64,000 bases of DNA, from NCBI RefSeq assembly GCF_002083135.2, contig NZ_NBTM02000001.1, positions 1,860,001 to 1,924,000 on the forward strand, written 5' to 3'. A model generated the notes under the pieces. That model was not told the DNA's origin. It searched no databases and saw only the letters and a program-made list of their open reading frames with translations. How positions within the stretch are numbered: position 1 is the stretch's first letter; each line of letters opens with the position of its first letter. The DNA comes from Aerococcus viridans. GTDB lineage: Bacteria > Bacillota > Bacilli > Lactobacillales > Aerococcaceae. Made by a program: the position numbers and the translations under genes. Below are positions 1-64,000 of this stretch, in pieces.

Positions 1-19
1 AGAAACCCTTATTTCCCAT
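1..19 (-). CDS. 5' end of a gene divergent from lexA (partial)
   Basis: Reading leftward, an ATG whose complement lies at 17-19 is preceded by GAGGTG at a normal distance, and the frame stays open to the window edge. Only six codons are visible (MGNKGF), so the product cannot be named. An extended -10 (TGGTATAAT on the minus strand, TATAAT at 65-70) lies upstream. Genes divergent from lexA in Firmicutes are often SOS genes such as yneA, but that is context and not seen here. Confidence 0.35.
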
Positions 20-119
20 GTTTGACACCTCATTTATCTTATTACGTGTATGATTGTGCCCTCTATTATACCAAATACTAGGCTATTAGACGAATATTGG
101 TCAGAATTTTCACATTCAT

Positions 120-160
120 CGAATGTACGTTTGTGTTGACCGAACGTATGTGCTATACTG
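120..160 (+). promoter_or_regulatory. lexA promoter with SOS boxes
   Basis: TTGTGT at 131-136 and TATACT at 154-159 are separated by 17 bases, a good sigma-A promoter. CGAATGTACGTTTG at 120-133 matches the Gram-positive LexA box (CGAAC-N4-GTTCG) with two changes and overlaps the -35. CGAACGTATGTGCT at 141-154 is a weaker second box filling the spacer. LexA bound here would block polymerase, so lexA is probably autoregulated and the divergent gene may share the control. Confidence 0.75.
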
Positions 161-218
161 ATTATAAATAAAGCGTGAATAGTTAGAACTCATAACCCAC
201 AAAAAAGGAGTACAGCTA

Positions 219-830
219 ATGAAAGAGCGTCATCTACAAATTCTAAAATGCATCTATTCAAACATTCAAAGTCAAGGTTTCCCCCCAACAGTAAGGGAAA
301 TCTGTGAAGCCGTGAACCTATCTTCAACTTCTACAGTCCATGGCCACCTTTCTCAATTAGAAAAGCAAGGTTATCTACTTCGGAACGCGACTAAACCGCG
401 TGCTATGGAAATCACAGACAAAGGCTTGGAGTTGCTAGGTGTATCTAGTCAAGGTATTCCAATGATTGGTACGGTAACTGCCGGTCAACCAATTACTGCC
501 GTTGAAGAAATTGAAGATTATTTCCCTATTCCACCTACTTTGAAGAACCAATCAGATTCCCTATTTATGTTGAAAATACGTGGTGATTCAATGATTGAAG
601 CAGGTATCTTAGATGGCGACTTCGTTATCGTTCGTCAAGAATCATCTGCCAAAAATGGTGATATTGTAATCGCCATGACAGACGAAGGTGAAGCTACCTG
701 TAAACGATTCTTTAAAGAGGATGGGTATATTCGCCTACAACCAGAAAACCATAGCTTAGAGCCTATTATTTTACCAGACGTGCAAATTTTAGGACGCGTA
801 ATCAGTTTATTTAGAGAACATACTTATTAA
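219..830 (+). CDS. lexA: LexA SOS repressor / autoprotease
   Basis: LexA represses SOS genes and cleaves itself when RecA filaments form on damaged DNA. The 203 residues are the usual length. An N-terminal winged helix (about 1-65, with [16 protein letters not shown]) is followed by an S24 peptidase domain. The scissile Ala88-Gly89 (TAGQP), catalytic Ser124 (GDSM) and Lys162 (ATCKRF) are all present, so the protein should be active. AAAAAAGGAG at 201-210 places the start at 219. The gene is monocistronic behind its own SOS-boxed promoter. Confidence 0.96.
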
Positions 831-839
831 TTCCTTATA

Positions 840-882
840 CCATGGTGGCATCCATTATCCGATGATCATCATGGCTTTTTTG
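840..882 (+). terminator. probable lexA terminator
   Basis: An imperfect hairpin (CCATGGTGGCATC against GATGATCATCATGG) is followed by a run of T at 876-881, directly after the lexA stop codon. The stem has mismatches, so the call is moderate. Confidence 0.5.
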
Positions 883-992
883 TGCCTTCAAATTAACCAG
901 GTCGATGCCTATACGACAATCACCTTTTTGCATTTTTGAAATATCCGCTATACTAATTGGAAGAGATATTCCAAATTGAAGGAGCAAAGTAT

Positions 993-1500
993 ATGAAGCA
1001 ATATATCGTCGATGCATTTGCAGAACAATTATTTGAAGATAATCCTGCTGCTGTCTGTATCTTAGACAAGTGGTTACCAGAAGACTTGATGATTAACATC
1101 ACAAAGGAAAATAACCTGTCAGAAACAGCCTTCGCGATTAAAGAAGCTGGCAACTACCATTTACGTTGGTTTACCCCCGGCGGTGAAATTGACCTTTATG
1201 GACATGCGACACTTGCGACAGCTTTCGTCATCATGAACTATATCGATTCAAGTTTAAAGCAAGTTTCCTTTGATCCACTTAGTGGCCAATTAACAGTAAC
1301 ACGTGATGGTGATCAATACGTCATGGCCTTCCCGTCTTATAAATTGCAATCTATCCCTGTAAGTGAAGCAATGGTAGCTGTACTAGGCGTAAGTCCTAAA
1401 GAAGCTTGGGCGGGACCGTAAGATGTTCTGTTAGTGAAGATCAGGTCACCTTGGCCGGGGCTGCCGTCTTATGAGCTGAATCTGAATTGAATATTACCGC
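993..1500 (+). pseudogene. PhzF-family epimerase/isomerase remnant
   Basis: The start at 993 follows GGAG at 981-984. The first 143 codons read as the N-terminal half of a PhzF-family protein (DAF near the N-terminus, DNPAAVC, the catalytic-type Glu in NLSETAF, FTPGGEIDLYGHATLA). A TAA at 1419-1421 then stops translation in AGP-stop-DVLLV, where the family normally has an aromatic residue. Past it, one frame gives DVLLV, another gives EDQVTLAGAAVL, and both meet further stops. The C-terminal half, with the second conserved GHP/GSA region, is absent. PhzF proteins usually have about 260-300 residues. I read this as a decayed gene with a nonsense change, a frameshift and a 3' deletion. Confidence 0.8.
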
Positions 1501-1540
1501 CTAATGATGATTGTTCGACCAAAATGCTATTCTTTATGCA

Positions 1541-1590
1541 AAAAAAACATGACCAAATCTCGCCCTATGGGGATTTGGTCATGTTTTCTG
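1541..1590. terminator. bidirectional terminator between phzF remnant and apt
   Basis: A perfect 15-bp stem (1545-1559 with 1572-1586) closes a 12-base loop. An A-run lies on its left (T-run for leftward transcripts) and TTTTCTG on its right. It should end the leftward recJ-apt transcript. Confidence 0.85.
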
Positions 1591-1608
1591 TTATTTTACT
1601 ACTTCATA

Positions 1609-2121
1609 CTAGTAGTGCATTAATGAGAATACGTCAGTACCAGCGATTTTTTCTCTGGCTTTGAATTCATCTAATTCTACTAAGAAGGCTGCACCAACAA
1701 CTTCGCCACCTAATTTTTCAATTAATGACACACAAGCTTCGATGGTACCACCAGTTGCCAATAAGTCATCTGCAATTAGAACTTTATCGCCCGGTTTAAT
1801 CGCATCTTTATGGATTTGTAGGGTTGATTGACCGTACTCCAAACCGTAATCGATTGATTCAATTTCACGAGGTAATTTACCTTTTTTACGTGCAGGAACG
1901 AAGCCAATATTTAATGCATAAGCAACTGGACAACCAACAATAAATCCGCGGGCTTCTGGTCCGACAACCACATCTACATCTTTTTCACGTGCAAATTCCA
2001 CGATTTCATTAATTGCTTCGTGGAAGGCTGGGCCATTCCCCATCAAAGGTGTGATATCTCTAAATAAGATATCTTTCTCTGGGAAGTCCTGTACGTCTGC
2101 AATATATTGTTTAAAATCCAT
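1609..2121 (-). CDS. apt: adenine phosphoribosyltransferase
   Basis: Apt converts adenine and PRPP to AMP in cytoplasmic purine salvage. The 170 residues match the family. The PRPP-binding loop lies at about 115-127 ([13 protein letters not shown]), and the N-terminal FRDITPLM and [11 protein letters not shown] segments are typical. AGGAGGAAAATA precedes the ATG. The start codon overlaps the stop of recJ by one base, so the two are translationally coupled, the common Firmicutes arrangement. A strong hairpin at 1541-1590 ends the transcript. Confidence 0.96.
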
Positions 2122-4466
2122 TATTTTCCTCCTGAATAGAAATAATCTTTAATCATTTTAACATCATTATACCGTAAAAGTCGTTCATTATTGATTTGGG
2201 TCTCCCAATCGGCCATGGTTTGAGTTGCCAATAAGTCTACCTTCTCATTTACCGGTAAGGTCACTAAATCCGTATTATGCCATTTAACCAATTCCGCTTC
2301 TTCTAGGACTTTCACCATTAAATCAAGCTTCACCTTAGAAATCTTGAAGAAGTCCGCCAGCGCCTGTTCCTTACCCGCGAGTGGAACAGTTCCGTGGCCT
2401 TGTAAGTATTTATATAATTGGCCGAACTCTTGCCGGGTTGGTTTTCCAACCATGTAGGCATTAACTGCAGAATAAGCATAAACATAAATATTATCAATTG
2501 CCGCTTGGTTTATCAAGTCTTTAACTGCTGATAAGTCCTTTGGAATATCGAAAATGACCAAGCTTTCCTTACTAGCAAGCACCGATTCTTTTTCAAGTAT
2601 TTGACCAATCTCACTGGTCATGATGGCCTCACTTGTAAAAGGAATTTCGTCTTTATAAGCCTTGAAAAACGGCGCATTTTCAAAGATATAAGTGGCATTT
2701 TCAATCGACATGATTTGATTACGCTCGCGCATATTTCGCAAGTCAAAAATACTTTTACTAGACTGGCGAATATCCTTGATTTGAGCTTGCGGTGATTGGT
2801 TCCCGTTCCATGCGTTGATGGACAAGGTGACTACCACATCGATTGGTTCGTTCGCTACTAATTGTTTGGCTAAGGCGCCAGATTTAAAAGCAATCATACT
2901 TGTTTTGACATCTGCATCTGCTACTGTCAGTTTCAAAGTATTCTTGTCCTTCCCAATCAATTGGATTTGTGATAATTGGACGTCCTTTATTAAAAACAAG
3001 GGTTGTCGGTTATCGGTACCAAAGGGTTTAATTGGGTCAAGGGCTTTGATATTTTCAAGGGTGATGTCTGTAATCCCAATGATCCCATCAATTTTCAGCG
3101 GTGTTTGCTGAGTATATACCGCTTCAAATTCTGCCACTCGGTCAAGTAAAGCCGACTTCCAAGCTTCAAACTGGTCAATAGCTACGGTCATCCCAGCGGC
3201 CATTTCATGACCACCAAATTTGTCCGCATAGTCTTTACCGGCTTGTAATACTTGGAAAAGGTCAATCCCTTCTATTGAACGGCCAGACCCTTTATAGCTG
3301 CCATTTTCAGGTTTCTTGCTTAGTAGAATGGTTGGTCGGTGATATTTTTCAACCAAACGACTGGCTACTATTCCTAGCACCCCTTCATGCCAACCCTCTT
3401 GGCCCAAGATAATCATTTGCGGTAATTGACTTTCACGGTTAACTATGGCTTCCGCTTCTGTCACCATCTTATCAACGATAGCTTTACGGGCGTTATTTTC
3501 TGAGTCTAGTAACTCAACCAGTTCGCTAACTTCTTGGTCATCAAAAGAGGTTAAGAACCGCACACCAGGGTTTGGATCGCCCAAACGACCTAAGGCATTT
3601 AATCTCGGTCCGAGAATAAAACCAATCGTTTGCTCATCGATTTGGTCTGGCTGAATGCTCTCTTTTTCAAAGAACATCTGTAAGCCTAACCGCTCGGTAT
3701 GCTTCATTTGGTCTAATCCAGACGCCACAATGACCCGGTTTTCGTCAGTTAGTGGCACCAAGTCAGCAACGGTTCCAATAGCAGCAACATCCAGTAAATC
3801 ACTTGGCGTTTCACCAAGTAAGGCTGTGGCCAATTTCAAAGCGACACCTGCACCTGCTAAATCACCAAAAGGATATTGACCCTCTGGATGTCGTGGATGG
3901 ACGATGGCATAGGCATCCGGCAAGCTGTCCCCGATTTCATGATGGTCGGTGATAATCACGTCTACACCTTGGTCTTTGGCGTAAGCTACGGCTTCGTGTC
4001 CTGCTACCCCATTATCACAAGTCAGGATCAGTTGCGTCCCTTTCTTGATGTAATAAGCATATACATCCTTGTTTGGCCCATACCCATCTTCAAACCGATT
4101 AGGTAAGTAGAAGGATACATTGGCCCCAAGCATTTCTAGGGTTTCATACAAAATCGTCGTTGATGTGATCCCATCTGCATCATAATCCCCGTAGATTAAA
4201 ATCTCTTCATAGTCTTCCACCGCTTGTTGTAGCCTCGAAACGGCCTTTTCCATATCTTTTAATAAGAATGGATCATGAAATACGGGCTCTTTAGCGATAA
4301 AAGCTTGAATCGCTTCAGCTGTTTGGTAGCCCTTATCATAAATGACCTGTACGACCATCTTTGGTAAGGATAGGTCTTCAGCTAGCTGCTGGATAAAGGC
4401 TGCAGCTGTATCATCTGCATTGCTTAAGTATTCAGGTTCTATCCATTCATAAACTGATTGCAACAA
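2121..4466 (-). CDS. recJ: single-stranded-DNA-specific exonuclease RecJ
   Basis: RecJ is the 5'-3' ssDNA exonuclease of the RecF recombination, base excision and mismatch repair pathways. The 781-residue length is usual for Firmicutes. The DHH phosphoesterase core shows DYDADG at 94-99, CDNGV near 150, DHH at 174-176 and GAGVALKLA just past 200. The DHHA1 part follows with GSGRS and FGGHEMAAG, and the rest is the OB and C-terminal extension. Translation starts at a TTG preceded by GAGG. The gene lies directly upstream of apt and about 30 bases downstream of an SDR gene. Confidence 0.95.
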
Positions 4467-4498
4467 AATTTGTCCTCATTTCTAAGTTTCGTAGAAAA

Positions 4499-5296
4499 TT
4501 AGTCTCTAAATTGGCCTTTTTCATAGGTCATATGAATCAAACGATAGGCTAGGCTTGGCGCCAATCTCATTAGACGGTTCATAATGTCATAGTAAAATGG
4601 CACGATTACCTCAAACTGGCCACGTTCAATCGCGGTTGCCATCTTGTCAGCAACAATCTCTGGTGTGGTGGCAAAAGATTGGACATTTTCAAAGTATGAC
4701 CCATCTTTATCCGCGATATCAAAGAAGGCAGTGTCAACTGGACCAGGCAAGATACAAGTCACCTTAATCTTGGTTGACCACAAATCTTGTCTTAAGCCGT
4801 TGGCAAAGGCATGAACGCCCGCTTTACTAGCTGCGTATACAGCTGATTTAGGCGTTTGAATTAAGCCAGCAACTGACCCAATTAAGGTGATATTATTGGC
4901 TTCCGTATCTTGGTCTAACATCCCAGCTGCAAAGCGTTTTGAAAGGAACATGGTTAATAATAAATTAGTATGGGTCAGTTTAGCGATTTGCGAATAAGCT
5001 TGGTCACTAATTGCAGAAAAATCACCGAACCCTAAACAATGGACAAAATTTTCGATTTGTCCTTTGTCAAAGCAATATTGGGCGAATTTCTCGGCTTCGT
5101 CACCAGTCACTAAGTCCGCTGTATAAGCTAAAACTTGTCCTGCACCTAATTCCTTGGCCTGTTTCTTTGTTTCGTACAATCGCTTTTCATTTCGACCGTT
5201 GATGATGATATTTCTACCTTCGCTGGCCATTTTATAAGCAAAAGCTTGACCGATTCCTGAAGATGCACCTGTAATGACTGTGTATGTTTGAGACAT
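4499..5296 (-). CDS. short-chain dehydrogenase/reductase (SDR)
   Basis: This is a classical NAD(P)H-dependent SDR with unknown substrate. With the ATG at 5296 it has 265 residues. The cofactor loop TGASSGIG lies at 9-16, and the catalytic triad is Ser141, Tyr154 and Lys158 (VYAASK). I chose this start because GGAG sits eight bases upstream; an in-frame GTG and ATG further up lie inside or against that site. The gene sits between rnz and recJ on the same strand, the position of YqjQ/DltE-like SDRs in other Firmicutes, so an envelope or lipid role is possible but unproven. Confidence 0.85.
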   Translation of the reverse strand: MSQTYTVITGASSGIGQAFAYKMASEGRNIIINGRNEKRLYETKKQAKELGAGQVLAYTADLVTGDEAEKFAQYCFDKGQIENFVHCLGFGDFSAISDQAYSQIAKLTHTNLLLTMFLSKRFAAGMLDQDTEANNITLIGSVAGLIQTPKSAVYAASKAGVHAFANGLRQDLWSTKIKVTCILPGPVDTAFFDIADKDGSYFENVQSFATTPEIVADKMATAIERGQFEVIVPFYYDIMNRLMRLAPSLAYRLIHMTYEKGQFRD

Positions 5297-5323
5297 TTTC
5301 ATCACTCCTATAAATGTGGCTAC

Positions 5324-6244
5324 TTATCCGAGACTGATTGAATCAAAATCTTTTACAATTTGGCTGTTGGCAAACACTTTCCTAGCATCTGCCTCTAGTT
5401 GCTGTGAGGCTTTTCCTACATATCTAGCTGAGATATGGGTTAGTAATAATTGTTTGACATTGGCTTCCTTAGCCACTTGACCGGCTTGTTTAGCGGTTGA
5501 ATGGTAGTAATTACGTGCCATCCGTTCCTCGCCAGCAGCAAAGGTCGCTTCATGTACTAAAAAGTCCGCATCTTTTGCAAGTGCTACTGCATTTTGGTTA
5601 TAACGGGTATCACCTAGAATGGTGACAATATGGCCCTTTTTGTCAGGTCCAATGAAGTCACGACCATCTAACTGGGTACCATCTTCTAAAGTAATGGTCT
5701 TGCCTTGTTTTAGTTGACCTAGTAAAGGCCCATTTGGTACGCCAGCTTCTCTCGCCTTATCAATTAACAATTCCCCTACCTGGTCTGCCTCAATGACTCT
5801 AAAGCCATAAGACTGAATGGCATGGTCTAAGGTTTTATAGCTAACTTGGTATTGATCATTTTGAAAGACCATACCTTCATCCGCTAATTCTTGAATGGTT
5901 AGATCATAGCCTAAGGTCGTACGGGTAACTTGAAGAAAGTTATTAATATAGGCTTTAATGCCTTTAGGTCCATAAATGGTCACCGGAGACTCCCCACCTT
6001 GATGACTTCTTGACGATAAAAAGCCTGGCAAACCAAAGATATGGTCTCCGTGTAAATGCGTGATAAAAATTTTAGTGACTTTACGCGGTTTCAATGTGGT
6101 TTTCATAATTTGATGTTGGGTTGCTTCTCCGCAATCAAACATCCACATTTCATTACTTTCGTCTAATAGTTTTAACATGATACTTGTCACGTTACGACTT
6201 CTACTTGGAACGCCAGCACCTGTTCCCAAAAAAGTTATCTCCAC
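5324..6244 (-). CDS. rnz: ribonuclease Z (tRNA 3' endonuclease)
   Basis: RNase Z cuts pre-tRNAs just after the discriminator base when CCA is not encoded. The 306 residues fit the short bacterial form. The metallo-beta-lactamase motif THLHGDH lies at 62-68, FLGTGAGVPS opens the protein, and HEATF plus LTHISARY carry the remaining metal ligands. Translation starts at a GTG; the ribosome-binding site is weak. The downstream SDR follows within 30 bases. Confidence 0.95.
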   Translation of the reverse strand: MEITFLGTGAGVPSRSRNVTSIMLKLLDESNEMWMFDCGEATQHQIMKTTLKPRKVTKIFITHLHGDHIFGLPGFLSSRSHQGGESPVTIYGPKGIKAYINNFLQVTRTTLGYDLTIQELADEGMVFQNDQYQVSYKTLDHAIQSYGFRVIEADQVGELLIDKAREAGVPNGPLLGQLKQGKTITLEDGTQLDGRDFIGPDKKGHIVTILGDTRYNQNAVALAKDADFLVHEATFAAGEERMARNYYHSTAKQAGQVAKEANVKQLLLTHISARYVGKASQQLEADARKVFANSQIVKDFDSISLG

Positions 6245-6276
6245 TTTTTTTCGCTCATTTCTATTTTATATATTCG

Positions 6277-6330
6277 TAAAAAATCAAGAGCGCACATTAA
6301 ATCCAAGTCTCCCTGTTCAATGTGCGCTCG
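6277..6330 (-). terminator. obg terminator
   Basis: An 11-bp perfect stem (6288-6298 with 6319-6329) has, for leftward transcription, a T-run at 6278-6284. It ends the obg transcript and separates it from rnz. Confidence 0.8.
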
Positions 6331-6337
6331 TCTTTCA

Positions 6338-6480
6338 GTGGGTCTGAGACTAAAGCGTCGCATGCCCACCAACAATACTCATGATATCAGGTTGCAAAAG
6401 TCAGCATTTTCCGACACTTCCAAAAATGCGCCAATTACTTTACAGTAGTTGTTCGACTTTTGGGAAGTGCGTTGATCCTA
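6338..6480. other. structured intergenic element downstream of obg
   Basis: Between obg and its terminator are two further palindromes: a GTGGG/CCCAC stem at 6338-6342 and 6365-6369, and a larger one pairing 6415-6426 with 6458-6469 (CACTTCC against GGGAAGTG, one bulge) around an inner TACT/AGTA. No open frame is visible. It could be an untranslated 3' structure or an intergenic repeat; copy number cannot be judged from one window. Confidence 0.45.
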
Positions 6481-6500
6481 AACGACTCTTGTCACACCTA

Positions 6501-7826
6501 CTATTCTTGGAATTCGAACTCGTAATCTAGGATACGGATAATATCCCCTTGCTTCGCACCACGTGCAGCCAAGGCTTTATCAACACCCATATTTTTCAAC
6601 TGACGAGCAAATCGTAATGCCGACTCATCATATTCCAAGTTCGCCATCTTGAATGTTTTCTCAATTTTGTCACCGTATAAGTAGAAGGTCCCATCTGACT
6701 CACGGCCCACATAGAATGGTGGTTCCTCGTCTTCAGGGATTTCATAAACCACTGTTTCAGTAGACGCTTGTTTGCCTTCTTCAGCAATACGCTCTTCTTC
6801 TAAACGGATCAATTCAGCCGTATGGTCCATTAAAGGATCTAAACCTTCTCTAGTATAAGCTGAGATTGGGAAAATTTCTGGCAATTCTAAGTCTGGATAG
6901 TTTTCTGCAAAATAGCTTGCAAGTTTTTCCTTGAATTCTTCAATATATAATTCAGCTTCAGGAATATCCATTTTATTGGCTACGATAATCGTTGGTTTAG
7001 ACATCAAATTGTCATCATAATTATGCAATTCTTTGTTGATGGCTACATAATCATCAAATGGGTCACGGTTTTCAAAGCCACCCATATCAATCACATGTAA
7101 AATCACCTTGGTACGCTCAACGTGGCGTAAGAATTGGAATCCTAAACCAATACCATCAGCAGCCCCTTCGATTAACCCTGGTAAATCGGCTAATACAAAA
7201 GATTCATGCGAACGAGTATTTACCACACCTAAATTTGGTGTAATGGTCGTAAAGTGGTAATCACCAATTTTAGGTGTTGCCGCTGTGACAACCGATAATA
7301 AGGTTGATTTACCAACTGATGGGAAACCAACTAATCCAGCATCAGCAATCAATTTCAATTCTAGTTGTAGGGTAATTTCGTCACCTGGTTCACCATTTTC
7401 AGCGATTTCTGGTGCCGGGTTGTTGTGGGTCGCAAATTTCATGTTCCCACGGCCACCACGACCACCATGTGCAACGACGAGCTCTTCACCGTTCTCCACT
7501 AAATCACCAATAATTTGACCAGTGTCAAAGTTTTTGACAACAGTTCCAGGGGGTACAGCGACATACATATCCTCTGCACCACGACCGTACATACCTTTTG
7601 GCATACCATTTTCACCTGGTTTTGCCTTAAAGTGACGGTTGTAACGGAAATCCATCAAGGTTCTTAACCCTTCGTCAACTTTGAAGATGATGTCGCCTCC
7701 GCGACCGCCATCTCCTCCAGCTGGACCTCCATCTGGACGATATTTTTCTCGTAAAAAGGCAACCATACCGTCGCCACCCTTACCTCCTTTTACCCAGATC
7801 TTGGCATAATCAAAAAATGTTGACAT
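6501..7826 (-). CDS. obg: Obg/CgtA GTPase
   Basis: Obg is an essential GTPase acting in 50S ribosome assembly and stringent-response signalling. The 441 residues show the three expected domains: a glycine-rich Obg fold (about 1-158), a G domain with [18 protein letters not shown] and NKMD, and the C-terminal OCT domain found in many Firmicutes. AAAGGAGG lies just before the ATG at 7826. It follows glyS closely on the same strand and may share transcripts with it. Confidence 0.97.
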
Positions 7827-7862
7827 GTGTTACCCCTCCTTTCAATTTCTTTTATTTTGCTT

Positions 7863-9941
7863 TTATTTCGTGTTAATACGGTTTGTATCAGCAAGCGTCA
7901 AAATTGCTTGCGCAATCATGCTTAAGATGCCTAAACGGTTGTTTTGTACCGTTTGGTCTTCAGCAAATACCATGTTGTTATCAAAGAATTCGGTAATAAC
8001 TGGTGTTAATGCCTCAAGTTGATTATAGTTGTTCTGCATGTCATTTGTCATCTCTAACCCTTTAGCAGCATTAAACAATGCAACTTCTGAATCTGATTCA
8101 AAACGACTTTCTTCTATTGTAACATCTTGGACATTAAGTTCACGGGCTTTCGCACCCAAGTTCAAAATACGGTTCCATGCTTCAAGTGTTTCTTTAAATG
8201 ACGCTTTTTCACTAGCTGCTTGTAAGACTTTACTTGCCGCTAATTTTCTTAAGATATCCGCTGAACGGCTTTGCAAAACAGCATCCGCGATATCATAACG
8301 AACTCCTTGGTCATTTAAGATAGCTTTCAAGCGGTCATTCACAAATTGGCTTAAAGCTGTTTGCAAGTGAACTAGGCGTTCTTGGTCTTCAATACCATAA
8401 ACAGTTTGCAAGATACTAATGATATCAGTTTTCCAGTCAAAAGTTAACTCATTTTCGATTAGAATACGCACAATTCCTGATGTTTGTCGACGTAAAGCAA
8501 ACGGATCGTTTGAACCAGAAGGAATTCGGTCAATATTAAAGAATGAAATCACTGAATCTAGTTTGTCTGACACAGCAAATAATTTACCCAATTGGCTAGC
8601 AGGTAATTCACCTTCAGCAGAAATTGGCATGTAGTGTTCGCGAATAGCAGTAGCAACTGCAGGTGCTTCACCAAATGCTAAGGCATATTTTTCACCCATG
8701 ATCCCTTGTAATTCAGAGAATTCATCCACAATACCAGTCATTAAATCAAACTTGTAGATTTCACCAGTTCGAGTGACGTCAGCAATTTGGACTTCAGCTA
8801 ACTGACCAGACCATTTTTCGGCTAAATATTGGGCTATTTGACCAGTACGGGCCATTTTTTCCTGTAGAGAACCAATTTCAGCATGGAAAGTTACTTTAGC
8901 TAAACGGTCTTGGAAGTCTTGAATCGTTTTAGTTTTATCTTCATTGACGAAGAAGAAACCATCTTCCAATCGTGCAGTTAGGACTTTTTGATTACCCTTA
9001 CGGACATTATCTAAGTGTTCAGCATTACCGTTACGAACAGCTAAGAACAATGGCAACAATTTGCCTGCTTGGTCTTTAACATAAAAGTAACGTTGGTGGT
9101 TCTTCATTGAAGTGATCAATACTTCATCTGGTAATTCAAGGTATTTCTTGTCAAAGTTGCCGATAAAGGCAGTTGGGTATTCAACAATTTGGGTAACTTC
9201 TTCAAGTAAGTCAGCATCGATGTCGATTTGGTATTGGTTTTCGCTCGCTAATTGCTCGATTTGTTGTTCGATTAATGCTTTTCGTTCGTCTTGTTTTACA
9301 ATAACAAATTCGTCAGCTAAGGCTGCCTCATAAGCATTGGCATCCGCAATCACGACCTCTTGAGAACCTAAATAACGGTGTCCACGTGAGATATTTGAAG
9401 CTGTTAGATTCAAGAAGGTTAACGGTAAGACTTGGTCATCTAATAAGGCAACCATCCAGTGGATTGGGCGGATGTATTTAACATCATATGAAGCCCAGTG
9501 CATAGAAACAGGGAATGACATTTGGTCAATAACTGAAACCACATCTTGTAAAATGTCAGCCGCTTGGCTACCTGGTTGCGAAATATTAATGAAGACGTAC
9601 TCTTCACCTTTGACTTCTTCAAAGTAAATATCCTCAACAGAAGCACCTTTACCGCGGGCGAAACCTTGAGCAGCTTTCGTCCAGTTACCCTCTTCATCTT
9701 GAGCAATACGTTTAGCAGGTCCCTTAGCTACTTCAGAGAAGTCTGTTTGCTTATCTGCTAAGCCATTAACACGCACAGTCAAACGACGCGGTGTCGCAAA
9801 CGTTTCGACATCGTCAAAAATTAAACGGTTATCTGACAAAAAGTTTTCTACTAGCGATTTTAATTGGTTCACGGCATTACGTACGTATTGAGCAGGTACT
9901 TCTTCCAAACCAATTTCAAATAAAAATGTATGTTGGCTCAT
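7863..9941 (-). CDS. glyS: glycyl-tRNA synthetase beta subunit
   Basis: This is the beta subunit of the alpha2-beta2 glycyl-tRNA synthetase, which binds tRNA-Gly. The 692 residues match the family. FLFEIGLEEVPA opens the protein, followed by FATPRRL, KGPAKR and the FLAVRNG segment. The start codon overlaps the glyQ stop by one base, giving coupled synthesis of the subunits. Expression is set by the glycine T-box at 10912-11131. Confidence 0.97.
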   Translation of the reverse strand: MSQHTFLFEIGLEEVPAQYVRNAVNQLKSLVENFLSDNRLIFDDVETFATPRRLTVRVNGLADKQTDFSEVAKGPAKRIAQDEEGNWTKAAQGFARGKGASVEDIYFEEVKGEEYVFINISQPGSQAADILQDVVSVIDQMSFPVSMHWASYDVKYIRPIHWMVALLDDQVLPLTFLNLTASNISRGHRYLGSQEVVIADANAYEAALADEFVIVKQDERKALIEQQIEQLASENQYQIDIDADLLEEVTQIVEYPTAFIGNFDKKYLELPDEVLITSMKNHQRYFYVKDQAGKLLPLFLAVRNGNAEHLDNVRKGNQKVLTARLEDGFFFVNEDKTKTIQDFQDRLAKVTFHAEIGSLQEKMARTGQIAQYLAEKWSGQLAEVQIADVTRTGEIYKFDLMTGIVDEFSELQGIMGEKYALAFGEAPAVATAIREHYMPISAEGELPASQLGKLFAVSDKLDSVISFFNIDRIPSGSNDPFALRRQTSGIVRILIENELTFDWKTDIISILQTVYGIEDQERLVHLQTALSQFVNDRLKAILNDQGVRYDIADAVLQSRSADILRKLAASKVLQAASEKASFKETLEAWNRILNLGAKARELNVQDVTIEESRFESDSEVALFNAAKGLEMTNDMQNNYNQLEALTPVITEFFDNNMVFAEDQTVQNNRLGILSMIAQAILTLADTNRINTK

Positions 9942-10858
9942 TATTTTTCCTCCTTCAATAACGCTTCTGCAGTTTCACGGTCTAACAATGGATAACCTAA
10001 GTCAGCACGTTTCTTCACAAACATTTTTGCTACACGGCGAGCCATGTTACGAATACGTGCAAGGTAAGCGGCACGGTCAGTAACTGAAATCACACCACGA
10101 GCATCCAGTAAGTTAAATGCATGTGAACATTTCAAAATGTAATCATAAGCTGGGTGGACTAATTCGTTGTCGATTTGTTTCAAGGCTTCTGCTTCATATT
10201 TATTGAAGGCAGAAAATAACATGTCTACATCAGATTCTTCAAATGAGTAAACTGAATGCTCGTATTCTGCTTGACCAAAAATTTCACCGTATTTAACGCC
10301 TTCAACCCATTCAATATCGTAAACTGAATCTACTTCTTGGATATAAGATGCTAAACGTTCCAAACCATATGTTAATTCAGATGTAACAGGTTTACATTCT
10401 AAACCACCAACTTGTTGGAAATAAGTAAATTGGGTGACTTCCATCCCGTCTAACCAAACTTCCCAACCTAAACCAGCACAGCCAAGTGATGGGTTTTCCC
10501 AGTTGTCTTCTACAAAACGAATATCATGTTTTAATGGATCAATCCCTAATTGTTTCAAGCTTTCAATGTATAATTCTTGAATATTATCTGGGTTTGGTTT
10601 CATCACTACTTGGAATTGGTGATGTTGGTATAGACGGTTAGGGTTTTCACCGTAACGACCATCTGCTGGACGGCGAGATGGTTCTACGTAGCAAGCGTTC
10701 CATGGTTCAGGACCAATTGCACGCAAGAAAGTATAAGGTGACATGGTACCAGCACCTTTTTCAGTGTCATATGCGTTTAAAACTAAACAACCTTGTTCAG
10801 CCCAGTAGTTTTGTAAAGTTAAAATTATATCTTGAAATGTTTTATGATTGGTTGCCAA
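9941..10858 (-). CDS. glyQ: glycyl-tRNA synthetase alpha subunit
   Basis: This is the catalytic alpha subunit, which activates glycine and charges tRNA-Gly together with Gly[35 protein letters not shown] and [10 protein letters not shown] are highly conserved. An open frame extends further upstream to 10954, but that part runs through the T-box terminator. The family begins close to [10 protein letters not shown], so I place the start at the TTG at 10858 (about 305 residues), with GAGGAA upstream. A GTG at 10867 is the alternative but its Shine-Dalgarno spacing is too short. Confidence 0.93.
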
Positions 10859-10911
10859 GATGTTCACTTCCTCATTTTTTAATCTATTGTGATAGTGGTC
10901 AAATACATCAG

Positions 10912-11131
10912 AAGACACAAAAAAGCCCCTATGTATTTGAAAAGACAAACACATAGGGACGATTATCTCGCGGTTCCACCCTACTTCTAACGGATAAAAT
11001 CCCTTAGCGCTTTATTGTTAAGTGCTCCAATATGCCTTCAAAAGGTTTCACTCCAGCCGCTTTCACTATCCGGCCTCGCTTTAGAATCTACATCTTCTTA
11101 CTTAGTATTTTCACTACACTTCTTTTATTCA
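10912..11131 (-). promoter_or_regulatory. T-box riboswitch of glyQS
   Basis: The minus-strand leader holds the T-box sequence AGGGTGGAACCGCG (complement near 10969-10982), which pairs with the uncharged tRNA acceptor end. Immediately downstream is a strong terminator hairpin (CCCTATGTGTTTG with CAAATACATAGGG) and a T-run ending near 10915. Uncharged tRNA-Gly should switch the structure to antitermination and raise glyQS synthesis. Confidence 0.93.
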
Positions 11132-11929
11132 GCTATTATCATACTTTTTTTCTCTTTTGTCGTCAAGCGGATTGACGAAAGTTTCCATCTGACTGATAAA
11201 ATGCTTACTTTTTAAGTGGATTCCTACATACTCTTCGTAAAGATCATCCAAGGCTTGACGAATTTCAGTTTTCGTTTTCGCCTGCAAATCCACTTGTCCC
11301 AATTTTTCGTAAGGAATTTGACTAAACAGCCGAACAAAATGACTCGCCCGTGGTGACCAATGGAGACGTCTGTCATCCATATGAAAATGCTGTTCGCACA
11401 AAACGCCAGCATATCGCATGGAATAGTCAAAACGACCTTGATCACGGCCACAAATAGCACAAGACCTAAAGTTGGGGGCCACCCCAAACTTCGGCAACAA
11501 TTGAATTTCAAATATATTGGCCACGACTGACGGATCGACACCGGCTTCTATTTTGTCTAGACCGCGCCAGAGCAAGTCAAAAACCTTGTCTTCTTTGATA
11601 AAATCTTCAAAGGCGGCATCAGTCAAACCTGTCATGTAGGCTGCGTAGGCATTGGCCTGGATGTCTGAGATGGTTGTCTTAGGAAATAGAACATCGTCCG
11701 TATCATTTAAGAAGGAGAAACCTTTATCGTTGATGGTTCCCACAAACGAGGCCCGCATGTAAGGAAAGGCAATTTCCCTTAAACCATTATTCTGCCGTTG
11801 AATATTCTTAATGAAAAACATCCGCTTACCAAATTCCTTGGTGAATATTTTAATCAGTAGGTCTTTTTCTTTGTATTTACGCGTAAAAAGGACAATCCCA
11901 TCGAAACGCGCGTATTGTTCCTTTCGCAT
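11129..11929 (-). CDS. recO: DNA repair protein RecO
   Basis: RecO loads RecA onto SSB-coated DNA with RecR (RecFOR pathway). The N-terminal OB fold (RKEQYARFDGIVLFTRKYKEKD) is followed by a helical domain with a zinc site (CAICGRD and CEQH). I start at the ATG at 11929 because AAAGGGG lies seven bases before it; a further in-frame ATG at 11947 would overlap that site. This gives 266 residues. The gene is downstream of era, as in other Firmicutes, and its 3' end contains the glyQS promoter. Confidence 0.93.
   Translation of the reverse strand: MRKEQYARFDGIVLFTRKYKEKDLLIKIFTKEFGKRMFFIKNIQRQNNGLREIAFPYMRASFVGTINDKGFSFLNDTDDVLFPKTTISDIQANAYAAYMTGLTDAAFEDFIKEDKVFDLLWRGLDKIEAGVDPSVVANIFEIQLLPKFGVAPNFRSCAICGRDQGRFDYSMRYAGVLCEQHFHMDDRRLHWSPRASHFVRLFSQIPYEKLGQVDLQAKTKTEIRQALDDLYEEYVGIHLKSKHFISQMETFVNPLDDKREKKYDNS
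11138..11166 (-). promoter_or_regulatory. glyQS promoter inside recO
   Basis: TTGACG (complement at 11161-11166) and TATGAT (complement at 11138-11143) are 17 bases apart. The promoter lies within the last codons of recO, so the T-box leader begins almost at the recO stop codon. Confidence 0.8.
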
Positions 11930-12004
11930 GGTCTTATCCCCTTTCAATACTCATGTCAATGTGTTTCGATTTTTATGATAGCTAGAACTGACTTTTGCTT
12001 GTCA

Positions 12005-13003
12005 TTAACCCTTATAGTTTTTATGATTGTAGCCAAGGTCACCTAAGTTGGCCTTGTTGTTACGCCAGTTCTTGATAATTTTCACCCAAAGTTCTAAATA
12101 AATTTTTGAGCCTAGTAAGTTTTCAATTTCCTTACGCGCTTCAACACCAATTTTCTTGATCATCTTACCGCCCTTACCAATGATGATTCCTTTTTGACTC
12201 TTTTGGTCAACGATAATGGTCGCATACACATGCACGCGGCCCAGTTCATCTTTTTGCATGGAGTCTACTTGAACAGCAACTGAATGCGGGATTTCTTCAT
12301 AGGTATTTAGTAGAATTTGCTCACGGATTAACTCAGAAACTACGAAGTATTCTGGATGGTCAGTGATAAATTCAGATGGGTAGTATTGCGGACCAGTCGG
12401 TAATAGATCAACCAAAGTGTCGATTAATGTTTCCACATTATTCCCGTTTAAAGCAGATAGTGGGATAATCCCGTCAAAAGATTCTGGGCTTGGGATAGTT
12501 TGCATAAATTCAGCTAGTGCCTCTGGTGACACTTTATCGATTTTATTCACACCCAAGAACTTACGGGTCTTGTAGTTTTTAATCTTTTCAAAGACGAATT
12601 TATCACCAGGGCCAATCGGTTCTTCCGCATTCACCAACATTAAGATGGCATCTACTTCTTCAAGTGATTGGTAAGCTGACTTATTCATAAACTCGCCCAA
12701 CTCATTATGGGGTTTATGAATACCTGGTGTATCGATGAAAACAATTTGCGCTTCATCTGTTGTATAAACCGCTTGGATTTTGTTACGCGTCGTTTGCGCC
12801 TTGTCAGACATAATGGCTACTTTTTGCCCCACAACGCGATTTAAAAAGGTTGATTTCCCAACATTAGGACGGCCAACGATTGCCACAAACCCTGACTTAT
12901 AACCACCAAAGTCATCGCCAGCTTGGTCGCCGTCGTCCTCTAGTAATTTTTCTAAATCCTCAATATTGTCAAAATCATTTATATTAAAATCTTCTATATT
13001 CAA
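12005..13003 (-). CDS. era: GTPase Era
   Basis: Era binds the 3' end of 16S rRNA and checks 30S assembly. The G domain has [18 protein letters not shown] and NKID; the C-terminal KH domain carries [15 protein letters not shown]. The start is a TTG behind GGGAG. The protein is 332 residues, some 30 longer than typical Era, because an acidic N-terminal stretch of about 35 residues ([20 protein letters not shown]) precedes the G domain. The ribosome-binding site sits upstream of the extension, so it is probably translated. Confidence 0.95.
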
Positions 13004-13027
13004 AAATAGTCTCCCTTATTTTTATAT

Positions 13028-13447
13028 TCATTTGAAAAAAAGTAAAATCTCAGGTACAAAAATTAACAAGCCAATAATTACAGCCATTGTAGATGAAATC
13101 AGTACGCCACCAGCCGCTACATCCTTCACATTTTTTGCAATGGGATGGTATTGGTTGTCGGTCACTAAATCAATAATCCACTCAGCAATGGTATTGGTAA
13201 TTTCCATACAGATCACAATAGCACAGGTTAAAATTAAAATTAGCCACTTCTCAATGGACAAAGTAAAAAACCAAGCGGCCGACATGACTAAAATCAAGCC
13301 CAGAATCTGGTAACGAATGTTTCGTTCATGGCCAAAGGCAAATTTTATCCCCCTTAAGGCATAACCCATTGATTCAAAAAAATTATGGTTCTTATCTACT
13401 TTTGGTGGTTTTGGTACTTGTTTACGCTCTTTTAAGTCCATAAGCAT
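13028..13447 (-). CDS. dgkA: diacylglycerol/undecaprenol kinase
   Basis: This is a small integral membrane kinase of the DgkA family. In Gram-positives it mainly phosphorylates undecaprenol to feed the cell-wall carrier pool. The 139 residues show three membrane segments after a basic N-terminus, with the signature ICMEITNTIAEWIIDLV and the following KDVAAGGV. The start overlaps the end of ybeY by 26 bases. In Bacillus the order is ybeY-dgkA-cdd-era; cdd is missing here. Confidence 0.93.
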   Translation of the reverse strand: MLMDLKERKQVPKPPKVDKNHNFFESMGYALRGIKFAFGHERNIRYQILGLILVMSAAWFFTLSIEKWLILILTCAIVICMEITNTIAEWIIDLVTDNQYHPIAKNVKDVAAGGVLISSTMAVIIGLLIFVPEILLFFK

Positions 13448-13898
13448 CTAAAATCTCTTTCTGTAGGCCAAACATTTCCTTTTCATCTGCTTCATTCATA
13501 TGGTCATAACCATTTAAATGCAAGAATCCATGGACAGCTAAAAAGCCTAGTTCACGTTCAAAAGAATGGCCATAATCAGCTGCTTGTTCACGCGTTTTAT
13601 CAATTGAGATGAAAAGATCGCCCAATTCACGTGGCATATCCTCTGGCAAGCCCATAACTGCTAATTCATCCTCACCTAAATCTTCAATCGCAAAAGAAAT
13701 CACGTCAGTTGGACGGTCAATGTTGCGGTAAGTTTTATTGATTTCATGAATTTCTGCATCATTCACGATGGTTAAAGATAAGTCAATTTCTCCAGTAAGT
13801 TTCAAATAATCTGCTGCAAAATCCAACAACTCATGCAACATCTCTTCATCTTTATTAGATAGCTCATTCGTCTTATCTTCAAAAATTAAATCTAACAC
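13422..13898 (-). CDS. ybeY: endoribonuclease YbeY
   Basis: YbeY is a metal-dependent RNase for 16S rRNA 3' maturation and 70S quality control. The three-histidine zinc motif HGFLHLNGYDH near the C-terminus and TDVISFA in the middle are diagnostic. The 158 residues are the normal length. The start is a GTG preceded by AAAGGTG. It is followed, with overlap, by dgkA and preceded by phoH, the conserved Firmicutes arrangement. Confidence 0.95.
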   Translation of the reverse strand: MLDLIFEDKTNELSNKDEEMLHELLDFAADYLKLTGEIDLSLTIVNDAEIHEINKTYRNIDRPTDVISFAIEDLGEDELAVMGLPEDMPRELGDLFISIDKTREQAADYGHSFERELGFLAVHGFLHLNGYDHMNEADEKEMFGLQKEILDAYGLKRA

Positions 13899-13932
13899 TT
13901 TTTCACCTTTTTTCTATTTGCCATATCTATCA

Positions 13933-14901
13933 TTAATTTCCCTTATCTTCATTGGCGTAGGCATTGATGATTGCTGAAACCACTGGGTGACGAACAACAT
14001 CAGTCGCTGTAAAGTGCACAAAGTCGATATCTTTAATCCCCTGCAAGTGTCTTTCCGCGTCGATTAACCCAGATTTAGCGCCTCTAGGTAAATCAATTTG
14101 TGTCTTGTCTCCGTTGACAATCATCTTAGATCCGAAACCAAGACGAGTTAAGAACATCTTCATTTGGGCAACCGTTGTATTTTGTGCTTCATCAAGAATG
14201 ACAAAAGCGTCTTCCAAAGTCCGACCTCGCATATAAGCAAGTGGTGCCACTTCAATCACGCCACGTTCCAGTAAGCGTTCAGTATGCTCCCGGCCATAAA
14301 TAGTATATAGGGCATCATATATTGGTCGTAAGTACGGGTCAACCTTCTCTTTCAAGTCACCAGGTAGGAAACCTAAGCTTTCCCCTGCTTCAACTGCTGG
14401 ACGCGTTAGAACAATCCGTTTTACCCGTCCTTGTTTTAAAGCCTGAACGGCCATCATCACTGCTAAGAAAGTTTTCCCGGTACCAGCTGGCCCAATCCCA
14501 AAAGTAATGGCATGTTTATTGACAGCGTGTAAATATTGACGTTGACCTACAGTTTTTGTACGAATGGCTTTCCCCTCAAAGGTCCGGCCAATTTCCTCTT
14601 CATATAGACTCACAAAATGGTTCAAAGTCCCATTCTTTGCCATTTTAATCGCAGTAACCACATCACGGTCACCAATTGTGATACCCGATTGTAGAATAAC
14701 TTGTAATTCAGTCAGTAAATCAATCGCTTGGGCAACATCCGCTTCTTGTCCGGTCACCTCAATTTGCTCATCTCTAGCAAATATTTGCACCTCAAAAGCT
14801 TGTTCAATCAAAGAAAGATTACGGTCCTCAGTACCAAATAGTTGTACGGCTAATGCTGGATTCATCAAGGCTACACTTTTACTGATTGCAGATTCTGTCA
14901 A
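13933..14901 (-). CDS. phoH: PhoH-like ATPase
   Basis: This is a PhoH family P-loop ATPase with a link to RNA metabolism; its precise cellular role is not settled. Walker A is GPAGTGKTFLAV (about 136-147) and Walker B is FVILDEAQN. An N-terminal KH-like region comes first. At 322 residues it is a typical PhoH-like (YbeZ-type) protein. The start is a TTG with GGGGGAAG upstream. It sits upstream of ybeY, a pairing conserved across bacteria. An extended -10 (TGCTATAAT, complement of TATAAT at 14933-14938) drives it. Confidence 0.93.
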   Translation of the reverse strand: MTESAISKSVALMNPALAVQLFGTEDRNLSLIEQAFEVQIFARDEQIEVTGQEADVAQAIDLLTELQVILQSGITIGDRDVVTAIKMAKNGTLNHFVSLYEEEIGRTFEGKAIRTKTVGQRQYLHAVNKHAITFGIGPAGTGKTFLAVMMAVQALKQGRVKRIVLTRPAVEAGESLGFLPGDLKEKVDPYLRPIYDALYTIYGREHTERLLERGVIEVAPLAYMRGRTLEDAFVILDEAQNTTVAQMKMFLTRLGFGSKMIVNGDKTQIDLPRGAKSGLIDAERHLQGIKDIDFVHFTATDVVRHPVVSAIINAYANEDKGN

Positions 14902-14932
14902 ATGAAAACTTCCCCCTTTTCGTATTAAATAA

Positions 14933-15047
14933 ATTATAGCAAAATTCTGACATAAATACGAATAACAGGTCAGGTATTTTCAAATGCATGGACCTTTTCC
15001 CGGAAAAGGGCATTTGCTTCCGCAAGTTAAATAATGAATGATACAAT
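14933..15047. promoter_or_regulatory. divergent promoter region with a palindrome
   Basis: Between phoH and the divergent dehydrogenase gene, an inverted repeat at 14981-15017 pairs CAAATGC with GCATTTG and CCTTTTCC with GGAAAAGG almost around a common centre. The phoH -10 is at 14933-14938 (minus) and a TACAAT -10 for the plus-strand gene at 15042-15047. The palindrome is placed like an operator, but the regulator is unknown. Confidence 0.5.
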
Positions 15048-15076
15048 AGAGAAAATGTTTTAGGGAGGCACACACT

Positions 15077-16027
15077 ATGCAAAAAATATTAGCCATTGCA
15101 AACCTTGTAAAGGATTGGCAAATCGATGATATCAAAGACTTAGCAAGCGATTACCAGGTGAAAATGGCGGATCAATTGACCGACGCAGACTTCCCCAATA
15201 TTGAAATCCAATATGGTTGGAATGCGGATTTAGCTGAAAAATATGCAGCAAATGGTTATGATAGCCTTCGCTGGATTCAAGTCCAATTCGCTGGCATCAA
15301 TCAATTGCCTAAAGAAATTATCACTGATGAAAAGATTCAAATCACTAACATGAGTGGGATTCATGCGATACCGATCGCAGAGACCGTTTTTGGTTACATC
15401 TTGAACTACTACCGTAGTCTACATATTTATAAGGTGCGTGAAGAAAACCAACAATGGGAATATGCCCAACATATGTCCTTACCTGGAAAGAAAATGGTTG
15501 TGTTTGGTGCTGGTAATGTAGGAAAAGAAATCGCCCGTATTGGCCAAGCATTCGGTTTAGAAACAGTCGGCGTGAATACATCAGGACACGATGTAGACTA
15601 TTTTAATCAAACGGTTAAAACAGCGGACGGTTTTGAACACGTGACTGACGCCAACATTATCGTCAATGTTCTTCCTGAAACTGCTGCCACACAAAACGTG
15701 TTTGACGCAGCTTATTTCAGTCGCCAGGAAAAGCAACCTTTATTTATTAATGTAGGTCGTGGCTCAGCCATTGTAGACCAAGACTTAATTGAAGCTATCG
15801 ATAAAGGTGACATTGCCTATGCGGCTCTCGATGTCTTTAGAGAAGAACCCTTGCCAGCAGACAATCCTTTCTGGACCCATAGCAAGATTGATGTGACCCC
15901 GCATATGACAGGTCAAGTAGAACACTTTGCCGTAGAGACTTACAAGATATTCCAAGCAAACTTAAGATCTTACACGGAAGATGACGATTTATCAGTCAAT
16001 GTCGTTTCAAAAGAAAAAGGCTATTAA
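15077..16027 (+). CDS. D-isomer-specific 2-hydroxyacid dehydrogenase
   Basis: This is an NAD-dependent dehydrogenase of the D-2-hydroxyacid family; the substrate is not evident. The NAD loop GAGNVGKEIA lies at 144-153. The catalytic Arg is at about 228 (NVGRGS), Glu at 257 (FREEPLP) and His at 276 (PHMTG). At 316 residues the length fits. GGGAGG lies before the ATG. The gene stands alone on the plus strand between phoH and a terminator. HMTG in place of the more usual HxxG variants suggests the YcdW/phosphoglycerate-dehydrogenase-like subgroup, not a lactate dehydrogenase, but this is a weak inference. Confidence 0.87.
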   Translation: MQKILAIANLVKDWQIDDIKDLASDYQVKMADQLTDADFPNIEIQYGWNADLAEKYAANGYDSLRWIQVQFAGINQLPKEIITDEKIQITNMSGIHAIPIAETVFGYILNYYRSLHIYKVREENQQWEYAQHMSLPGKKMVVFGAGNVGKEIARIGQAFGLETVGVNTSGHDVDYFNQTVKTADGFEHVTDANIIVNVLPETAATQNVFDAAYFSRQEKQPLFINVGRGSAIVDQDLIEAIDKGDIAYAALDVFREEPLPADNPFWTHSKIDVTPHMTGQVEHFAVETYKIFQANLRSYTEDDDLSVNVVSKEKGY

Positions 16028-16049
16028 ATTACAACAAATCAAATAGACA

Positions 16050-16100
16050 ATAAAAGCATTTGTCTTCCCAAATTATCGGAATAGCAAATGCTTTTTTGAT
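16050..16100. terminator. bidirectional terminator
   Basis: AAAGCATTTG at 16053-16062 pairs with CAAATGCTTT at 16085-16094, followed by TTTTT. It serves the plus-strand dehydrogenase and, in the other direction, the hydratase gene. Confidence 0.8.
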
Positions 16101-16112
16101 TTTATTTTGCTT

Positions 16113-16877
16113 TTATTTAGCGTTTAGCGTAACTGGAGGTAGCCCTTCAAATTTGCCTACATAAACGCCTGGTTGAATGACTTTCGGCATATTAACGGCA
16201 CCAGAAGCCACAAACATGCCTGGTTCAATAGCTTGGCCTGTTTCAGCTAATTTTTGTGCCAACCATCGGACTGAATAAGCTGGGTGGCCCATCACCTCTT
16301 TTGAAGAACCTTGGGTGTATGGTTGACCATCTACTGTTACTGTCCCCATCACGTCATCAATTTCTTCGTAGGTCCGTTTGACATATTCACCGGCTACTAC
16401 ACCGGCGTTAGCTGCCCCATCGGCAATCAATTCAAATTTTGAAATGTTCCCGTACCAATTGTCATACCGGCAATCAGGAATTTCATAGCCTGTCGCCACC
16501 TTACATTTAGACATAATAGTTTCCACTGAATCGTCAGGCGAAATGGTTTCTTCAGCCTTGAATATGATTTCAAATTCTAACAAAGGACCCATAAATTTGC
16601 TCAAGTCCAGATCCGAACCCCAAACACCTTTGTCTGTCATGACGCCGTATAAAGGCGTTGTGGTCTTAAAAAATGATTGCTGAATTTTTGCTGACAGGGA
16701 GATTTTATAACCTGCAACCTTTTCACCAGCCTCTTTTCTTAAATCTAAAACAGCTTGTTGCACTCGGTAGCCGTCTTCTTCGTTGACGATACCAAATTTC
16801 CCGTATTGTACCGGCACTTTTTCATTGTCTGCTTGGTATAGGGTCTTACTTGCGTGAATAATTTCTTGATCCATCAT
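16113..16877 (-). CDS. 2-keto-4-pentenoate hydratase-like protein (FAH superfamily)
   Basis: This resembles the MhpD / 4-oxalocrotonate decarboxylase group of the fumarylacetoacetate hydrolase superfamily. These enzymes hydrate or decarboxylate 2-keto acids in the meta-cleavage breakdown of aromatics. Recognisable segments are AGYKISLS near residue 60, the metal-binding LLEFEIIFK and GYEIPDCRY. The start at 16877 follows GGAG at nine bases and gives 254 residues; an in-frame ATG at 16943 would lie inside the SDR gene. It forms a two-gene operon with the upstream SDR. No other catabolic genes for aromatics are adjacent, so the true substrate is open. Confidence 0.8.
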   Translation of the reverse strand: MMDQEIIHASKTLYQADNEKVPVQYGKFGIVNEEDGYRVQQAVLDLRKEAGEKVAGYKISLSAKIQQSFFKTTTPLYGVMTDKGVWGSDLDLSKFMGPLLEFEIIFKAEETISPDDSVETIMSKCKVATGYEIPDCRYDNWYGNISKFELIADGAANAGVVAGEYVKRTYEEIDDVMGTVTVDGQPYTQGSSKEVMGHPAYSVRWLAQKLAETGQAIEPGMFVASGAVNMPKVIQPGVYVGKFEGLPPVTLNAK

Positions 16878-16896
16878 AAGCTTTTTCTCCTTAGAA

Positions 16897-17685
16897 TTAC
16901 ATGGCGTCTGAAGCGCCACCGTCAATATTGACAGCTGCACCACTTACATATGAGGCGGCATCTGAAGCAAGGAAGCTAATCACTTTAGCAGCTTCTGTTG
17001 TTTCACCAACACGGCCCATTGGCGTATGCGTATCTTTGGCTTTTTGTTTTGAAAACTCTTCCCAAGTTGGATTTTCTGGGTCATTTTGCCACATCTTCTC
17101 AACCTGTTCACTGCGGATATAACCAATACATACCGCATTTGCACGAATATTGTATTCACCGTATTCCTTACTCAATTCTTTGATCACCGCTAAACCAGCT
17201 GATCGCGCCGGAGATGTCGGTACAGACTTAGGACCTGGCGTTTTACCAGAATTAGAAACCACGCTAATAATTGAACCTGAAGCTTGTTTACGCATATAAG
17301 GCAATACTTCACGGGTAAAATTCGCCACACCAATAATTTTGATTTCCAAGTCAAATCGCCATGCATCATTATCCACTTCTTCAAATGAGCCCGCTCTGTG
17401 GCCACCCGCATTGTTCACTAAGATATCGATAGTCCGGTATTTGGTTGCTGTATCTGCAATCGCTTTTTGGACAGCCGGTAAATCTGTGACGTCAGCTACT
17501 GCGTAATCCACTTCAACCCCTGTTGCTTCCTTAATGGCTGTTTGTGCCTCAATTAATCTGTCTTCGTGGCGGGCTGTAATTACAACTTGTGCGCCTTCCT
17601 CAGCAAGTGTTTTCGCTGTTTCAAATCCGATACCTCTACTTGCCCCTGTAATGACTGCTACTTTACCTTTTAGTCCTAAATCCAT
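16897..17685 (-). CDS. SDR-family oxidoreductase with altered active site
   Basis: The Rossmann features are clear: TGASRGIG at 13-20 and NNAGG at 91-95. The start at 17685 is fixed by AAGGAG upstream and yields 262 residues. The catalytic region is unusual. Where classical SDRs have YxxxK, this protein reads SVPTSPARSAG (about 154-164), so both Tyr and Lys are missing. The C-terminal VSGAAVNIDGG is typical of the FabG-like group. It could be a non-classical oxidoreductase with another acid/base or a non-redox member. It is co-transcribed with the hydratase gene and lies downstream of a leader peptide and attenuator. Confidence 0.82.
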   Translation of the reverse strand: MDLGLKGKVAVITGASRGIGFETAKTLAEEGAQVVITARHEDRLIEAQTAIKEATGVEVDYAVADVTDLPAVQKAIADTATKYRTIDILVNNAGGHRAGSFEEVDNDAWRFDLEIKIIGVANFTREVLPYMRKQASGSIISVVSNSGKTPGPKSVPTSPARSAGLAVIKELSKEYGEYNIRANAVCIGYIRSEQVEKMWQNDPENPTWEEFSKQKAKDTHTPMGRVGETTEAAKVISFLASDAASYVSGAAVNIDGGASDAM

Positions 17686-17785
17686 CAAAACCGCTCCTTC
17701 ATCTTTTAAGATCTTATTGATTTGAAAAAAGGCTCCACTCAACTTCCAGACTTGTATTATTCTATATTACTTTAGCTATCACCTA

Positions 17786-17822
17786 ATAAAAAAACGACGA
17801 CCGTTGACAGGCCGCCGTTTCA
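17786..17822 (-). terminator. terminator/attenuator upstream of the SDR operon
   Basis: On the minus strand AACGGCGGCC pairs with GGTCGTCGTT (G-U pairs allowed) around a short loop and is followed by seven T. It lies between the 33-codon leader frame (17872-17973) and the SDR start at 17685, so the operon can be reached from the leader promoter only by readthrough. Confidence 0.8.
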
Positions 17823-17871
17823 TTAGCTAGAGCCCGCTTCACGTGGAAAAGGACTCTCCTAGAGAAGAATC

Positions 17872-17973
17872 CTACTTAGCTAATAATAATAAATCTTTTT
17901 TTAGATTAAATGGAGACGCAACAAATACGCCAGCATGCATGATATATTTGGAAGATATTCTAAATTGGCGCAT
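17872..17973 (-). CDS. 33-residue leader-type peptide
   Basis: An ATG at 17973 with AAAGGAGTG seven to eight bases upstream opens a 33-codon frame beginning MRQFRISSKYIMHAG and ending NLKKDLLLLAK. Four consecutive TTA leucine codons stand five to seven codons before the stop. The following RNA can form several alternative helices: TTAGCTA in the frame with TAGCTAA near 17822, and GGATTC or GGGCTCT each with the shared AGAGTCC. A factor-independent terminator comes next. Position and codon bias fit a regulatory leader peptide. A free-standing small protein is the alternative. I do not recognise the sequence. Confidence 0.55.
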   Translation of the reverse strand: MRQFRISSKYIMHAGVFVASPFNLKKDLLLLAK

Positions 17974-18003
17974 TGTTGTCACTCCTTTCAAATTACTAAC
18001 TAC

Positions 18004-18032
18004 AATTTATCAAAAATAAGATGTAATTGCAA
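18004..18032 (-). promoter_or_regulatory. promoter of the leader transcript
   Basis: On the minus strand TTGCAA (18027-18032) and TAAATT (complement of 18004-18009) are separated by 17 bases, directly upstream of the small frame at 17973. Confidence 0.6.
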
Positions 18033-18098
18033 GGCATTTTTAATTTATTTTTAATTGTCTTCTCATTTAATGTGCGAGTGCTAAAATTTTGGTCAACA

Positions 18099-18124
18099 AA
18101 AAAGGAAGCCCGAAGACTTCCCTT
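18099..18124 (-). terminator. yqeY terminator
   Basis: For leftward transcripts AAGGGAAG pairs with CTTCCTTT around TCTTCGGG, followed by a T-run. It lies 16 bases past the yqeY stop. Confidence 0.75.
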
Positions 18125-18139
18125 TAAGATCTAGATTGA

Positions 18140-18583
18140 TTAACCTAAATATTTTTTTGCTACTGTTTGGATTGCATTACCATCCGCTTGACCTTTAAAT
18201 TTGGCCACAGCAGTTTGCATGACTTTACCAAAATCCTTCATAGATGTAGCGCCAACTTCGTCAATGACTTGTTTGACTCCTTCGTCCAATTCAGCTTCTG
18301 ATAATTGTGCAGGCAAGTATGCTTCGATAATCGCAATTTCAGCAACTGCGTTATCTGCTAATTCTACATGGTCTGCTTGACGGAATTCTGCTTCCGACTC
18401 TTTTCGTTGCTTCAACTCACGAGCCAAAAGTTCAATTTCTTCATCTTCAGACAATGCACTTCCCTTATTAATTTCAGCATTTTGAACTGCTGCTTTTAAC
18501 ATACGGATAACAGATAACTTAAATTTATCTTTAGCTTTCATGGCTACCTTCATATCGGTATTTAGTTGGTCTAATAACGCCAT
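18140..18583 (-). CDS. yqeY: GatB/YqeY domain protein
   Basis: The 147-residue YqeY family shares the tRNA-binding helical domain of the GatB amidotransferase subunit. A tRNA-related role is assumed, but its function is not defined. The conserved start LLDQLNTDMKVAMKAKDK and the C-terminal GKVMQTAVAKFKGQADG are present. The ATG follows AAGGAGGCGG. It is directly downstream of rpsU on the same strand, a pair conserved in Firmicutes. Confidence 0.92.
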   Translation of the reverse strand: MALLDQLNTDMKVAMKAKDKFKLSVIRMLKAAVQNAEINKGSALSEDEEIELLARELKQRKESEAEFRQADHVELADNAVAEIAIIEAYLPAQLSEAELDEGVKQVIDEVGATSMKDFGKVMQTAVAKFKGQADGNAIQTVAKKYLG

Positions 18584-18613
18584 GATCCGCCTCCTTTATC
18601 GCAAGGTAAACGA

Positions 18614-18787
18614 TTAGAATTTACGTTTACGAGCCGCTTCAGATTTTTTCTTACGTTTTACTGAAGGTTTTTCGTAGAATTCACGTTTACGTGCTTCTTG
18701 TATTGTGCCAGATTTTGAAACTGAACGTTTGAAGCGACGAAGAGCGTCGTCAAGTGATTCGTTTTTACGAACTACAGTTTTTGACAT
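18614..18787 (-). CDS. rpsU: 30S ribosomal protein S21
   Basis: A 57-codon frame reads [20 protein letters not shown] and continues through RSVSKSG and [15 protein letters not shown] to a very basic end, the sequence of bS21. GGGAGGG lies before the ATG at 18787. bS21 joins the 30S platform and assists initiation. It heads the rpsU-yqeY transcript. Confidence 0.96.
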
Positions 18788-19006
18788 GACATTTCCCTCC
18801 CCTCGTTACTACAAATCGTTCTTTCATACTTGAAAAAACGTTCTAGTGAATTATACGCCATTATATTTATAAAGTCAATTATCCTAAGGTAAATTTGTAA
18901 AGAATTGTGTTATTTACAAGTGATCATGACCTAAGTATTCATAAGGGAAAATGCCCCGGTCCTCAACAGGTCAAAGCTTACTTTCTTGGTCGGTATTGTA
19001 TCCGCG

Positions 19007-19043
19007 AAAAAAGAGCTAGAAATTCTTCTCTAGCCCCTTTTAC
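19007..19043 (-). terminator. zur terminator
   Basis: For leftward transcription GGGCTAG pairs with CTAGCTC (one G-U) around AGAAGAATTT and a six-T run follows. It lies just beyond the zur stop. Confidence 0.75.
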
Positions 19044-19056
19044 AGAAAAATTTACC

Positions 19057-19485
19057 TTACTGACATTCACTACAAAGTCCTTGTAATTCAATTGTATGGC
19101 TGACAAATTCACAGCCTGGTAATTGATCGGCGAAGAATGTCATGGGGCAAGAATTGATTGGAATCGTCTTGCCGCAATTTGTGCATATAAAATGATGATG
19201 GTGTCCTAAATGTGGATCACAGTGTTTTCTAAAGACCATCTCCCCGTTAACTTCAGAGGTTTCAAGGAAGTGGTGGTCTTCGAATAATTTTAAGTTACGA
19301 TAAATGGTATCGAATGAAATACCTGGATATAAGTTTTCTAATCGTTGTTGCACTTCTTTGGCGCTTAGAAAATAGGCCCCTTCTTCGTCAAAGACGTTTA
19401 ACATGTCAGCGCGTTTCTTGGTGTATTTAAAACCAGCTTCATGTAGGACTTGCATGGACTCGTCTACAAAATTCATAGTTATCAC
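19057..19485 (-). CDS. zur: Fur-family regulator, probably Zur
   Basis: Fur-type metal-dependent repressor of 142 residues. The winged helix includes YPGISFDTIYRNLKLFE. The metal region has HLGHHHHFICTNCGKT and a C-terminal CSEC, giving the CxxC pairs of the structural zinc site. The stretch ICTNCGKTIPINSCPM resembles Bacillus Zur more than Fur or PerR, hence the symbol. Zinc uptake genes would be the expected targets, but none is adjacent. The neighbour upstream is a ring-cleaving dioxygenase gene. Confidence 0.8.
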   Translation of the reverse strand: MITMNFVDESMQVLHEAGFKYTKKRADMLNVFDEEGAYFLSAKEVQQRLENLYPGISFDTIYRNLKLFEDHHFLETSEVNGEMVFRKHCDPHLGHHHHFICTNCGKTIPINSCPMTFFADQLPGCEFVSHTIELQGLCSECQ

Positions 19486-19516
19486 TCCAGTTCCTACTTA
19501 TTCTAACACGGATTGA

Positions 19517-20494
19517 TTACGATTTGAAGCCATAATCATTGGGCTGTGTTGTATCAAATTGACGGATTTGCGACTCAATATGCGCACGGTTTTCTTCTAA
19601 GAATGGTGGTAATGATAATGACTCACCTAAAGTTTCATATGGTTCGTCACCCATGAAACCTGGTCCATCAGTCGAGATTTCAATCAAGATGTCACCGATA
19701 CGTGCGTATAAAGCTTCAAAGAAGAAACGATCGACTAAACCTGAACTTGGTAGACCGATTTGTTGATACTTGTTGACCCAATGTTGGATGGCATCGTGGT
19801 CAGCGACACGAAATGATACGTGGTGAACTTCACCGTATCCTTGTAATCCAGGTGGTGTCACTAAGTCTTTACGTAAGATAACTTGACCACCGTTACCACC
19901 CTCGCCTACTTCATATAGGGCTTCTAGGCCATCGTCTGACAATTGTTTCATGCCATAGATTTGTTCAAGAATTTTCCCAAAGTCTTCATAATAAGATACT
20001 GAAATTTCGATTGGTCCTAATCCGTAAATCGCTTTGTCTTTTGGGACCGGACCATTTTTCCAAGGCTTACCAGCTGCAACACCCTCGTTATTTTCATCTG
20101 AGAAGATTTGTAGGCGTTGACCGTCAAAGTCTTCAAAGCGTAAAACTTTCTTACCGTAAACTTCTTTAATTTCTTCCGTCTTCACATCAAATGATTTCAA
20201 CCGTTCTTCGTAGTAAGCTAAGGCTGCATCATTTGGTACACGTAAGCCGATACGAGAAATTGAGTTTGTTCCATAGTAACCACTTGGCACGCCCGGGAAG
20301 TCAAAGAATGTTAAATCTGTACCCGCGTTTCCTTCATCATCTGAGAAGAAGGTATGGTAGGTGTGAATGTCATCTTGGTTAACTGTTTTCTTAACTAAAC
20401 GCATGCCCAAAACGCCTGCATAAAATTGATAGTTCTTTTCCGCGCTTGAAGTAATAGCTGTTACGTGGTGAATGCCTAATAAATCTGTTGACAT
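19517..20494 (-). CDS. ring-cleaving dioxygenase (VOC/glyoxalase fold, MhqO-like)
   Basis: The 325-residue protein has two vicinal-oxygen-chelate halves. The first starts LLGIHHVTAITSSAEKN, where His is a likely metal ligand, and the second carries GEVHHVSFRVAD. It matches the ring-cleaving dioxygenase family that includes Bacillus MhqO, involved in resistance to quinones and catechols. Translation starts at an ATG with AAAGGGAG nearby. The promoter region contains two TTTCGAATT motifs resembling MhqR-type operators. It is monocistronic in appearance, about 30 bases upstream of zur. Confidence 0.85.
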   Translation of the reverse strand: MSTDLLGIHHVTAITSSAEKNYQFYAGVLGMRLVKKTVNQDDIHTYHTFFSDDEGNAGTDLTFFDFPGVPSGYYGTNSISRIGLRVPNDAALAYYEERLKSFDVKTEEIKEVYGKKVLRFEDFDGQRLQIFSDENNEGVAAGKPWKNGPVPKDKAIYGLGPIEISVSYYEDFGKILEQIYGMKQLSDDGLEALYEVGEGGNGGQVILRKDLVTPPGLQGYGEVHHVSFRVADHDAIQHWVNKYQQIGLPSSGLVDRFFFEALYARIGDILIEISTDGPGFMGDEPYETLGESLSLPPFLEENRAHIESQIRQFDTTQPNDYGFKS

Positions 20495-20535
20495 AATTAT
20501 TGCTCCCTTTTAATGAAATATCTTTTAAGTTTTTA

Positions 20536-20586
20536 TATTTCGAATTAGTATTATTAATATATCATGTTTTTGTTTCGAATTCAAAG
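20536..20586 (-). promoter_or_regulatory. possible MarR/MhqR-type operator
   Basis: Two copies of TTTCGAATT occur upstream of the dioxygenase gene (from about 20538 and 20573), the second embedded in the near-palindrome TTTCGAATTCAAA. MhqR operators in Bacillus contain a similar CGAATTCG core. The regulator itself is not in the window. Confidence 0.4.
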
Positions 20587-20663
20587 TGTTTTTATCTTAG
20601 ATTCTTCTGACACATTATATATGATAGAATAAACTTAATATATAGATTATTGGAGGCAAAAAG

Positions 20664-21494
20664 ATGAGCCAAGACACACCACAAAAGCCAAAATATTTCC
20701 TGATTTCGGATGCAGTTGGATCGCTAGTGAATGATATTTTCCAAAGCGTGTCCGTTCAATTTCCATCCGTTGATTTTGATATCACCAATTATCCTTTCAT
20801 CCAACACGACGACATGCTGCTCCCCATTTTAAAACAGGCAAAAATTGAAAAAGCATCCATCGTTGCTTCTTTCATCAATAAAGACCTTAATAAAATTGCG
20901 GAAGATTATTGTGAAATGGCGGGGATTTTCTACTTGAATGTCCTTGACAAATTAATGGATCAGATTGTGAGTCAAACAAATGTGAAACCGTCCGGAAAAC
21001 CGGGTATTCGCCACCAACTTGACGATGAATACTACAAACGAATTGAGGCCTTAGAGTTTGCTGTCAATAACGATGACGGCCAACAACCTAAACGCTTTAT
21101 CGACGCGGATATCGTTTTATTAGGGATTTCTAGAACGTCTAAAACGCCATTAAGTATGTATCTTGCGAATATGGGTTATAAGGTGGCCAACCTGCCGTTA
21201 GTCCCAGAATCTAGGATCCCAGATATTATTTATGAAATTGAGCGGTCAAAAATTATTGGTTTGACCAATGACGTCAATGTTTTAAATAAATTTCGTCGCG
21301 AACGTATGCGGTCATATGGGATTGAAAATGCCAGTCTGTATACAGATGATGCCCGCATTGAAAAAGAATTGGCCTACGCCAACAAACTATACGAAGAGTT
21401 GAATTGTCCAGTCATCAACGTCGCTGACCGGTCAATTGAAGAAACTGCCACTTTAATCATCATGTTCTTCAACTCAAGAAAAACTCCAGGGTGA
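20664..21494 (+). CDS. pyruvate phosphate dikinase / PEP synthase regulatory protein
   Basis: DUF299 family bifunctional kinase/pyrophosphorylase that inactivates PPDK or PEP synthase by ADP-dependent threonine phosphorylation and reverses it. The 276 residues include the N-terminal LISDAVGSLVNDI and the P-loop-like GISRTSKTPLSMYLAN near 154, then RMRSYG. GGAGG precedes the ATG at 20664. It is the only plus-strand gene in this section. The target enzyme gene is not in the window. Confidence 0.9.
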   Translation: MSQDTPQKPKYFLISDAVGSLVNDIFQSVSVQFPSVDFDITNYPFIQHDDMLLPILKQAKIEKASIVASFINKDLNKIAEDYCEMAGIFYLNVLDKLMDQIVSQTNVKPSGKPGIRHQLDDEYYKRIEALEFAVNNDDGQQPKRFIDADIVLLGISRTSKTPLSMYLANMGYKVANLPLVPESRIPDIIYEIERSKIIGLTNDVNVLNKFRRERMRSYGIENASLYTDDARIEKELAYANKLYEELNCPVINVADRSIEETATLIIMFFNSRKTPG

Positions 21495-21496
21495 GA

Positions 21497-21591
21497 GAGC
21501 CGACGTTCAGACAGGATCATTGGAAATTTAAGGCAGTAGATGGCGAAGTCAGCTACAACTTAAACTGAAATGCATTCCTGTCTGGAGGCTC
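21497..21591. other. large imperfect palindrome after the dikinase regulator gene
   Basis: GAGCC plus CAGACAGGA (21497-21516) pair with TCCTGTCTG plus GGCTC (21576-21591). Inside, TTTAAG (21527-21532) pairs with CTTAAA (21559-21564) and GTAG with CTAC. There is no T-run, so it is not a simple terminator. It may be an intergenic repeat or a structured 3' end. Confidence 0.5.
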
Positions 21592-21645
21592 AAACCCGAC
21601 TAGGGTGAGAACGAGACCGCTCAGCTTAAAATAATACTATAAAAT

Positions 21646-21684
21646 AAAAAAACAGCGCCATGCTTGTCATGAGCGCTGTTTTTC
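21646..21684. terminator. bidirectional terminator, end of pyr operon
   Basis: AAACAGCGC (near 21650-21658) pairs with GCGCTGTTT (near 21673-21681), flanked by A- and T-runs. It ends pyrD on the minus strand and the plus-strand regulator transcript. Confidence 0.85.
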
Positions 21685-21691
21685 AATGTAT

Positions 21692-22636
<945 letters not shown>

Positions 22637-22645
22637 TTACTTGGA

Positions 22646-23926
22646 TTATTTTTGCTCGTAAACAACTTCCCCTTGGAAAACGGTCAAGGCACACATACCG
22701 TACACTTCTTCACCGTTGAATGGCGTAACTTGTGATTTTGACAAGTAGTCAGCAGGATCAATTGTATAAGCTTGGTCTAAGTCGAAAACGGCAATATCTG
22801 CTGGACTGTCAACTGCGAGTATAGCAGGTGTTAAACCGAAAACTGCTGTCGGTGCAGTTGCCATTTTTTCTAATAAAAATGCTAGCGATATTATGCCAGT
22901 TTTTACAAAGTTTGTGTACATCACTGCGAAAGCCGTTTCAATACCCACAATCCCAAATGGTGAATGCATAAAACCGTTCGCCTTTTCAGCTAAGGTATGG
23001 GGTGCGTGGTCAGTTGCGATCATGTCTAAAGTCCCGTCTAAAAGCCCTTCTAATAAAGCTGCTTGGTCTTCTTCCCCGCGTAAAGGTGGGTTCATCTTGT
23101 ATGTTGCGTCATCTGAAGGAATATCCAGTTCATTTAAGATTAAGTGATGAGGTGCCACTTCGGCTGTTACATGTACACCGCGTGCTTTGCCGTCGCGAAT
23201 TGCAGCAACAGATGCTTTAGTAGATACATGACAAACGTGGTAATGAACGCCAGTTTCTTCCGCTAAATGGATATCACGGGCAATTTGGCTTGATTCAGTT
23301 GCGTTCAATATACCAGGTAAGCCTAATTCCTTGTTTTTAATCCCTTCATGCATCACGCCACCAAACAATAGACTTTCGTCTTCCGTATGGGCAACGATTG
23401 GCTTACCTACACGTGCCGCTTCTTTCATAGCCAAGTACATAGTGCCGGCTGTTTGAACCCCAAACCCGTCATTGGTAAAGGCAAAGGCTTCTGGCATATT
23501 TTCCATGTCGACTAAGTCATCTGATTTAAGGTTACCTGTAATTGGTGCATATTGTAAGACTTCAATAACTGCATCTTGGTCAATCAATTCTTGGATAGCT
23601 GTTAATTTTTCTGGCGTATCAGGTGCTGGATTCAAGTTAGGCATGGCTGCAACGCGAGTAAATCCACCCCGAGCTGCTGCTCGACTACCAGTTAAAATGG
23701 TTTCTTTATCTTCAAAACCTGGTTGGCGGAAGTGAACATGGACATCTGTCAATCCTGGTGTGACTAATTTCCCCGCCACATCAATCACCTGGTCAGTATC
23801 CGCAACGTCGAAATCTAATTGCTCGCTAACTGCGACAATCTTTTTGCCGTCAATTTTTAAATGAACGTCTACTAGTTGACTATCTTTTGTAACCTGTTTA
23901 CCATTTGTGATTATTAAGCTCATCAT
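22646..23926 (-). CDS. pyrC: dihydroorotase
   Basis: It closes N-carbamoyl-aspartate to dihydroorotate. The 426-residue amidohydrolase has the zinc motif DVHVHFRQPG near residue 60, further metal ligands in VAHTEDE and YHVCHVST, and the catalytic Asp in MIATDHAPH. It fits class I dihydroorotases of Firmicutes. Two adjacent ATG codons can serve as start. The 5' end overlaps pyrB by 29 bases, indicating coupling within the pyr operon. Confidence 0.95.
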   Translation of the reverse strand: MMSLIITNGKQVTKDSQLVDVHLKIDGKKIVAVSEQLDFDVADTDQVIDVAGKLVTPGLTDVHVHFRQPGFEDKETILTGSRAAARGGFTRVAAMPNLNPAPDTPEKLTAIQELIDQDAVIEVLQYAPITGNLKSDDLVDMENMPEAFAFTNDGFGVQTAGTMYLAMKEAARVGKPIVAHTEDESLLFGGVMHEGIKNKELGLPGILNATESSQIARDIHLAEETGVHYHVCHVSTKASVAAIRDGKARGVHVTAEVAPHHLILNELDIPSDDATYKMNPPLRGEEDQAALLEGLLDGTLDMIATDHAPHTLAEKANGFMHSPFGIVGIETAFAVMYTNFVKTGIISLAFLLEKMATAPTAVFGLTPAILAVDSPADIAVFDLDQAYTIDPADYLSKSQVTPFNGEEVYGMCALTVFQGEVVYEQK

Positions 23927-24809
23927 ATCTTCCTTTCAATACCCATTCCAAAATTGCAATACGCGCATATACCCCGTTGGACATTTGTGAAACAATCCGA
24001 CTCTTCTCGCATTCGATCAATTCATCCGCAATTTCCACGTCCCGGTTAACTGGTGCTGGGTGCATGATAATGGCGTGGTCTTTCATGGTTTGGAATCGTT
24101 CACGCGTTAAACCGAATTGTTCATGGTAGTCTGCCTTTTCAAAAGGCTTGTCCCCGTTTGGATGGCGTTCCAATTGAACCCTCAACATCATCACGACATC
24201 AGCCCTTTTCACAGCGTCGTCAACTGACATCCACTCACCATATTTTTCATAACGCTTATCAAAGTATTGGTCTGGCCCAGCAAAAATGACATTCGCCCCT
24301 AGTTGATTTAGCATCATCATATTAGAAACGGCTACCCTTGAGTACATGATATCACCAATAATAGCGATATTTAGGTCTCTAAAATCACCGAATTCTTCGT
24401 AAATAGTCATAATATCAAGTAAAGATTGGGATGGATGTTGACCTGCTCCTGAACCCGCGTTAACCACCTGCACATCAAGGTTAACCAGTTGGTCAGGATA
24501 GTTAGCGTCAGGATGGCGGATAACCACAACGTCGGCCCCGATTGCTTGCATGGTCAAGACTGAGTCGTATAAAGACTCCCCTTTATTAACAGATGACGTT
24601 GTTACGTCAAAATTCATCTGATGCATGCCAATTTTGTGTTCAGCCATCTCAAAACTCATTTTAGTTCGCGTTGAATTTTCAAAGAACATATTGACGATCG
24701 TTCGGTCGCTCTTAAAGCTGTCCCGTCCATGTTTAAAGTCAGACGCTCGCCTCACTAACATCATAAATTCTTCATTGGTAAATTGTTCTACAGATAAGAA
24801 ATGTCGCAT
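23898..24809 (-). CDS. pyrB: aspartate carbamoyltransferase catalytic subunit
   Basis: It condenses carbamoyl phosphate with aspartate, the committed pyrimidine step. The carbamoyl-phosphate motif FFENSTRTKMSFE is at about 43-55, and QHPSQSLLD and HPAPVNR follow. The 303 residues match the catalytic chain; no PyrI regulatory chain is present, as expected in Firmicutes. It follows the second PyrR attenuator. Confidence 0.96.
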   Translation of the reverse strand: MRHFLSVEQFTNEEFMMLVRRASDFKHGRDSFKSDRTIVNMFFENSTRTKMSFEMAEHKIGMHQMNFDVTTSSVNKGESLYDSVLTMQAIGADVVVIRHPDANYPDQLVNLDVQVVNAGSGAGQHPSQSLLDIMTIYEEFGDFRDLNIAIIGDIMYSRVAVSNMMMLNQLGANVIFAGPDQYFDKRYEKYGEWMSVDDAVKRADVVMMLRVQLERHPNGDKPFEKADYHEQFGLTRERFQTMKDHAIIMHPAPVNRDVEIADELIECEKSRIVSQMSNGVYARIAILEWVLKGRYDELNNHKW

Positions 24810-24832
24810 TCATATACCTACTTTCATCGAAA

Positions 24833-24937
24833 AAAGTGCTTGCAGATCCAAGTCTACAAGCACTTCGCTAGGTGAATACACTGGTACCACAAAAACCAGT
24901 TCACATAGAAAAATTACTTGTAGCCTCTCGGACCCAC
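24833..24937 (-). promoter_or_regulatory. PyrR attenuator between pyrR and pyrB
   Basis: The leader RNA contains GGTCCGAGAGGCT (complement at 24919-24935), a match to the PyrR-binding loop consensus ARUCCNGNGAGGYU. It is followed by an alternative hairpin with ACTGG/CCAGT and a terminator, AAGTGCTTG with CAAGCACTT (24834-24842 and 24857-24865), plus a T-run. UMP-bound PyrR should stabilise the anti-antiterminator and stop transcription before pyrB. Confidence 0.92.
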
Positions 24938-24956
24938 TTAAAGCAATACACTACGC

Positions 24957-25484
<528 letters not shown>

Positions 25485-25491
25485 TTAAGTA

Positions 25492-25596
25492 AGAAAAAAG
25501 ACTACTTCCCTGCTTGCGTGCGCAAAAAGAAGTAGTCTTTCCCCATTCGGTTAAAAACTAGACGTGTCATGCCTTCTTCGTCTCTCTGGACGCAAG
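25492..25596 (-). promoter_or_regulatory. PyrR attenuator upstream of pyrR
   Basis: The minus-strand leader holds GCGTCCAGAGAGACGAAG (complement near 25576-25593), a good PyrR-binding loop. The terminator stem pairs 25498-25508 with 25529-25539 (AAGACTACTTC with GAAGTAGTCTT) and is followed by a T-run. Confidence 0.9.
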
Positions 25597-25698
25597 TTAA
25601 AGGTTTTCATTTATTTTCATTATTATAACGCACCTAACATAAAAATCAAGCGTTATTCAATGGGTGCGAGAAGCGGCGTGGTTTTCATTAGCAATGTA

Positions 25699-25736
25699 AC
25701 ACAAAAGGTGTAGCGTTTCATCTACACCTTTTGTCA
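25699..25736 (-). terminator. sppA-RDD operon terminator
   Basis: A perfect 13-bp stem (25701-25713 with 25722-25734) stands just past the stop codon of the RDD gene. Confidence 0.75.
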
Positions 25737-25740
25737 ATTA

Positions 25741-26403
25741 TTAAATCGCGTTTTCTTCAAATAACATGGCAAATTGTCCTAGTGAAATGACATTTGTATC
25801 TGTAAAGTAATCCATGAAATTTTGACGTTTGTTTGAGAAGACAACCATCAAACCTAAAAACGGAATTGTCGTTAAAATGACTTTTCCTAAACCTTCACGA
25901 ACCAGACAAGTCATAAAAGATAACTTGTATTGTTTGTTGGTTACAACTTGAAGACCTAATAAACCTTTGCCAATCGTTTGGCCATTGGTAAAGAATGTTG
26001 ACAAGGTAAAGTAGGCAATTAAGACAAATTGATCGACTAGGAAAGTTGCTGCAGCTGGTAATGTGCTATAAGTACCTTGTGTTACTGCATTTAAAACACC
26101 TGTAACTAGTAAACGTAGGGCATATACCATCAGTAAATCGATTAAGAAGGCAACCAAACGAATCCAGAAACCGCCATATAGATTACGAGCATAGCCTGAA
26201 GCAATATCTGATTCTAGGTTACGGCGATAATTTGAAAAGATTTCTTGCGGCGAAGCCTGCAAAGATTTAATCTTTCGTTCGCGACGTTTTTCTTTAAAAT
26301 CTGTTTCAACTGACCCTTCATAAAGACGTTCATTTAGCTTTGGCAATTCAACACTTTCTAGATTGTCCTTAGCTTTTCTACGACGTTTAAACATCTTATT
26401 CAC
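25741..26403 (-). CDS. RDD family membrane protein
   Basis: 220 residues: a basic N-terminal cytoplasmic part of about 80 residues, then GGFWIRLVAFLIDLLMVYALRL, the RDD signature with the membrane helix holding Arg and Asp, and two further hydrophobic segments (around 120-145 and 180-195). The function of RDD proteins is mostly unknown; some are linked to Na+/H+ exchange. It overlaps the sppA stop by eight bases, so a role near SppA in membrane protein turnover is possible but inferred only from context. Confidence 0.85.
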   Translation of the reverse strand: MNKMFKRRRKAKDNLESVELPKLNERLYEGSVETDFKEKRRERKIKSLQASPQEIFSNYRRNLESDIASGYARNLYGGFWIRLVAFLIDLLMVYALRLLVTGVLNAVTQGTYSTLPAAATFLVDQFVLIAYFTLSTFFTNGQTIGKGLLGLQVVTNKQYKLSFMTCLVREGLGKVILTTIPFLGLMVVFSNKRQNFMDYFTDTNVISLGQFAMLFEENAI

Positions 26404-27421
26404 CTCCGTACATGTAATAGAATTGAGGTGTTGAGGTATCTTCTAAAACCTCTAAAATTTGCGTCATCTCATCCGCTGTATTGGTTTCTGATTGACCAGT
26501 AAATAAGTTTTTCTCAGCTAATAGTGACATAAAATCAGTCATCCATGAGGTAGCAGATGTAGGTGTATAGTTCATAACGGTAGCTGTTTCAAGGTTGTTG
26601 TCAGCTCTTAAGGCTGCTAAAGCATCTTCCTCATAGCCAATTTGGTCAGCTAAGCCATTTTCCACGGCTTGACTTCCTGAATAAATACGGCCATCAGCTA
26701 ATTTTTTCACGTCATCAGTTGACATACCGCGACCATTTGCTACGATTTCGACAAAACGGCTGTATTTCTCTTGAATGAAAGAATTTAAGACGTCTTTTTC
26801 TTCATCAGAAGCGCCTCTAAATGATGAACCCATATCTTTCAATGCGCCTGATTTATAGGTATCCATAGATAACCCATGCTCTTCCATAAAGCCTGAGAAG
26901 TTCGGCACTTGTATGATGACACCAATTGAACCAGTAGTTGTTTCACTATCCGTATAGATTTGGTCACCAACCATTGAAATCATATAACCACCTGAAGCAG
27001 CCATTTGCCCCATAGAAACATAAATTGGGATTTCACGGCTTTCTTTTAAATCAAGTAAGGCATTATATAATTCTGTACTTTCGTATACCCCACCACCTGG
27101 TGAATTGACGGTTAATAATAGTGCTTGAACGTCATCATTTTCTTTAATTTCTTCAATAGAATCCAGGATACCTTGGTAATCCATCCCTTCAGAAAAAGAA
27201 CCTGACCCAGAGTTGTCCGCAATCGTTCCATCGACTTCTAACACCGCTACCTGACGGTTTGCGTCCCCTGCTTCAATAATATTTTGCGCGCTTGAAAAGG
27301 CATTTGATCCTTCAGAAAGCAAATTATTGATATTGGTTTGGCTAGTCAATTGGCTACCAAAAGCACCCAGTGCGAGGATAATAACAGCAACAATTGCTAA
27401 TATCCATGATTTTTTACTCAT
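26396..27421 (-). CDS. sppA: signal peptide peptidase SppA
   Basis: Membrane-anchored serine protease that degrades cleaved signal peptides. A single N-terminal membrane segment (about 5-22) precedes the S49 domain. The Ser/Lys dyad is predicted as Ser143 (MAASGGY) and Lys195 (SGALKDMG), the same spacing as in the Bacillus short form; NSPGGGVYES lies near 106. The 341 residues are normal. AGGAGGATTAAGTTA precedes the ATG. A 14-bp inverted repeat spans the promoter region. Confidence 0.93.
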   Translation of the reverse strand: MSKKSWILAIVAVIILALGAFGSQLTSQTNINNLLSEGSNAFSSAQNIIEAGDANRQVAVLEVDGTIADNSGSGSFSEGMDYQGILDSIEEIKENDDVQALLLTVNSPGGGVYESTELYNALLDLKESREIPIYVSMGQMAASGGYMISMVGDQIYTDSETTTGSIGVIIQVPNFSGFMEEHGLSMDTYKSGALKDMGSSFRGASDEEKDVLNSFIQEKYSRFVEIVANGRGMSTDDVKKLADGRIYSGSQAVENGLADQIGYEEDALAALRADNNLETATVMNYTPTSATSWMTDFMSLLAEKNLFTGQSETNTADEMTQILEVLEDTSTPQFYYMYGGE

Positions 27422-27447
27422 TAACTTAATCCTCCTCCAAATAAAAA

Positions 27448-27494
27448 AGTAAATATATGTCTAAGTATATTCTACCATACGACATATATTTACT
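27448..27494. repeat. 14-bp inverted repeat upstream of sppA
   Basis: AGTAAATATATGTC at 27448-27461 is repeated exactly in inverse at 27481-27494 with 19 bases between. It lies 27 bases before the sppA start and covers the likely promoter (TAGAATATACT on the minus strand in the spacer). It could be an operator for a dimeric regulator or a 5' UTR stem. Confidence 0.6.
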
Positions 27495-27540
27495 CTTCAA
27501 GATTATTAGATATGACAATTCAAGTTTCCGATGATCATTA

Positions 27541-27568
27541 AAAAAATGGCCCTGAGGCCATTTTTTTA
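27541..27568. terminator. terminator of the hisS-aspS transcript
   Basis: AAAAATGGCC pairs with GGCCATTTTT around CTGA, with A- and T-runs on both sides, immediately past the aspS stop. Confidence 0.85.
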
Positions 27569-27571
27569 TAC

Positions 27572-29341
27572 TTAATCAAAATCAATTGTAGTGACTGATA
27601 GTGATAATTCTTCTAATTGTTGTTCTGATACTTGGCTTGGTGCTTCTGTTAGTGGGTCAAATGCACGACCATTTTTAGGGAAGGCAATCACTTCACGGAT
27701 GTTTTCTTCACCAGCTAATAACATTACTAAACGGTCTAGACCTAAAGCTAATCCGCCGTGTGGTGGGAAACCGTAGTCTAAAGCATTTAATAGGAAACCG
27801 AACTGAGAAGTTGCAGATTCTTCTGTAAAGCCTAAAGCTTTGAACATTTGCATTTGCATTTCTTTTTGGTAGATACGTAATGATCCGCCACCGATTTCGT
27901 AACCATTTAAAACGATATCGTAAGCTTGCGCGTATACGTCTTCTGGGTTTTCAGCTAATTTATCCACGTCTTCCTCGTTAGGCATAGTGAATGGGTGATG
28001 CATTGCGTTGAAGCGTTTTGTATCTTCATCATACTCAAGTAACGGCCAGTTTGTTACCCATAGGAAGTTGAATTGGTTTTTGTCCATTAAGTCTAATTCG
28101 CGACCGAATTTCAAACGGATTTCAGATAATGATTGGTTTACAACTGACTCTTTATCTGCAACGAATACTAAGACGTCACCAGTTTCAGCTTGTAAACGGT
28201 CCATTAATGGTGCAGGATTGTCTTTAAAGAATTTACCAATTGGACCAGATAAACCTTCGTCAGTCACTTTAATCCAAGCCACACCTTTAGCACCGTATGT
28301 AGAAGCAAATGGTGTTAAGTTATCCAAGTCTTTACGAGAGTAATTGTCACCAGCACCTTTGATATTGATAGCTTTAACGATGCCACCTTTTTCAATTGCT
28401 TGGTTGAATACTTTAAATTCATATTGGTCAACGATATCAGAAATTTCCACTAATTCTAAACCAAAACGAGTATCTGGCTTGTCGTTACCGTAACGTGCCA
28501 TTGCATCGTCATAAGTAATGATTGGGAAGTTTTCAGTGATATCAATGTTTTTAGTGCGTTTCACAACTGTTTTCAACATACCTTCAACTAAATCACGAAT
28601 TTCTTCTTGTGTTAGGAAAGTTGTTTCTAAATCGATTTGCGTAAATTCTGGTTGACGGTCTCCACGTAAATCTTCATCACGGAAACAACGAACAACTTGG
28701 TAGTAACGGTCCATACCGGCAGACATCAACAATTGTTTAAATAATTGTGGAGATTGCGGTAATGCATAGAATTCACCTGGATGTACACGAGATGGTACTA
28801 AGTAGTCACGCGCACCCTCTGGCGTAGATTTTGTTAAGTAAGGTGTTTCTACTTCGATAAATTCTTGATCATCTAAGTAACGATGGATTGTTGATACTAC
28901 TTGATGACGTAATTTCATGTTGTTCGCCATTTTTGGACGACGTAAATCTACGTAACGGTATTTCATACGAATTTCGTCGTTTACATCAATGTCATCTTCA
29001 ACTGGGAATGGTGGTGTTTTTGAAATGTTTAAGATTGTTAAATCAGAAACCATTACTTCAATGTCCCCAGTTTTAATTTTTGGGTTCGCTAATCCTTCAC
29101 CACGTAAAACAACTTCACCAGTTACCTCAATCACGTACTCAGAACGTAAACGTTCAGCCTCAGCGAATTGGTTGCCTAAGTTTTCAACGTTGAATACAGC
29201 TTGAACGATACCCTCGCGGTCGCGTAAATCAACAAAGATTACCCCACCTAGGTCACGACGTTTTTGTACCCATCCTTTTAATGTTACAGTTTGTCCAACG
29301 AATTCGTTAGACACATTTCCACAATACACACTACGTTGCAT
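27572..29341 (-). CDS. aspS: aspartyl-tRNA synthetase
   Basis: Class II synthetase of 589 residues. An N-terminal OB anticodon-binding domain ([22 protein letters not shown]) leads to the catalytic core with FIEVETPYL (motif 1), [24 protein letters not shown] (motif 2 region), the bacterial GAD insert, and [14 protein letters not shown] (motif 3). Downstream of hisS with a 54-base gap and no own T-box or terminator, so it is probably controlled by the hisS T-box. Confidence 0.97.
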
Positions 29342-29395
29342 TATATGCAGCTCCTTTTATTTTAAATTACTTTTCTCTATTTTTAAAAATGACTA

Positions 29396-30685
29396 TTATT
29401 GGTTTAACTCTTGGTAAATGCTAGCAAAATCATCCGCAAATTTTTCTAGCGGGTAGGCTGCTTCTTTACCAGAGACCATGTGTTTGATAGTAATTTGGTT
29501 ATTTTCCAATTCAGATTCCCCAATAGTAACAACCAAGTCTGCACCTAGTTTATTGGCATCTCTAAATTGTTTTTTAGGTTTGGCACCCGAGAAGTTTCGG
29601 TCAGCTGAAAAACCAGCATGACGAACATGTTGCAAGACTTTCATTGCTGCTTCATCCGTACCGTCTCCGATATTCACTACATAAACGTCAAGTTCATGCA
29701 TGGCTGGTACTTGGACTTCTTGCGCCTTCATCAATAAGATTAAACGCTCGATTCCTAAACCGAAACCAAAGCCTGGAGCAGATTCTTTACCATCTGAAAT
29801 CTCTTGAACTAGACCATCATAGTTACCCCCACCACAAATTGTTGATTGGGCACCAAAGACTTTGTCTTCAGACATGATTTCAAAGATTGTGTCTTGATAG
29901 TAGTCTAAACCACGTACCATATTTGGATCGATTTCAAATTCAATACCTAAGGCTGTCAATAAAGATTGCACTTCATTAAATCGTTTAGTTGATTCTTCAG
30001 AAAGGTAATCTAAGATTGATGGCGCATTGGCCACCATTTCGATATCTTTTTTATCTTTTGAATCCAATACACGTAACGGATTTTTATGTAGACGTGTTTT
30101 CGAATCTTCAGATAATTCATCCGTAAATGGTGTTAGATAGTCTATTAGAGCTTGGCGGTAAGCAAGTCGCGAACTGGTGTCCCCTAATGAATTGATCACT
30201 AGCTTGATATGTTGGATATTTAGCGATTTAAATAGATCCATTGCTAAAGCAATCGTTTCTACATCTTTGGCAGCATTTGCTTCCCCAAATACTTCAACCC
30301 CAATTTGGTGGAATTGGCGTAAACGGCCGCTTTGTGGTCTTTCATAACGGAACATTGGTCCCATATAATAAACTTTATAAGGTTTCACCTGTTCAGGTGC
30401 GTATAATTTATTTTCCACATATGCCCGGACGATTGGTGCTGTCCCCTCTGGTTTCAAGGCAATATGACGGTCACCCTTGTCATAAAAGTCATACATTTCT
30501 TTAGACACTACATCTGTTGTTTCTCCTACACCACGGGAAAATAATTCATAACTTTCAAACATGGGTGTACGAATCTCAAAATAACGATATTGGTTTAGAA
30601 TTCTTCTGGCAGTTTCTTCAATATAATGCCATAGATTCATATCTTCAGGTAAGATGTCTGCAGTCCCTTTTGGTCGTTGAATCAC
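29396..30685 (-). CDS. hisS: histidyl-tRNA synthetase
   Basis: Class II synthetase of 429 residues. [11 protein letters not shown] opens the protein, followed by [10 protein letters not shown] (motif 1), the histidine motifs [12 protein letters not shown] and GGGNYDGL, and the C-terminal anticodon-binding domain. It is first in a hisS-aspS operon, the usual Firmicutes pair, and has a T-box leader upstream. Confidence 0.97.
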
Positions 30686-30704
30686 AATACCCCTCCTTTA
30701 AAAT

Positions 30705-30948
30705 AAAAATAAAAAACTCGCCATTACATTCCAACGATAGGAATATAAGGACGAGTTAACTTCGTGGTACCACCTTAATTTCAACAGCTATGGCTGTTGC
30801 TCGACGCGTAACGTGCGTGACGGAATAGCTTTGCACTATTCTCCTCCAGAGTGTTTGCAAATAAATGACATTGAGCATTCTCACCCGTTAGCTCTCTCTA
30901 GAAATGTCGACAATTATTCTTGCTCTTTCATTGGATTATTCGTTCCCT
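30705..30948 (-). promoter_or_regulatory. T-box riboswitch of hisS-aspS
   Basis: The T-box sequence TAAGGTGGTACCACG (complement near 30763-30777) precedes the terminator, where AACTCGTCC pairs with GGCGAGTT around the ATTCC/GGAAT arm and is followed by TTTTTTA. The leader is about 240 bases long. It should sense uncharged tRNA, most likely tRNA-His, given the first gene. Confidence 0.93.
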
Positions 30949-30950
30949 AT

Positions 30951-30977
30951 CTTATATCAAAACAAAAAAAGTGTCAA
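30951..30977 (-). promoter_or_regulatory. probable hisS promoter
   Basis: TTGACA (complement of 30972-30977) and TATAAG (complement of 30951-30956) are present on the minus strand, but the spacer is only 15 bases. The -10 assignment is therefore tentative. Confidence 0.5.
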
Positions 30978-31105
30978 GATAGTATATTTTCTAGTTGTTC
31001 ATTTATCACAAGAAAGGTAAACTGAGTTATAATAATGCCAAATTTTAGCAAAAATATAAAATTTTTCTACCGGAATTTCTGGTGAACTACTGAGGTGTAC
31101 GCGAA

Positions 31106-32461
31106 TTGACAGATCATTCTGAGAACCACTTCCAACAAAATAAAGTAGTCTACCTACTCTACCTTATTTTTGTAACAGGAATCGTTGGTTTCTCCTCATT
31201 ACAATTATATCAATACAACAAAGCATCCTATAAAGAACTATCTACCAATGTTGTCAACCTTCGTGAAGGACCTGGGATAACTTATGATATTAAAGACCAA
31301 CTTGACGGCAGTAATCCTTATCGAATACTTAGACAAGAAAATAATTGGTACTATGTCCTACTTGATAACAATGAAGTAGGTTGGATACCAACTTGGTTAG
31401 CTGATAACCAAGATATCGATTCCTCTGATTTCATTGCCACAACCTTAGTAGATGATATTCAAATCTACGAAGAAAACACAGAGGACGCAACAGTCTTAAC
31501 ATCTGCAGAAAAGAATTCAAAATACCAAATCTTACACCAAGCGGATGGTTGGGCTCAAATTCAACTTTCTGGTGAAATTGGTTGGGTGAAACAAACAGGA
31601 ATCGATGTGACACCAGGAACAATTGCCTACGATGAGCATACTGAAATCACAGAAGAAGAACAATCCACTTACGATGTATTCCTATCTGATTATGACTTTA
31701 CTGTCAAGGCAACTGCAGATGGGGTAAATATACGTAGCGAAGCCAATAAAGACTCTGAAATCTTAGCCAAAGGTGCCCTAAACGAACAATTTGCCTACCT
31801 TGGTCAAGAAAATGAATACTACCATGTTCGTTCAGTCGATGGTACTGAGGGTTATATCGTTAACTGGTTATCAGAAAGTGATTCAACTGCTATGGCGGAT
31901 AAGGCAAAAGCGGCGGAAGCAACCAGTACATTAGCTGGCCGTACCATAGTATTAGACCCAGGTCACGGTGGTATCGATCCAGGTGCTGTAACAGACGGTC
32001 TATATGAAAAAGAAGTCACCTTACAAACTGCTCTAACCGTTAAGGAAAAACTTGAAGCAGCAGGCGTAAATGTGATTTTAACTCGAGATGATGATTCAGA
32101 TGTTGCTTTAGCTGATATTCCATATACAGCCAATCAGGCAGATGCTGACCTATTGATTTCCTTCCACTATGATGCAATTGAATCAACAGGTGCATCCGGC
32201 ACAACAGCTTACTACTACGGCGACGATTCCATCCCAGTAGCCCAAGAGATTCAAGCCCAATTAATGGAACAATTGCCATTAGAATCTAACGGCGTTAAAT
32301 TCGGTGACTTCCAAGTCATCCGGGAATTAGCCGGCGAAGGTGTCCTACTAGAACTTGGATACATGTCAACACCAAGTGACGTGGCCATATTCAGTCAAGA
32401 AGAATACTGGAACCAAGTTGCCGACGCCATATACAACGCTTTAGTGATATACTATCAATAA
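31106..32461 (+). CDS. N-acetylmuramoyl-L-alanine amidase with SH3b repeats
   Basis: A peptidoglycan hydrolase that cuts the amide between N-acetylmuramate and L-alanine. An N-terminal membrane anchor (about 14-34) is followed by three SH3b-like repeats (about 45-98, 112-165, 200-255; VNLREGP and VNIRSEA mark the first and third). A zinc amidase_3 domain (279-449) ends the protein, with ligands His287 (DPGHGG), Glu301 or 303 and His354 (SFHYD), and catalytic Glu416 (LLELGYMS). Translation starts at a TTG eight bases after GAGGTG. The gene is alone on the plus strand, opposite the hisS leader. Confidence 0.92.
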   Translation: MTDHSENHFQQNKVVYLLYLIFVTGIVGFSSLQLYQYNKASYKELSTNVVNLREGPGITYDIKDQLDGSNPYRILRQENNWYYVLLDNNEVGWIPTWLADNQDIDSSDFIATTLVDDIQIYEENTEDATVLTSAEKNSKYQILHQADGWAQIQLSGEIGWVKQTGIDVTPGTIAYDEHTEITEEEQSTYDVFLSDYDFTVKATADGVNIRSEANKDSEILAKGALNEQFAYLGQENEYYHVRSVDGTEGYIVNWLSESDSTAMADKAKAAEATSTLAGRTIVLDPGHGGIDPGAVTDGLYEKEVTLQTALTVKEKLEAAGVNVILTRDDDSDVALADIPYTANQADADLLISFHYDAIESTGASGTTAYYYGDDSIPVAQEIQAQLMEQLPLESNGVKFGDFQVIRELAGEGVLLELGYMSTPSDVAIFSQEEYWNQVADAIYNALVIYYQ

Positions 32462-32489
32462 TTGATTTTTAATCATTGATGCCAAAATA

Positions 32490-32536
32490 AGAAAAATACC
32501 GATTGCCGGAAATTCTCTAGCAGTCGGTATTTTTTT
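32490..32536. terminator. amidase terminator
   Basis: AAAATACCGA pairs with TCGGTATTTT, followed by TTTT; the complementary A-run also serves the minus-strand dtd gene. Confidence 0.8.
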
Positions 32537-32573
32537 CTGTTTAATCTAATAAAGCTTTATTCTAAGCATCATA

Positions 32574-33023
32574 CTAAGCTTCATCCGAGTCTAATATGAT
32601 GGTCACTGGACCGTCATTGATTAATGATACCTGCATATCAGCACCAAACTCACCTTCAGCAACCTTTAACCCATATTCATTGCGCAATGTTTCATTTAAT
32701 AATTGGTACATTCTATCGCCATGGTCTGGTTTGGCGGCATCGATAAATGATGGACGGTTGCCTTTTTTAGTTCTGGCATAAAGAGTAAATTGCGAAATAG
32801 ATAATATCTCACCTGACACCTGGTCGATGTTTAGGTTCAATTTATCATCCTCGTCAGCGAAAATCCGCATATTAGCAATCTTTCTAGCCATATATGCCAC
32901 CGTCTCCACCGTGTCTTCATCATGAACACCTACTAGAAGCACGAACCCTTTATTAATTTCACCAACAACTTTTTCATCAATGGCAACGTTAGCTTGGCTA
33001 ACTCTTTGCACGATAATTCGCAT
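32574..33023 (-). CDS. dtd: D-aminoacyl-tRNA deacylase
   Basis: Removes D-amino acids (and glycine from tRNA-Ala). The 149-residue sequence has the signatures SQFTLYA and GPVTIILDS, the latter carrying the cross-subunit Gly-Pro. [13 protein letters not shown] is the standard N-terminus. It is downstream of rsh by about 40 bases, as in most Firmicutes, and probably co-transcribed with it. Confidence 0.96.
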
Positions 33024-33065
33024 CCAAACCCTCCATTAAATTACTCATTACTATCAATTTTTACT

Positions 33066-35321
33066 TTATTCTTTAGCACGGGTAACAGTATAAACATCCG
33101 GAATATTCTTCACCCGGTCGATAACCTTATCTAGTTGATTGACGTTTTGAATGACAAAACGTAGCCTCACTTTAACAGAGTTATCGTCATGGTTCACGTT
33201 ACCGTTAATATTAGTGACTGATCCAGCAATCGGTGTAATGATCTGTAGCACTTCATTTAAGAAACCAGATCGGTCCTCACCTTCAACCACAATTTCCACT
33301 TCATATTGGTTGTCCACATTCTTGTTGGCATCTTCCCATTCGACTGGAATCAAGCGGTCTTGTTGATCCTCAGGGACTTGCACATTCTTACAGTCTCTAC
33401 GGTGGACGGAAACCCCTCTCCCCTTAGTAATATAACCCACAATATCGTCTCCTGGTACAGGATTACAACAATGGGCTAGACGGACTAGGAGTGAATCTAA
33501 ACCTTCAACAATGACACCAGAACTAGATTTAGACGCTTTACGGCGCACATGACTAGATTGCTTTTGAGTCTTGCTGAGTTTCTTCTGTTCGCCTGATTCT
33601 TTCAGGGTCTCTTCAACGGATTCTCTGTTCTTCTCAGCTGCACGTAACCGGCGTTCCCGCTCAGTTAAACGGTTAGCGACTGCAGTTGATGATAATTCGC
33701 CAAAGCCAATCGCCGCAAACAAGTCTTCTTCAGTCGAGAAGTTGAACCGGTCTAATGTTTTACTGATATCTTCTTTTTTGTAGACATCTTTTAATTTGAA
33801 ACCTAGATTATCAAGGGTTTCTTCAAGCGCATGTCGACCTTGTTCTACCGCTTGGTCACGGTCCTGCAATTTAAAGAATCGCTTGATACGGTTGCGGGCC
33901 CGCGAAGTTTTCACCAAGTTTACCCAGTCACGCGATGGTCCTGCCGAATTCGGTGACGTTAGAATTTCCACGATGTCACCATTTTTCAATTTGTAATTCA
34001 AAGGTTCAATCTTGCCATTAACCTTAGCTCCAATCGTCTTATTCCCGACTTCTGAATGGATAGAGTAAGCAAAGTCTAATGGGTAGGAACCCGCTGGTAA
34101 CTCAGTCACGTCGCCAGTTGGAGTGAATACATAGACATTATCTTGGAAAATGTCCTCTTTCACGCTTTCCATGAAATCGGTGGCATCTTTAGATTCGTCC
34201 TGCAACTCCGCAATTTGGTTAAACCAATCTAGCTGGGCGTCTAAAGGTGAAGCCTCCACCTTTTCATGGTTACCCATTTTGTAAGCCCAATGCGCAGCAA
34301 CCCCGTACTCAGCAACCTCGTGCATTTCGTAGGTTCTAATTTGCACTTCTACTGGGCTTGGCTGGTTACCGACAACCGTCGTATGGATGGACTGGTACAT
34401 GTTGGCTTTTGGCATGGCAATGTAGTCTTTAAATCGGCCTGGCAATGGCTTCCAATTAGTATGGACAATCCCAAGTACTGCATAACAGTCACGAACAGAT
34501 TCCACTAACACCCGGATAGCTTGCAGATCGAAAATCTGGTCGAATTCTTTGCCTTGGTCTTTCATCTTCCGGTAAATAGAATAAATATGTTTAGGTCGAC
34601 CGTAAATTTCAAACTTACCAGTAATAGCCCCCTCTATTTGTGATTCCAATTCGTCAATAGTCGTTTGAATAAATTCTGCTCGCTCGTCGCGTTTTGAATC
34701 TACTAGTTGAACGATTGAGTAATACGATTCTGGATCCATATAGCGAAGCGCTGTATCTTCCAATTCCCATTTAATCTGGTTCATACCTAAGCGGTCAGCT
34801 AGGGGAGCGTAAATTTCTAACGTTTCTGTAGAGATAATCACTTGCTTCTCTGGCTTATGCCATTTTAGGGTCCGCATATTATGCAAACGGTCGGCTAATT
34901 TCACCATAATGACTCGTAAATCGTTGGCCATGGCTAACAACATTTTACGGTGGTTCTCAGCTAATTGCTCTTCATGTGACTTATATTTAAATTTCCCTAA
35001 TTTGGTGACGCCATCTACTAGGGTGGCAATTGTTGGTGAGAAGAAGTAGGCGATATCGTCTAATGAGATACCGGTATCTTCCACAACATCATGCAAGAAC
35101 CCAGTAATGACTGTATCCGGGTCCATTTTCAATTCGGCTAAAATACCTGCTACTTGAACTGGATGTACAAAGTACGGTTCGCCTGATTTTCTGATTTGCT
35201 CAATATGTGCACGTTCAGCAAAGTCTGCTGCCTTCTGGACATAGTCCACCTTCGCTTCAGACATGTAGCTAGCACATAAGGCTAAAACTTCTGCTTTTGT
35301 ATAGTTCTTTTTATTCGGCAT
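33066..35321 (-). CDS. rsh: bifunctional (p)ppGpp synthetase/hydrolase
   Basis: The long RelA/SpoT homologue that makes and degrades (p)ppGpp. The 751 residues carry the HD hydrolase domain (His53, His77-Asp78 in FLHDVVEDT), the synthetase domain (IYRKMKDQGKEFDQIFDLQAIR; VEVQIRTYEMHEVAEYGVAAHW), the TGS domain (VYVFTPTGDV), a zinc-finger region (HCCNPVPGD) and a C-terminal ACT domain. An intact HD motif means hydrolase activity should be retained. Translation starts at an ATG. Confidence 0.97.
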   Translation of the reverse strand: MPNKKNYTKAEVLALCASYMSEAKVDYVQKAADFAERAHIEQIRKSGEPYFVHPVQVAGILAELKMDPDTVITGFLHDVVEDTGISLDDIAYFFSPTIATLVDGVTKLGKFKYKSHEEQLAENHRKMLLAMANDLRVIMVKLADRLHNMRTLKWHKPEKQVIISTETLEIYAPLADRLGMNQIKWELEDTALRYMDPESYYSIVQLVDSKRDERAEFIQTTIDELESQIEGAITGKFEIYGRPKHIYSIYRKMKDQGKEFDQIFDLQAIRVLVESVRDCYAVLGIVHTNWKPLPGRFKDYIAMPKANMYQSIHTTVVGNQPSPVEVQIRTYEMHEVAEYGVAAHWAYKMGNHEKVEASPLDAQLDWFNQIAELQDESKDATDFMESVKEDIFQDNVYVFTPTGDVTELPAGSYPLDFAYSIHSEVGNKTIGAKVNGKIEPLNYKLKNGDIVEILTSPNSAGPSRDWVNLVKTSRARNRIKRFFKLQDRDQAVEQGRHALEETLDNLGFKLKDVYKKEDISKTLDRFNFSTEEDLFAAIGFGELSSTAVANRLTERERRLRAAEKNRESVEETLKESGEQKKLSKTQKQSSHVRRKASKSSSGVIVEGLDSLLVRLAHCCNPVPGDDIVGYITKGRGVSVHRRDCKNVQVPEDQQDRLIPVEWEDANKNVDNQYEVEIVVEGEDRSGFLNEVLQIITPIAGSVTNINGNVNHDDNSVKVRLRFVIQNVNQLDKVIDRVKNIPDVYTVTRAKE

Positions 35322-35430
35322 GTTACCACCTACTTTCCTTGGTATAACTTATATGGTTGGCATCATATTTAGATTGTATATTTCTCCTATCTTACCATAT
35401 AAATGGACTAGAAACCCTATCAAGCCCTTC

Positions 35431-36195
35431 TTAGTCACCTAATAATTCTGTTGCAAATGACAGACTTGATAATAAATATAAGGGTGCTGTTTCTGTCCGT
35501 AAAATCCGTGGCCCTAACCCGCACAAGTGCACATGATCGAATCCGTCAGTGAAGTCGGCAATTTCATCTGAATGAATGCCCCCTTCAGGTCCGGTAATGA
35601 AGGCAATACTTTCTTTGGCTTTTAGTGAGGCATAAGTCTTTGCCAAAAGGGCCGCTTCACCCGACTTGGCCACCTCTTCATAAGCCACGCAAACTTGGTC
35701 AAATTCACCTAGTCTATTTTTTACCATGCTAACACTATGCAAGTCTTCGATGGTTGGGACAAAAGTTCTATGAGATTGCTCAGCAGCTTCCTTGGCAATC
35801 TTTTTCAAACGGTCAATTTTTTTGCCCGCTTTCTTTTGGTCCCATTTAGTGACGGAATACCGCATGGCAACTGGCACAATATGACGGGCCCCTAATTCGG
35901 TGGCCTTTTGTACGATTAAGTCAAGCTTGTCTCCCTTAGGTAGGCCGACAAAGAGTGTGGTATCAACGGGGATTTCTTTATTTTCTTCCCGCAATTCAAC
36001 TAGGCGAAGAACTGCCTTTTTCCCTTCATCAGAAACAAGTTCACCGATGAATACTTGTTCAGTTTGGGTGACTAGAATTACCCGGTCCCCAATCTGCATC
36101 CGCATAACGTTGAGCATATGATGGTAAGCCTCTTTATCCATCTCTATTTGGTCATTTAATTGGGCGGTTTCCTCTTCGATAAAATATCTTTGCAT
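35431..36195 (-). CDS. rsmE: 16S rRNA m3U1498 methyltransferase
   Basis: SPOUT-class methyltransferase for U1498 of 16S rRNA. The 254 residues have an N-terminal PUA-like part (MQRYFIEEE, HHMLNVMRMQIGD) and the knotted C-terminal domain with FITGPEGGIHSDEI and GLGPRILRTETAPL. It begins one base after prmA ends, so the two are coupled in the conserved prmA-rsmE order. Confidence 0.96.
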   Translation of the reverse strand: MQRYFIEEETAQLNDQIEMDKEAYHHMLNVMRMQIGDRVILVTQTEQVFIGELVSDEGKKAVLRLVELREENKEIPVDTTLFVGLPKGDKLDLIVQKATELGARHIVPVAMRYSVTKWDQKKAGKKIDRLKKIAKEAAEQSHRTFVPTIEDLHSVSMVKNRLGEFDQVCVAYEEVAKSGEAALLAKTYASLKAKESIAFITGPEGGIHSDEIADFTDGFDHVHLCGLGPRILRTETAPLYLLSSLSFATELLGD

Positions 36196-36196
36196 C

Positions 36197-37156
36197 TTAA
36201 TCTTGTCCTTTACGGGCTAAAATACCGTACCATTCACCCATGTTCATAACGATTTCAACGGTAAAATCATTGGCGGCAAGTAAGGCCAACATGTCGTCTT
36301 TCTTGTCATGGAAAATACCTGATAGCACCAATTGCCCATCTGCTTTTAGGTTGGTGTATGCTTGCGGGATCAGGGGTTCTAGGATTTCAAATAGGATATT
36401 GGCTGTGATAATATCTACTTGAGTATCGATGCCATTTAGGATGTTGTTTTGGGCAACGGAAATAGCGTCTTCTACATCATTTAAAGCAAAATTATTGCGG
36501 GTAATATCTAAAATGGACCCGTCATAATCATAAGCAGCGACGTCATTAGCGCCTAATTTCTTCGCAGCGATGGCTAAGACACCAGACCCAGTCCCCACAT
36601 CAATGACATCTTCCCCGCCAGCCATAGCGATTTCCAGTAAACGTAATGCCAGCTTAGTGGTTTCATGTGAACCGGTCCCAAAGGCCATACCTGGATCTAG
36701 GAATAAAGTGGTTTTCTTCGAATCAGCTACTTGGTCGTCTTTCTCCCAAATTGGCACAATATCCATAAAGCGCGATACATGGATTGGTTCATAGTAGGCC
36801 TGCCAAGCTGTTTCCCAGTCCTTATCTTCTAAGGGACTGTAGCGGATGTCATGGATAACAATTTGTTGGTCTGCTGCTAATTCTTTATTGTAGTTTGCTT
36901 GGTAGGTTTTGATTTCAGAGATGATGTCTTCGATATTTTTATCGTCTGAAAAGTAACCTAAAACTACCGGGTTAATTTCATAGGTTCCTGGTGCCGGCTG
37001 GTCATTCTTCACTGAACCAAAGCCGTCATCTGACCAGTCAATATAGTCTTGCTCGTCTTTGATGGACACCCCAGCAGAGTCTAAGCCCCACAAAATTTCA
37101 GTTAATAGATTTTCACTTTTATTATCTGTTTCAATTGTTACCTCATACCAAGTCAT
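36197..37156 (-). CDS. prmA: ribosomal protein L11 methyltransferase
   Basis: Trimethylates ribosomal protein L11 with SAM. WYEVTIET opens the protein; the SAM motif DVGTGSGVLAIAAKKLGA and the GMAFGTGSHETT loop are clear. The ATG at 37156 is preferred because GGAG lies at proper distance; the in-frame ATG at 37165 abuts that site. This gives 319 residues. The 5' end overlaps the DUF3013-like gene by about 14 bases. Confidence 0.95.
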   Translation of the reverse strand: MTWYEVTIETDNKSENLLTEILWGLDSAGVSIKDEQDYIDWSDDGFGSVKNDQPAPGTYEINPVVLGYFSDDKNIEDIISEIKTYQANYNKELAADQQIVIHDIRYSPLEDKDWETAWQAYYEPIHVSRFMDIVPIWEKDDQVADSKKTTLFLDPGMAFGTGSHETTKLALRLLEIAMAGGEDVIDVGTGSGVLAIAAKKLGANDVAAYDYDGSILDITRNNFALNDVEDAISVAQNNILNGIDTQVDIITANILFEILEPLIPQAYTNLKADGQLVLSGIFHDKKDDMLALLAANDFTVEIVMNMGEWYGILARKGQD

Positions 37157-37649
37157 TCGTATCATCTCCTAAACATAATAAGCTGTCATCATAGCGCTTA
37201 ATAGCTCTTCTTGTTGTGATCATTTGGTCCACTTCTTCTGCTGGCCATTTCAAATCAACCGCCATCCTTTCCCCTTTAATTAATTCTTTAATTTGCAAAC
37301 GGGCTTCATATAAAAGATGGCTAATTTCTTGGGATAGAATATCTAAGTGCCCCTTTTGAAACTGTTCAGTGTCTTTTGGTTGAATGATAAAAATCCCATT
37401 CTCTGTTTCATTAGCACGTTGATCAGCTGTAAAAATAAACTTCAATTCTAAGTAATCGATGCCTTCTAAAGGCTGGTTATCTTTGTCTAAAAAAGTGATT
37501 TCATCACTGGCAACCACTGGCAGATATGTTTGCAATACCACCTGTTTGGCTACTGATACATAGGATAAACGCCAAGGAATATCAATATGGCTATTCTCTA
37601 ACATTTCTTCAAGAAAAGTGTATACGGTTTGCATCTGTTGATTCCCCAC
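37143..37649 (-). CDS. DUF3013-like protein
   Basis: 168 residues with no catalytic motif I can name. Length, acidic character and position just upstream of prmA agree with the DUF3013 family of Lactobacillales, whose function is unknown; the assignment rests largely on context. Sequence such as WRLSYVSVAKQVVLQTYLP and a helical LSQEISHLLYEARLQIKELI suggests an alpha/beta domain and no membrane segment. It is probably the first gene of the DUF3013-prmA-rsmE operon. Confidence 0.7.
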   Translation of the reverse strand: MGNQQMQTVYTFLEEMLENSHIDIPWRLSYVSVAKQVVLQTYLPVVASDEITFLDKDNQPLEGIDYLELKFIFTADQRANETENGIFIIQPKDTEQFQKGHLDILSQEISHLLYEARLQIKELIKGERMAVDLKWPAEEVDQMITTRRAIKRYDDSLLCLGDDTNDLV

Positions 37650-37725
37650 TTTCGTCTTTTTTAATTATTATAATATACCCACACAAAAATAACTACCGCA
37701 CCAATGTTCTGACGGATTCAATTAG

Positions 37726-37755
37726 GCTATTACTTGCTATTACTTGCTATTACTT
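37726..37755. repeat. three tandem 10-bp repeats
   Basis: GCTATTACTT is repeated three times in tandem, then decays to GCTGTTGAAT. It lies in the gap between the divergent DUF3013-like gene and gpsB. Confidence 0.85.
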
Positions 37756-37801
37756 GCTGTTGAATTTGATAGAAACTTAAACTATTATTATATTACATTT
37801 A

Positions 37802-37829
37802 TTACAAATAATGAAAGCTGTGCTATAAT
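37802..37829 (+). promoter_or_regulatory. gpsB promoter
   Basis: TTACAA at 37802-37807 and a perfect TATAAT at 37824-37829 are 16 bases apart; a ribosome-binding GATGAGGTG follows before the gpsB ATG. Confidence 0.75.
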
Positions 37830-37865
37830 AGAAGTTAGAAATATAAATGATGAGGTGTTATTTAA

Positions 37866-38267
37866 ATGGCCGATCGTAATTTGACGACAAAAGATATTTT
37901 ACAGAAGGAATTTAAACCTGCTCTTCGTGGATTCAACACAGAGGAAGTAGACGAATTCTTAGATTTAATTATTCGTGACTATGAGTCATATGAAAAAGAA
38001 ATTGCCTCACTTAAGAATGAGTTAGAACGTGCAAAACACTCAACTGGTACAAGTGAAAGTGGACGTCAAGCCACTAACCAACGCTCAAAATCTACAACAG
38101 TACCTCAATCAAAAGGGACAACCAACTACGACATTCTACGTCGCTTGTCCAAGTTAGAAAAAGCTGTATTCGGTGGCCAAAACGCCAAAGCCGAAAATAC
38201 AATAGATGCTAGCGAAGAGAACAAAGGCGATACGAAAGATCATACTATTATTTTTGAAAATAACTAG
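37866..38267 (+). CDS. gpsB: cell division protein GpsB
   Basis: DivIVA-like coiled-coil protein that coordinates cell-wall synthases with the division site. The N-terminal DivIVA domain (LTTKDILQKEFKPALRGFN, EVDEFLDLIIRDYE) precedes a coiled coil, a polar linker rich in Ser, Thr and Gln, and a C-terminal helical domain with YDILRRLSKLEKAVFG. The 133 residues are typical. It is directly upstream of the RNase P RNA gene, the standard order in this group. Confidence 0.95.
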   Translation: MADRNLTTKDILQKEFKPALRGFNTEEVDEFLDLIIRDYESYEKEIASLKNELERAKHSTGTSESGRQATNQRSKSTTVPQSKGTTNYDILRRLSKLEKAVFGGQNAKAENTIDASEENKGDTKDHTIIFENN

Positions 38268-38297
38268 TCATTTGGTCACTTTCGTGTTATCATTAGG

Positions 38298-38677
38298 AGT
38301 TGTAAATTTCAGGTAATCGCGGGTATATACTTATACCTGAGGAAAGTCCATGCTCGCACAAGCTGCAACGCTTGTAGTGTTCGTGTTTAGCGAAAAAATA
38401 AGCTAAAGCATTAATTTGACGGCAACAGAACCCACTAAGGTCTTTGGACTATGTGCTAGTAAGTTTGAAAGTGCCACAGAGACGAGTCAACTATGAAAGT
38501 AGTTAAATGGAACGCGGTAAACCCCTCGAGCGAGCAACCCAAACATTGGTAGGGGCGCTCTTTGACTGGAAGCAAACGGAATAAGAGACTAATTATTTAG
38601 TAGACAGATGATTACCGAACCGGTATTAAACCTGTATTACCGGGGAACAGAACATGGCTTATCGAAATTTACAAACA
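38298..38677 (+). ncRNA. rnpB: RNase P RNA (bacterial type B)
   Basis: The catalytic RNA that trims pre-tRNA 5' ends. P1 pairs GTTGTAAATTTC near 38299-38310 with GAAATTTACAAAC near 38664-38676. The universal GAGGAAAGTCCATGCTC element follows the 5' end, and the ACAGAA and GAACAG elements near the 3' end are present. A length of about 380 bases fits the Bacillus-type fold. It lies between gpsB and rlmL and is followed by a strong terminator. Confidence 0.95.
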
Positions 38678-38681
38678 GGCA

Positions 38682-38712
38682 AAAGGTTGGATTCTTTTCC
38701 AACCTTTTTTTA
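38682..38712 (+). terminator. rnpB terminator
   Basis: AAAGGTTGGA pairs with TTCCAACCTTT around TTCTT, followed by a T-run. Confidence 0.9.
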
Positions 38713-38781
38713 TTAAGATGAAATCATGGTAAAATAGTCTTAAATATAAGACGAAGCTTTACCACCCAAAAGGAGTACAAT

Positions 38782-39936
38782 ATGACAACATATCCACTTA
38801 TCGCAACAGCTGCCGCAGGGATTGAAGCCCTAGTCGGCAAAGAATTACGTGACATGGGTTACGAGGTTCAAGTAGAAAATGGCCGTGCCCGCTTTGAAGG
38901 AAGTCTTGATGACGTAGCCCGAACAAATATTAACTTACGGACTGCAGACCGTATCAAAATCGTCATGGGCGATTTCAAAGCTATCACCTTCGACCAATTA
39001 TTTGAATCGACTAAGGCTATCCCTTGGGAAGATATTCTACCAATGGACGCAGAGTTCCCAGTATCAGGTAAATCAGTCAATTCAAAATTGCATTCTGTTC
39101 CTAACGTGCAAAAAATCGTGAAAAAAGCGATTGTTAACCGTCTGAGCGACCACTACCACCGCCGTGGTATGTTACCTGAAACAGGCGCTAAATACCCTAT
39201 TGAAGTGAGCATCCACAAGGACGAAGCCTTGATTACTATTGATACCTCTGGCTCTTCCCTATTTAAACGCGGTTACCGTACTGAAAAAGGTGGCGCACCA
39301 CTTAAAGAAAACATGGCTGCAGCCCTAGTTAAATTAACTAACTGGTTCCCTGACAAGCCATTTTACGATCCAACATGTGGTTCAGGTACCCTACCCATTG
39401 AAGCGGCATTAATCGGGAAAAATATTGCCCCAGGGATTAACCGTGCCTTCATTTCTGAGGAATGGGATATCTTCAATAACCGTGAATATTCAAAAGCCCG
39501 TGAAGAGGCTAAAGCGGCTATCCGTCATGACATTCAATTAGATATCATGGGATCAGATATTGACCACCGGATGATTGAAATCGCAAAAGCCAATGCAGAA
39601 GCAGCTGGTGTCGGCGATCAAATTGAATTCAAACAAATGCAATTATCTGACTTTACAACGAATAAAGAATACGGCGTTATCGTAGCCAACCCGCCATATG
39701 GTGAGCGTTTGAATGACGAAGATTACGTGCATAAGTTATACAGACAAATGGGTGATCTTTACCGTCCAATGAAAACTTGGAGTAAATACATCCTGACCTC
39801 TGACTTAGCCTTTGAAGAATACTACGGTGAGAAAGCTACTAAGAAACGTAAATTATACAATGGGGCTATCCGTACTGACCTATTCCAATACTGGGGCGCG
39901 CGCAAACCACGTCCTAAAAATGTAGACGCGGAATAA
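38782..39936 (+). CDS. rlmL: THUMP-domain rRNA guanine-N2 methyltransferase (RlmL-type)
   Basis: Class I SAM methyltransferase for m2G in 23S rRNA (Bacillus YpsC, E. coli RlmL N-terminal half). 384 residues: a THUMP domain (about 1-160; PLIATAAAGIEALVGKEL), then the methyltransferase with DPTCGSGTLPIEAALIG (motif I) and the target-base motif NPPYGERL. GGAGTACAAT precedes the ATG. It follows rnpB, the usual Firmicutes arrangement. Confidence 0.93.
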   Translation: MTTYPLIATAAAGIEALVGKELRDMGYEVQVENGRARFEGSLDDVARTNINLRTADRIKIVMGDFKAITFDQLFESTKAIPWEDILPMDAEFPVSGKSVNSKLHSVPNVQKIVKKAIVNRLSDHYHRRGMLPETGAKYPIEVSIHKDEALITIDTSGSSLFKRGYRTEKGGAPLKENMAAALVKLTNWFPDKPFYDPTCGSGTLPIEAALIGKNIAPGINRAFISEEWDIFNNREYSKAREEAKAAIRHDIQLDIMGSDIDHRMIEIAKANAEAAGVGDQIEFKQMQLSDFTTNKEYGVIVANPPYGERLNDEDYVHKLYRQMGDLYRPMKTWSKYILTSDLAFEEYYGEKATKKRKLYNGAIRTDLFQYWGARKPRPKNVDAE

Positions 39937-39956
39937 GTTATTTACGATCATAATAA

Positions 39957-40001
39957 ATAAACCAGGTAAACGGATTTATTCGCCTGCTACCTGGTTTTTT
40001 T
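39957..40001 (+). terminator. rlmL terminator
   Basis: AAACCAGGTA (39959-39968) pairs with TACCTGGTTT (39988-39997), followed by TTTTT. Confidence 0.9.
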
Positions 40002-40063
40002 TGTGTCTGTTATTCGAATTTAAAATCAGTTTATGCGATTGACGGTCTGCATTTATCCCTTAA

Positions 40064-40483
40064 TTAGTCCTGCTGGTTGCTTATTCTCTTGGCCTGGTGC
40101 ATGGCTTGGCGGGCTAAATTATCCGCCCCCCTATTGGCCTGGTCCGGCACCCATTTTAAATTAAACATGGGAAAATGGTCTAGTTTATTTAAAATGACCT
40201 TTAACAAACTTTTATAGGGGTCTCGTTTATGGAATCTCTTATTAACGGCATCAAAGACGATCTTGGAGTCAGTTTGACACAAGATCCACTCATTTTTCAG
40301 TCCCTCAGCCTGCAATTTTTCTAACAATAATAGCAAGGCATGGAATTCGGCCTCATGGTTGTCCATTTCTCCACTTAAAGGGTATTTCTCTTGTCGCTGC
40401 TGCCCGTCATGCACAATGACCATACCAACGCCTGCCGGCCCAAATTGCCCGTCCACTGATCCGTCTATGGCTATTTTTAACAT
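40064..40483 (-). CDS. RNase H-like domain protein (RnhA family)
   Basis: 139 residues with the RNase H fold and the acidic catalytic set: Asp7 (IDGS), Glu near 44-46 (NHEAEFHAL), Asp near 68-70 (CQTDSK) and Asp near 122-125 (ANRGADNLA). It resembles the YpeP/ribonuclease HI-like group of Firmicutes, shorter than E. coli RNase HI. Such proteins are predicted to cut RNA in RNA-DNA hybrids. It is last in a two-gene set with the hypothetical gene upstream. Confidence 0.85.
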   Translation of the reverse strand: MLKIAIDGSVDGQFGPAGVGMVIVHDGQQRQEKYPLSGEMDNHEAEFHALLLLLEKLQAEGLKNEWILCQTDSKIVFDAVNKRFHKRDPYKSLLKVILNKLDHFPMFNLKWVPDQANRGADNLARQAMHQAKRISNQQD

Positions 40484-40515
40484 CCAATCACCCTTTAATC
40501 ATCCATTACATCTTC

Positions 40516-41526
40516 TTATTCAAAACTCGCAAAGTTCTGCATATACTCATAAAACCAATATTGGTAAATATCTTGTACGACTTGATTGTCAATCGCCAGT
40601 GGGTCGCCACTTTCCATTAATTGGCCAATGGCTTCTACCATATCTTCTTGGTCAATTTGGTTTAAATCATCGACAAATGGGTACATGACGGTGTATATAT
40701 CATAAATATTCTCCATCAAATAGGCTACGCGATAGGGTTCGTGGATATACACTTCCTCCACATAGGAAACCAAGTCTAAGAAGTGACTATTGGTTTCAAT
40801 CTCAAATAAGTCACTGAGTAAAATGGTCGTCGCCTCATCGTAAATATTGGTTAAGGTAATTTCCTGGTTCTCGTGTGGATGGTGGAAAATATAAAGCAAA
40901 ATATCCGATTGGAAGACAAAATCCCGGTCCCGATTTAAGAGACTTAACAATTTATCGATGGATACCTTGTCGCTCAATTCCAGCAGATGGTTGACCTGCG
41001 CCTTCTCAAGGATAGTCAAGGGTTTATCCCTGGCCACTAACTGGTCGAATAACTTTTGTAGACCTTGTAAAACCTCCACATTACTAGCATCATCATCTGA
41101 AGTCGCCTCAAATTGGGCCAACTTTTCCATCATTTCTGGCACAATGATAATTTGCATAATGGGTGTCATTTGACCGTGTTGAGGGAGGTTCAATTTGACT
41201 TGTCCCTGAATGGCTTTTTGCACAAATTGGTAGAAAGACTTCCAGTCAATTTCTGCCTCGACATCGATTAAATCAGGATTAGCCATTACACCTTCCCCAT
41301 AAAATTCAATCAATAATGAGAAAATATCCACTAAATCATTTTCTAATTCTTCTTCATATAAAACGCCGATGATATAATTTCTAAAATCAACGACACTCTT
41401 TCTTTTCTTACGGGCAATCAGCAATAATTTCAGCGATTCACTCATTTCGCCCGCTTTAATACGCTGAATCGCTTCTTCAATATCTAATTTAAATGATCGT
41501 TCAAAATCATTGTCTTGGTTTCTCAT
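40516..41526 (-). CDS. hypothetical helical protein
   Basis: 336 residues that I do not recognise. The sequence is acidic and predicted almost wholly helical, with Leu-rich amphipathic stretches (LDIEEAIQRIKAGEMSESLK, LLDQLV-type segments) recalling tetratricopeptide-like or scaffold repeats, but no clear repeat period. There is no signal peptide or membrane segment. A GAGG lies before the ATG. It is co-oriented with the RNase H-like gene 32 bases away, so both probably form one transcript. Confidence 0.7.
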   Translation of the reverse strand: MRNQDNDFERSFKLDIEEAIQRIKAGEMSESLKLLLIARKKRKSVVDFRNYIIGVLYEEELENDLVDIFSLLIEFYGEGVMANPDLIDVEAEIDWKSFYQFVQKAIQGQVKLNLPQHGQMTPIMQIIIVPEMMEKLAQFEATSDDDASNVEVLQGLQKLFDQLVARDKPLTILEKAQVNHLLELSDKVSIDKLLSLLNRDRDFVFQSDILLYIFHHPHENQEITLTNIYDEATTILLSDLFEIETNSHFLDLVSYVEEVYIHEPYRVAYLMENIYDIYTVMYPFVDDLNQIDQEDMVEAIGQLMESGDPLAIDNQVVQDIYQYWFYEYMQNFASFE

Positions 41527-41639
41527 TATACATCCTCTTAAATCTTATTTTCTGGTAGAAATGCAGGCTGTAAACGCCCTTCCTTCTATGCTTATATTAT
41601 CACAATATCATATCCATGAATATTTTTATCCAATAATTC

Positions 41640-41672
41640 AAAAAAAGAAGATGCGACCTTAGGTCACACCTT
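41640..41672 (-). terminator. fatty-acid operon terminator
   Basis: On the minus strand AAGGTGTGACC pairs with GGTCGCATCTT (G-U pairs included) around TAA and a T-run follows. It closes the ten-gene fab/acc transcript. Confidence 0.85.
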
Positions 41673-41709
41673 CCTTTAAAAGTGGTTATTTATTCAAAAT
41701 GTCAGTTGA

Positions 41710-42552
41710 CTAGAATTGATTAAAGCGTGCTTCTTTGGCAGCAATTAAATCTGCTTTTGACATGGCCAATTGCTGGTCAATTTCTTTCAAGACCATTTCT
41801 TTAATCAATTGGGCCTGAACATCGTGGTCTAAGACCTTTTTCCCGTAATGCTCTGGGATAATTTGATCAATAACCTTAAAATCTAGCAAGTCAGGCGCCG
41901 TGAATTTCATATATTCAGCAGCTTCTGGTACACGACTCGGGTCTTTCCATAAAATTGTTGCAAATCCTTCTGGCGATAAGACTGAATACATGGCATTCTC
42001 CATCATCCACACCTTATTTGAAACAGCTAGAGCTAACGCGCCACCAGACCCACCTTCACCCATTAAAATCGTGATAGTTGGTACAGTTAGACCAGCCATT
42101 GTTTGCATAGATTCAGCAATCGCTTGTCCAATCCCCCGGTCTTCTGCTTCAACGTCACAGAAGGCGCCGGAGGTATTAACAATGGTAATCACTGGACGGT
42201 TGAATTTTTCAGCTTGTTCAAACAAACGAATGGCTTTACGGTAACCCTCAGCATGAGGCGACCCAAAGTTACGCTTGATATTTTCTTGGACCGAGTGGCC
42301 TTTTTCAGTTCCAACAATTGTAACTGCGCGGCCATTAATTTGTCCGACACCACCAACAATCGCGCCGTCATCACCATAACGACGGTCACCATGCATCTCA
42401 TAAAAGACGTCACAGATTTTCTTAGCCAATTCAGACGTGGTTAATCGGTTGATATCACGTGAAGCTGTTACCACTTCTGCAGGGATTTTTTGCGTAATTT
42501 TCGCATCAGGTTGCTCAACGGTTTTTAATAATTGTTTCATACTAACGCTCAA
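41710..42552 (-). CDS. accA: acetyl-CoA carboxylase carboxyltransferase alpha subunit
   Basis: Forms the carboxyltransferase with AccD, moving CO2 from biotin to acetyl-CoA. EMHGDRRYGDDGAIVGG, GEGGSGGALALAV and SPEGFATILWKD are typical. The start is uncertain: an AGGAGG at proper spacing serves a TTG at 42552, overlapping the accD stop, whereas the first in-frame ATG at 42540 lies about 20 bases from it. Last gene of the operon, translationally coupled to accD. Confidence 0.93.
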   Translation of the reverse strand: MSVSMKQLLKTVEQPDAKITQKIPAEVVTASRDINRLTTSELAKKICDVFYEMHGDRRYGDDGAIVGGVGQINGRAVTIVGTEKGHSVQENIKRNFGSPHAEGYRKAIRLFEQAEKFNRPVITIVNTSGAFCDVEAEDRGIGQAIAESMQTMAGLTVPTITILMGEGGSGGALALAVSNKVWMMENAMYSVLSPEGFATILWKDPSRVPEAAEYMKFTAPDLLDFKVIDQIIPEHYGKKVLDHDVQAQLIKEMVLKEIDQQLAMSKADLIAAKEARFNQF

Positions 42553-43441
42553 ATCGAGCACCTCCTTTAGCGACACCGTGCATTTGTAATAGCTCAGCAA
42601 TTACGATTTTTTGGCGCCAACGTTCAACAATCATATCGATAAAACCGTGTTGCAGTTGGTGTTCTGCCGTTTGGAAACCTTCAGGCAATTGTTGTCTAAT
42701 CGTCTGTTCAATTACCCGTTTACCAGCGAAACCGATTAAGGCCCCTGGTTCAGCAATGGTAATATCCCCTTCCATAGCAAATGATGCCGTTACACCACCA
42801 GTCGTTGGGTCAGTTAAGACGGGAATATATAATAAACCAGCTTTAGAATGATTTTGAACAGCAATGGAAATCTTAGCCATTTGCATTAAAGACAGTGTGC
42901 CTTCTTGCATCCGGGCACCACCAGAAGCGGTAAATAGGACGACTGGTAACTGGTGTTCAGTTGCATAGTTGAACAAGTTTTTAATTTTTTCACCTAAACC
43001 AGTCCCCATAGACCCCATCATGAAAAATGAGTCCATCACACCAATAGCAGTTCGGTAGCCGAAGATTTCACCCACCCCAGTTACGACAGCTTCGTCTAAA
43101 CCAGTTGTAGCGCGCGCTTTTTCTTTCTTTTCCAGATACTTTGGAAAAGAAAGAGGATCTTCATTGCGGTTATCCTTTAGTTGGAACATTTCAACAAAAG
43201 TCCCTTTGTCCACCACGTTTGCTAATCGCTCACTAGATGAAATTCTAAAGTGGTATTGGCAATGTGGACAGATTTTTTCAGCACCCAAGTCGTCGGTTAG
43301 AATCGTTTGGTGACATTGCGGACACTTTTGCCACATGCCATCTGGCACGAAGGCTTGGTTATTTGGATCTGTAGGAAAGCTCGATTTTGCTTGATCTTCC
43401 TCTGGCATAGGAATATATGCTTTTCTGCGTTTTAATGCCAT
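42542..43441 (-). CDS. accD: acetyl-CoA carboxylase carboxyltransferase beta subunit
   Basis: Partner of AccA. The N-terminal zinc finger has CPQCHQT and CPHCQYHF (about 39-61), and the crotonase-like fold has TASGGARMQEGTLSLMQMAK and DPTTGGVTASFAM. The 299 residues match. It lies between accC and accA in the operon. Confidence 0.96.
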   Translation of the reverse strand: MALKRRKAYIPMPEEDQAKSSFPTDPNNQAFVPDGMWQKCPQCHQTILTDDLGAEKICPHCQYHFRISSSERLANVVDKGTFVEMFQLKDNRNEDPLSFPKYLEKKEKARATTGLDEAVVTGVGEIFGYRTAIGVMDSFFMMGSMGTGLGEKIKNLFNYATEHQLPVVLFTASGGARMQEGTLSLMQMAKISIAVQNHSKAGLLYIPVLTDPTTGGVTASFAMEGDITIAEPGALIGFAGKRVIEQTIRQQLPEGFQTAEHQLQHGFIDMIVERWRQKIVIAELLQMHGVAKGGARFER

Positions 43442-43468
43442 AATTCATCTACTTTCTTTCGTACTAAT

Positions 43469-44839
43469 TTATGCTTGATGACTCCTCGCCCATTCAGGTA
43501 AGAATTTAGCTTCCAGGTAATCATTGGTATAGTTCCCTTTTCCAAAGGCCTCATCAAATAGTAGGTCGTATTGGAATTGTTGATTTGTCGCCACACCCTT
43601 AATAGTCATTTCTGAAACCGCACGTAGCATACGGTTGATGGCTTGTGGACGATTGTCACCATGCGTAATCAGTTTCGCTACCATAGAATCATAGTAAGGT
43701 GGCAACTTGTACCCAGCATAAATGCCAGAATCCACACGAATGCCTAAACCGCCCGCTGGAAAATGCGCAAAGTCAAACGTACCTGAAGATGGCATAAAGT
43801 TTTTTTCTGGCATTTCTGCATTGATCCGGCACTCTAAGGCATGACCAGTAAAGGTAATATCTTTTTGTTCGTAGGCTAAAGGTAAGCCAGAAGCAATCCG
43901 TAGCTGTTGAGCTACAATATCAACACCCGTAACCATCTCCGTAATTGGATGTTCAACTTGAATACGCGTATTCATTTCCATGAAATAGTAATTTTGGTCT
44001 GCATCCACTAAAAACTCAATGGTACCAGCAGATTCATAATTTAATTGCTCAGCCGCTCGAACCGCTGCTTGAGTCACTTGGGCCCGCGTCTTTTCAGTAA
44101 TAAAGGGACTTGGCGTCTCTTCAATCACCTTTTGATGGTTCCGTTGCATTGAACACTCACGTTCACCTAAATGGATGACGTTGCCGAATTTATCCCCTAA
44201 GATTTGAACCTCGATATGGTGGGCTGGGAAAATAACTTTCTCCATGTATAAACGGTCATCACCAAAAGCATTTTTTGCTTCACGTGATGCCTCATAGTAA
44301 GCATCTACAAAATGGCTTTCTTCATGTACCATCCGCATTCCTTTACCCCCACCTCCAGAAGTAGCTTTCAGTAAGACTGGGTAGCCAACTTCTTTGGCAA
44401 TCTCAATTCCATCTTCAGGACTTTCCAAGATACCGTCAGAACCAGGTACAGTTTGCACTTTGGCTGCATTCATGGTATCTCTAGCATTTTGCTTGTCACC
44501 CATCAAGTCAATCACTTCTGGGCTTGGCCCGATAAACTCAATATTCATTTCTGCGCATAATTTAGCAAATTTGCTGTTTTCTGCTAGGAAACCAAAACCT
44601 GGGTGGATAGCTTGCACGTTCGTGACCACAGCTGCCGAAAGAATGGCTTGCATATTCAAATAAGAATCGACTGATTTTGGCCCTCCGATGCAGACTGCTT
44701 CGTCAGCCAATTTCACATGTAGGGCATCCTTATCAGCGGTTGAATACACAGCCACTGTTTCGATTCCCAATTCAATACATGTACGAATAATGCGGACGGC
44801 AATTTCGCCCCTATTCGCTATTAATACTTTATTAATCAT
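43469..44839 (-). CDS. accC: biotin carboxylase
   Basis: ATP-dependent carboxylation of the biotin on AccB. IANRGEIAVRIIRT opens the protein; GSGGGGKGMR-type ATP loop (ATSGGGGKGMRMV), EMNTRIQVEHPITE and the carboxylation site are present. ATG at 44839 after GAGG; the TTG one codon upstream is an alternative. 456 residues, normal for AccC. Confidence 0.97.
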   Translation of the reverse strand: MINKVLIANRGEIAVRIIRTCIELGIETVAVYSTADKDALHVKLADEAVCIGGPKSVDSYLNMQAILSAAVVTNVQAIHPGFGFLAENSKFAKLCAEMNIEFIGPSPEVIDLMGDKQNARDTMNAAKVQTVPGSDGILESPEDGIEIAKEVGYPVLLKATSGGGGKGMRMVHEESHFVDAYYEASREAKNAFGDDRLYMEKVIFPAHHIEVQILGDKFGNVIHLGERECSMQRNHQKVIEETPSPFITEKTRAQVTQAAVRAAEQLNYESAGTIEFLVDADQNYYFMEMNTRIQVEHPITEMVTGVDIVAQQLRIASGLPLAYEQKDITFTGHALECRINAEMPEKNFMPSSGTFDFAHFPAGGLGIRVDSGIYAGYKLPPYYDSMVAKLITHGDNRPQAINRMLRAVSEMTIKGVATNQQFQYDLLFDEAFGKGNYTNDYLEAKFLPEWARSHQA

Positions 44840-44891
44840 CAAATACCTCTTATTCTATGCCGTTTGCCCTATTTCAGGTTGGACCAGCAAA

Positions 44892-45365
44892 CTAGTCGAC
44901 TTTATCTACGTTAGAAATGATAAAGGTCATTTCTGCTTCTGAACAAACCTCGCCGTATTCATTACGGATAGTTCCTTTACCGATACCCATACGTTTCTTC
45001 AATTTCACAATTTCAACTGTGATTTCAAGTACGTCACCAGGTACAACGTTTTTACGGAATTTCACGTTGTTTAAACCAGCTAAATAAGCGATTTTATTTT
45101 TAAAGTCTGGTTGAGATAATAATGGAATTGAGCCCACTTGTGCCATTGTTTCTACTTGTAAAACACCAGGCATTACAGGGTTTCCTGGGAAGTGACCAAC
45201 AAAGAATTCTTCGTTGATCGTCACGTTTTTACGGGCAACAACTTTTTCACCTGGGATAATTTCATCCACTCGGTCCACAAATGAGATTGGGAAACGGTTA
45301 GGGATGATTTCTTGTACCTGCATAGCTGTTAGAACAGGTTCTTTACGTTCTGCATATTCAGTCAT
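44892..45365 (-). CDS. fabZ: 3-hydroxyacyl-ACP dehydratase FabZ
   Basis: Dehydrates beta-hydroxyacyl-ACP in each elongation cycle. The hot-dog fold carries the catalytic His in NEEFFVGHFPGNPVMPGVLQVE, followed by the usual Glu. 157 residues; AAAGGAG precedes the ATG. No second FabZ/FabN or FabM homologue is visible in the operon, so the source of unsaturated fatty acids is outside the window. Confidence 0.95.
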   Translation of the reverse strand: MTEYAERKEPVLTAMQVQEIIPNRFPISFVDRVDEIIPGEKVVARKNVTINEEFFVGHFPGNPVMPGVLQVETMAQVGSIPLLSQPDFKNKIAYLAGLNNVKFRKNVVPGDVLEITVEIVKLKKRMGIGKGTIRNEYGEVCSEAEMTFIISNVDKVD

Positions 45366-45388
45366 TTTTTAATACTCCTTTAGAATAA

Positions 45389-45898
45389 TTATTCGCTAAT
45401 TTCAAATAATGGTTGGCCGAATTCAACAACTTGGCCGTCTTCAACTAAGACGTTCACGACTGTTCCAGAAATATCAGCTGGAATTTCGTTCATCACTTTC
45501 ATCGCTTCAACGATACAAACAGTTTCACCAGCTTCAACGCTGTCGCCTACTTTCTTGAAGGCTGGGTGATCAGGGTTCTTAGCTAGATAAACAACACCAA
45601 CTAAAGGACTGTCAATCGTTTTGCCAGCTGACATAGTAGGTGCACTAGGTGTTGCTTTTTCTGTGGCAGGCGCTGTGGTTTCTTGACTAGTCGTCTCTTT
45701 GGCTGCTGTAGTTGATGTAGCTTCTGCGTTTGTGATAGCATGTTGATTAGTGCTTGTGTTTACAGTGTTTTCAGTTTGTGTTTGACGTTCTTTAATTTTT
45801 GAAATGTATAAAGAATCCGCTTGTGTTTGGAATGAAAACTCTTGAATTGTAGACGAATCAATCTGGCTGATTAAATCTTTAATTTCTTCGTGTTTCAA
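45389..45898 (-). CDS. accB: biotin carboxyl carrier protein AccB
   Basis: Carries the biotin for acetyl-CoA carboxylase. The C-terminal biotinyl domain has VEAMKVMNEI with the biotinylated Lys in MKV; the middle is a long linker rich in Thr, Ala and Glu. The 169 residues are normal. Translation begins at a TTG that nearly touches the fabF stop. Confidence 0.96.
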   Translation of the reverse strand: MKHEEIKDLISQIDSSTIQEFSFQTQADSLYISKIKERQTQTENTVNTSTNQHAITNAEATSTTAAKETTSQETTAPATEKATPSAPTMSAGKTIDSPLVGVVYLAKNPDHPAFKKVGDSVEAGETVCIVEAMKVMNEIPADISGTVVNVLVEDGQVVEFGQPLFEISE

Positions 45899-45901
45899 GC
45901 C

Positions 45902-47143
45902 TTATTCACCAACCTTTTTAAAGGCAATAACTGTGTTGTGTCCACCAAAACCTAAAGTGTTGCTGACAACAACGTTCACTTCTTGCTCGCGTCCAACATT
46001 CGGTACGATATCTAAATCACATAATGGATCTGGATTCTTGTAGCCTAATGTAGCTGGAATAAATGAATCTTTGATAGCCATGATACTTGCAATGGCTTCA
46101 ACAGCACCAGCAGCACCTAGTAAGTGACCAACTGATGATTTTGTAGAAGAAACTGGAATTTTATAAGCCAATTCTTCACCAAATGCACGTTTAATCGCAA
46201 CTGTTTCAGAAGAATCATTTGCTGGGGTACTTGTACCGTGAGCATTTATGTAAGAAACTTCTTCTTTAGCGATGTTACCTTCTTCTAAAGCGTTTAACAT
46301 CGCTTTCGCTGCACCAGAACCATCTTCAGATGGCGCAGTTAAGTGGTAAGCGTCTGAAGTAGAACCGTAACCACCGATTTCAGCATAGATGTTTGCGCCA
46401 CGAGCTTGCGCTGATTCTAAGGATTCTAATACCAAGATACCAGCACCTTCACCCATCACAAAACCATTACGGTCCTTATCGAATGGGATTGAAGCGCGGT
46501 TTGGATCAGTTGAATCACTTGTCGCTGTTAGGTTGTCGAAACCACCTAAACCGATTTCGTTAATCGCACCCTCAGCACCACCAGCAATCATGACATCTGC
46601 ATAACCGTGTTTAATATAACGGAAAGCTTCACCAATAGCATTGTTAGCAGAAGCACAAGCTGTAACCATAGTTAAAGCTGGCCCTTTTAAGCCAAAGTGC
46701 ATAGAGATATTGGCAGCACCCATATTTGAAATAGAAACAGGCACGAATAAAGGATTCACTCGTTTGATTCCTTTATCTTGCATTTTTAACACACCTTTTT
46801 CGATTTCTTGAATACCACCGATACCAGTACCTAAGTAAACTCCGATACGGTCAACGTTAGCATTTTCAACGTCTAGATTCGCGTCCGCAACAGCTTCGAT
46901 GGCTGCAGCTACTGCGTATTGACTGTATAAGTCCATACGTTTTGCTTCTTTACGGTCCATGAAATCTTTTGGATTGAAGTCTTTTACTTCAGCCACTAAT
47001 TTCGCATTTAGATCTTTGGCATCAAATTTTGTGATCGGCCCGAAACCGTGCTCGCCGGCTTTTAAATTGGTCCAAAATGTTTTTGCGTCATTTCCGATAG
47101 GTGTAATAGCACCCATACCTGTTACGACTACTCTGTTTGTCAT
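45902..47143 (-). CDS. fabF: 3-oxoacyl-ACP synthase II FabF
   Basis: Elongating condensing enzyme. The catalytic Cys lies in TACASANNAIG, with the two His residues in INAHGTSTPAND and SVGHLLGAAGAVEA. 413 residues, full length. GGAGGCAATAAAT precedes the ATG. FabH, the initiating condensing enzyme, is not in this operon. Confidence 0.97.
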   Translation of the reverse strand: MTNRVVVTGMGAITPIGNDAKTFWTNLKAGEHGFGPITKFDAKDLNAKLVAEVKDFNPKDFMDRKEAKRMDLYSQYAVAAAIEAVADANLDVENANVDRIGVYLGTGIGGIQEIEKGVLKMQDKGIKRVNPLFVPVSISNMGAANISMHFGLKGPALTMVTACASANNAIGEAFRYIKHGYADVMIAGGAEGAINEIGLGGFDNLTATSDSTDPNRASIPFDKDRNGFVMGEGAGILVLESLESAQARGANIYAEIGGYGSTSDAYHLTAPSEDGSGAAKAMLNALEEGNIAKEEVSYINAHGTSTPANDSSETVAIKRAFGEELAYKIPVSSTKSSVGHLLGAAGAVEAIASIMAIKDSFIPATLGYKNPDPLCDLDIVPNVGREQEVNVVVSNTLGFGGHNTVIAFKKVGE

Positions 47144-47155
47144 ATTTATTGCCTC

Positions 47156-47902
47156 CTAATTCATATACAAGCCACCGTTGACATCAAGCGTTGTACCTGT
47201 GATATAGCTTTGGTTAGCTAAGAAGTACACGGCTTCAGCGATATCCGATGGTTGTCCAAGTTTCTGTAAAGGAATATTTTCCAGCATAGCCGTTTTGGCT
47301 TTTTCTGGAATTTCATCTGTCATTTCTGTTTCAATGTAGCCTGGTGCAATGGCATTAACTGTGACACCACGCATACCTAATTCACGTGCTGCAGCCTTCG
47401 TTAAACCAAGAATCCCAGCTTTTGAAGCTGCATAGTTAGCTTGACCAACGTTACCCATTTGACCAATCACTGATGCAATATTAATAATGGCACCTTGACG
47501 TTGCTTCATCATTAGTTTGCTAGCTGCTTGAATGAAATTGAATGTCCCTTTTAAGTTAATATCGATCACTGCATCGAAATCTGCTTCTTTCATACGCATT
47601 AGTAGCGTGTCGCGGGTAATACCAGCATTATTCACTAATACATCGATGGTTTGGAAATTTGCTTTGATGAAAGTCATGATTTCTTTGGCAAAATCGGTAT
47701 CCGTTACGTCACCCTTGAAATCCTTCACCACAACATTTTTGCTTTCTAAAGCCTGGATATGGTTTTCAGTAGAACCAGAGCGGGAAACAATGACAATATT
47801 GTATCCTTGGTCTGCAAACTTGTGAGCGATGCTTGCACCAATACCACGGCTACCGCCTGTGACAAGGGCTGTTTTCTTTAATTCTTGTGTATTCTCAGTC
47901 AT
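47156..47902 (-). CDS. fabG: 3-oxoacyl-ACP reductase FabG
   Basis: NADPH-dependent reduction of beta-ketoacyl-ACP. Classical SDR with TGGSRGIG near 15-22, NNAGITRD, Ser in NIASVIG and the YAASKAG active site; C-terminal TLDVNGGLYM. 248 residues. The gene is nearly contiguous with fabD upstream and fabF downstream. Confidence 0.96.
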   Translation of the reverse strand: MTENTQELKKTALVTGGSRGIGASIAHKFADQGYNIVIVSRSGSTENHIQALESKNVVVKDFKGDVTDTDFAKEIMTFIKANFQTIDVLVNNAGITRDTLLMRMKEADFDAVIDINLKGTFNFIQAASKLMMKQRQGAIINIASVIGQMGNVGQANYAASKAGILGLTKAAARELGMRGVTVNAIAPGYIETEMTDEIPEKAKTAMLENIPLQKLGQPSDIAEAVYFLANQSYITGTTLDVNGGLYMN

Positions 47903-47905
47903 AGC

Positions 47906-48838
47906 TTATCCTTTCAATCCTGCGATAGTTGCCTGCAGGGTTTCTTCGTCTTCAACTCGGTAAATCTTAATCTCTTTATTGATTTGTTTCATAAATGAAG
48001 ACAAGGTTTTACCAGGGCCAATTTCAATGACCGTATCTACCCCTTGTTCAATTAAGTATTCAATTGAATCTGACCATTTAACTGGCTTCATCACTTGTTG
48101 GATTAACAAGTCTTTTACTTGTCCATCCTGGTGCGCTGTAGCTGTTGTATTTGAAATAACCGGTACTCTTTGTGGCTTAAAATCAAATTTGTCTAAATAA
48201 TCAACTAATTGGTCACTTGCTTGTGATAATAAGGCCGTGTGGAAAGGACCAGAAACGTTTAATTCCACCATTTTCTTCACGCCTGCTTGAGTCAACTTAG
48301 CGACTGCAGTATCTACTGCCGAAGCGTCACCACCGATTACGATTTGCTTTGGTGTATTATAGTTTGCTGGTGCAACGTATTGACCAGAAGCTTCGCACAC
48401 TTGCTCGCAGATATCTTCTATTAAAGCGCGTTCAGCTTTCATCACGGCTACCATTTTGCCGGCACCTATAGGCGCAGCAGCTTGCATAAAACGACCACGA
48501 TGGCTCACTAAATCAACCGCATCTTCAAAGGACAATACGCCCGCTTCAACAAGGGCTGTGTACTCGCCTAGGCTTAATCCAGCTAGGTAGTCGGCTGTAA
48601 TGCCTGCCTCCCTTAATAGAGCTGTAAAGGCTGTTGATACGGTTAAAATAGCGGGTTGTGTGTATTCTGTTTGATTTAATTGTGTATCTTCTTGAAAGCA
48701 TAGGTCTTTCATTGAATAGCCTAGAACTTCTGAGGCTTTGTCAAAGTAAGTTGCAATCTCAGGATGATGGTTGAGTAAGTCTTGCCCCATCCCTGTATAC
48801 TGTGCGCCTTGACCAGCGTATAAAAAAGCTATTGCCAT
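47906..48838 (-). CDS. fabD: malonyl-CoA:ACP transacylase FabD
   Basis: Loads malonyl groups onto ACP. The nucleophile Ser is in AGLSLGEYTAL, the conserved Arg in SHRGRFMQ and the catalytic His in SGPFHTALL. 310 residues. AAGAGGAGACGAAC precedes the ATG. A hairpin at 48857-48890 separates it from fabK. Confidence 0.96.
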   Translation of the reverse strand: MAIAFLYAGQGAQYTGMGQDLLNHHPEIATYFDKASEVLGYSMKDLCFQEDTQLNQTEYTQPAILTVSTAFTALLREAGITADYLAGLSLGEYTALVEAGVLSFEDAVDLVSHRGRFMQAAAPIGAGKMVAVMKAERALIEDICEQVCEASGQYVAPANYNTPKQIVIGGDASAVDTAVAKLTQAGVKKMVELNVSGPFHTALLSQASDQLVDYLDKFDFKPQRVPVISNTTATAHQDGQVKDLLIQQVMKPVKWSDSIEYLIEQGVDTVIEIGPGKTLSSFMKQINKEIKIYRVEDEETLQATIAGLKG

Positions 48839-48856
48839 GTTCGTCTCCTCTTAATA

Positions 48857-48890
48857 GAAAAGCAGTGAAATGCACAAACCATCCCACTGC
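48857..48890 (-). terminator. intra-operon hairpin between fabK and fabD
   Basis: GCAGTGGGATG pairs with CATTTCACTGC (two G-U pairs) around GTTTGTG, and TTTTC follows on the minus strand. It resembles a leaky terminator and may lower expression of the distal genes relative to acpP-fabK. Confidence 0.55.
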
Positions 48891-48917
48891 TCACATATGT
48901 CAATTTAATTCTCAGCT

Positions 48918-49874
48918 TTAAAGCCATTCACTTGCTCGAGCAGCAATTGTTTGTTTACATTCCGTCATATATGATTGAATAATTTCTGAAACTGTTTCAC
49001 GTTTATCCACTAATCCGGCAATTTGGCCGGCCATAAATGAACCCGTGTCTAAATTCCCTTCAACAACAGCACGACGTAAAGCACCTGATCCAAGCGCTTC
49101 AAGTCTGTCCCAATCAGGATTAGCCTTACTTGCTTCTTCTTTTTCTACTTTAAGGTATTCTTTGGTCAATTTGTTCCGTAATACACGGACTGGATGGCCA
49201 GTAGATTCGCCAGTTAATACAGTATCAATATCCTTCGCCTTAATAATTCTTTCTTTAAAATTATCATGGGCATTTGATTCGTCTGCAACAACAAAACGTG
49301 TCCCTACTTGAATACCTACTGCACCTAACATAAATGCAGCTGCCATTCCACGACCGTCACCAATACCACCAGCCGCAATGACTGGGATATCCAAACATTT
49401 TGTAACTTGTGGTAATAAAGCCATGGTAGTTTGTCGACCCACGTGACCACCTGATTCCATCCCCTCAACAATTACGGCATGCACGCCTTCACGTTCCATC
49501 CGTTTTGCAAGTCCGACAGAAGCGACCACTGGAATGACTGAAATACCAGCTGCGTTGAATCTATCCATATATTTACCTGGGGATCCAGCACCAGTTGTAA
49601 TTGTCTTCACACCAGATTGACAAATGTAATCCACCACTTCCTCGACATGTTCATTCAACAACATGACATTTACAGCGAATGGTTTATCTGTTAATTGTTG
49701 CATCTTTTCAACCTTGGCTTGTACTAAGTCTACAGGATCATGTCCAGTACCAATTACACCAAGTCCCCCAGCATTGGAAACTGCTGATGCTAAATCCGCA
49801 TCGGCAACCCAAGCCATAGCACCTTGGATAATTGGGTATTCAACACCTATGCGTTCCCAAAAATCTGTTTTCAC
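48918..49874 (-). CDS. fabK: FMN-dependent enoyl-ACP reductase FabK
   Basis: Flavoprotein that reduces enoyl-ACP, replacing FabI in many Lactobacillales and giving triclosan insensitivity. YPIIQGAMAWVADADLASAVSNAGG opens it, with EGMESGGHVG and AAGGIGDGRGMAAAFMLGA for FMN binding. 318 residues. The start is a GTG with AGGAAG upstream. Second gene of the operon after acpP. Confidence 0.95.
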   Translation of the reverse strand: MKTDFWERIGVEYPIIQGAMAWVADADLASAVSNAGGLGVIGTGHDPVDLVQAKVEKMQQLTDKPFAVNVMLLNEHVEEVVDYICQSGVKTITTGAGSPGKYMDRFNAAGISVIPVVASVGLAKRMEREGVHAVIVEGMESGGHVGRQTTMALLPQVTKCLDIPVIAAGGIGDGRGMAAAFMLGAVGIQVGTRFVVADESNAHDNFKERIIKAKDIDTVLTGESTGHPVRVLRNKLTKEYLKVEKEEASKANPDWDRLEALGSGALRRAVVEGNLDTGSFMAGQIAGLVDKRETVSEIIQSYMTECKQTIAARASEWL

Positions 49875-49919
49875 TAAAGGACTACTTCCTCTCTTAATCG
49901 ACTAGTTTGTAGGCAGAAA

Positions 49920-50144
49920 TTATTTGTTTGCTTCTACGTAGTCAACTAAATCTTGAACAGTGTTAATTTTTTCTTCATCTTCAATTTCGATATCGAATTC
50001 GTCTTCGATGTCATTAATGATTTGAAATAAGTCTAAAGAGTCAGCGTCAATATCTTCACGAATATTTGTAGTTGCTTTCACTTCACCAGCTTCTAAGTCT
50101 AATTGTTCAGTGATTAATTCTTGGATTTTTTCAAAAGTTGTCAT
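49920..50144 (-). CDS. acpP: acyl carrier protein
   Basis: Carries growing acyl chains on 4'-phosphopantetheine. Starting at the ATG at 50144 (GGAGGAATATAAAATA upstream) it has 74 residues, very acidic, with the attachment Ser36 in DADSLDLFQ. An in-frame extension upstream to 50177 contains no better ribosome-binding site. First gene of the fatty-acid operon. Confidence 0.94.
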
Positions 50145-50269
50145 TATTTTATATTCCTCCATAATTTGCGTAATCATATATTAGGTCGCCTATCCCTATA
50201 AAAAGGATATCGATTTATAAATACGATAAAGTTTAATTTTGTTTGACATGTAATAAAGTCAATAACAAG

Positions 50270-50317
50270 ATATTAGATTATGCATATAACTTTGTCAACT
50301 AGTTATCAAAACTAGTT
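50270..50317 (-). promoter_or_regulatory. fatty-acid operon promoter and possible operator
   Basis: On the minus strand TTGACA (complement of 50293-50298) and TAATAT (complement of 50270-50275) are 17 bases apart, an excellent promoter. Two exact palindromes AACTAGTT (50297-50304 and 50310-50317) abut the -35, separated by ATCAA. Firmicutes of this group control fab genes through FabT, whose sites are TTTGA-type inverted repeats; TTTTGATAA at this place is a partial fit only. Confidence 0.65.
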
Positions 50318-50411
50318 TTATCATTTTTAAAAAACAAATTATTTGTAAGCGCTATAAAATGAGCGTTAATGCCTTTAAGTTTATAGCAGGTGCGTAAAAA
50401 CTTGTTTTTTT

Positions 50412-50582
50412 GTGAAACAAAAATTGTATTCGGACTATTTGTTTAGTGATTTGATGGAAGTCGGATGGGTACTTGCCCCTGACAAACAAACCGGAATGTC
50501 TTTCCTATCATCAGCTCTAAAAATATTGCCATCTTTAAAAGACAGGAAGAAAGAAGAGTTTGTCACGCAAAAGTCTAAGTAA
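50412..50582 (+). CDS. small unrecognised ORF (56 aa)
   Basis: A GTG at 50412 opens a 56-codon frame whose later part reads DLMEVGWVLAPDKQTGMSFL and ends with KKEEFVTQKSK. An in-frame ATG occurs at codon 15. The ribosome-binding site is weak, but a strong hairpin follows 28 bases past the stop. It lies in an otherwise empty 830-base gap on the opposite strand to its neighbours. It may be a small protein or a gene remnant; I do not recognise it. Confidence 0.3.
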   Translation: MKQKLYSDYLFSDLMEVGWVLAPDKQTGMSFLSSALKILPSLKDRKKEEFVTQKSK

Positions 50583-50610
50583 CTTCTTTAGTAAAGTACT
50601 AAATACGCAA

Positions 50611-50650
50611 AAAAGCCCTAAGACAAGAAAATGTTTGTCTTAGAGCTTTT
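50611..50650 (+). terminator. strong hairpin terminator
   Basis: A 16-bp stem with one mismatch pairs 50611-50626 with 50635-50650 (AAAAGC...GACAA with TTGTC...GCTTTT). It could terminate the small plus-strand ORF or leftward transcripts. The rest of 50651-50950 shows no convincing gene. Confidence 0.7.
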
Positions 50651-50951
50651 AAAACTTCTGCTGTGTTTCAATATTCTCTAGTATATTACTGGTTGTTTTC
50701 AAGGCCATCATCTAGCATTGTTTAGGTAACAAACAAATTACCTATTGCCTCAAAGGCAAAATGGAGGACATGCTGTACTAGAATGATCATCACAACAAAT
50801 TTGATTTGCGGATTTTTTGCTAAAAAATCTGGGTGGTAATAGATAACCAATACAGATATACGATATAAAAGCAGTGATATACCCTATCATATCCATATAC
50901 GCTAAAAAGTTTGAGATACCCATGAAAACAAGGAGAATGAGATGGTCATTG

Positions 50952-50980
50952 AAAAAAAAAAGCGAGATTTTCATCTCGAC
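50952..50980 (-). terminator. terminator of the DUF2187-like gene
   Basis: CGAGAT pairs with ATCTCG around GAAA on the minus strand, followed by ten T. It lies about 30 bases past the stop at 51010. Confidence 0.8.
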
Positions 50981-51009
50981 TTTTATTTATGACTATTCAT
51001 ACGTGCATG

Positions 51010-51354
51010 TTAGCTAGAAGGCACTTTAACATACTCATCGATATCTTTAAAATTGACAATTGTTTTTGATTCGCAAATTTCTCGCACCTCTTCATCAGAA
51101 TAATCCCAATAAATTTTAACAACTGCTGAGTTTGTTAATAATTTTTCAATTCTTCCTACCATGTTGCGTTCACGGAAGGTGAAGCGTATTTCGTCTCCTA
51201 TATCTGGTCGTACAGACTCTTTTACAGTATTAATAACTTCTACTGCCTCATCGTAGGGTAAATCTAGTAATGATGCAATTCTCGACTTACTTGTACCACG
51301 ACGTAATTCAGTTCCGACTAGTTCTTGCATTTCATCTGTGACTTTAATACTCAT
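51010..51354 (-). CDS. DUF2187-like protein with helical N-terminus
   Basis: 114 residues. The C-terminal half (GDEIRFTFRERNMVGRIEKL, SAVVKI, IVNFKDIDEY) has the strand pattern and GDxI...G...VVNxK layout of DUF2187/YkvS-like small beta-barrel proteins. The N-terminal half (VGTELRRGTSKSRIASLLDL) reads like a helix-turn-helix, so nucleic-acid binding is plausible. Function unknown. AGGAGGCTATAT precedes the ATG. Monocistronic with its own terminator. Confidence 0.7.
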   Translation of the reverse strand: MSIKVTDEMQELVGTELRRGTSKSRIASLLDLPYDEAVEVINTVKESVRPDIGDEIRFTFRERNMVGRIEKLLTNSAVVKIYWDYSDEEVREICESKTIVNFKDIDEYVKVPSS

Positions 51355-51450
51355 ATATAGCCTCCTAGTTAACCATGCGCCTTCTAATTACCATTGTACC
51401 ATATTTTGTATTTTAATAATAATTTAAAGACTTGACCCTTGAAAATCGCA

Positions 51451-52115
51451 TTATATCTGGTTTTTTTCTAGGTAAAAGTGCTTTTTGGCCTCGGGCCAGG
51501 TTAAGTTAGACAAGTCACTCTCATGGTTTTTTAAGAAATTTTCCACCCAAGTTTGGTTGGTTTTCGCATAATCACGCAAAATCCAACCCATCCCCTTATT
51601 GATGAAATAGTATCTGTTTGCCCCTTCATCCCCAGTTGATGGATCATTGAAGTCCGCTTCAACCAGACATTGTCAGATAAGCTCCACGCCGCCATTTCCG
51701 ACTTCAAATCAGGATTCTTATGGACTAAATAACCGATTGTTTTAACCAAGGCATCCACCGAATCCCACCACGATTTTTGGACAATCAATGTTTTTAATCT
51801 GGGTAAATCATCCGGCTGCAAATATTTCTTCATTTCTTTCAAATAATCACAAACAATATATTGAAATTCTCTTTCGGAAAATGACCAAAATTCGTCAACA
51901 AAAGCCCAGTCAATGATTGCTTGATTAGGATTTTCCATGAAGCGCAACTTTGCTTCTGCTTTCGCTTCCTTTAGGTAGGGTTTAAAAATATCCCGGCGCG
52001 TTTGGCTTTTGATACCAAGAAATGGAAACTGGTTACGTTGGTACTTGGCCATCGGTTCAGCATCATCGCTTGCATGATCATACATTTCTTCAATTAAGTA
52101 CTGCCAATTCACCAT
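51451..52115 (-). pseudogene. DNA alkylation repair protein (AlkD-like), frameshifted
   Basis: HEAT-repeat DNA glycosylase family that removes alkylated purines. The first about 168 codons read well (FPFLGIKSQTRRDIFKPYLK, FSEREFQYIVCDYL, SWWDSVDALVKTIGYLV, LSDNVWLKRTSMIHQL). After KGQTD the frame shifts. The expected end, YYFINKGMGWILRDYAKTN and onward, continues in another frame to a TAA at 51451-51453. About 18 residues normally found between these two parts seem to be missing, so a small deletion not divisible by three is likely. The in-frame product would be 194 residues with an unrelated tail. Confidence 0.8.
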
Positions 52116-52125
52116 CGAATTCTCC

Positions 52126-53073
52126 CTATTGAATTTCCGCTAACAAGCTCACCAATTGGTCTTTAAATCCTTGGCTAGAAATCCTCTCTGCAACTCGGCA
52201 ATTCGGCGCACGTTTGAATTCCTCTTCCCAGTCGACAATGTTGTAGCCACGGGCAAATTGACCTTGTGTTTCAACATCCACGTAATATTCAGTCGCTTGA
52301 AGCATCAATTCTGGTACCGCAGCAACTGCAACCAATAATGAGTCTGTACAAGTAATCCCGTCGATTCCTCGTTTTGCCAGTTCAAACTCACGGACAAACA
52401 TATTGATATCCAAAAAGAATTTCGATCCCTTAGTGTTCAAAGCTTGAATTTCTTCGATATCTTCCTCGTACATAACACCAAAGTCTAATGAAACATCCCA
52501 AGTCACCATGGTTTTTGCTGTCGACGCATTTAAAACGATTCTAGCCGCCTCAGGGTCCACATAGAAGTTATATTCAGCCGAGACATTCATATTTCCTAAG
52601 CGGTTGTTTACCCCACCCATAATCCAAATATGCTTGATATCCGCTGCAATCTCTGGTGCCTTCTTAATAGCCATCGCGATATTGGTTAATGGCGCTAAAG
52701 CTAGTATTTCAATTTCCCCTGGATTTGCTTTAATAGTATCAATAATAAAGTCTACGGCATGGTCATTTTCCGGTTCTTGTTTAGGTTTTGGAAAAACAGC
52801 ATCCCCCATACCATTACCACCTTGAATTTCTTCAACCGTATCGTGTTTCGCGTTAGGTAGGGCAATCATTGGACTTTGGTAACCCTTATAAACAGGGACC
52901 TTGTAACCAGGATTATAGGTTTCAATAGTGGTCAAGGCATTCTCAACCTCTTGGTCAAAAGCTACATTTCCAGCAACAATTGTCACACCTTCAACCTTAA
53001 AATACTTTAAAGCCATCAAAATCGCTGTTGTATCGTCCCCAGCAGTATCTGAATCAATAATTACTCTTCTCAT
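52126..53073 (-). CDS. inosine/uridine-preferring nucleoside hydrolase
   Basis: Hydrolyses ribonucleosides to base and ribose. The calcium-binding N-terminal motif DSDTAGDDTTAI stands at residues 7-18. Further signatures are LALAPLTNIAMAIKKAPE, WIMGGV, SAEYNFYVDPEAA and the C-terminal CTDSLLVAVAAV. 315 residues, normal. AGGAGGTTTACGG precedes the ATG. Substrate preference (purine or pyrimidine) cannot be read here. Upstream is the boundary to accessory DNA. Confidence 0.93.
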   Translation of the reverse strand: MRRVIIDSDTAGDDTTAILMALKYFKVEGVTIVAGNVAFDQEVENALTTIETYNPGYKVPVYKGYQSPMIALPNAKHDTVEEIQGGNGMGDAVFPKPKQEPENDHAVDFIIDTIKANPGEIEILALAPLTNIAMAIKKAPEIAADIKHIWIMGGVNNRLGNMNVSAEYNFYVDPEAARIVLNASTAKTMVTWDVSLDFGVMYEEDIEEIQALNTKGSKFFLDINMFVREFELAKRGIDGITCTDSLLVAVAAVPELMLQATEYYVDVETQGQFARGYNIVDWEEEFKRAPNCRVAERISSQGFKDQLVSLLAEIQ

Positions 53074-53202
53074 CCGTAAACCTCCTAATATATTTCACTT
53101 CTCTATCTCAAATTATAGCCTATATGATGAGATGAAGATAACTCTAATTGAAAAATTAGCTCAATTTAGCATTATATATGATGCATCAATTTACTATATA
53201 AA

Positions 53203-53232
53203 GAAAAAAGCCCTCAAATGAGAATTTGAGGA
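53203..53232 (-). terminator. terminator facing left, orphaned by the IS
   Basis: CCTCAAAT (53212-53219) pairs with ATTTGAGG (53224-53231); on the minus strand GCTTTTTTC follows. No minus-strand gene lies immediately to its right except the IS and, beyond it, the YobI-like gene, whose end at 55202 is only 29 bases from the IS. It may be that operon's original terminator. The remaining sequence to 53363 holds only a weak GGGG/CCCC hairpin. Confidence 0.65.
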
Positions 53233-53492
53233 CTTCCTTGATATATTGATGGAGTTGAGGGGGCTCATCTGAACCCCTTCACATCAACGTTTATAGTTAT
53301 ATAGTAATGGTTTATACTAAATTTTCACGCATACGCCTATGTTTTATGATTGTAAGTTTTACTGGTTCTATAATAAATAGTGTTGGTGAGAATTCATATT
53401 GAATCTCATTGACACTATTTTTGTGTACGCAAAAAGGACATGATATCCTTAATGCGTGTAAACCACTACGAATACAGAAAGAAGGGAAAATC

Positions 53493-54833
53493 ATGTCCCA
53501 TACATCTATTATAAAACAACTTTGCGGTATTTACGACAATAATATTGATATTACAATACCAAAATCTATGCATCTGTTGCCACTTGAAAAGTATCATGAA
53601 ATAAATCATTTCGTTTTACATGGGGTTCTTACGTACAAGCCTAAGGCTTGTATGCACTGTGGTGTAAAGAATACTGGTAATCGAGATATCATCAAACATG
53701 GCTTTAAACCAGCTATCATTCGATTACCGAACACAGCTACTAATCCTGTTTTACTTAAATTACAGAAGCAACGCTTTTATTGTAAACATTGTGCACAAAC
53801 TTTTATCGCTGAAACACCATTAGTTGAAAAATTTTGCTGTATTTCTAAAACCATTAAAAGTCAAATTAGCTCCGAATTGGTTGAAACGCAATCTATGCGG
53901 TTAATCGCTAAACGTTATCATGTCTCTTCTCCAACAGTGGCCAGAACTTTAATGAAAGCAAGTATGGGACTATCACCTAAGGGAAATTATCTCCCGAATC
54001 ACCTCGGTGTAGATGAGTTTAAATCGACTAATCGTGTAGCCAATGCGATGAGTGCTGTCCTTGTGGACACGCATAATAGAAGGCTAATTGATATTGTCGT
54101 TGATAGAAAACAAGCGTCGCTCATCGATTACTTTTCTTCTTTTACCTGGACTGCTCGAAGCAGCGTGAAGACAGTTTCGATTGATTTATATACACCTTAT
54201 CTAGAGGTCATCCGCACATGTTTCCCTAATGCGAAGATTGTCGTTGATCGATTCCATATAGTAAAGCTGTTGAATGAAACAATCAATTCTATTCGTATTA
54301 AAGTGATGAATGCTATCAAAACAAGCCGTCCATCGGACTACAATAAACTCAAAAAACAATGGAAATTGTTGTTAAAGAACGCTGAAGATTTAAATTTCAC
54401 GGATACACATTATGTTCGTCAATTTGGTGAAGCGATATCAGAACAACGTATTGTTGATTATCTTTTGAGTATCTCACACGAACTTTTAGTTACTTATACC
54501 CTGATGAATGAACTAAAATATGCCATTTCAACTCATGATATCAATATTTTCAATGAAATCCTACGTGGGACTAAGAACCAAACTTTGCCAAGTCGTACGA
54601 GAAGAACTATCAGAACATTAGCCAAATTCTTGCCTTATATACATAACGCTTTAAAATATACTGTATCAAATGGTCCTACCGAAGGTATTAATAATAAAAT
54701 TAAATTAATTAAACGAACAGGTTTTGGATATTCGAACTTCCATCATTTACGTGCAAGAATTTTAGTCCAATTCAAATTAAATTACAAACCATCCAATCCT
54801 AAACCTTATACATTTGATGGGATGGCAAGCTAA
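53493..54833 (+). CDS. ISL3-family transposase
   Basis: 446 residues from the ATG at 53493, preceded by AGAAAGAAGGG; an in-frame codon at 53409 lies further up and lacks a ribosome-binding site. N-terminal zinc-finger elements (CMHCGVKN and FYCKHCAQTF) are followed by a helix-turn-helix (MRLIAKRYHVSSPTVARTL). The DDE catalytic core carries GVDEFK, VDRFHIVKLLN and, near the end, SNGPTEGINNKIKLIKRTGFGY, the hallmarks of the ISL3 group. The frame is intact, so the element may be active. Confidence 0.94.
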   Translation: MSHTSIIKQLCGIYDNNIDITIPKSMHLLPLEKYHEINHFVLHGVLTYKPKACMHCGVKNTGNRDIIKHGFKPAIIRLPNTATNPVLLKLQKQRFYCKHCAQTFIAETPLVEKFCCISKTIKSQISSELVETQSMRLIAKRYHVSSPTVARTLMKASMGLSPKGNYLPNHLGVDEFKSTNRVANAMSAVLVDTHNRRLIDIVVDRKQASLIDYFSSFTWTARSSVKTVSIDLYTPYLEVIRTCFPNAKIVVDRFHIVKLLNETINSIRIKVMNAIKTSRPSDYNKLKKQWKLLLKNAEDLNFTDTHYVRQFGEAISEQRIVDYLLSISHELLVTYTLMNELKYAISTHDINIFNEILRGTKNQTLPSRTRRTIRTLAKFLPYIHNALKYTVSNGPTEGINNKIKLIKRTGFGYSNFHHLRARILVQFKLNYKPSNPKPYTFDGMAS

Positions 54834-54873
54834 CCCAGGGATAGTGGTATATTTTTGAATAAAGAGGACTGAA

Positions 54874-54982
54874 AGTGTACGTCCTTAGCCGTGAACAAGC
54901 ATGAAATCGAGACTAAGGCTCGATTTCAAAGCAGAGAGACCTTGGCTCTCGCTGGTGCCACGGCTTTTAAGGAACGTACACT
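54874..54982. other. three-way-junction palindrome inside the IS
   Basis: An outer stem pairs 54874-54893 with 54959-54982 (AGTGTACGT, CCTTA and GCCGTG with their complements, a few extra bases on one side). It encloses two hairpins: 54903-54911 with 54919-54927 (GAAATCGAG, 7-base loop) and 54930-54938 with 54946-54953 (AGC-GAGAG with CTCTCGCT, 7-base loop). The whole folds into a cloverleaf-like shape of 109 bases. It is not needed for a transposase gene and not protein coding. It may be a structured RNA, a nested mobile structure or a folding signal. Confidence 0.7.
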
Positions 54983-55201
54983 GAAGGACAAAACACCATT
55001 TGTTAGAAATGTTATCCCATTGGTCACTTCCCTTGCCTAAAGGCAAGAAAAAAGCCAAACACATCACAGCGTGCATGGCATTTAACTTTATTGATTTCTT
55101 AATTATTATTAAAAACTAAAAAACGTATTCGTGTGCTTTAAAATTATTTACCAACACTATTTGTAAAAGAACCGTTTTACTAGATAATATATTTATATAC
55201 T

Positions 55202-58200
55202 TCAATAAGATGTAGATTTTAAGTGGTGTAACTCTTCAAATTTAGTCGGTCTAAAATTTAATCTATTATCTTTCCCAATAGTCACTACTTCAGTTTTTTC
55301 TAATGTTCGTGCTACTCTATCCTCAGCTTCATTTTCAACTTTAGGTCTACCGTTTTCAAATACTTTGGATATTCTACTGATAGATCCTATTGATTTTATC
55401 CACTCTTTCCATTTATACATATGAGTTCTGTCTTCTATAATTTTTTTTAGAAGCTCAATTTTTAATGTCTCTTTTAAATTCTCATCTCTTATTAGTTTAT
55501 CAAGAAACTCTTCAGACATTTTATTAGATATTAGCTCACTCCACGCATTTGACTCTAAATTAATTTTAGAAATAATTTCTTCCCATAAATCAAACTCTTT
55601 AAAACCCTCTATTATTTTTTGATAATCTGAGGGTAAGAAATAATTTTCTAGTACATGTTTTCTTACTTGATTACCAGCATTATTTATCTTAAAGAGGGAA
55701 ATTTTCTTATCATATTGATCTATAAGTTTTATACTATCACTATCTTCTAAAACATTCATGTTTAGTACATTCTCAACTACGACTTCAGATAATTCCTCAA
55801 AAATGTCACTATCCATAATTAATAATAAAGCTTCTTCAGAAGCAATTTCTTTACTTAAAACCGCAAAGTATTTAACAATTAAATTATCGTCATTTGTATC
55901 AAGTAATGTTACTAAATTCTGCTTGTTAAATTTAATTAAGTTATTTGATAAAAGAATCATATATTTCTCTAAGTTTAAATCAGAGTTAATTAATTCAATT
56001 TGGCTACTGACCTCTTCAGAAATTGATTTAAATAGATTAATTTCAGTTTCTACACAATTCAAAAGGTCTTTATACATCTCTTGGCTCAAAGAAAATTCTA
56101 CTTCATAATTATCATTTATAAAGTTTATTATAGGAGAGACCTCTCCACATCTTTCATAGTAATTATTAAGATTATTTTGATTGTAGTTGACCAAATTATT
56201 GTTAAACAATTCAATTAACAACTTGTCATCTTCAACATAATTTATGTCACTAATGATAGATCTTTCAATACCTATAAATTTTCTTTTAGTTTCTGTTTCC
56301 AAGTCCGAATTTAGAATGCTTTTAAATACTTTTTCTCCAGAAAAAGCATAAACATCACTATTCTTTATTTTTACTATATACTCATTAATTAACTCATCTA
56401 AATTTTCCTCTACATATTTTTTTAATTCAAATAATGATTTGCTATCTAAATATTTAAAAAACCTACTTAAAATATCACTTTTTGATTTGTTAGTCGTAAT
56501 TCCAGATCTATAGATTATATTTATTACATTTTCTAAATTAATAGCAATTAGTCGTTTTTTAATTAAAATTTTAGTGATATTTGAAGATATCTCTAAATCG
56601 GAAACATCATTAAATTTAATCTTTATTCTATCTAATCCCTCTAATATTGCTTCTTTATCTTCAAAAAAATCCAACTCCATTATCTTACTATTATTTGCCA
56701 TATATTTATTAAAATCTGTATTTGATTCAATGTTTTTATACTCACATGCAATTCCTGCAAATTTTAATTTAAGATCAGATGATATAGAACCTGCATTAAA
56801 GACCTCATAAAAACTATTAAACCCTATCTTTAATAATATATCTACTAAATTTTTAAGCTTGTCATAATCATAACCATTTATATATTCAATTGCTTCAATA
56901 TCGTTTGTTGATACAATAACGCTAAAAATATCTATTATTTCTTTTCCTTTTTGTTTTTCAATTAATTCATCCATTAGGTCATAATTTACGATATCTTTCC
57001 TTAGGTAGTCTTTTTCTTCAAAATATTCTGTCACAGTTTCAGGGTTATTTAGTTTGAAATCATTTTTAATCTCTTTACCCGACAGTACTCTATTAATAAA
57101 TGTATTATCATTTTTCCCCAAAGAACCTTTGTGAAAATATCCTTTGTATCTCCAATAATTTTCATCAACTAGTCCTGATAATAATAAGAATCTTATCAAG
57201 GAATAATAATGATTATTTATAACTTGTTTATACTCTTCTTTGCTCTCATAAAAATACTTGCTTAATCCTTCTTCATTTAATTCAGAAAGAAGTTCACTTG
57301 TTTTAGCAGTATGCCTTCTACCTAGTTCTTCATTTAGTTTATCTATTTCATTATCTAAACTTTTTATCTTAAGATCTAGATTTTCATAATTAATTTGCTC
57401 TAATCTCTCTTTCAGACTAGAATCTCTTTTTCCTAACTCTTCTATAAAGGTATTAAATGTATAATTTTTACCAGTACTACCATAATATATAAGTCTACTT
57501 GCTTCTTTATTCCGATACCAATTATACATCAACTTTCCAGTTGACTCATTGACATTAAAATTGTAACCTTTTGGAATATTAACAGATAAAAAATCCGAAA
57601 CTCTAGTTATTAACTGATTTTTTAGCTCCTCGCGTTCTGTTATTTTTTCTTTGAATGATTCTTCATATTTAACGATTAAAGTATCTCTTTTATTTAAAAC
57701 TTCATATAAATATCCTTTATCGTATTCTAAATCTTCAAATTCCTTTGGGAATACATTTTTTAGTACTATTAAGGCAAAAAGCTCATTAGCGTAAACATCT
57801 GTTTCTATACTTTTTGAATAGATTTCGTATTCATTTCTAATAGAATATAAAAGCCTCATATCATCAATATATATTGATATTTGTTCTAATATTTTAGGAT
57901 TTAATTTTAATTTATCATCTTCAATATCAGAAAAAATTTCTAATACTTTCCCTCGGGAATTATAAGAAGTAACTGCTGGTATGATTGGAATCATCAAATC
58001 GAAAAATTTTGTTCGATCTTTTGATTCAAACAAATCATCTCTGATTACATAAATGAATCGTACAATTTCACTAGATTTAGCATTTACGAGACTATTAATT
58101 TCTCTAAGTCTAATAAATATAGATATATTTTTAAATCTATCTAAATCCTCAAAAATTATCGTATTCACATCAGATGCAAGAATTAGATACACAATTTCTT

Positions 58201-58855
58201 GTGCTTCTAAATCCAATACTTCAGCAGCATCATAATCCATCAATTCAGACTCAGCCCCTTTAAAATTAAATCTCGTAAATTTTAAAGATATCCTTCTTGA
58301 TAGCCATACTGCAGCTATAGATAATGAAATTAATAAAAAGATTAGAATTGATGAGTTAGACCATAAAATGACTTTCTCTACTTGTATTAAATCAGAGTAG
58401 AAATAGTCTAGTAAATCCCTATTAAATAGAGAGTATAATCCAATAGCAAACATGCATAAACATGCCGCGAAAAATAATACTTGCCACCATTTTCGCTTAT
58501 CTTTAACTCTAAACTTGCTCAATGGAATCTTATGAGAAGGTATTTGGTATAATATTTGGTTTATAACTTGACGTTCCGCAATCTTGATTTTATTAGATGA
58601 ATCACCGTTATTTTCAAAGTCTGCAATTGCAACATTTATAATATTTCCCTTCTTAAACTCAATTTTTTTATTAAAATATGTTTTAAGAAAACTACTTTTA
58701 CCAGAACCATATATCCCTGTTATCGCTATGTTTTTAACATCTTCTTCTAAATAAGCCTCATCTAATGCTTTTTTTGATATTTTATAAGAAGGATGTTTTG
58801 TATCAACAAGCCTTGGGGTTAGTCTATGGAATTTAAAAGCCTCTATTTTTAACAT
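55202..58855 (-). CDS. YobI/KAP-like membrane P-loop ATPase
   Basis: 1217 residues. Walker A GIYGSGKSSF lies at 47-56, two membrane segments follow at about 125-144 and 168-186, and Walker B is IIFEDLDRF at 233-241. A membrane insert between Walker A and B and the EDLDR motif are the layout of KAP-type NTPases and Bacillus YobI. The remaining about 950 residues are helical and Leu/Ile/Asn/Lys-rich, as in STAND-like sensor proteins. Base composition is visibly more AT-rich (many AAT, ATA, AAA codons) than the core genes, suggesting transfer. AGGAGGAAGAA precedes the ATG. It lies about 80 bases downstream of the DUF4268 gene. Anti-phage function is inferred from context. Confidence 0.8.
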   Translation of the reverse strand: MLKIEAFKFHRLTPRLVDTKHPSYKISKKALDEAYLEEDVKNIAITGIYGSGKSSFLKTYFNKKIEFKKGNIINVAIADFENNGDSSNKIKIAERQVINQILYQIPSHKIPLSKFRVKDKRKWWQVLFFAACLCMFAIGLYSLFNRDLLDYFYSDLIQVEKVILWSNSSILIFLLISLSIAAVWLSRRISLKFTRFNFKGAESELMDYDAAEVLDLEAQEIVYLILASDVNTIIFEDLDRFKNISIFIRLREINSLVNAKSSEIVRFIYVIRDDLFESKDRTKFFDLMIPIIPAVTSYNSRGKVLEIFSDIEDDKLKLNPKILEQISIYIDDMRLLYSIRNEYEIYSKSIETDVYANELFALIVLKNVFPKEFEDLEYDKGYLYEVLNKRDTLIVKYEESFKEKITEREELKNQLITRVSDFLSVNIPKGYNFNVNESTGKLMYNWYRNKEASRLIYYGSTGKNYTFNTFIEELGKRDSSLKERLEQINYENLDLKIKSLDNEIDKLNEELGRRHTAKTSELLSELNEEGLSKYFYESKEEYKQVINNHYYSLIRFLLLSGLVDENYWRYKGYFHKGSLGKNDNTFINRVLSGKEIKNDFKLNNPETVTEYFEEKDYLRKDIVNYDLMDELIEKQKGKEIIDIFSVIVSTNDIEAIEYINGYDYDKLKNLVDILLKIGFNSFYEVFNAGSISSDLKLKFAGIACEYKNIESNTDFNKYMANNSKIMELDFFEDKEAILEGLDRIKIKFNDVSDLEISSNITKILIKKRLIAINLENVINIIYRSGITTNKSKSDILSRFFKYLDSKSLFELKKYVEENLDELINEYIVKIKNSDVYAFSGEKVFKSILNSDLETETKRKFIGIERSIISDINYVEDDKLLIELFNNNLVNYNQNNLNNYYERCGEVSPIINFINDNYEVEFSLSQEMYKDLLNCVETEINLFKSISEEVSSQIELINSDLNLEKYMILLSNNLIKFNKQNLVTLLDTNDDNLIVKYFAVLSKEIASEEALLLIMDSDIFEELSEVVVENVLNMNVLEDSDSIKLIDQYDKKISLFKINNAGNQVRKHVLENYFLPSDYQKIIEGFKEFDLWEEIISKINLESNAWSELISNKMSEEFLDKLIRDENLKETLKIELLKKIIEDRTHMYKWKEWIKSIGSISRISKVFENGRPKVENEAEDRVARTLEKTEVVTIGKDNRLNFRPTKFEELHHLKSTSY

Positions 58856-58936
58856 TTCTTCCTCCTTTTCTTACAGTGCTTTTTTTAAAAAACTGGACTT
58901 AATCGCCGAAGTCGTCATCGTATTGTTTAACTAAAA

Positions 58937-59890
58937 TTAATTCATAGCTAAATACTTTTTGAAAATACTCCGCATTGCAATTACTCTTGAAATTACTTCA
59001 TCCATTAACTCATGATAATTTGTCTGATTATCGAAATCTAAATCTTCAATTTTTGTAATGATTCTACTTGCTTTTTTATTATCTAATCTTTGCCAGTCCA
59101 ATGAAAATAGCAACTGTCTTTCTATCTCATCTCTTTCAGTAAATAATTCATCAAAAACCTCTTTGTTGTCTCTGATATATAATTCTACACCAATATATCC
59201 ACCTTTATTAACTAGTGTAATACTAATATGTGCTTCGCTTGTACCAATAGAAACATCATACCAATGATCTATGGAAGCTTTTCTAGTATTGAATGGTTTA
59301 CCTTTCTTAGTAACTACATCATTAAATTTTGTCCAGAAATTTAATCGTTCGGCCTGGGATCGATTCATCTCAATATCAGATTTTATTGACTTAGTACTCT
59401 TTATGAAATCATTAGGTTTTTCTATAATTTCAAATTTTGGTGCTGGTAAAGAATTACCTATTCTATATGCGTGAAGTTCAATTAAGAAAAAATTTATCTC
59501 CGTTACCATGTTATTATTCAACCATTCAATCGCACTTCTATGTTCTTCTCTAGCATTCTTGACTATCCAAATAATAACTTCTGCATCTAAACCAGAGGCA
59601 TAGGTAATTATCTTACCTAAGTGATCATGATTTGAGTCCTCTAGTTGATTCTCAATAATAACTTTTGTATCTGTAGGCTCATCAATTGCTACTAAATCAC
59701 AACGATATGCACCAACATAAGCTTCTTTTTCAATATCTGTGAGAGTTAATCCAACAATATTATTAAGTTCTTCTATATTTTCTGATTTTGAAAGCCAGTT
59801 AGAAAAGTCATACTGTTCGTGTTCCCAAAGATCTCTAATATCTACTTCAATTAATTTTCCAATTGTCATTAACATTTTACCTACTTTCAT
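58937..59890 (-). CDS. DUF4268 protein, PD-(D/E)XK nuclease-like
   Basis: Up to 317 residues; the real start may be the ATG at 59875 or 59869, since only those have an AGG upstream. The N-terminal half (GAYRCDLVAID, then VIIENQLEDSNHDHLGKIITYASG) has the Asp...Glu-x-Gln pattern of a PD-(D/E)XK fold in which Lys is replaced by Gln; putative ligands are Asp65 and Glu80. The C-terminal half with FWTKFNDVV and HWYDVSIG is the DUF4268 domain often found next to restriction genes. It precedes the YobI-like ATPase. Nuclease activity is a prediction. Confidence 0.8.
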   Translation of the reverse strand: MKVGKMLMTIGKLIEVDIRDLWEHEQYDFSNWLSKSENIEELNNIVGLTLTDIEKEAYVGAYRCDLVAIDEPTDTKVIIENQLEDSNHDHLGKIITYASGLDAEVIIWIVKNAREEHRSAIEWLNNNMVTEINFFLIELHAYRIGNSLPAPKFEIIEKPNDFIKSTKSIKSDIEMNRSQAERLNFWTKFNDVVTKKGKPFNTRKASIDHWYDVSIGTSEAHISITLVNKGGYIGVELYIRDNKEVFDELFTERDEIERQLLFSLDWQRLDNKKASRIITKIEDLDFDNQTNYHELMDEVISRVIAMRSIFKKYLAMN

Positions 59891-59910
59891 ATTTAATCTA
59901 ATTTTTAAGA

Positions 59911-59947
59911 AAACCCCATATCCTTCACTGGTGGATATGGGGGTTTA
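59911..59947 (-). terminator. hairpin between the helicase and DUF4268 genes
   Basis: CCCCATATCC pairs with GGATATGGGG (59911-59923 with 59933-59946, one extra G). On the minus strand the stem ends in GGGGTTTTCTT, a moderate terminator right after the helicase gene. It suggests partial separation of the two gene pairs. Confidence 0.65.
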
Positions 59948-59958
59948 GCTATACAGGA

Positions 59959-62900
59959 TCACTCAAACACTTCATCTAATTTTTCTTCTAATGTTCCATC
60001 TTCTGCATATGGATAAGCATCTAATTCTACAAAGTTCTTTTGGTTAATGCCTTCGGTCAATTCACTAAAGATAAAACTCGTCGCAATTCTGTAAATAATT
60101 TCTGTGGGAGCTAATCCATACACTTGGTTCTCTAGTATATGTTTTAGACGGTCATACTCATTAGGGTATTCTGACTTGATTACTTCACTGTTATACAACC
60201 TTTTAACAACTTCTGTGATGTATAAACCTGACTTCATATACAAATCAATAAAGGTCTTAGAGGAATCATCGTAAATACCTGGATTTTCATCTTCTAATTG
60301 TTGTACCATCTTTTGAACTACCCATTTAGGCGTATAAATTTGATTGGTATTTTGAGGTGGAATATAGTCATAAATATTCTCTTCGGTCTCTTCAAAGTAA
60401 TTTGATAACTCAGATTTCTTGCGTAAAAATTCAAGTAGAGATTCATTAAATACTACTTCGTTAAACAAGTTACCATTAAATTGTTGTTCTTCACCTTCAT
60501 CATCAACATACGTACCACCATCTCGTAAGAAAATAAACTCTTCTAATGTAACACCTGTAACATCATAAAATACTTCATCACTGACGTACTCATCAAAGTT
60601 CATTAAGTTTAAATCTTCATCGCCATAAGCCATAATGAAACTAGGTATCGCTCTAGAAAATCCACGTAAATTAGATCGAATATCATCTTCAACAGTATTC
60701 TTTTTCTTTTCTTCTTGTTTTACTTCATGTTCTTCAATGATTTCTGTAGTCGTTTCTAAAACTATTTCCTCTATTTTAGCTTTCAAATCACTATAGGTTT
60801 CTTCAATAAAGGTTTTGTTTTCTTCCTCAACTTTTTCAGGGTCTTCTAATGCACCGTCATCTTCTAATTGTGCTTTACGGTCTGCTTGACGTACTTTTAA
60901 CTCTGCTTCGAATGTTTCGGTTGCTTTATCGATCTTTTCTTTAGCAGCACGTTCCTTTTGCTTCCGTTGGTTAATAGTCAGCCCATACTCCGTGCGCATT
61001 TTATCAAAGCTTGGCTCTAATTCTTTGCTTAGGGCATCACTTAACTTTTCTCGAACTTGAATATTGGTTGTAAGACCTATGTCTGTAGGTTGAACAATCT
61101 CCTCGATTTCTTGTCTCTCGTAAATCTTGTCACCAAAAAGTCTGTCTCTTTTCTCTTCGACAACTTCATCTTCTACAAATGCATTTCCTTCTTCATCTAC
61201 GTTTAAATCTTTTACATCTTTCGAATCTACTTTATCTTTATCTGTCGTTAATTTACCCTGCTCTGTTTTTTCAAACTTATTGATAATATCTAAGGCCTTT
61301 TTAGATCGGAAAATACCAGCAATATTATTAAATAATAGGTTACTCATGAATCCACGACGAACAACCTCTCTTGATTTTATTCTTTTTGGTAAAGTCAGGA
61401 CTTGTTTTGCATCTAACTCAGTCATCTGACCGTCAGTATCTTCACCAATGACTGGAAAGAAATTTAGCAAACGCTTTATATTCTCTTCACGTTCCTCCAT
61501 TGTTCCACTTCCGCCGGAGGTTGAACTATTTAAATTATTCGCAAATTCATCAATAATATCCAAAGTTCTCTCAGGTGCAAAATCAAAAATGTAAGCATTT
61601 TGCTTTCGATAAGTTACTGGATTACCTTCAGCATCTCTATCCGACCATTTATGAGGATTTTGGGCACGAAATCCAGCTTGCATATAGAGTGCCGGTGACT
61701 TCACGTTGCTTAACATCAGAACACCAGACCACTCAGGGACGGTTACACCTGTTGTCAATTGGCCAACTGTTAGAGTAATCGTTTTGTCATTATTAGCGAT
61801 TGCATTTTTTACACGTTCTAATGCACTATTTCGACCGTCAACATTCTCTTCATCAACTTCTATCTCTTCTCCGTTAATCTGTTCGAGTCTTCCATCTCCA
61901 GCTACAGAAACAACTTCATAGTTTTCAAATACGGGGTGATTTCGTAAAATATTAGCAAGGGCTTTGGCACTGTCAACTCTATTCAACAACCATAAAGTAT
62001 GCTTTAATTCATTTCTTAATTCTGGAGTAGAAAATGGATATTTTTGATTACTTGTTAAAGAATCTAGCCAATTTAAGATATCTGCTTCATAAATTAAATT
62101 ACCCTTATCATCAGTAGCAAAAAATTCATTCAGATCAAAAGCATAATCCACATTCGTCTCTTCATCTAAATCTGCGCCTTGTTTAATTTGTTCAACAATC
62201 ATGTTCGACATTTGATATGTATACATATTTAAAGTAGGTAATTCTTCATATGGATTATGTTCATCAGTTTCGCTTTCATCCCAGTTCGCTTTAGCTTCTT
62301 GTTCATCCATATAAGACCAGTTAAATATTTGATTGGGTTCAAATTTGTCACTAGCAATTTGTTTAAATGGTGTTCCTGAAAGATGCAATATGTAGTCCGT
62401 TTGAATTCTATCTAAAGCAAACTCAGTTTTATTTGTATCTACAGCCTCATGAGCTTCATCAATGACTACTAAATCCCAAGGTAACTGTTTAACCCAACGC
62501 AACTTCGGAATATTTCCTCCAAAAAATTCAGAACCTTTCAAATCTTGTAAACTTACAAAGGCAATTTGAGCTGGATTATCAGAGTCTATCACTTTGTCCA
62601 AATAATCTTCGCGACTTAATATATCCCTATTTGAAATCGCAGGACTATCACTTACAAAATAGTAAGTATGTTCTTTATCATACTTAATAAATTTCTCGTA
62701 ATCATCCACCCATGAATTTCCGACTGCTGGTCTATTTGTTAATATTAAAACATTTGAAAATTCCATTTCTTTAATCAAATCGTAAGTAGTTAAAGTTTTT
62801 CCAAATCTTGGTTTAGCATTCCACAAAAACTCCCCTGACTCACGACTTTTGAAATATCCAGCAGTCATTTCAACAGCTTCTCTTTGTTCTTGTCTTAAAA

Positions 62901-63285
62901 CGTAACTCTCAGATTGTATAGAATCTTCTAACTCATGAATGTCTTCTTTTAACATAAATGCAGAAAACATTCTCTTTGATTTACTTACATCATTCTCAAA
63001 ATCAAACCACTCAGTACCGCTCTCTCTAGGAATACCTTTACGAACCAAGTAAGCATGGAAATCATGATCATTGAAATAATAACCATCATTAAACCGTGCG
63101 ACATAGTCCCACAATTTTTCAGGAGTTATACCTGCCGTATGGGTTTGTTCACGAATACGTCTATCCACGTCTCTCTCTGTGTAACCAATTTTAAACCAGC
63201 CCTGTTTCTCCAGGTTGCTTGGTGTTCGATAGGCATATATTTTTGGAATAATACGTGTCTTGGTATTAATATTCGGTGTTTGCAT
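59959..63285 (-). CDS. GIY-YIG nuclease / SF2 helicase / methyltransferase-half fusion
   Basis: With the ATG at 63285 (AAGGAGATGG upstream) it has 1108 residues. Residues 1-100 form a GIY-YIG/T5orf172-type domain (KIYAYRT, GWFKIGYTERDVDRRIREQ, HDFHAYL, TEWF). From about 130 an SF2 helicase follows: PRFGKTLTT (GKT 162-164), VVIDEAHE (DEAH 276-279), LSGTPF near 303, QAGFRAQNP as motif VI. A charged coiled region occupies roughly 650-850. The last 126 residues (IYTPKWVVQKMV, FIDLYMKSGLYITEVV, NQVYGLAPTEIIY) look like the SAM-binding half of an adenine methyltransferase in which the usual DPACGSG is replaced. No NPPY motif follows before the stop. One base separates it from the upstream methyltransferase gene, so both act together, probably as a restriction system. 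Confidence 0.85.
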   Translation of the reverse strand: MQTPNINTKTRIIPKIYAYRTPSNLEKQGWFKIGYTERDVDRRIREQTHTAGITPEKLWDYVARFNDGYYFNDHDFHAYLVRKGIPRESGTEWFDFENDVSKSKRMFSAFMLKEDIHELEDSIQSESYVLRQEQREAVEMTAGYFKSRESGEFLWNAKPRFGKTLTTYDLIKEMEFSNVLILTNRPAVGNSWVDDYEKFIKYDKEHTYYFVSDSPAISNRDILSREDYLDKVIDSDNPAQIAFVSLQDLKGSEFFGGNIPKLRWVKQLPWDLVVIDEAHEAVDTNKTEFALDRIQTDYILHLSGTPFKQIASDKFEPNQIFNWSYMDEQEAKANWDESETDEHNPYEELPTLNMYTYQMSNMIVEQIKQGADLDEETNVDYAFDLNEFFATDDKGNLIYEADILNWLDSLTSNQKYPFSTPELRNELKHTLWLLNRVDSAKALANILRNHPVFENYEVVSVAGDGRLEQINGEEIEVDEENVDGRNSALERVKNAIANNDKTITLTVGQLTTGVTVPEWSGVLMLSNVKSPALYMQAGFRAQNPHKWSDRDAEGNPVTYRKQNAYIFDFAPERTLDIIDEFANNLNSSTSGGSGTMEEREENIKRLLNFFPVIGEDTDGQMTELDAKQVLTLPKRIKSREVVRRGFMSNLLFNNIAGIFRSKKALDIINKFEKTEQGKLTTDKDKVDSKDVKDLNVDEEGNAFVEDEVVEEKRDRLFGDKIYERQEIEEIVQPTDIGLTTNIQVREKLSDALSKELEPSFDKMRTEYGLTINQRKQKERAAKEKIDKATETFEAELKVRQADRKAQLEDDGALEDPEKVEEENKTFIEETYSDLKAKIEEIVLETTTEIIEEHEVKQEEKKKNTVEDDIRSNLRGFSRAIPSFIMAYGDEDLNLMNFDEYVSDEVFYDVTGVTLEEFIFLRDGGTYVDDEGEEQQFNGNLFNEVVFNESLLEFLRKKSELSNYFEETEENIYDYIPPQNTNQIYTPKWVVQKMVQQLEDENPGIYDDSSKTFIDLYMKSGLYITEVVKRLYNSEVIKSEYPNEYDRLKHILENQVYGLAPTEIIYRIATSFIFSELTEGINQKNFVELDAYPYAEDGTLEEKLDEVFE

Positions 63286-63286
63286 A

Positions 63287-64000
63287 TTATTCCATCTCCT
63301 TAACAATGGTCTCAATGTAATTAATATCATCATTATCAAGATTATACTTTTTGTACAACTGACTATCTATATCAGAAATAGATCCCATCCAATCAATATC
63401 TGAATCTGATTGAAAGTTTTGAAGTGGTACATAGCTCCAAACATCTTTACGAGCATTATCAGGGGTAGCTTTTTTAACGCTTAACATTACTCTAGCAAAT
63501 TTACTTTTAATATATTTATTTAATGCTATAGCTTCATTTTCTGTGTCAAAATTCCCGAGAGTAATAAAGGTTTGAGTAGGTATCATATGTGGTTCGGCCA
63601 CAAAGGGTTCACTTAATGCCTCTCCGATAGCTCCTGTACCATTTGATTTAGCAACAAAGACTTTCCATTTTCCAATTGTTGGATGATCTTGAATATATTT
63701 TCTACGTATCCATTTAACTTTTCTTTTATGGTTTTGGCGACCAAGTATTCCAATAAAGTCCTTTAAATTCTTTGGATGTTCATCCAGAAATATATCAGAA
63801 AGTTTATCAAAAATATTTGATGTAATTGATAAGCGTTCAGATTTTTTAACCTTATTTTTCATCTCCGGGAAATCTTTATAAACCATATCTGACAGTCTAT
63901 AGCTACTACGATTATGATGAATTAAGTTGATAGATTTCTCCATTATTGATGATACTTTGCTAGTAATTTTCTCCAATTCTTTGCTGCGAATAAATACTTC
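63287..64000 (-). CDS. Eco57I-type methyltransferase, C-terminal recognition part (partial)
   Basis: The frame is open to the right edge, so the 5' part, including any NPPY motif, lies outside the window; the first in-frame TTG at 63976 is only an internal codon. What is seen (EVFIRSKELEKITSKV, then KWKVFVAKSNGTGAIG, TFITLGNFDTENEAIALNKY and KDVWSYVPLQNF to a stop at 63287) is the typical C-terminal target-recognition region of Eco57I-class adenine methyltransferases, about 237 residues. Its stop precedes the helicase start by one base: a tightly coupled pair. Confidence 0.8.
   Translation of the reverse strand, partial: EVFIRSKELEKITSKVSSIMEKSINLIHHNRSSYRLSDMVYKDFPEMKNKVKKSERLSITSNIFDKLSDIFLDEHPKNLKDFIGILGRQNHKRKVKWIRRKYIQDHPTIGKWKVFVAKSNGTGAIGEALSEPFVAEPHMIPTQTFITLGNFDTENEAIALNKYIKSKFARVMLSVKKATPDNARKDVWSYVPLQNFQSDSDIDWMGSISDIDSQLYKKYNLDNDDINYIETIVKEME

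Follow-up and report, generated by a model that had tools for sequence, protein, structure and literature searches.

The 64,000-nt stretch of the Aerococcus viridans contig NZ_NBTM02000001.1 analysed here (positions 1,860,001 to 1,924,000; hereafter the window) ends in what is probably a part of a mobile island, located in a variable site beside the tmRNA gene and gathering independent anti-phage modules. Two modules are likely to be present on the island, a three-gene ATP-dependent restriction-modification (R-M) cassette and a membrane ATPase of the Tmn type. The gene content, the domain make-up, the cassette boundary, the association counts and the nearly empty site reported below were established directly. 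The most unusual feature of the locus is an R-M enzyme split into interchangeable pieces, and the remaining parts are mostly of known kinds.

Genomic island beside the tmRNA gene

The island is 24.8 kb long (53131-77907 in window numbering) and has a nucleoside hydrolase gene on one side and the tmRNA gene on the other; its left 10.9 kb (53131..64000) lie in the window. The homology to the close relative G060 ends at 53130 and restarts at 77908, adjacent to the tmRNA gene 3' end, and the interval is shrunk to 0.7 kb in G060. This nearly empty site shows that the island was inserted, and it bears out the original prediction of a horizontally acquired composite defence island. The AT-richness and the adjacent insertion sequence named in that prediction are also present: the G+C content of the four genes is 26-34%, compared with 42% in the nearby fab genes, and a gene for an ISL3-family transposase is located at the left island end (53409..54833, plus strand). 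A clean integration-site repeat was looked for at the island ends and was not found, and a 15-bp repeat occurs at 53302 and 77816. By eye, a sequence resembling the tmRNA 3' end in degenerate form can be seen to the left of this repeat.

The island extends beyond what the window shows. An Avs2-like gene (NCBIfam Avs2 553.6 bits, below the curated cut-off of 1000; PADLOC Avs2 match of 9.2e-196, nearly full length) and a transposon with an IS1380-flanked pair of macrolide-resistance-like genes are also carried, and several probable anti-virus systems thus adjoin one another. The modules could have built up by chance in an insertion hotspot, sharing their address alone and having no functional link, which we regard as unlikely but as the strongest of the alternatives. 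The unrelated Avs2-like gene and transposon fit this explanation, as do the general clustering of defence genes and the distance from fabK to the tmRNA gene, which varies from 1.2 to 28 kb among the five of ten genus genomes (G000, G060, G068, G091 and G181) in which the two genes are linked in the same orientation at most 30 kb apart; the others were left out of the comparison since the genes are far apart or weakly matched (G083 and G249), fabK has no match (G174 and G274), or the region is rearranged (G278). However, it is opposed by the DUF4268 genes that repeatedly stand right beside HsdR genes on the same strand, and by the YobI genes that do so beside R-M genes of several types (raw counts, given below).

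Restriction-modification cassette

The four co-oriented genes that had been predicted are all present on the minus strand, and the assignment of the first two to an R-M system is supported by their Eco57I, ResIII and T5orf172 matches. The first gene encodes an N6-adenine methyltransferase of 638 aa, of which the C-terminal 237 aa, the putative target-recognition part, lie in the window (63287..64000, minus strand), the gene running past the window end to 65203 in window numbering. The full protein matches Pfam Eco57I (1.3e-17) and PADLOC MTase_II (2.9e-68) and contains an NPPY motif. The second gene (59959..63285, minus strand) encodes a GIY-YIG (T5orf172) nuclease domain, an SF2 helicase and a C-terminal methyltransferase-like lobe, as indicated by Pfam (ResIII 1.6e-12, T5orf172 1.9e-7), by the helicase motifs PRFGKT, DEAH and SGTP, and by DLYMKSGLYITE in the lobe. 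Its reading frame reaches 63339, and the true start is more likely the ATG at 63285, as in the locus L048. An SF2 motor, a nuclease domain and an N6-adenine methyltransferase domain are all found in one locus, as in ATP-dependent R-M systems of the helicase type. PDB sequence searches with the helicase and the methyltransferase gave no match at E 0.01.

The locus L048, from another family of the same order, has the methyltransferase, GIY-YIG/helicase and DUF4268 genes in identical order and no YobI gene behind them. According to blastn, the window and L048 share a 6.6-kb block at 85.1% DNA identity, which stops 13 bp short of the DUF4268 gene end. Because this conserved block ends in the last DUF4268 codons without YobI, the three genes probably form one cassette. 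The GIY-YIG/helicase protein is 92% identical in L048. In the methyltransferase, compared in this one pair, the identity is 84-96% per 50 columns over columns 1-300 and 28-58% over columns 301-642, which represent the variable target-recognition region. A terminator-like hairpin (CCCCATATCC-9-GGATATGGGG, then TTTTCTT; 59907..59942, minus strand) is located between the helicase and DUF4268 genes, so these two may not be one transcript. An imperfect counterpart is present at the same place in L048, with a folding z of -2.1 in the window and -0.8 in L048. The hairpin, whose loop has 9 nt, was not listed by the consensus terminator scan, which allows loops of at most 8 nt.

Modular make-up of the R-M enzyme

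The PADLOC search recommended with the original prediction gave named matches (Tmn, PDC-S11 and MTase_II), whereas the type IIG profile was matched only in part. This profile (REase-MTase, PDLC03626) is a single fused one that matches pieces of both window proteins, residues 301-648 of the helicase to profile 326-674 and residues 294-637 of the methyltransferase to profile 1007-1359. The matches are weak and partial (2e-15 and 4.1e-25), and the window differs in the reversed order of the two genes and in the additional GIY-YIG domain. In type ISP enzymes (LlaGI and LlaBIII), a nuclease, an SF2 helicase-like motor, a methyltransferase and target recognition act together, according to PMC4666363. 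Their Mrr nuclease, motor, coupler, methyltransferase and TRD are joined in a single chain, while the window has two chains, GIY-YIG in the nuclease position and a motor that bears an additional methyltransferase-like lobe. The reading as a plain type ISP enzyme was rejected because of the chain layout and the nuclease type.

Plasmid-borne R-M genes of the Eco57I-methylase/DEAD-helicase kind in Enterococcus, Pediococcus, Lactiplantibacillus, Paenisporosarcina, Bifidobacterium, Arthrobacter and Treponema belong to the same GIY-YIG/helicase family (43-48% identity over ~950 aa), and near-full-length tblastn matches to the window helicase were found. Eight of the 83 plasmid records with a helicase match were opened, and none of the eight regions has a DUF4268 match. 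Unlike in the window, the module orders there are N|H-P, N|H|P and N|P|H, where N is the free-standing SAM-binding-type lobe and H the lobe at the end of the motor; the N module in Treponema is an unannotated reading frame at the opposite end of the circular record (L197:1-909). In the window the NPPY/target-recognition module is thus fused to a SAM-binding-type lobe; elsewhere among bacteria it is joined to the helicase or stands alone. We propose, very tentatively and as a rather doubtful generalisation, that one NPPY/target-recognition module serves between two SAM-binding-type lobes and can be fused to either or kept separate without functional loss, and that restriction cassettes of various types have repeatedly gained an adjoining Tmn-type ATPase as a second layer against phages with a restriction-defeating modification.

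DUF4268 protein and its neighbourhoods

The DUF4268 protein of 317 aa (58937..59890, minus strand), which may start at the inner ATG of MTIGKL, matches Pfam DUF4268 (3.4e-33) and, nearly over its full length, the PADLOC candidate PDC-S11 (9e-120, profile 3-309 of 313), a name that also occurs in PMC12813430. It has the N-terminal motif D65...E80-N-Q82, the residues of which are invariant in 52/52 aligned proteins. In comparison with the D...(E/D)xK type, K is replaced by Q, and the likeness to PD-(D/E)XK is by motif only; Pfam and PDB sequence searches found no significant nuclease relative.

Among the best 80 of at least 483 confirmed relatives, an R-M gene, mostly of type I, is located within 5 kb in 27 loci and directly adjoins DUF4268 in 17, 11 of them directly behind HsdR, while 53 have no match to the R-M references within 5 kb; since R-M genes were identified by their likeness to a few references, these counts are lower bounds. 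At least 5 kb were available on one side in 73 of the 80 loci and on both sides in 45, 16 of which have an R-M gene within 5 kb. On the basis of these 27 loci and the L048 block, DUF4268 belongs with the R-M genes, and the partition proposed earlier, into an R-M pair and a DUF4268-YobI pair, has to be given up. Two further GIY-YIG-helicase loci with DUF4268 were found (L075 and L094). Among 16 GIY-YIG/helicase loci picked independently of DUF4268, two of them cut by contig ends (L162 and L166), only the window has it, which counts against DUF4268 as a constant member of such cassettes; it looks optional. In the window, PDC-S11 accompanies a GIY-YIG R-M system. PMC4619093 describes fusions of DUF4268 with GmrSD type IV enzymes. 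The protein is probably a nuclease-like accessory protein that has been adopted by several kinds of restriction systems.

Tmn-like YobI-type ATPase and its neighbourhoods

The last gene (55202..58855, minus strand) encodes a Tmn-like YobI-type KAP P-loop ATPase of 1217 aa (Pfam YobI-ATPase 5.1e-93), with Walker A at 47-54, hydrophobic (transmembrane) stretches at ~126-144 and ~168-186, and Walker B at 233. It matches the PADLOC profile of Tmn, a transmembrane KAP-family NTPase (PDLC02220, PF20693), at 1.4e-54 over residues 7-603 only, PADLOC showing no curated cut-off, and all seven tested relatives match it at 6.1e-60 to 2.7e-87. The predicted pair with YobI had been matched to no named defence system; an unnamed YobI system was rejected in view of these profile matches. 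In having two hydrophobic stretches within the P-loop ATPase domain, placed between the Walker A and Walker B motifs, the protein resembles Tmn, a KAP-type NTPase whose ATPase domain contains two transmembrane stretches according to PMC11846954. Like Tmn, YobI relatives are found in prophage contigs without R-M matches. The differences are that the C-terminal half is outside the profile match and that the gene sits behind an R-M cassette. PDB sequence searches with YobI, the YobI alignment and the DUF4268 alignment gave nothing usable. Among 630 plasmid records with a YobI match, 467 are from Escherichia, the listed identities are 25-35%, and none covers 80% of the window YobI. Synergy between Tmn and Gabija was reportedly found in a 2024 study.

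The YobI neighbourhoods were counted in 24 loci on genome-assembly contigs, some of which may be plasmids, including three with truncated YobI reading frames (L056, L178 and L179) and leaving aside the hits in G154, G160, G177 and G103, which are fragments, degenerate or at contig ends. R-M genes are direct same-strand neighbours of YobI in six of the 24 (raw count), among them L176 and L207 from the same genus, while in the window DUF4268 stands between YobI and the R-M genes. In 22 YobI-bearing genomes, two of the 27 HSDR_N matches are directly upstream of YobI. No R-M reference match was found beside YobI in 17 viral loci, and an annotated DNA methyltransferase gene lies just upstream of YobI in one of the eight plasmid regions that were opened from the 630 records. 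In two of the viral loci, L180 and L196, inspection by eye showed orphan methyltransferase-like genes at a distance of up to ~5 kb from YobI.

It is improbable that the four genes form one integrated system, in which the R-M complex would sense phage DNA, DUF4268 would be an accessory nuclease and YobI the membrane effector. The co-orientation with short gaps, the six loci with adjoining R-M genes and the parallel layout in L176 (HsdM-HsdS-YhcG/DUF1016 PDDEXK-HsdR-YobI) favour such a system, but each part is found without the others, the R-M type beside YobI varies from case to case, the viral and plasmid loci mostly do without R-M matches, and the hairpin separates the helicase from the DUF4268 gene. 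A dedicated two-gene system of DUF4268 as nuclease and YobI as membrane ATPase is highly improbable and was rejected, since, although 81 bp separate the two same-strand genes, a good ribosome-binding site precedes YobI and the hairpin precedes DUF4268 with none between the two, YobI is beside none of the best 80 of at least 483 DUF4268 genes (flanks incomplete in some), DUF4268 is beside one of the 24 YobI genes, that of the window, the block conserved in L048 ends at DUF4268, and in the order survey the two genes adjoin only in the window's own genome. The suggested comparison of YobI and DUF4268 pairs across genomes thus argues against a pair. In that survey of 295 genomes, 20 and 9 passed the two cut-offs and two have both; the second of these, G160, carries them on separate contigs, and its YobI match is a fragment interrupted by stops.

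Proposed mechanism and implications

For the two separate modules, an R-M cassette and a Tmn-type ATPase, we infer cutting, methylation, docking, the role of DUF4268 and all triggering as follows. The methyltransferase would mark adenine in its own target, with its C-terminal half as the target-recognition part. The GIY-YIG/helicase protein probably docks on this part via its C-terminal methyltransferase-like lobe, and would travel along unmodified DNA and cut it, with DUF4268 as a probably nuclease-like accessory to the restriction system. The Tmn-type membrane ATPase may act alone, with its own trigger on infection, and would halt the phage or the cell that it infects. A second line against phages that evade restriction through DNA modification would fit its recurring site beside R-M genes. 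In PMC11846954, escape from Tmn is traced to a phage DNA-modification gene carrying a point mutation, yet deletion of this gene gave no escape, and the sensing of modified DNA by Tmn is therefore a candidate reading.

The association counts point a way forward for two defence proteins that are poorly understood. DUF4268 accompanies restriction systems. Tmn-type ATPases appear able to stand alone and yet repeatedly adjoin R-M genes, and this repeated adjacency turns Tmn as a back-up against modified phage DNA into a concrete hypothesis. Furthermore, if the module reading holds, the family would be a natural collection of methyltransferases, split and fused, with one common specificity module, and both the sharing of one recognition domain by motor, nuclease and methyltransferase and the origin of new specificities by module exchange would become testable.

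Gene content and insertion site of the island

The four genes at 55202–64000 all lie on the minus strand, which confirms their predicted co-orientation, and their transcription order is methyltransferase, GIY-YIG/SF2-helicase, DUF4268 protein and YobI-type ATPase. By profile naming (Pfam/PADLOC), the products are an Eco57I methylase, a T5orf172 plus ResIII protein, DUF4268/PDC-S11 and YobI-ATPase/Tmn, respectively. The window (G000:C1:1860001-1924000 in the whole genome) cuts the methyltransferase, which is 638 aa long in the whole genome and extends to 65203 in window numbering.

The G+C content falls from ~40% to 25–35% from about 54 kb onward in the window. Homology to the close relative G060 ends at 53130 and restarts at 77908, adjoining the 3' end of the tmRNA gene, and 0.73 kb in G060 stands in place of the 24.8-kb island. 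The distance from fabK to the tmRNA gene varies among genomes: ~28 kb in the window's genome, 4.3 kb in G060, and 1.3, 1.2 and 5.4 kb in three further genomes (G181, G068 and G091, respectively). No such linkage was found in the five remaining genomes of the genus. The site is therefore variable. Visual inspection of the reading frames listed for the island revealed no recognisable integrase. The near-empty site in G060, the variable interval and the island content, together with the G+C drop, support horizontal acquisition, as the original prediction had rightly proposed.

Beyond the window end, two IS1380 copies, 99.4% alike, enclose genes for a macrolide-phosphotransferase-like, an Msr-like ABC-F and a HAD protein, and this unit (L003:2506-9957; window numbering 65505–72956) is inserted upstream of the restriction-modification (R-M) cassette. 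The phosphotransferase-like and ABC-F proteins both score below the curated cut-offs of named resistance families, the latter being above the general cut-off. An Avs2-like protein of 1400 aa (L003:10297-14499; window numbering 73296–77498) adjoins the tmRNA gene; it matches PADLOC Avs2 over nearly its full length (9.2e-196) with an NCBIfam Avs2 score below the cut-off, and the gene was not found in any of the nine other genomes of the genus searched.

Around the same site, a CsbD-like small gene (named by eye; L154:7373-7615 in G060, window numbering 78382–78669 here) lies on one side of the tmRNA gene in G060 and, in inverted orientation, across from it in the window's genome, which points to a local inversion or duplication. 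In another genome of the genus, G278, the tmRNA is matched twice near the same fab genes, the two matches being oppositely oriented and ~18 kb apart (L158, L159). The protein at 51531–52115 has 194 aa and its G060 counterpart 236 aa, with different C-terminal ends.

The methyltransferase-helicase-DUF4268 cassette

In locus L048 (genome G139, another family of the same order), methyltransferase, helicase and DUF4268 genes occur in identical order, with 68%, 92% and 83% identity, respectively; the gene behind DUF4268 is of NERD/UvrD type and not YobI. The DNA of the two loci aligns as a single block (58950–65506, 85.1%). Its left edge falls 13 bp short of the end of the DUF4268 gene, and on the right it is interrupted by the IS1380 unit, picking up again at 73019. 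Since this block covers three genes and stops inside DUF4268, the three probably form a transferable unit, with YobI outside it. No YobI gene was found at any of 80 DUF4268 loci (the best 80 of 483 confirmed relatives), and the supposed pairing of DUF4268 with YobI is not supported.

An R-M gene lies within 5 kb in 27 of these 80 loci and directly adjoins DUF4268 on the same strand in 17, with HsdR immediately upstream in 11 of the 17; two further loci (L075 and L094) pair GIY-YIG/helicase R-M genes with DUF4268. The domain, named in two papers of the literature covered, also occurs in GmrSD type IV enzymes, according to a 2015 study (PMC4619093). These neighbours and the GmrSD occurrence suggest that DUF4268 is an optional accessory of restriction systems. 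Among 16 GIY-YIG/helicase loci chosen independently of DUF4268 (eight genomes, window included, and eight plasmid records), only the window's own carries it, and its absence from the other 15 argues against a strict cassette. The D...ENQ residues are invariant in all 52 aligned DUF4268 proteins.

Modular organization of the R-M enzyme

Comparison of relatives divides the R-M enzyme into three modules: N, a SAM-type methyltransferase lobe of ~300 aa without NPPY; P, with NPPY and target recognition (~340 aa); and H, with GIY-YIG and helicase and its own C-terminal lobe carrying D-L-Y/F-x-K-S-G, a motif found in the window and in 9 of 10 relatives having H (Arthrobacter differs). The layout is N-P and H in the window, L048, L160 and L161; N and H-P in Pediococcus (L169), Enterococcus (L173) and Paenisporosarcina (L170), where the small gene gives only a weak N match in Enterococcus (3.8e-4) and none by blastp in Paenisporosarcina; N, H and P separate in L. 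plantarum (L167) and Arthrobacter (L171), the first gene of the latter being closer to the H lobe than to N; and N, P and H separate in Bifidobacterium (L172), where an IS separates N from P, and in Treponema (L168), where N is encoded by an unannotated frame spanning the record start (L197:1-909). The Pfam Eco57I profile runs from the end of H into the beginning of P in the fused L173 and L170 proteins (profile 1–171) and, at 69–171 only, in L169; it matches the lone P of L167 at 73–171 only, and the window methyltransferase at 58–164, at the N/P border.

Leaving L048 aside, the C-terminal lobe of H is 51–64% identical (Arthrobacter 41%) vs 43–48% for the rest of H, which argues for a function of this lobe. 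Between the window and L048, identity per 50 columns is 84–96% in N and 28–58% in P, so that the specificity part P either has been swapped or has changed rapidly. No account of this layout was recognised among the papers listed by a search on GIY-YIG, helicase and methyltransferase R-M, most subscription journals lying outside the search. At L161:1-3533, a Gabija-resembling pair (OLD-type ATPase and UvrD-type helicase, by eye) directly follows the GIY-YIG/helicase R-M gene.

YobI, a Tmn-type ATPase by profile

The YobI protein carries the ATPase motifs, and two hydrophobic stretches separate Walker A from Walker B. The original prediction could not match it to a named system; all seven relatives tested (five from genomes, two from viral contigs) match the Tmn profile, so by profile the family is the named Tmn system. 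YobI can stand alone: no R-M reference match was obtained at any of 17 viral-contig loci in comparison with our own R-M references, orphan methyltransferase-like genes being seen by eye in two (L180 and L196), and five of eight plasmid regions examined lack any annotated R-M or helicase gene. Of the other three, L199 shows an annotated DNA cytosine methyltransferase immediately before YobI and a DEAD/DEAH helicase after it; in L204 a DEAD/DEAH helicase gene lies ~0.9 kb downstream, and L200 holds a Gabija-like pair nearby.

R-M genes are direct same-strand neighbours of YobI in 6 of 24 genome loci, a raw count that may reflect the general clustering of defence genes: the window (with DUF4268 between), L057, L176 and L207 (type I, the last two from one genus), L060 (type ISP-like) and L177 (type III, downstream). 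BREX or R-M-like genes lie within ~3–6 kb at three more (L051, L055 and L058). Within the L176 cluster a PDDEXK gene (YhcG/DUF1016) occurs as an accessory, which parallels DUF4268 in the window.

Six viral contigs of one type (L180, L181, L182, L185, L186 and L191) carry the YobI/Tmn relative at the same spot behind the same small gene; two of the contigs, L191 and L185, have it broken into two reading frames. OLD-type matches occur near YobI in L184 and L200.

Proposed working of the island

Known families, set against the gene content, motifs, boundaries and counts observed, allow a working to be proposed. N-P would methylate adenine in an asymmetric site; H would bind via its lobe, translocate on unmodified DNA driven by ATP, and cut by GIY-YIG; DUF4268 would add a putative nuclease-like activity, judging from its D...ENQ motif; and YobI would act separately at the membrane. 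In the window, the helicase and DUF4268 genes are separated by a strong hairpin carrying a T run (an imperfect hairpin in L048), which weakens the claim of a single four-gene operon; DUF4268 and YobI may be expressed through read-through or from a start of their own. A report on Tmn (PMC11846954) terms its mechanism unexplored and describes phage escape via a point mutation in a DNA-modification gene, deletion of which gave no escape. In view of this mutation, a role of YobI/Tmn as a back-up against modified phage DNA is attractive but unproven. The parts of the island are of known kinds, and their arrangement is new.
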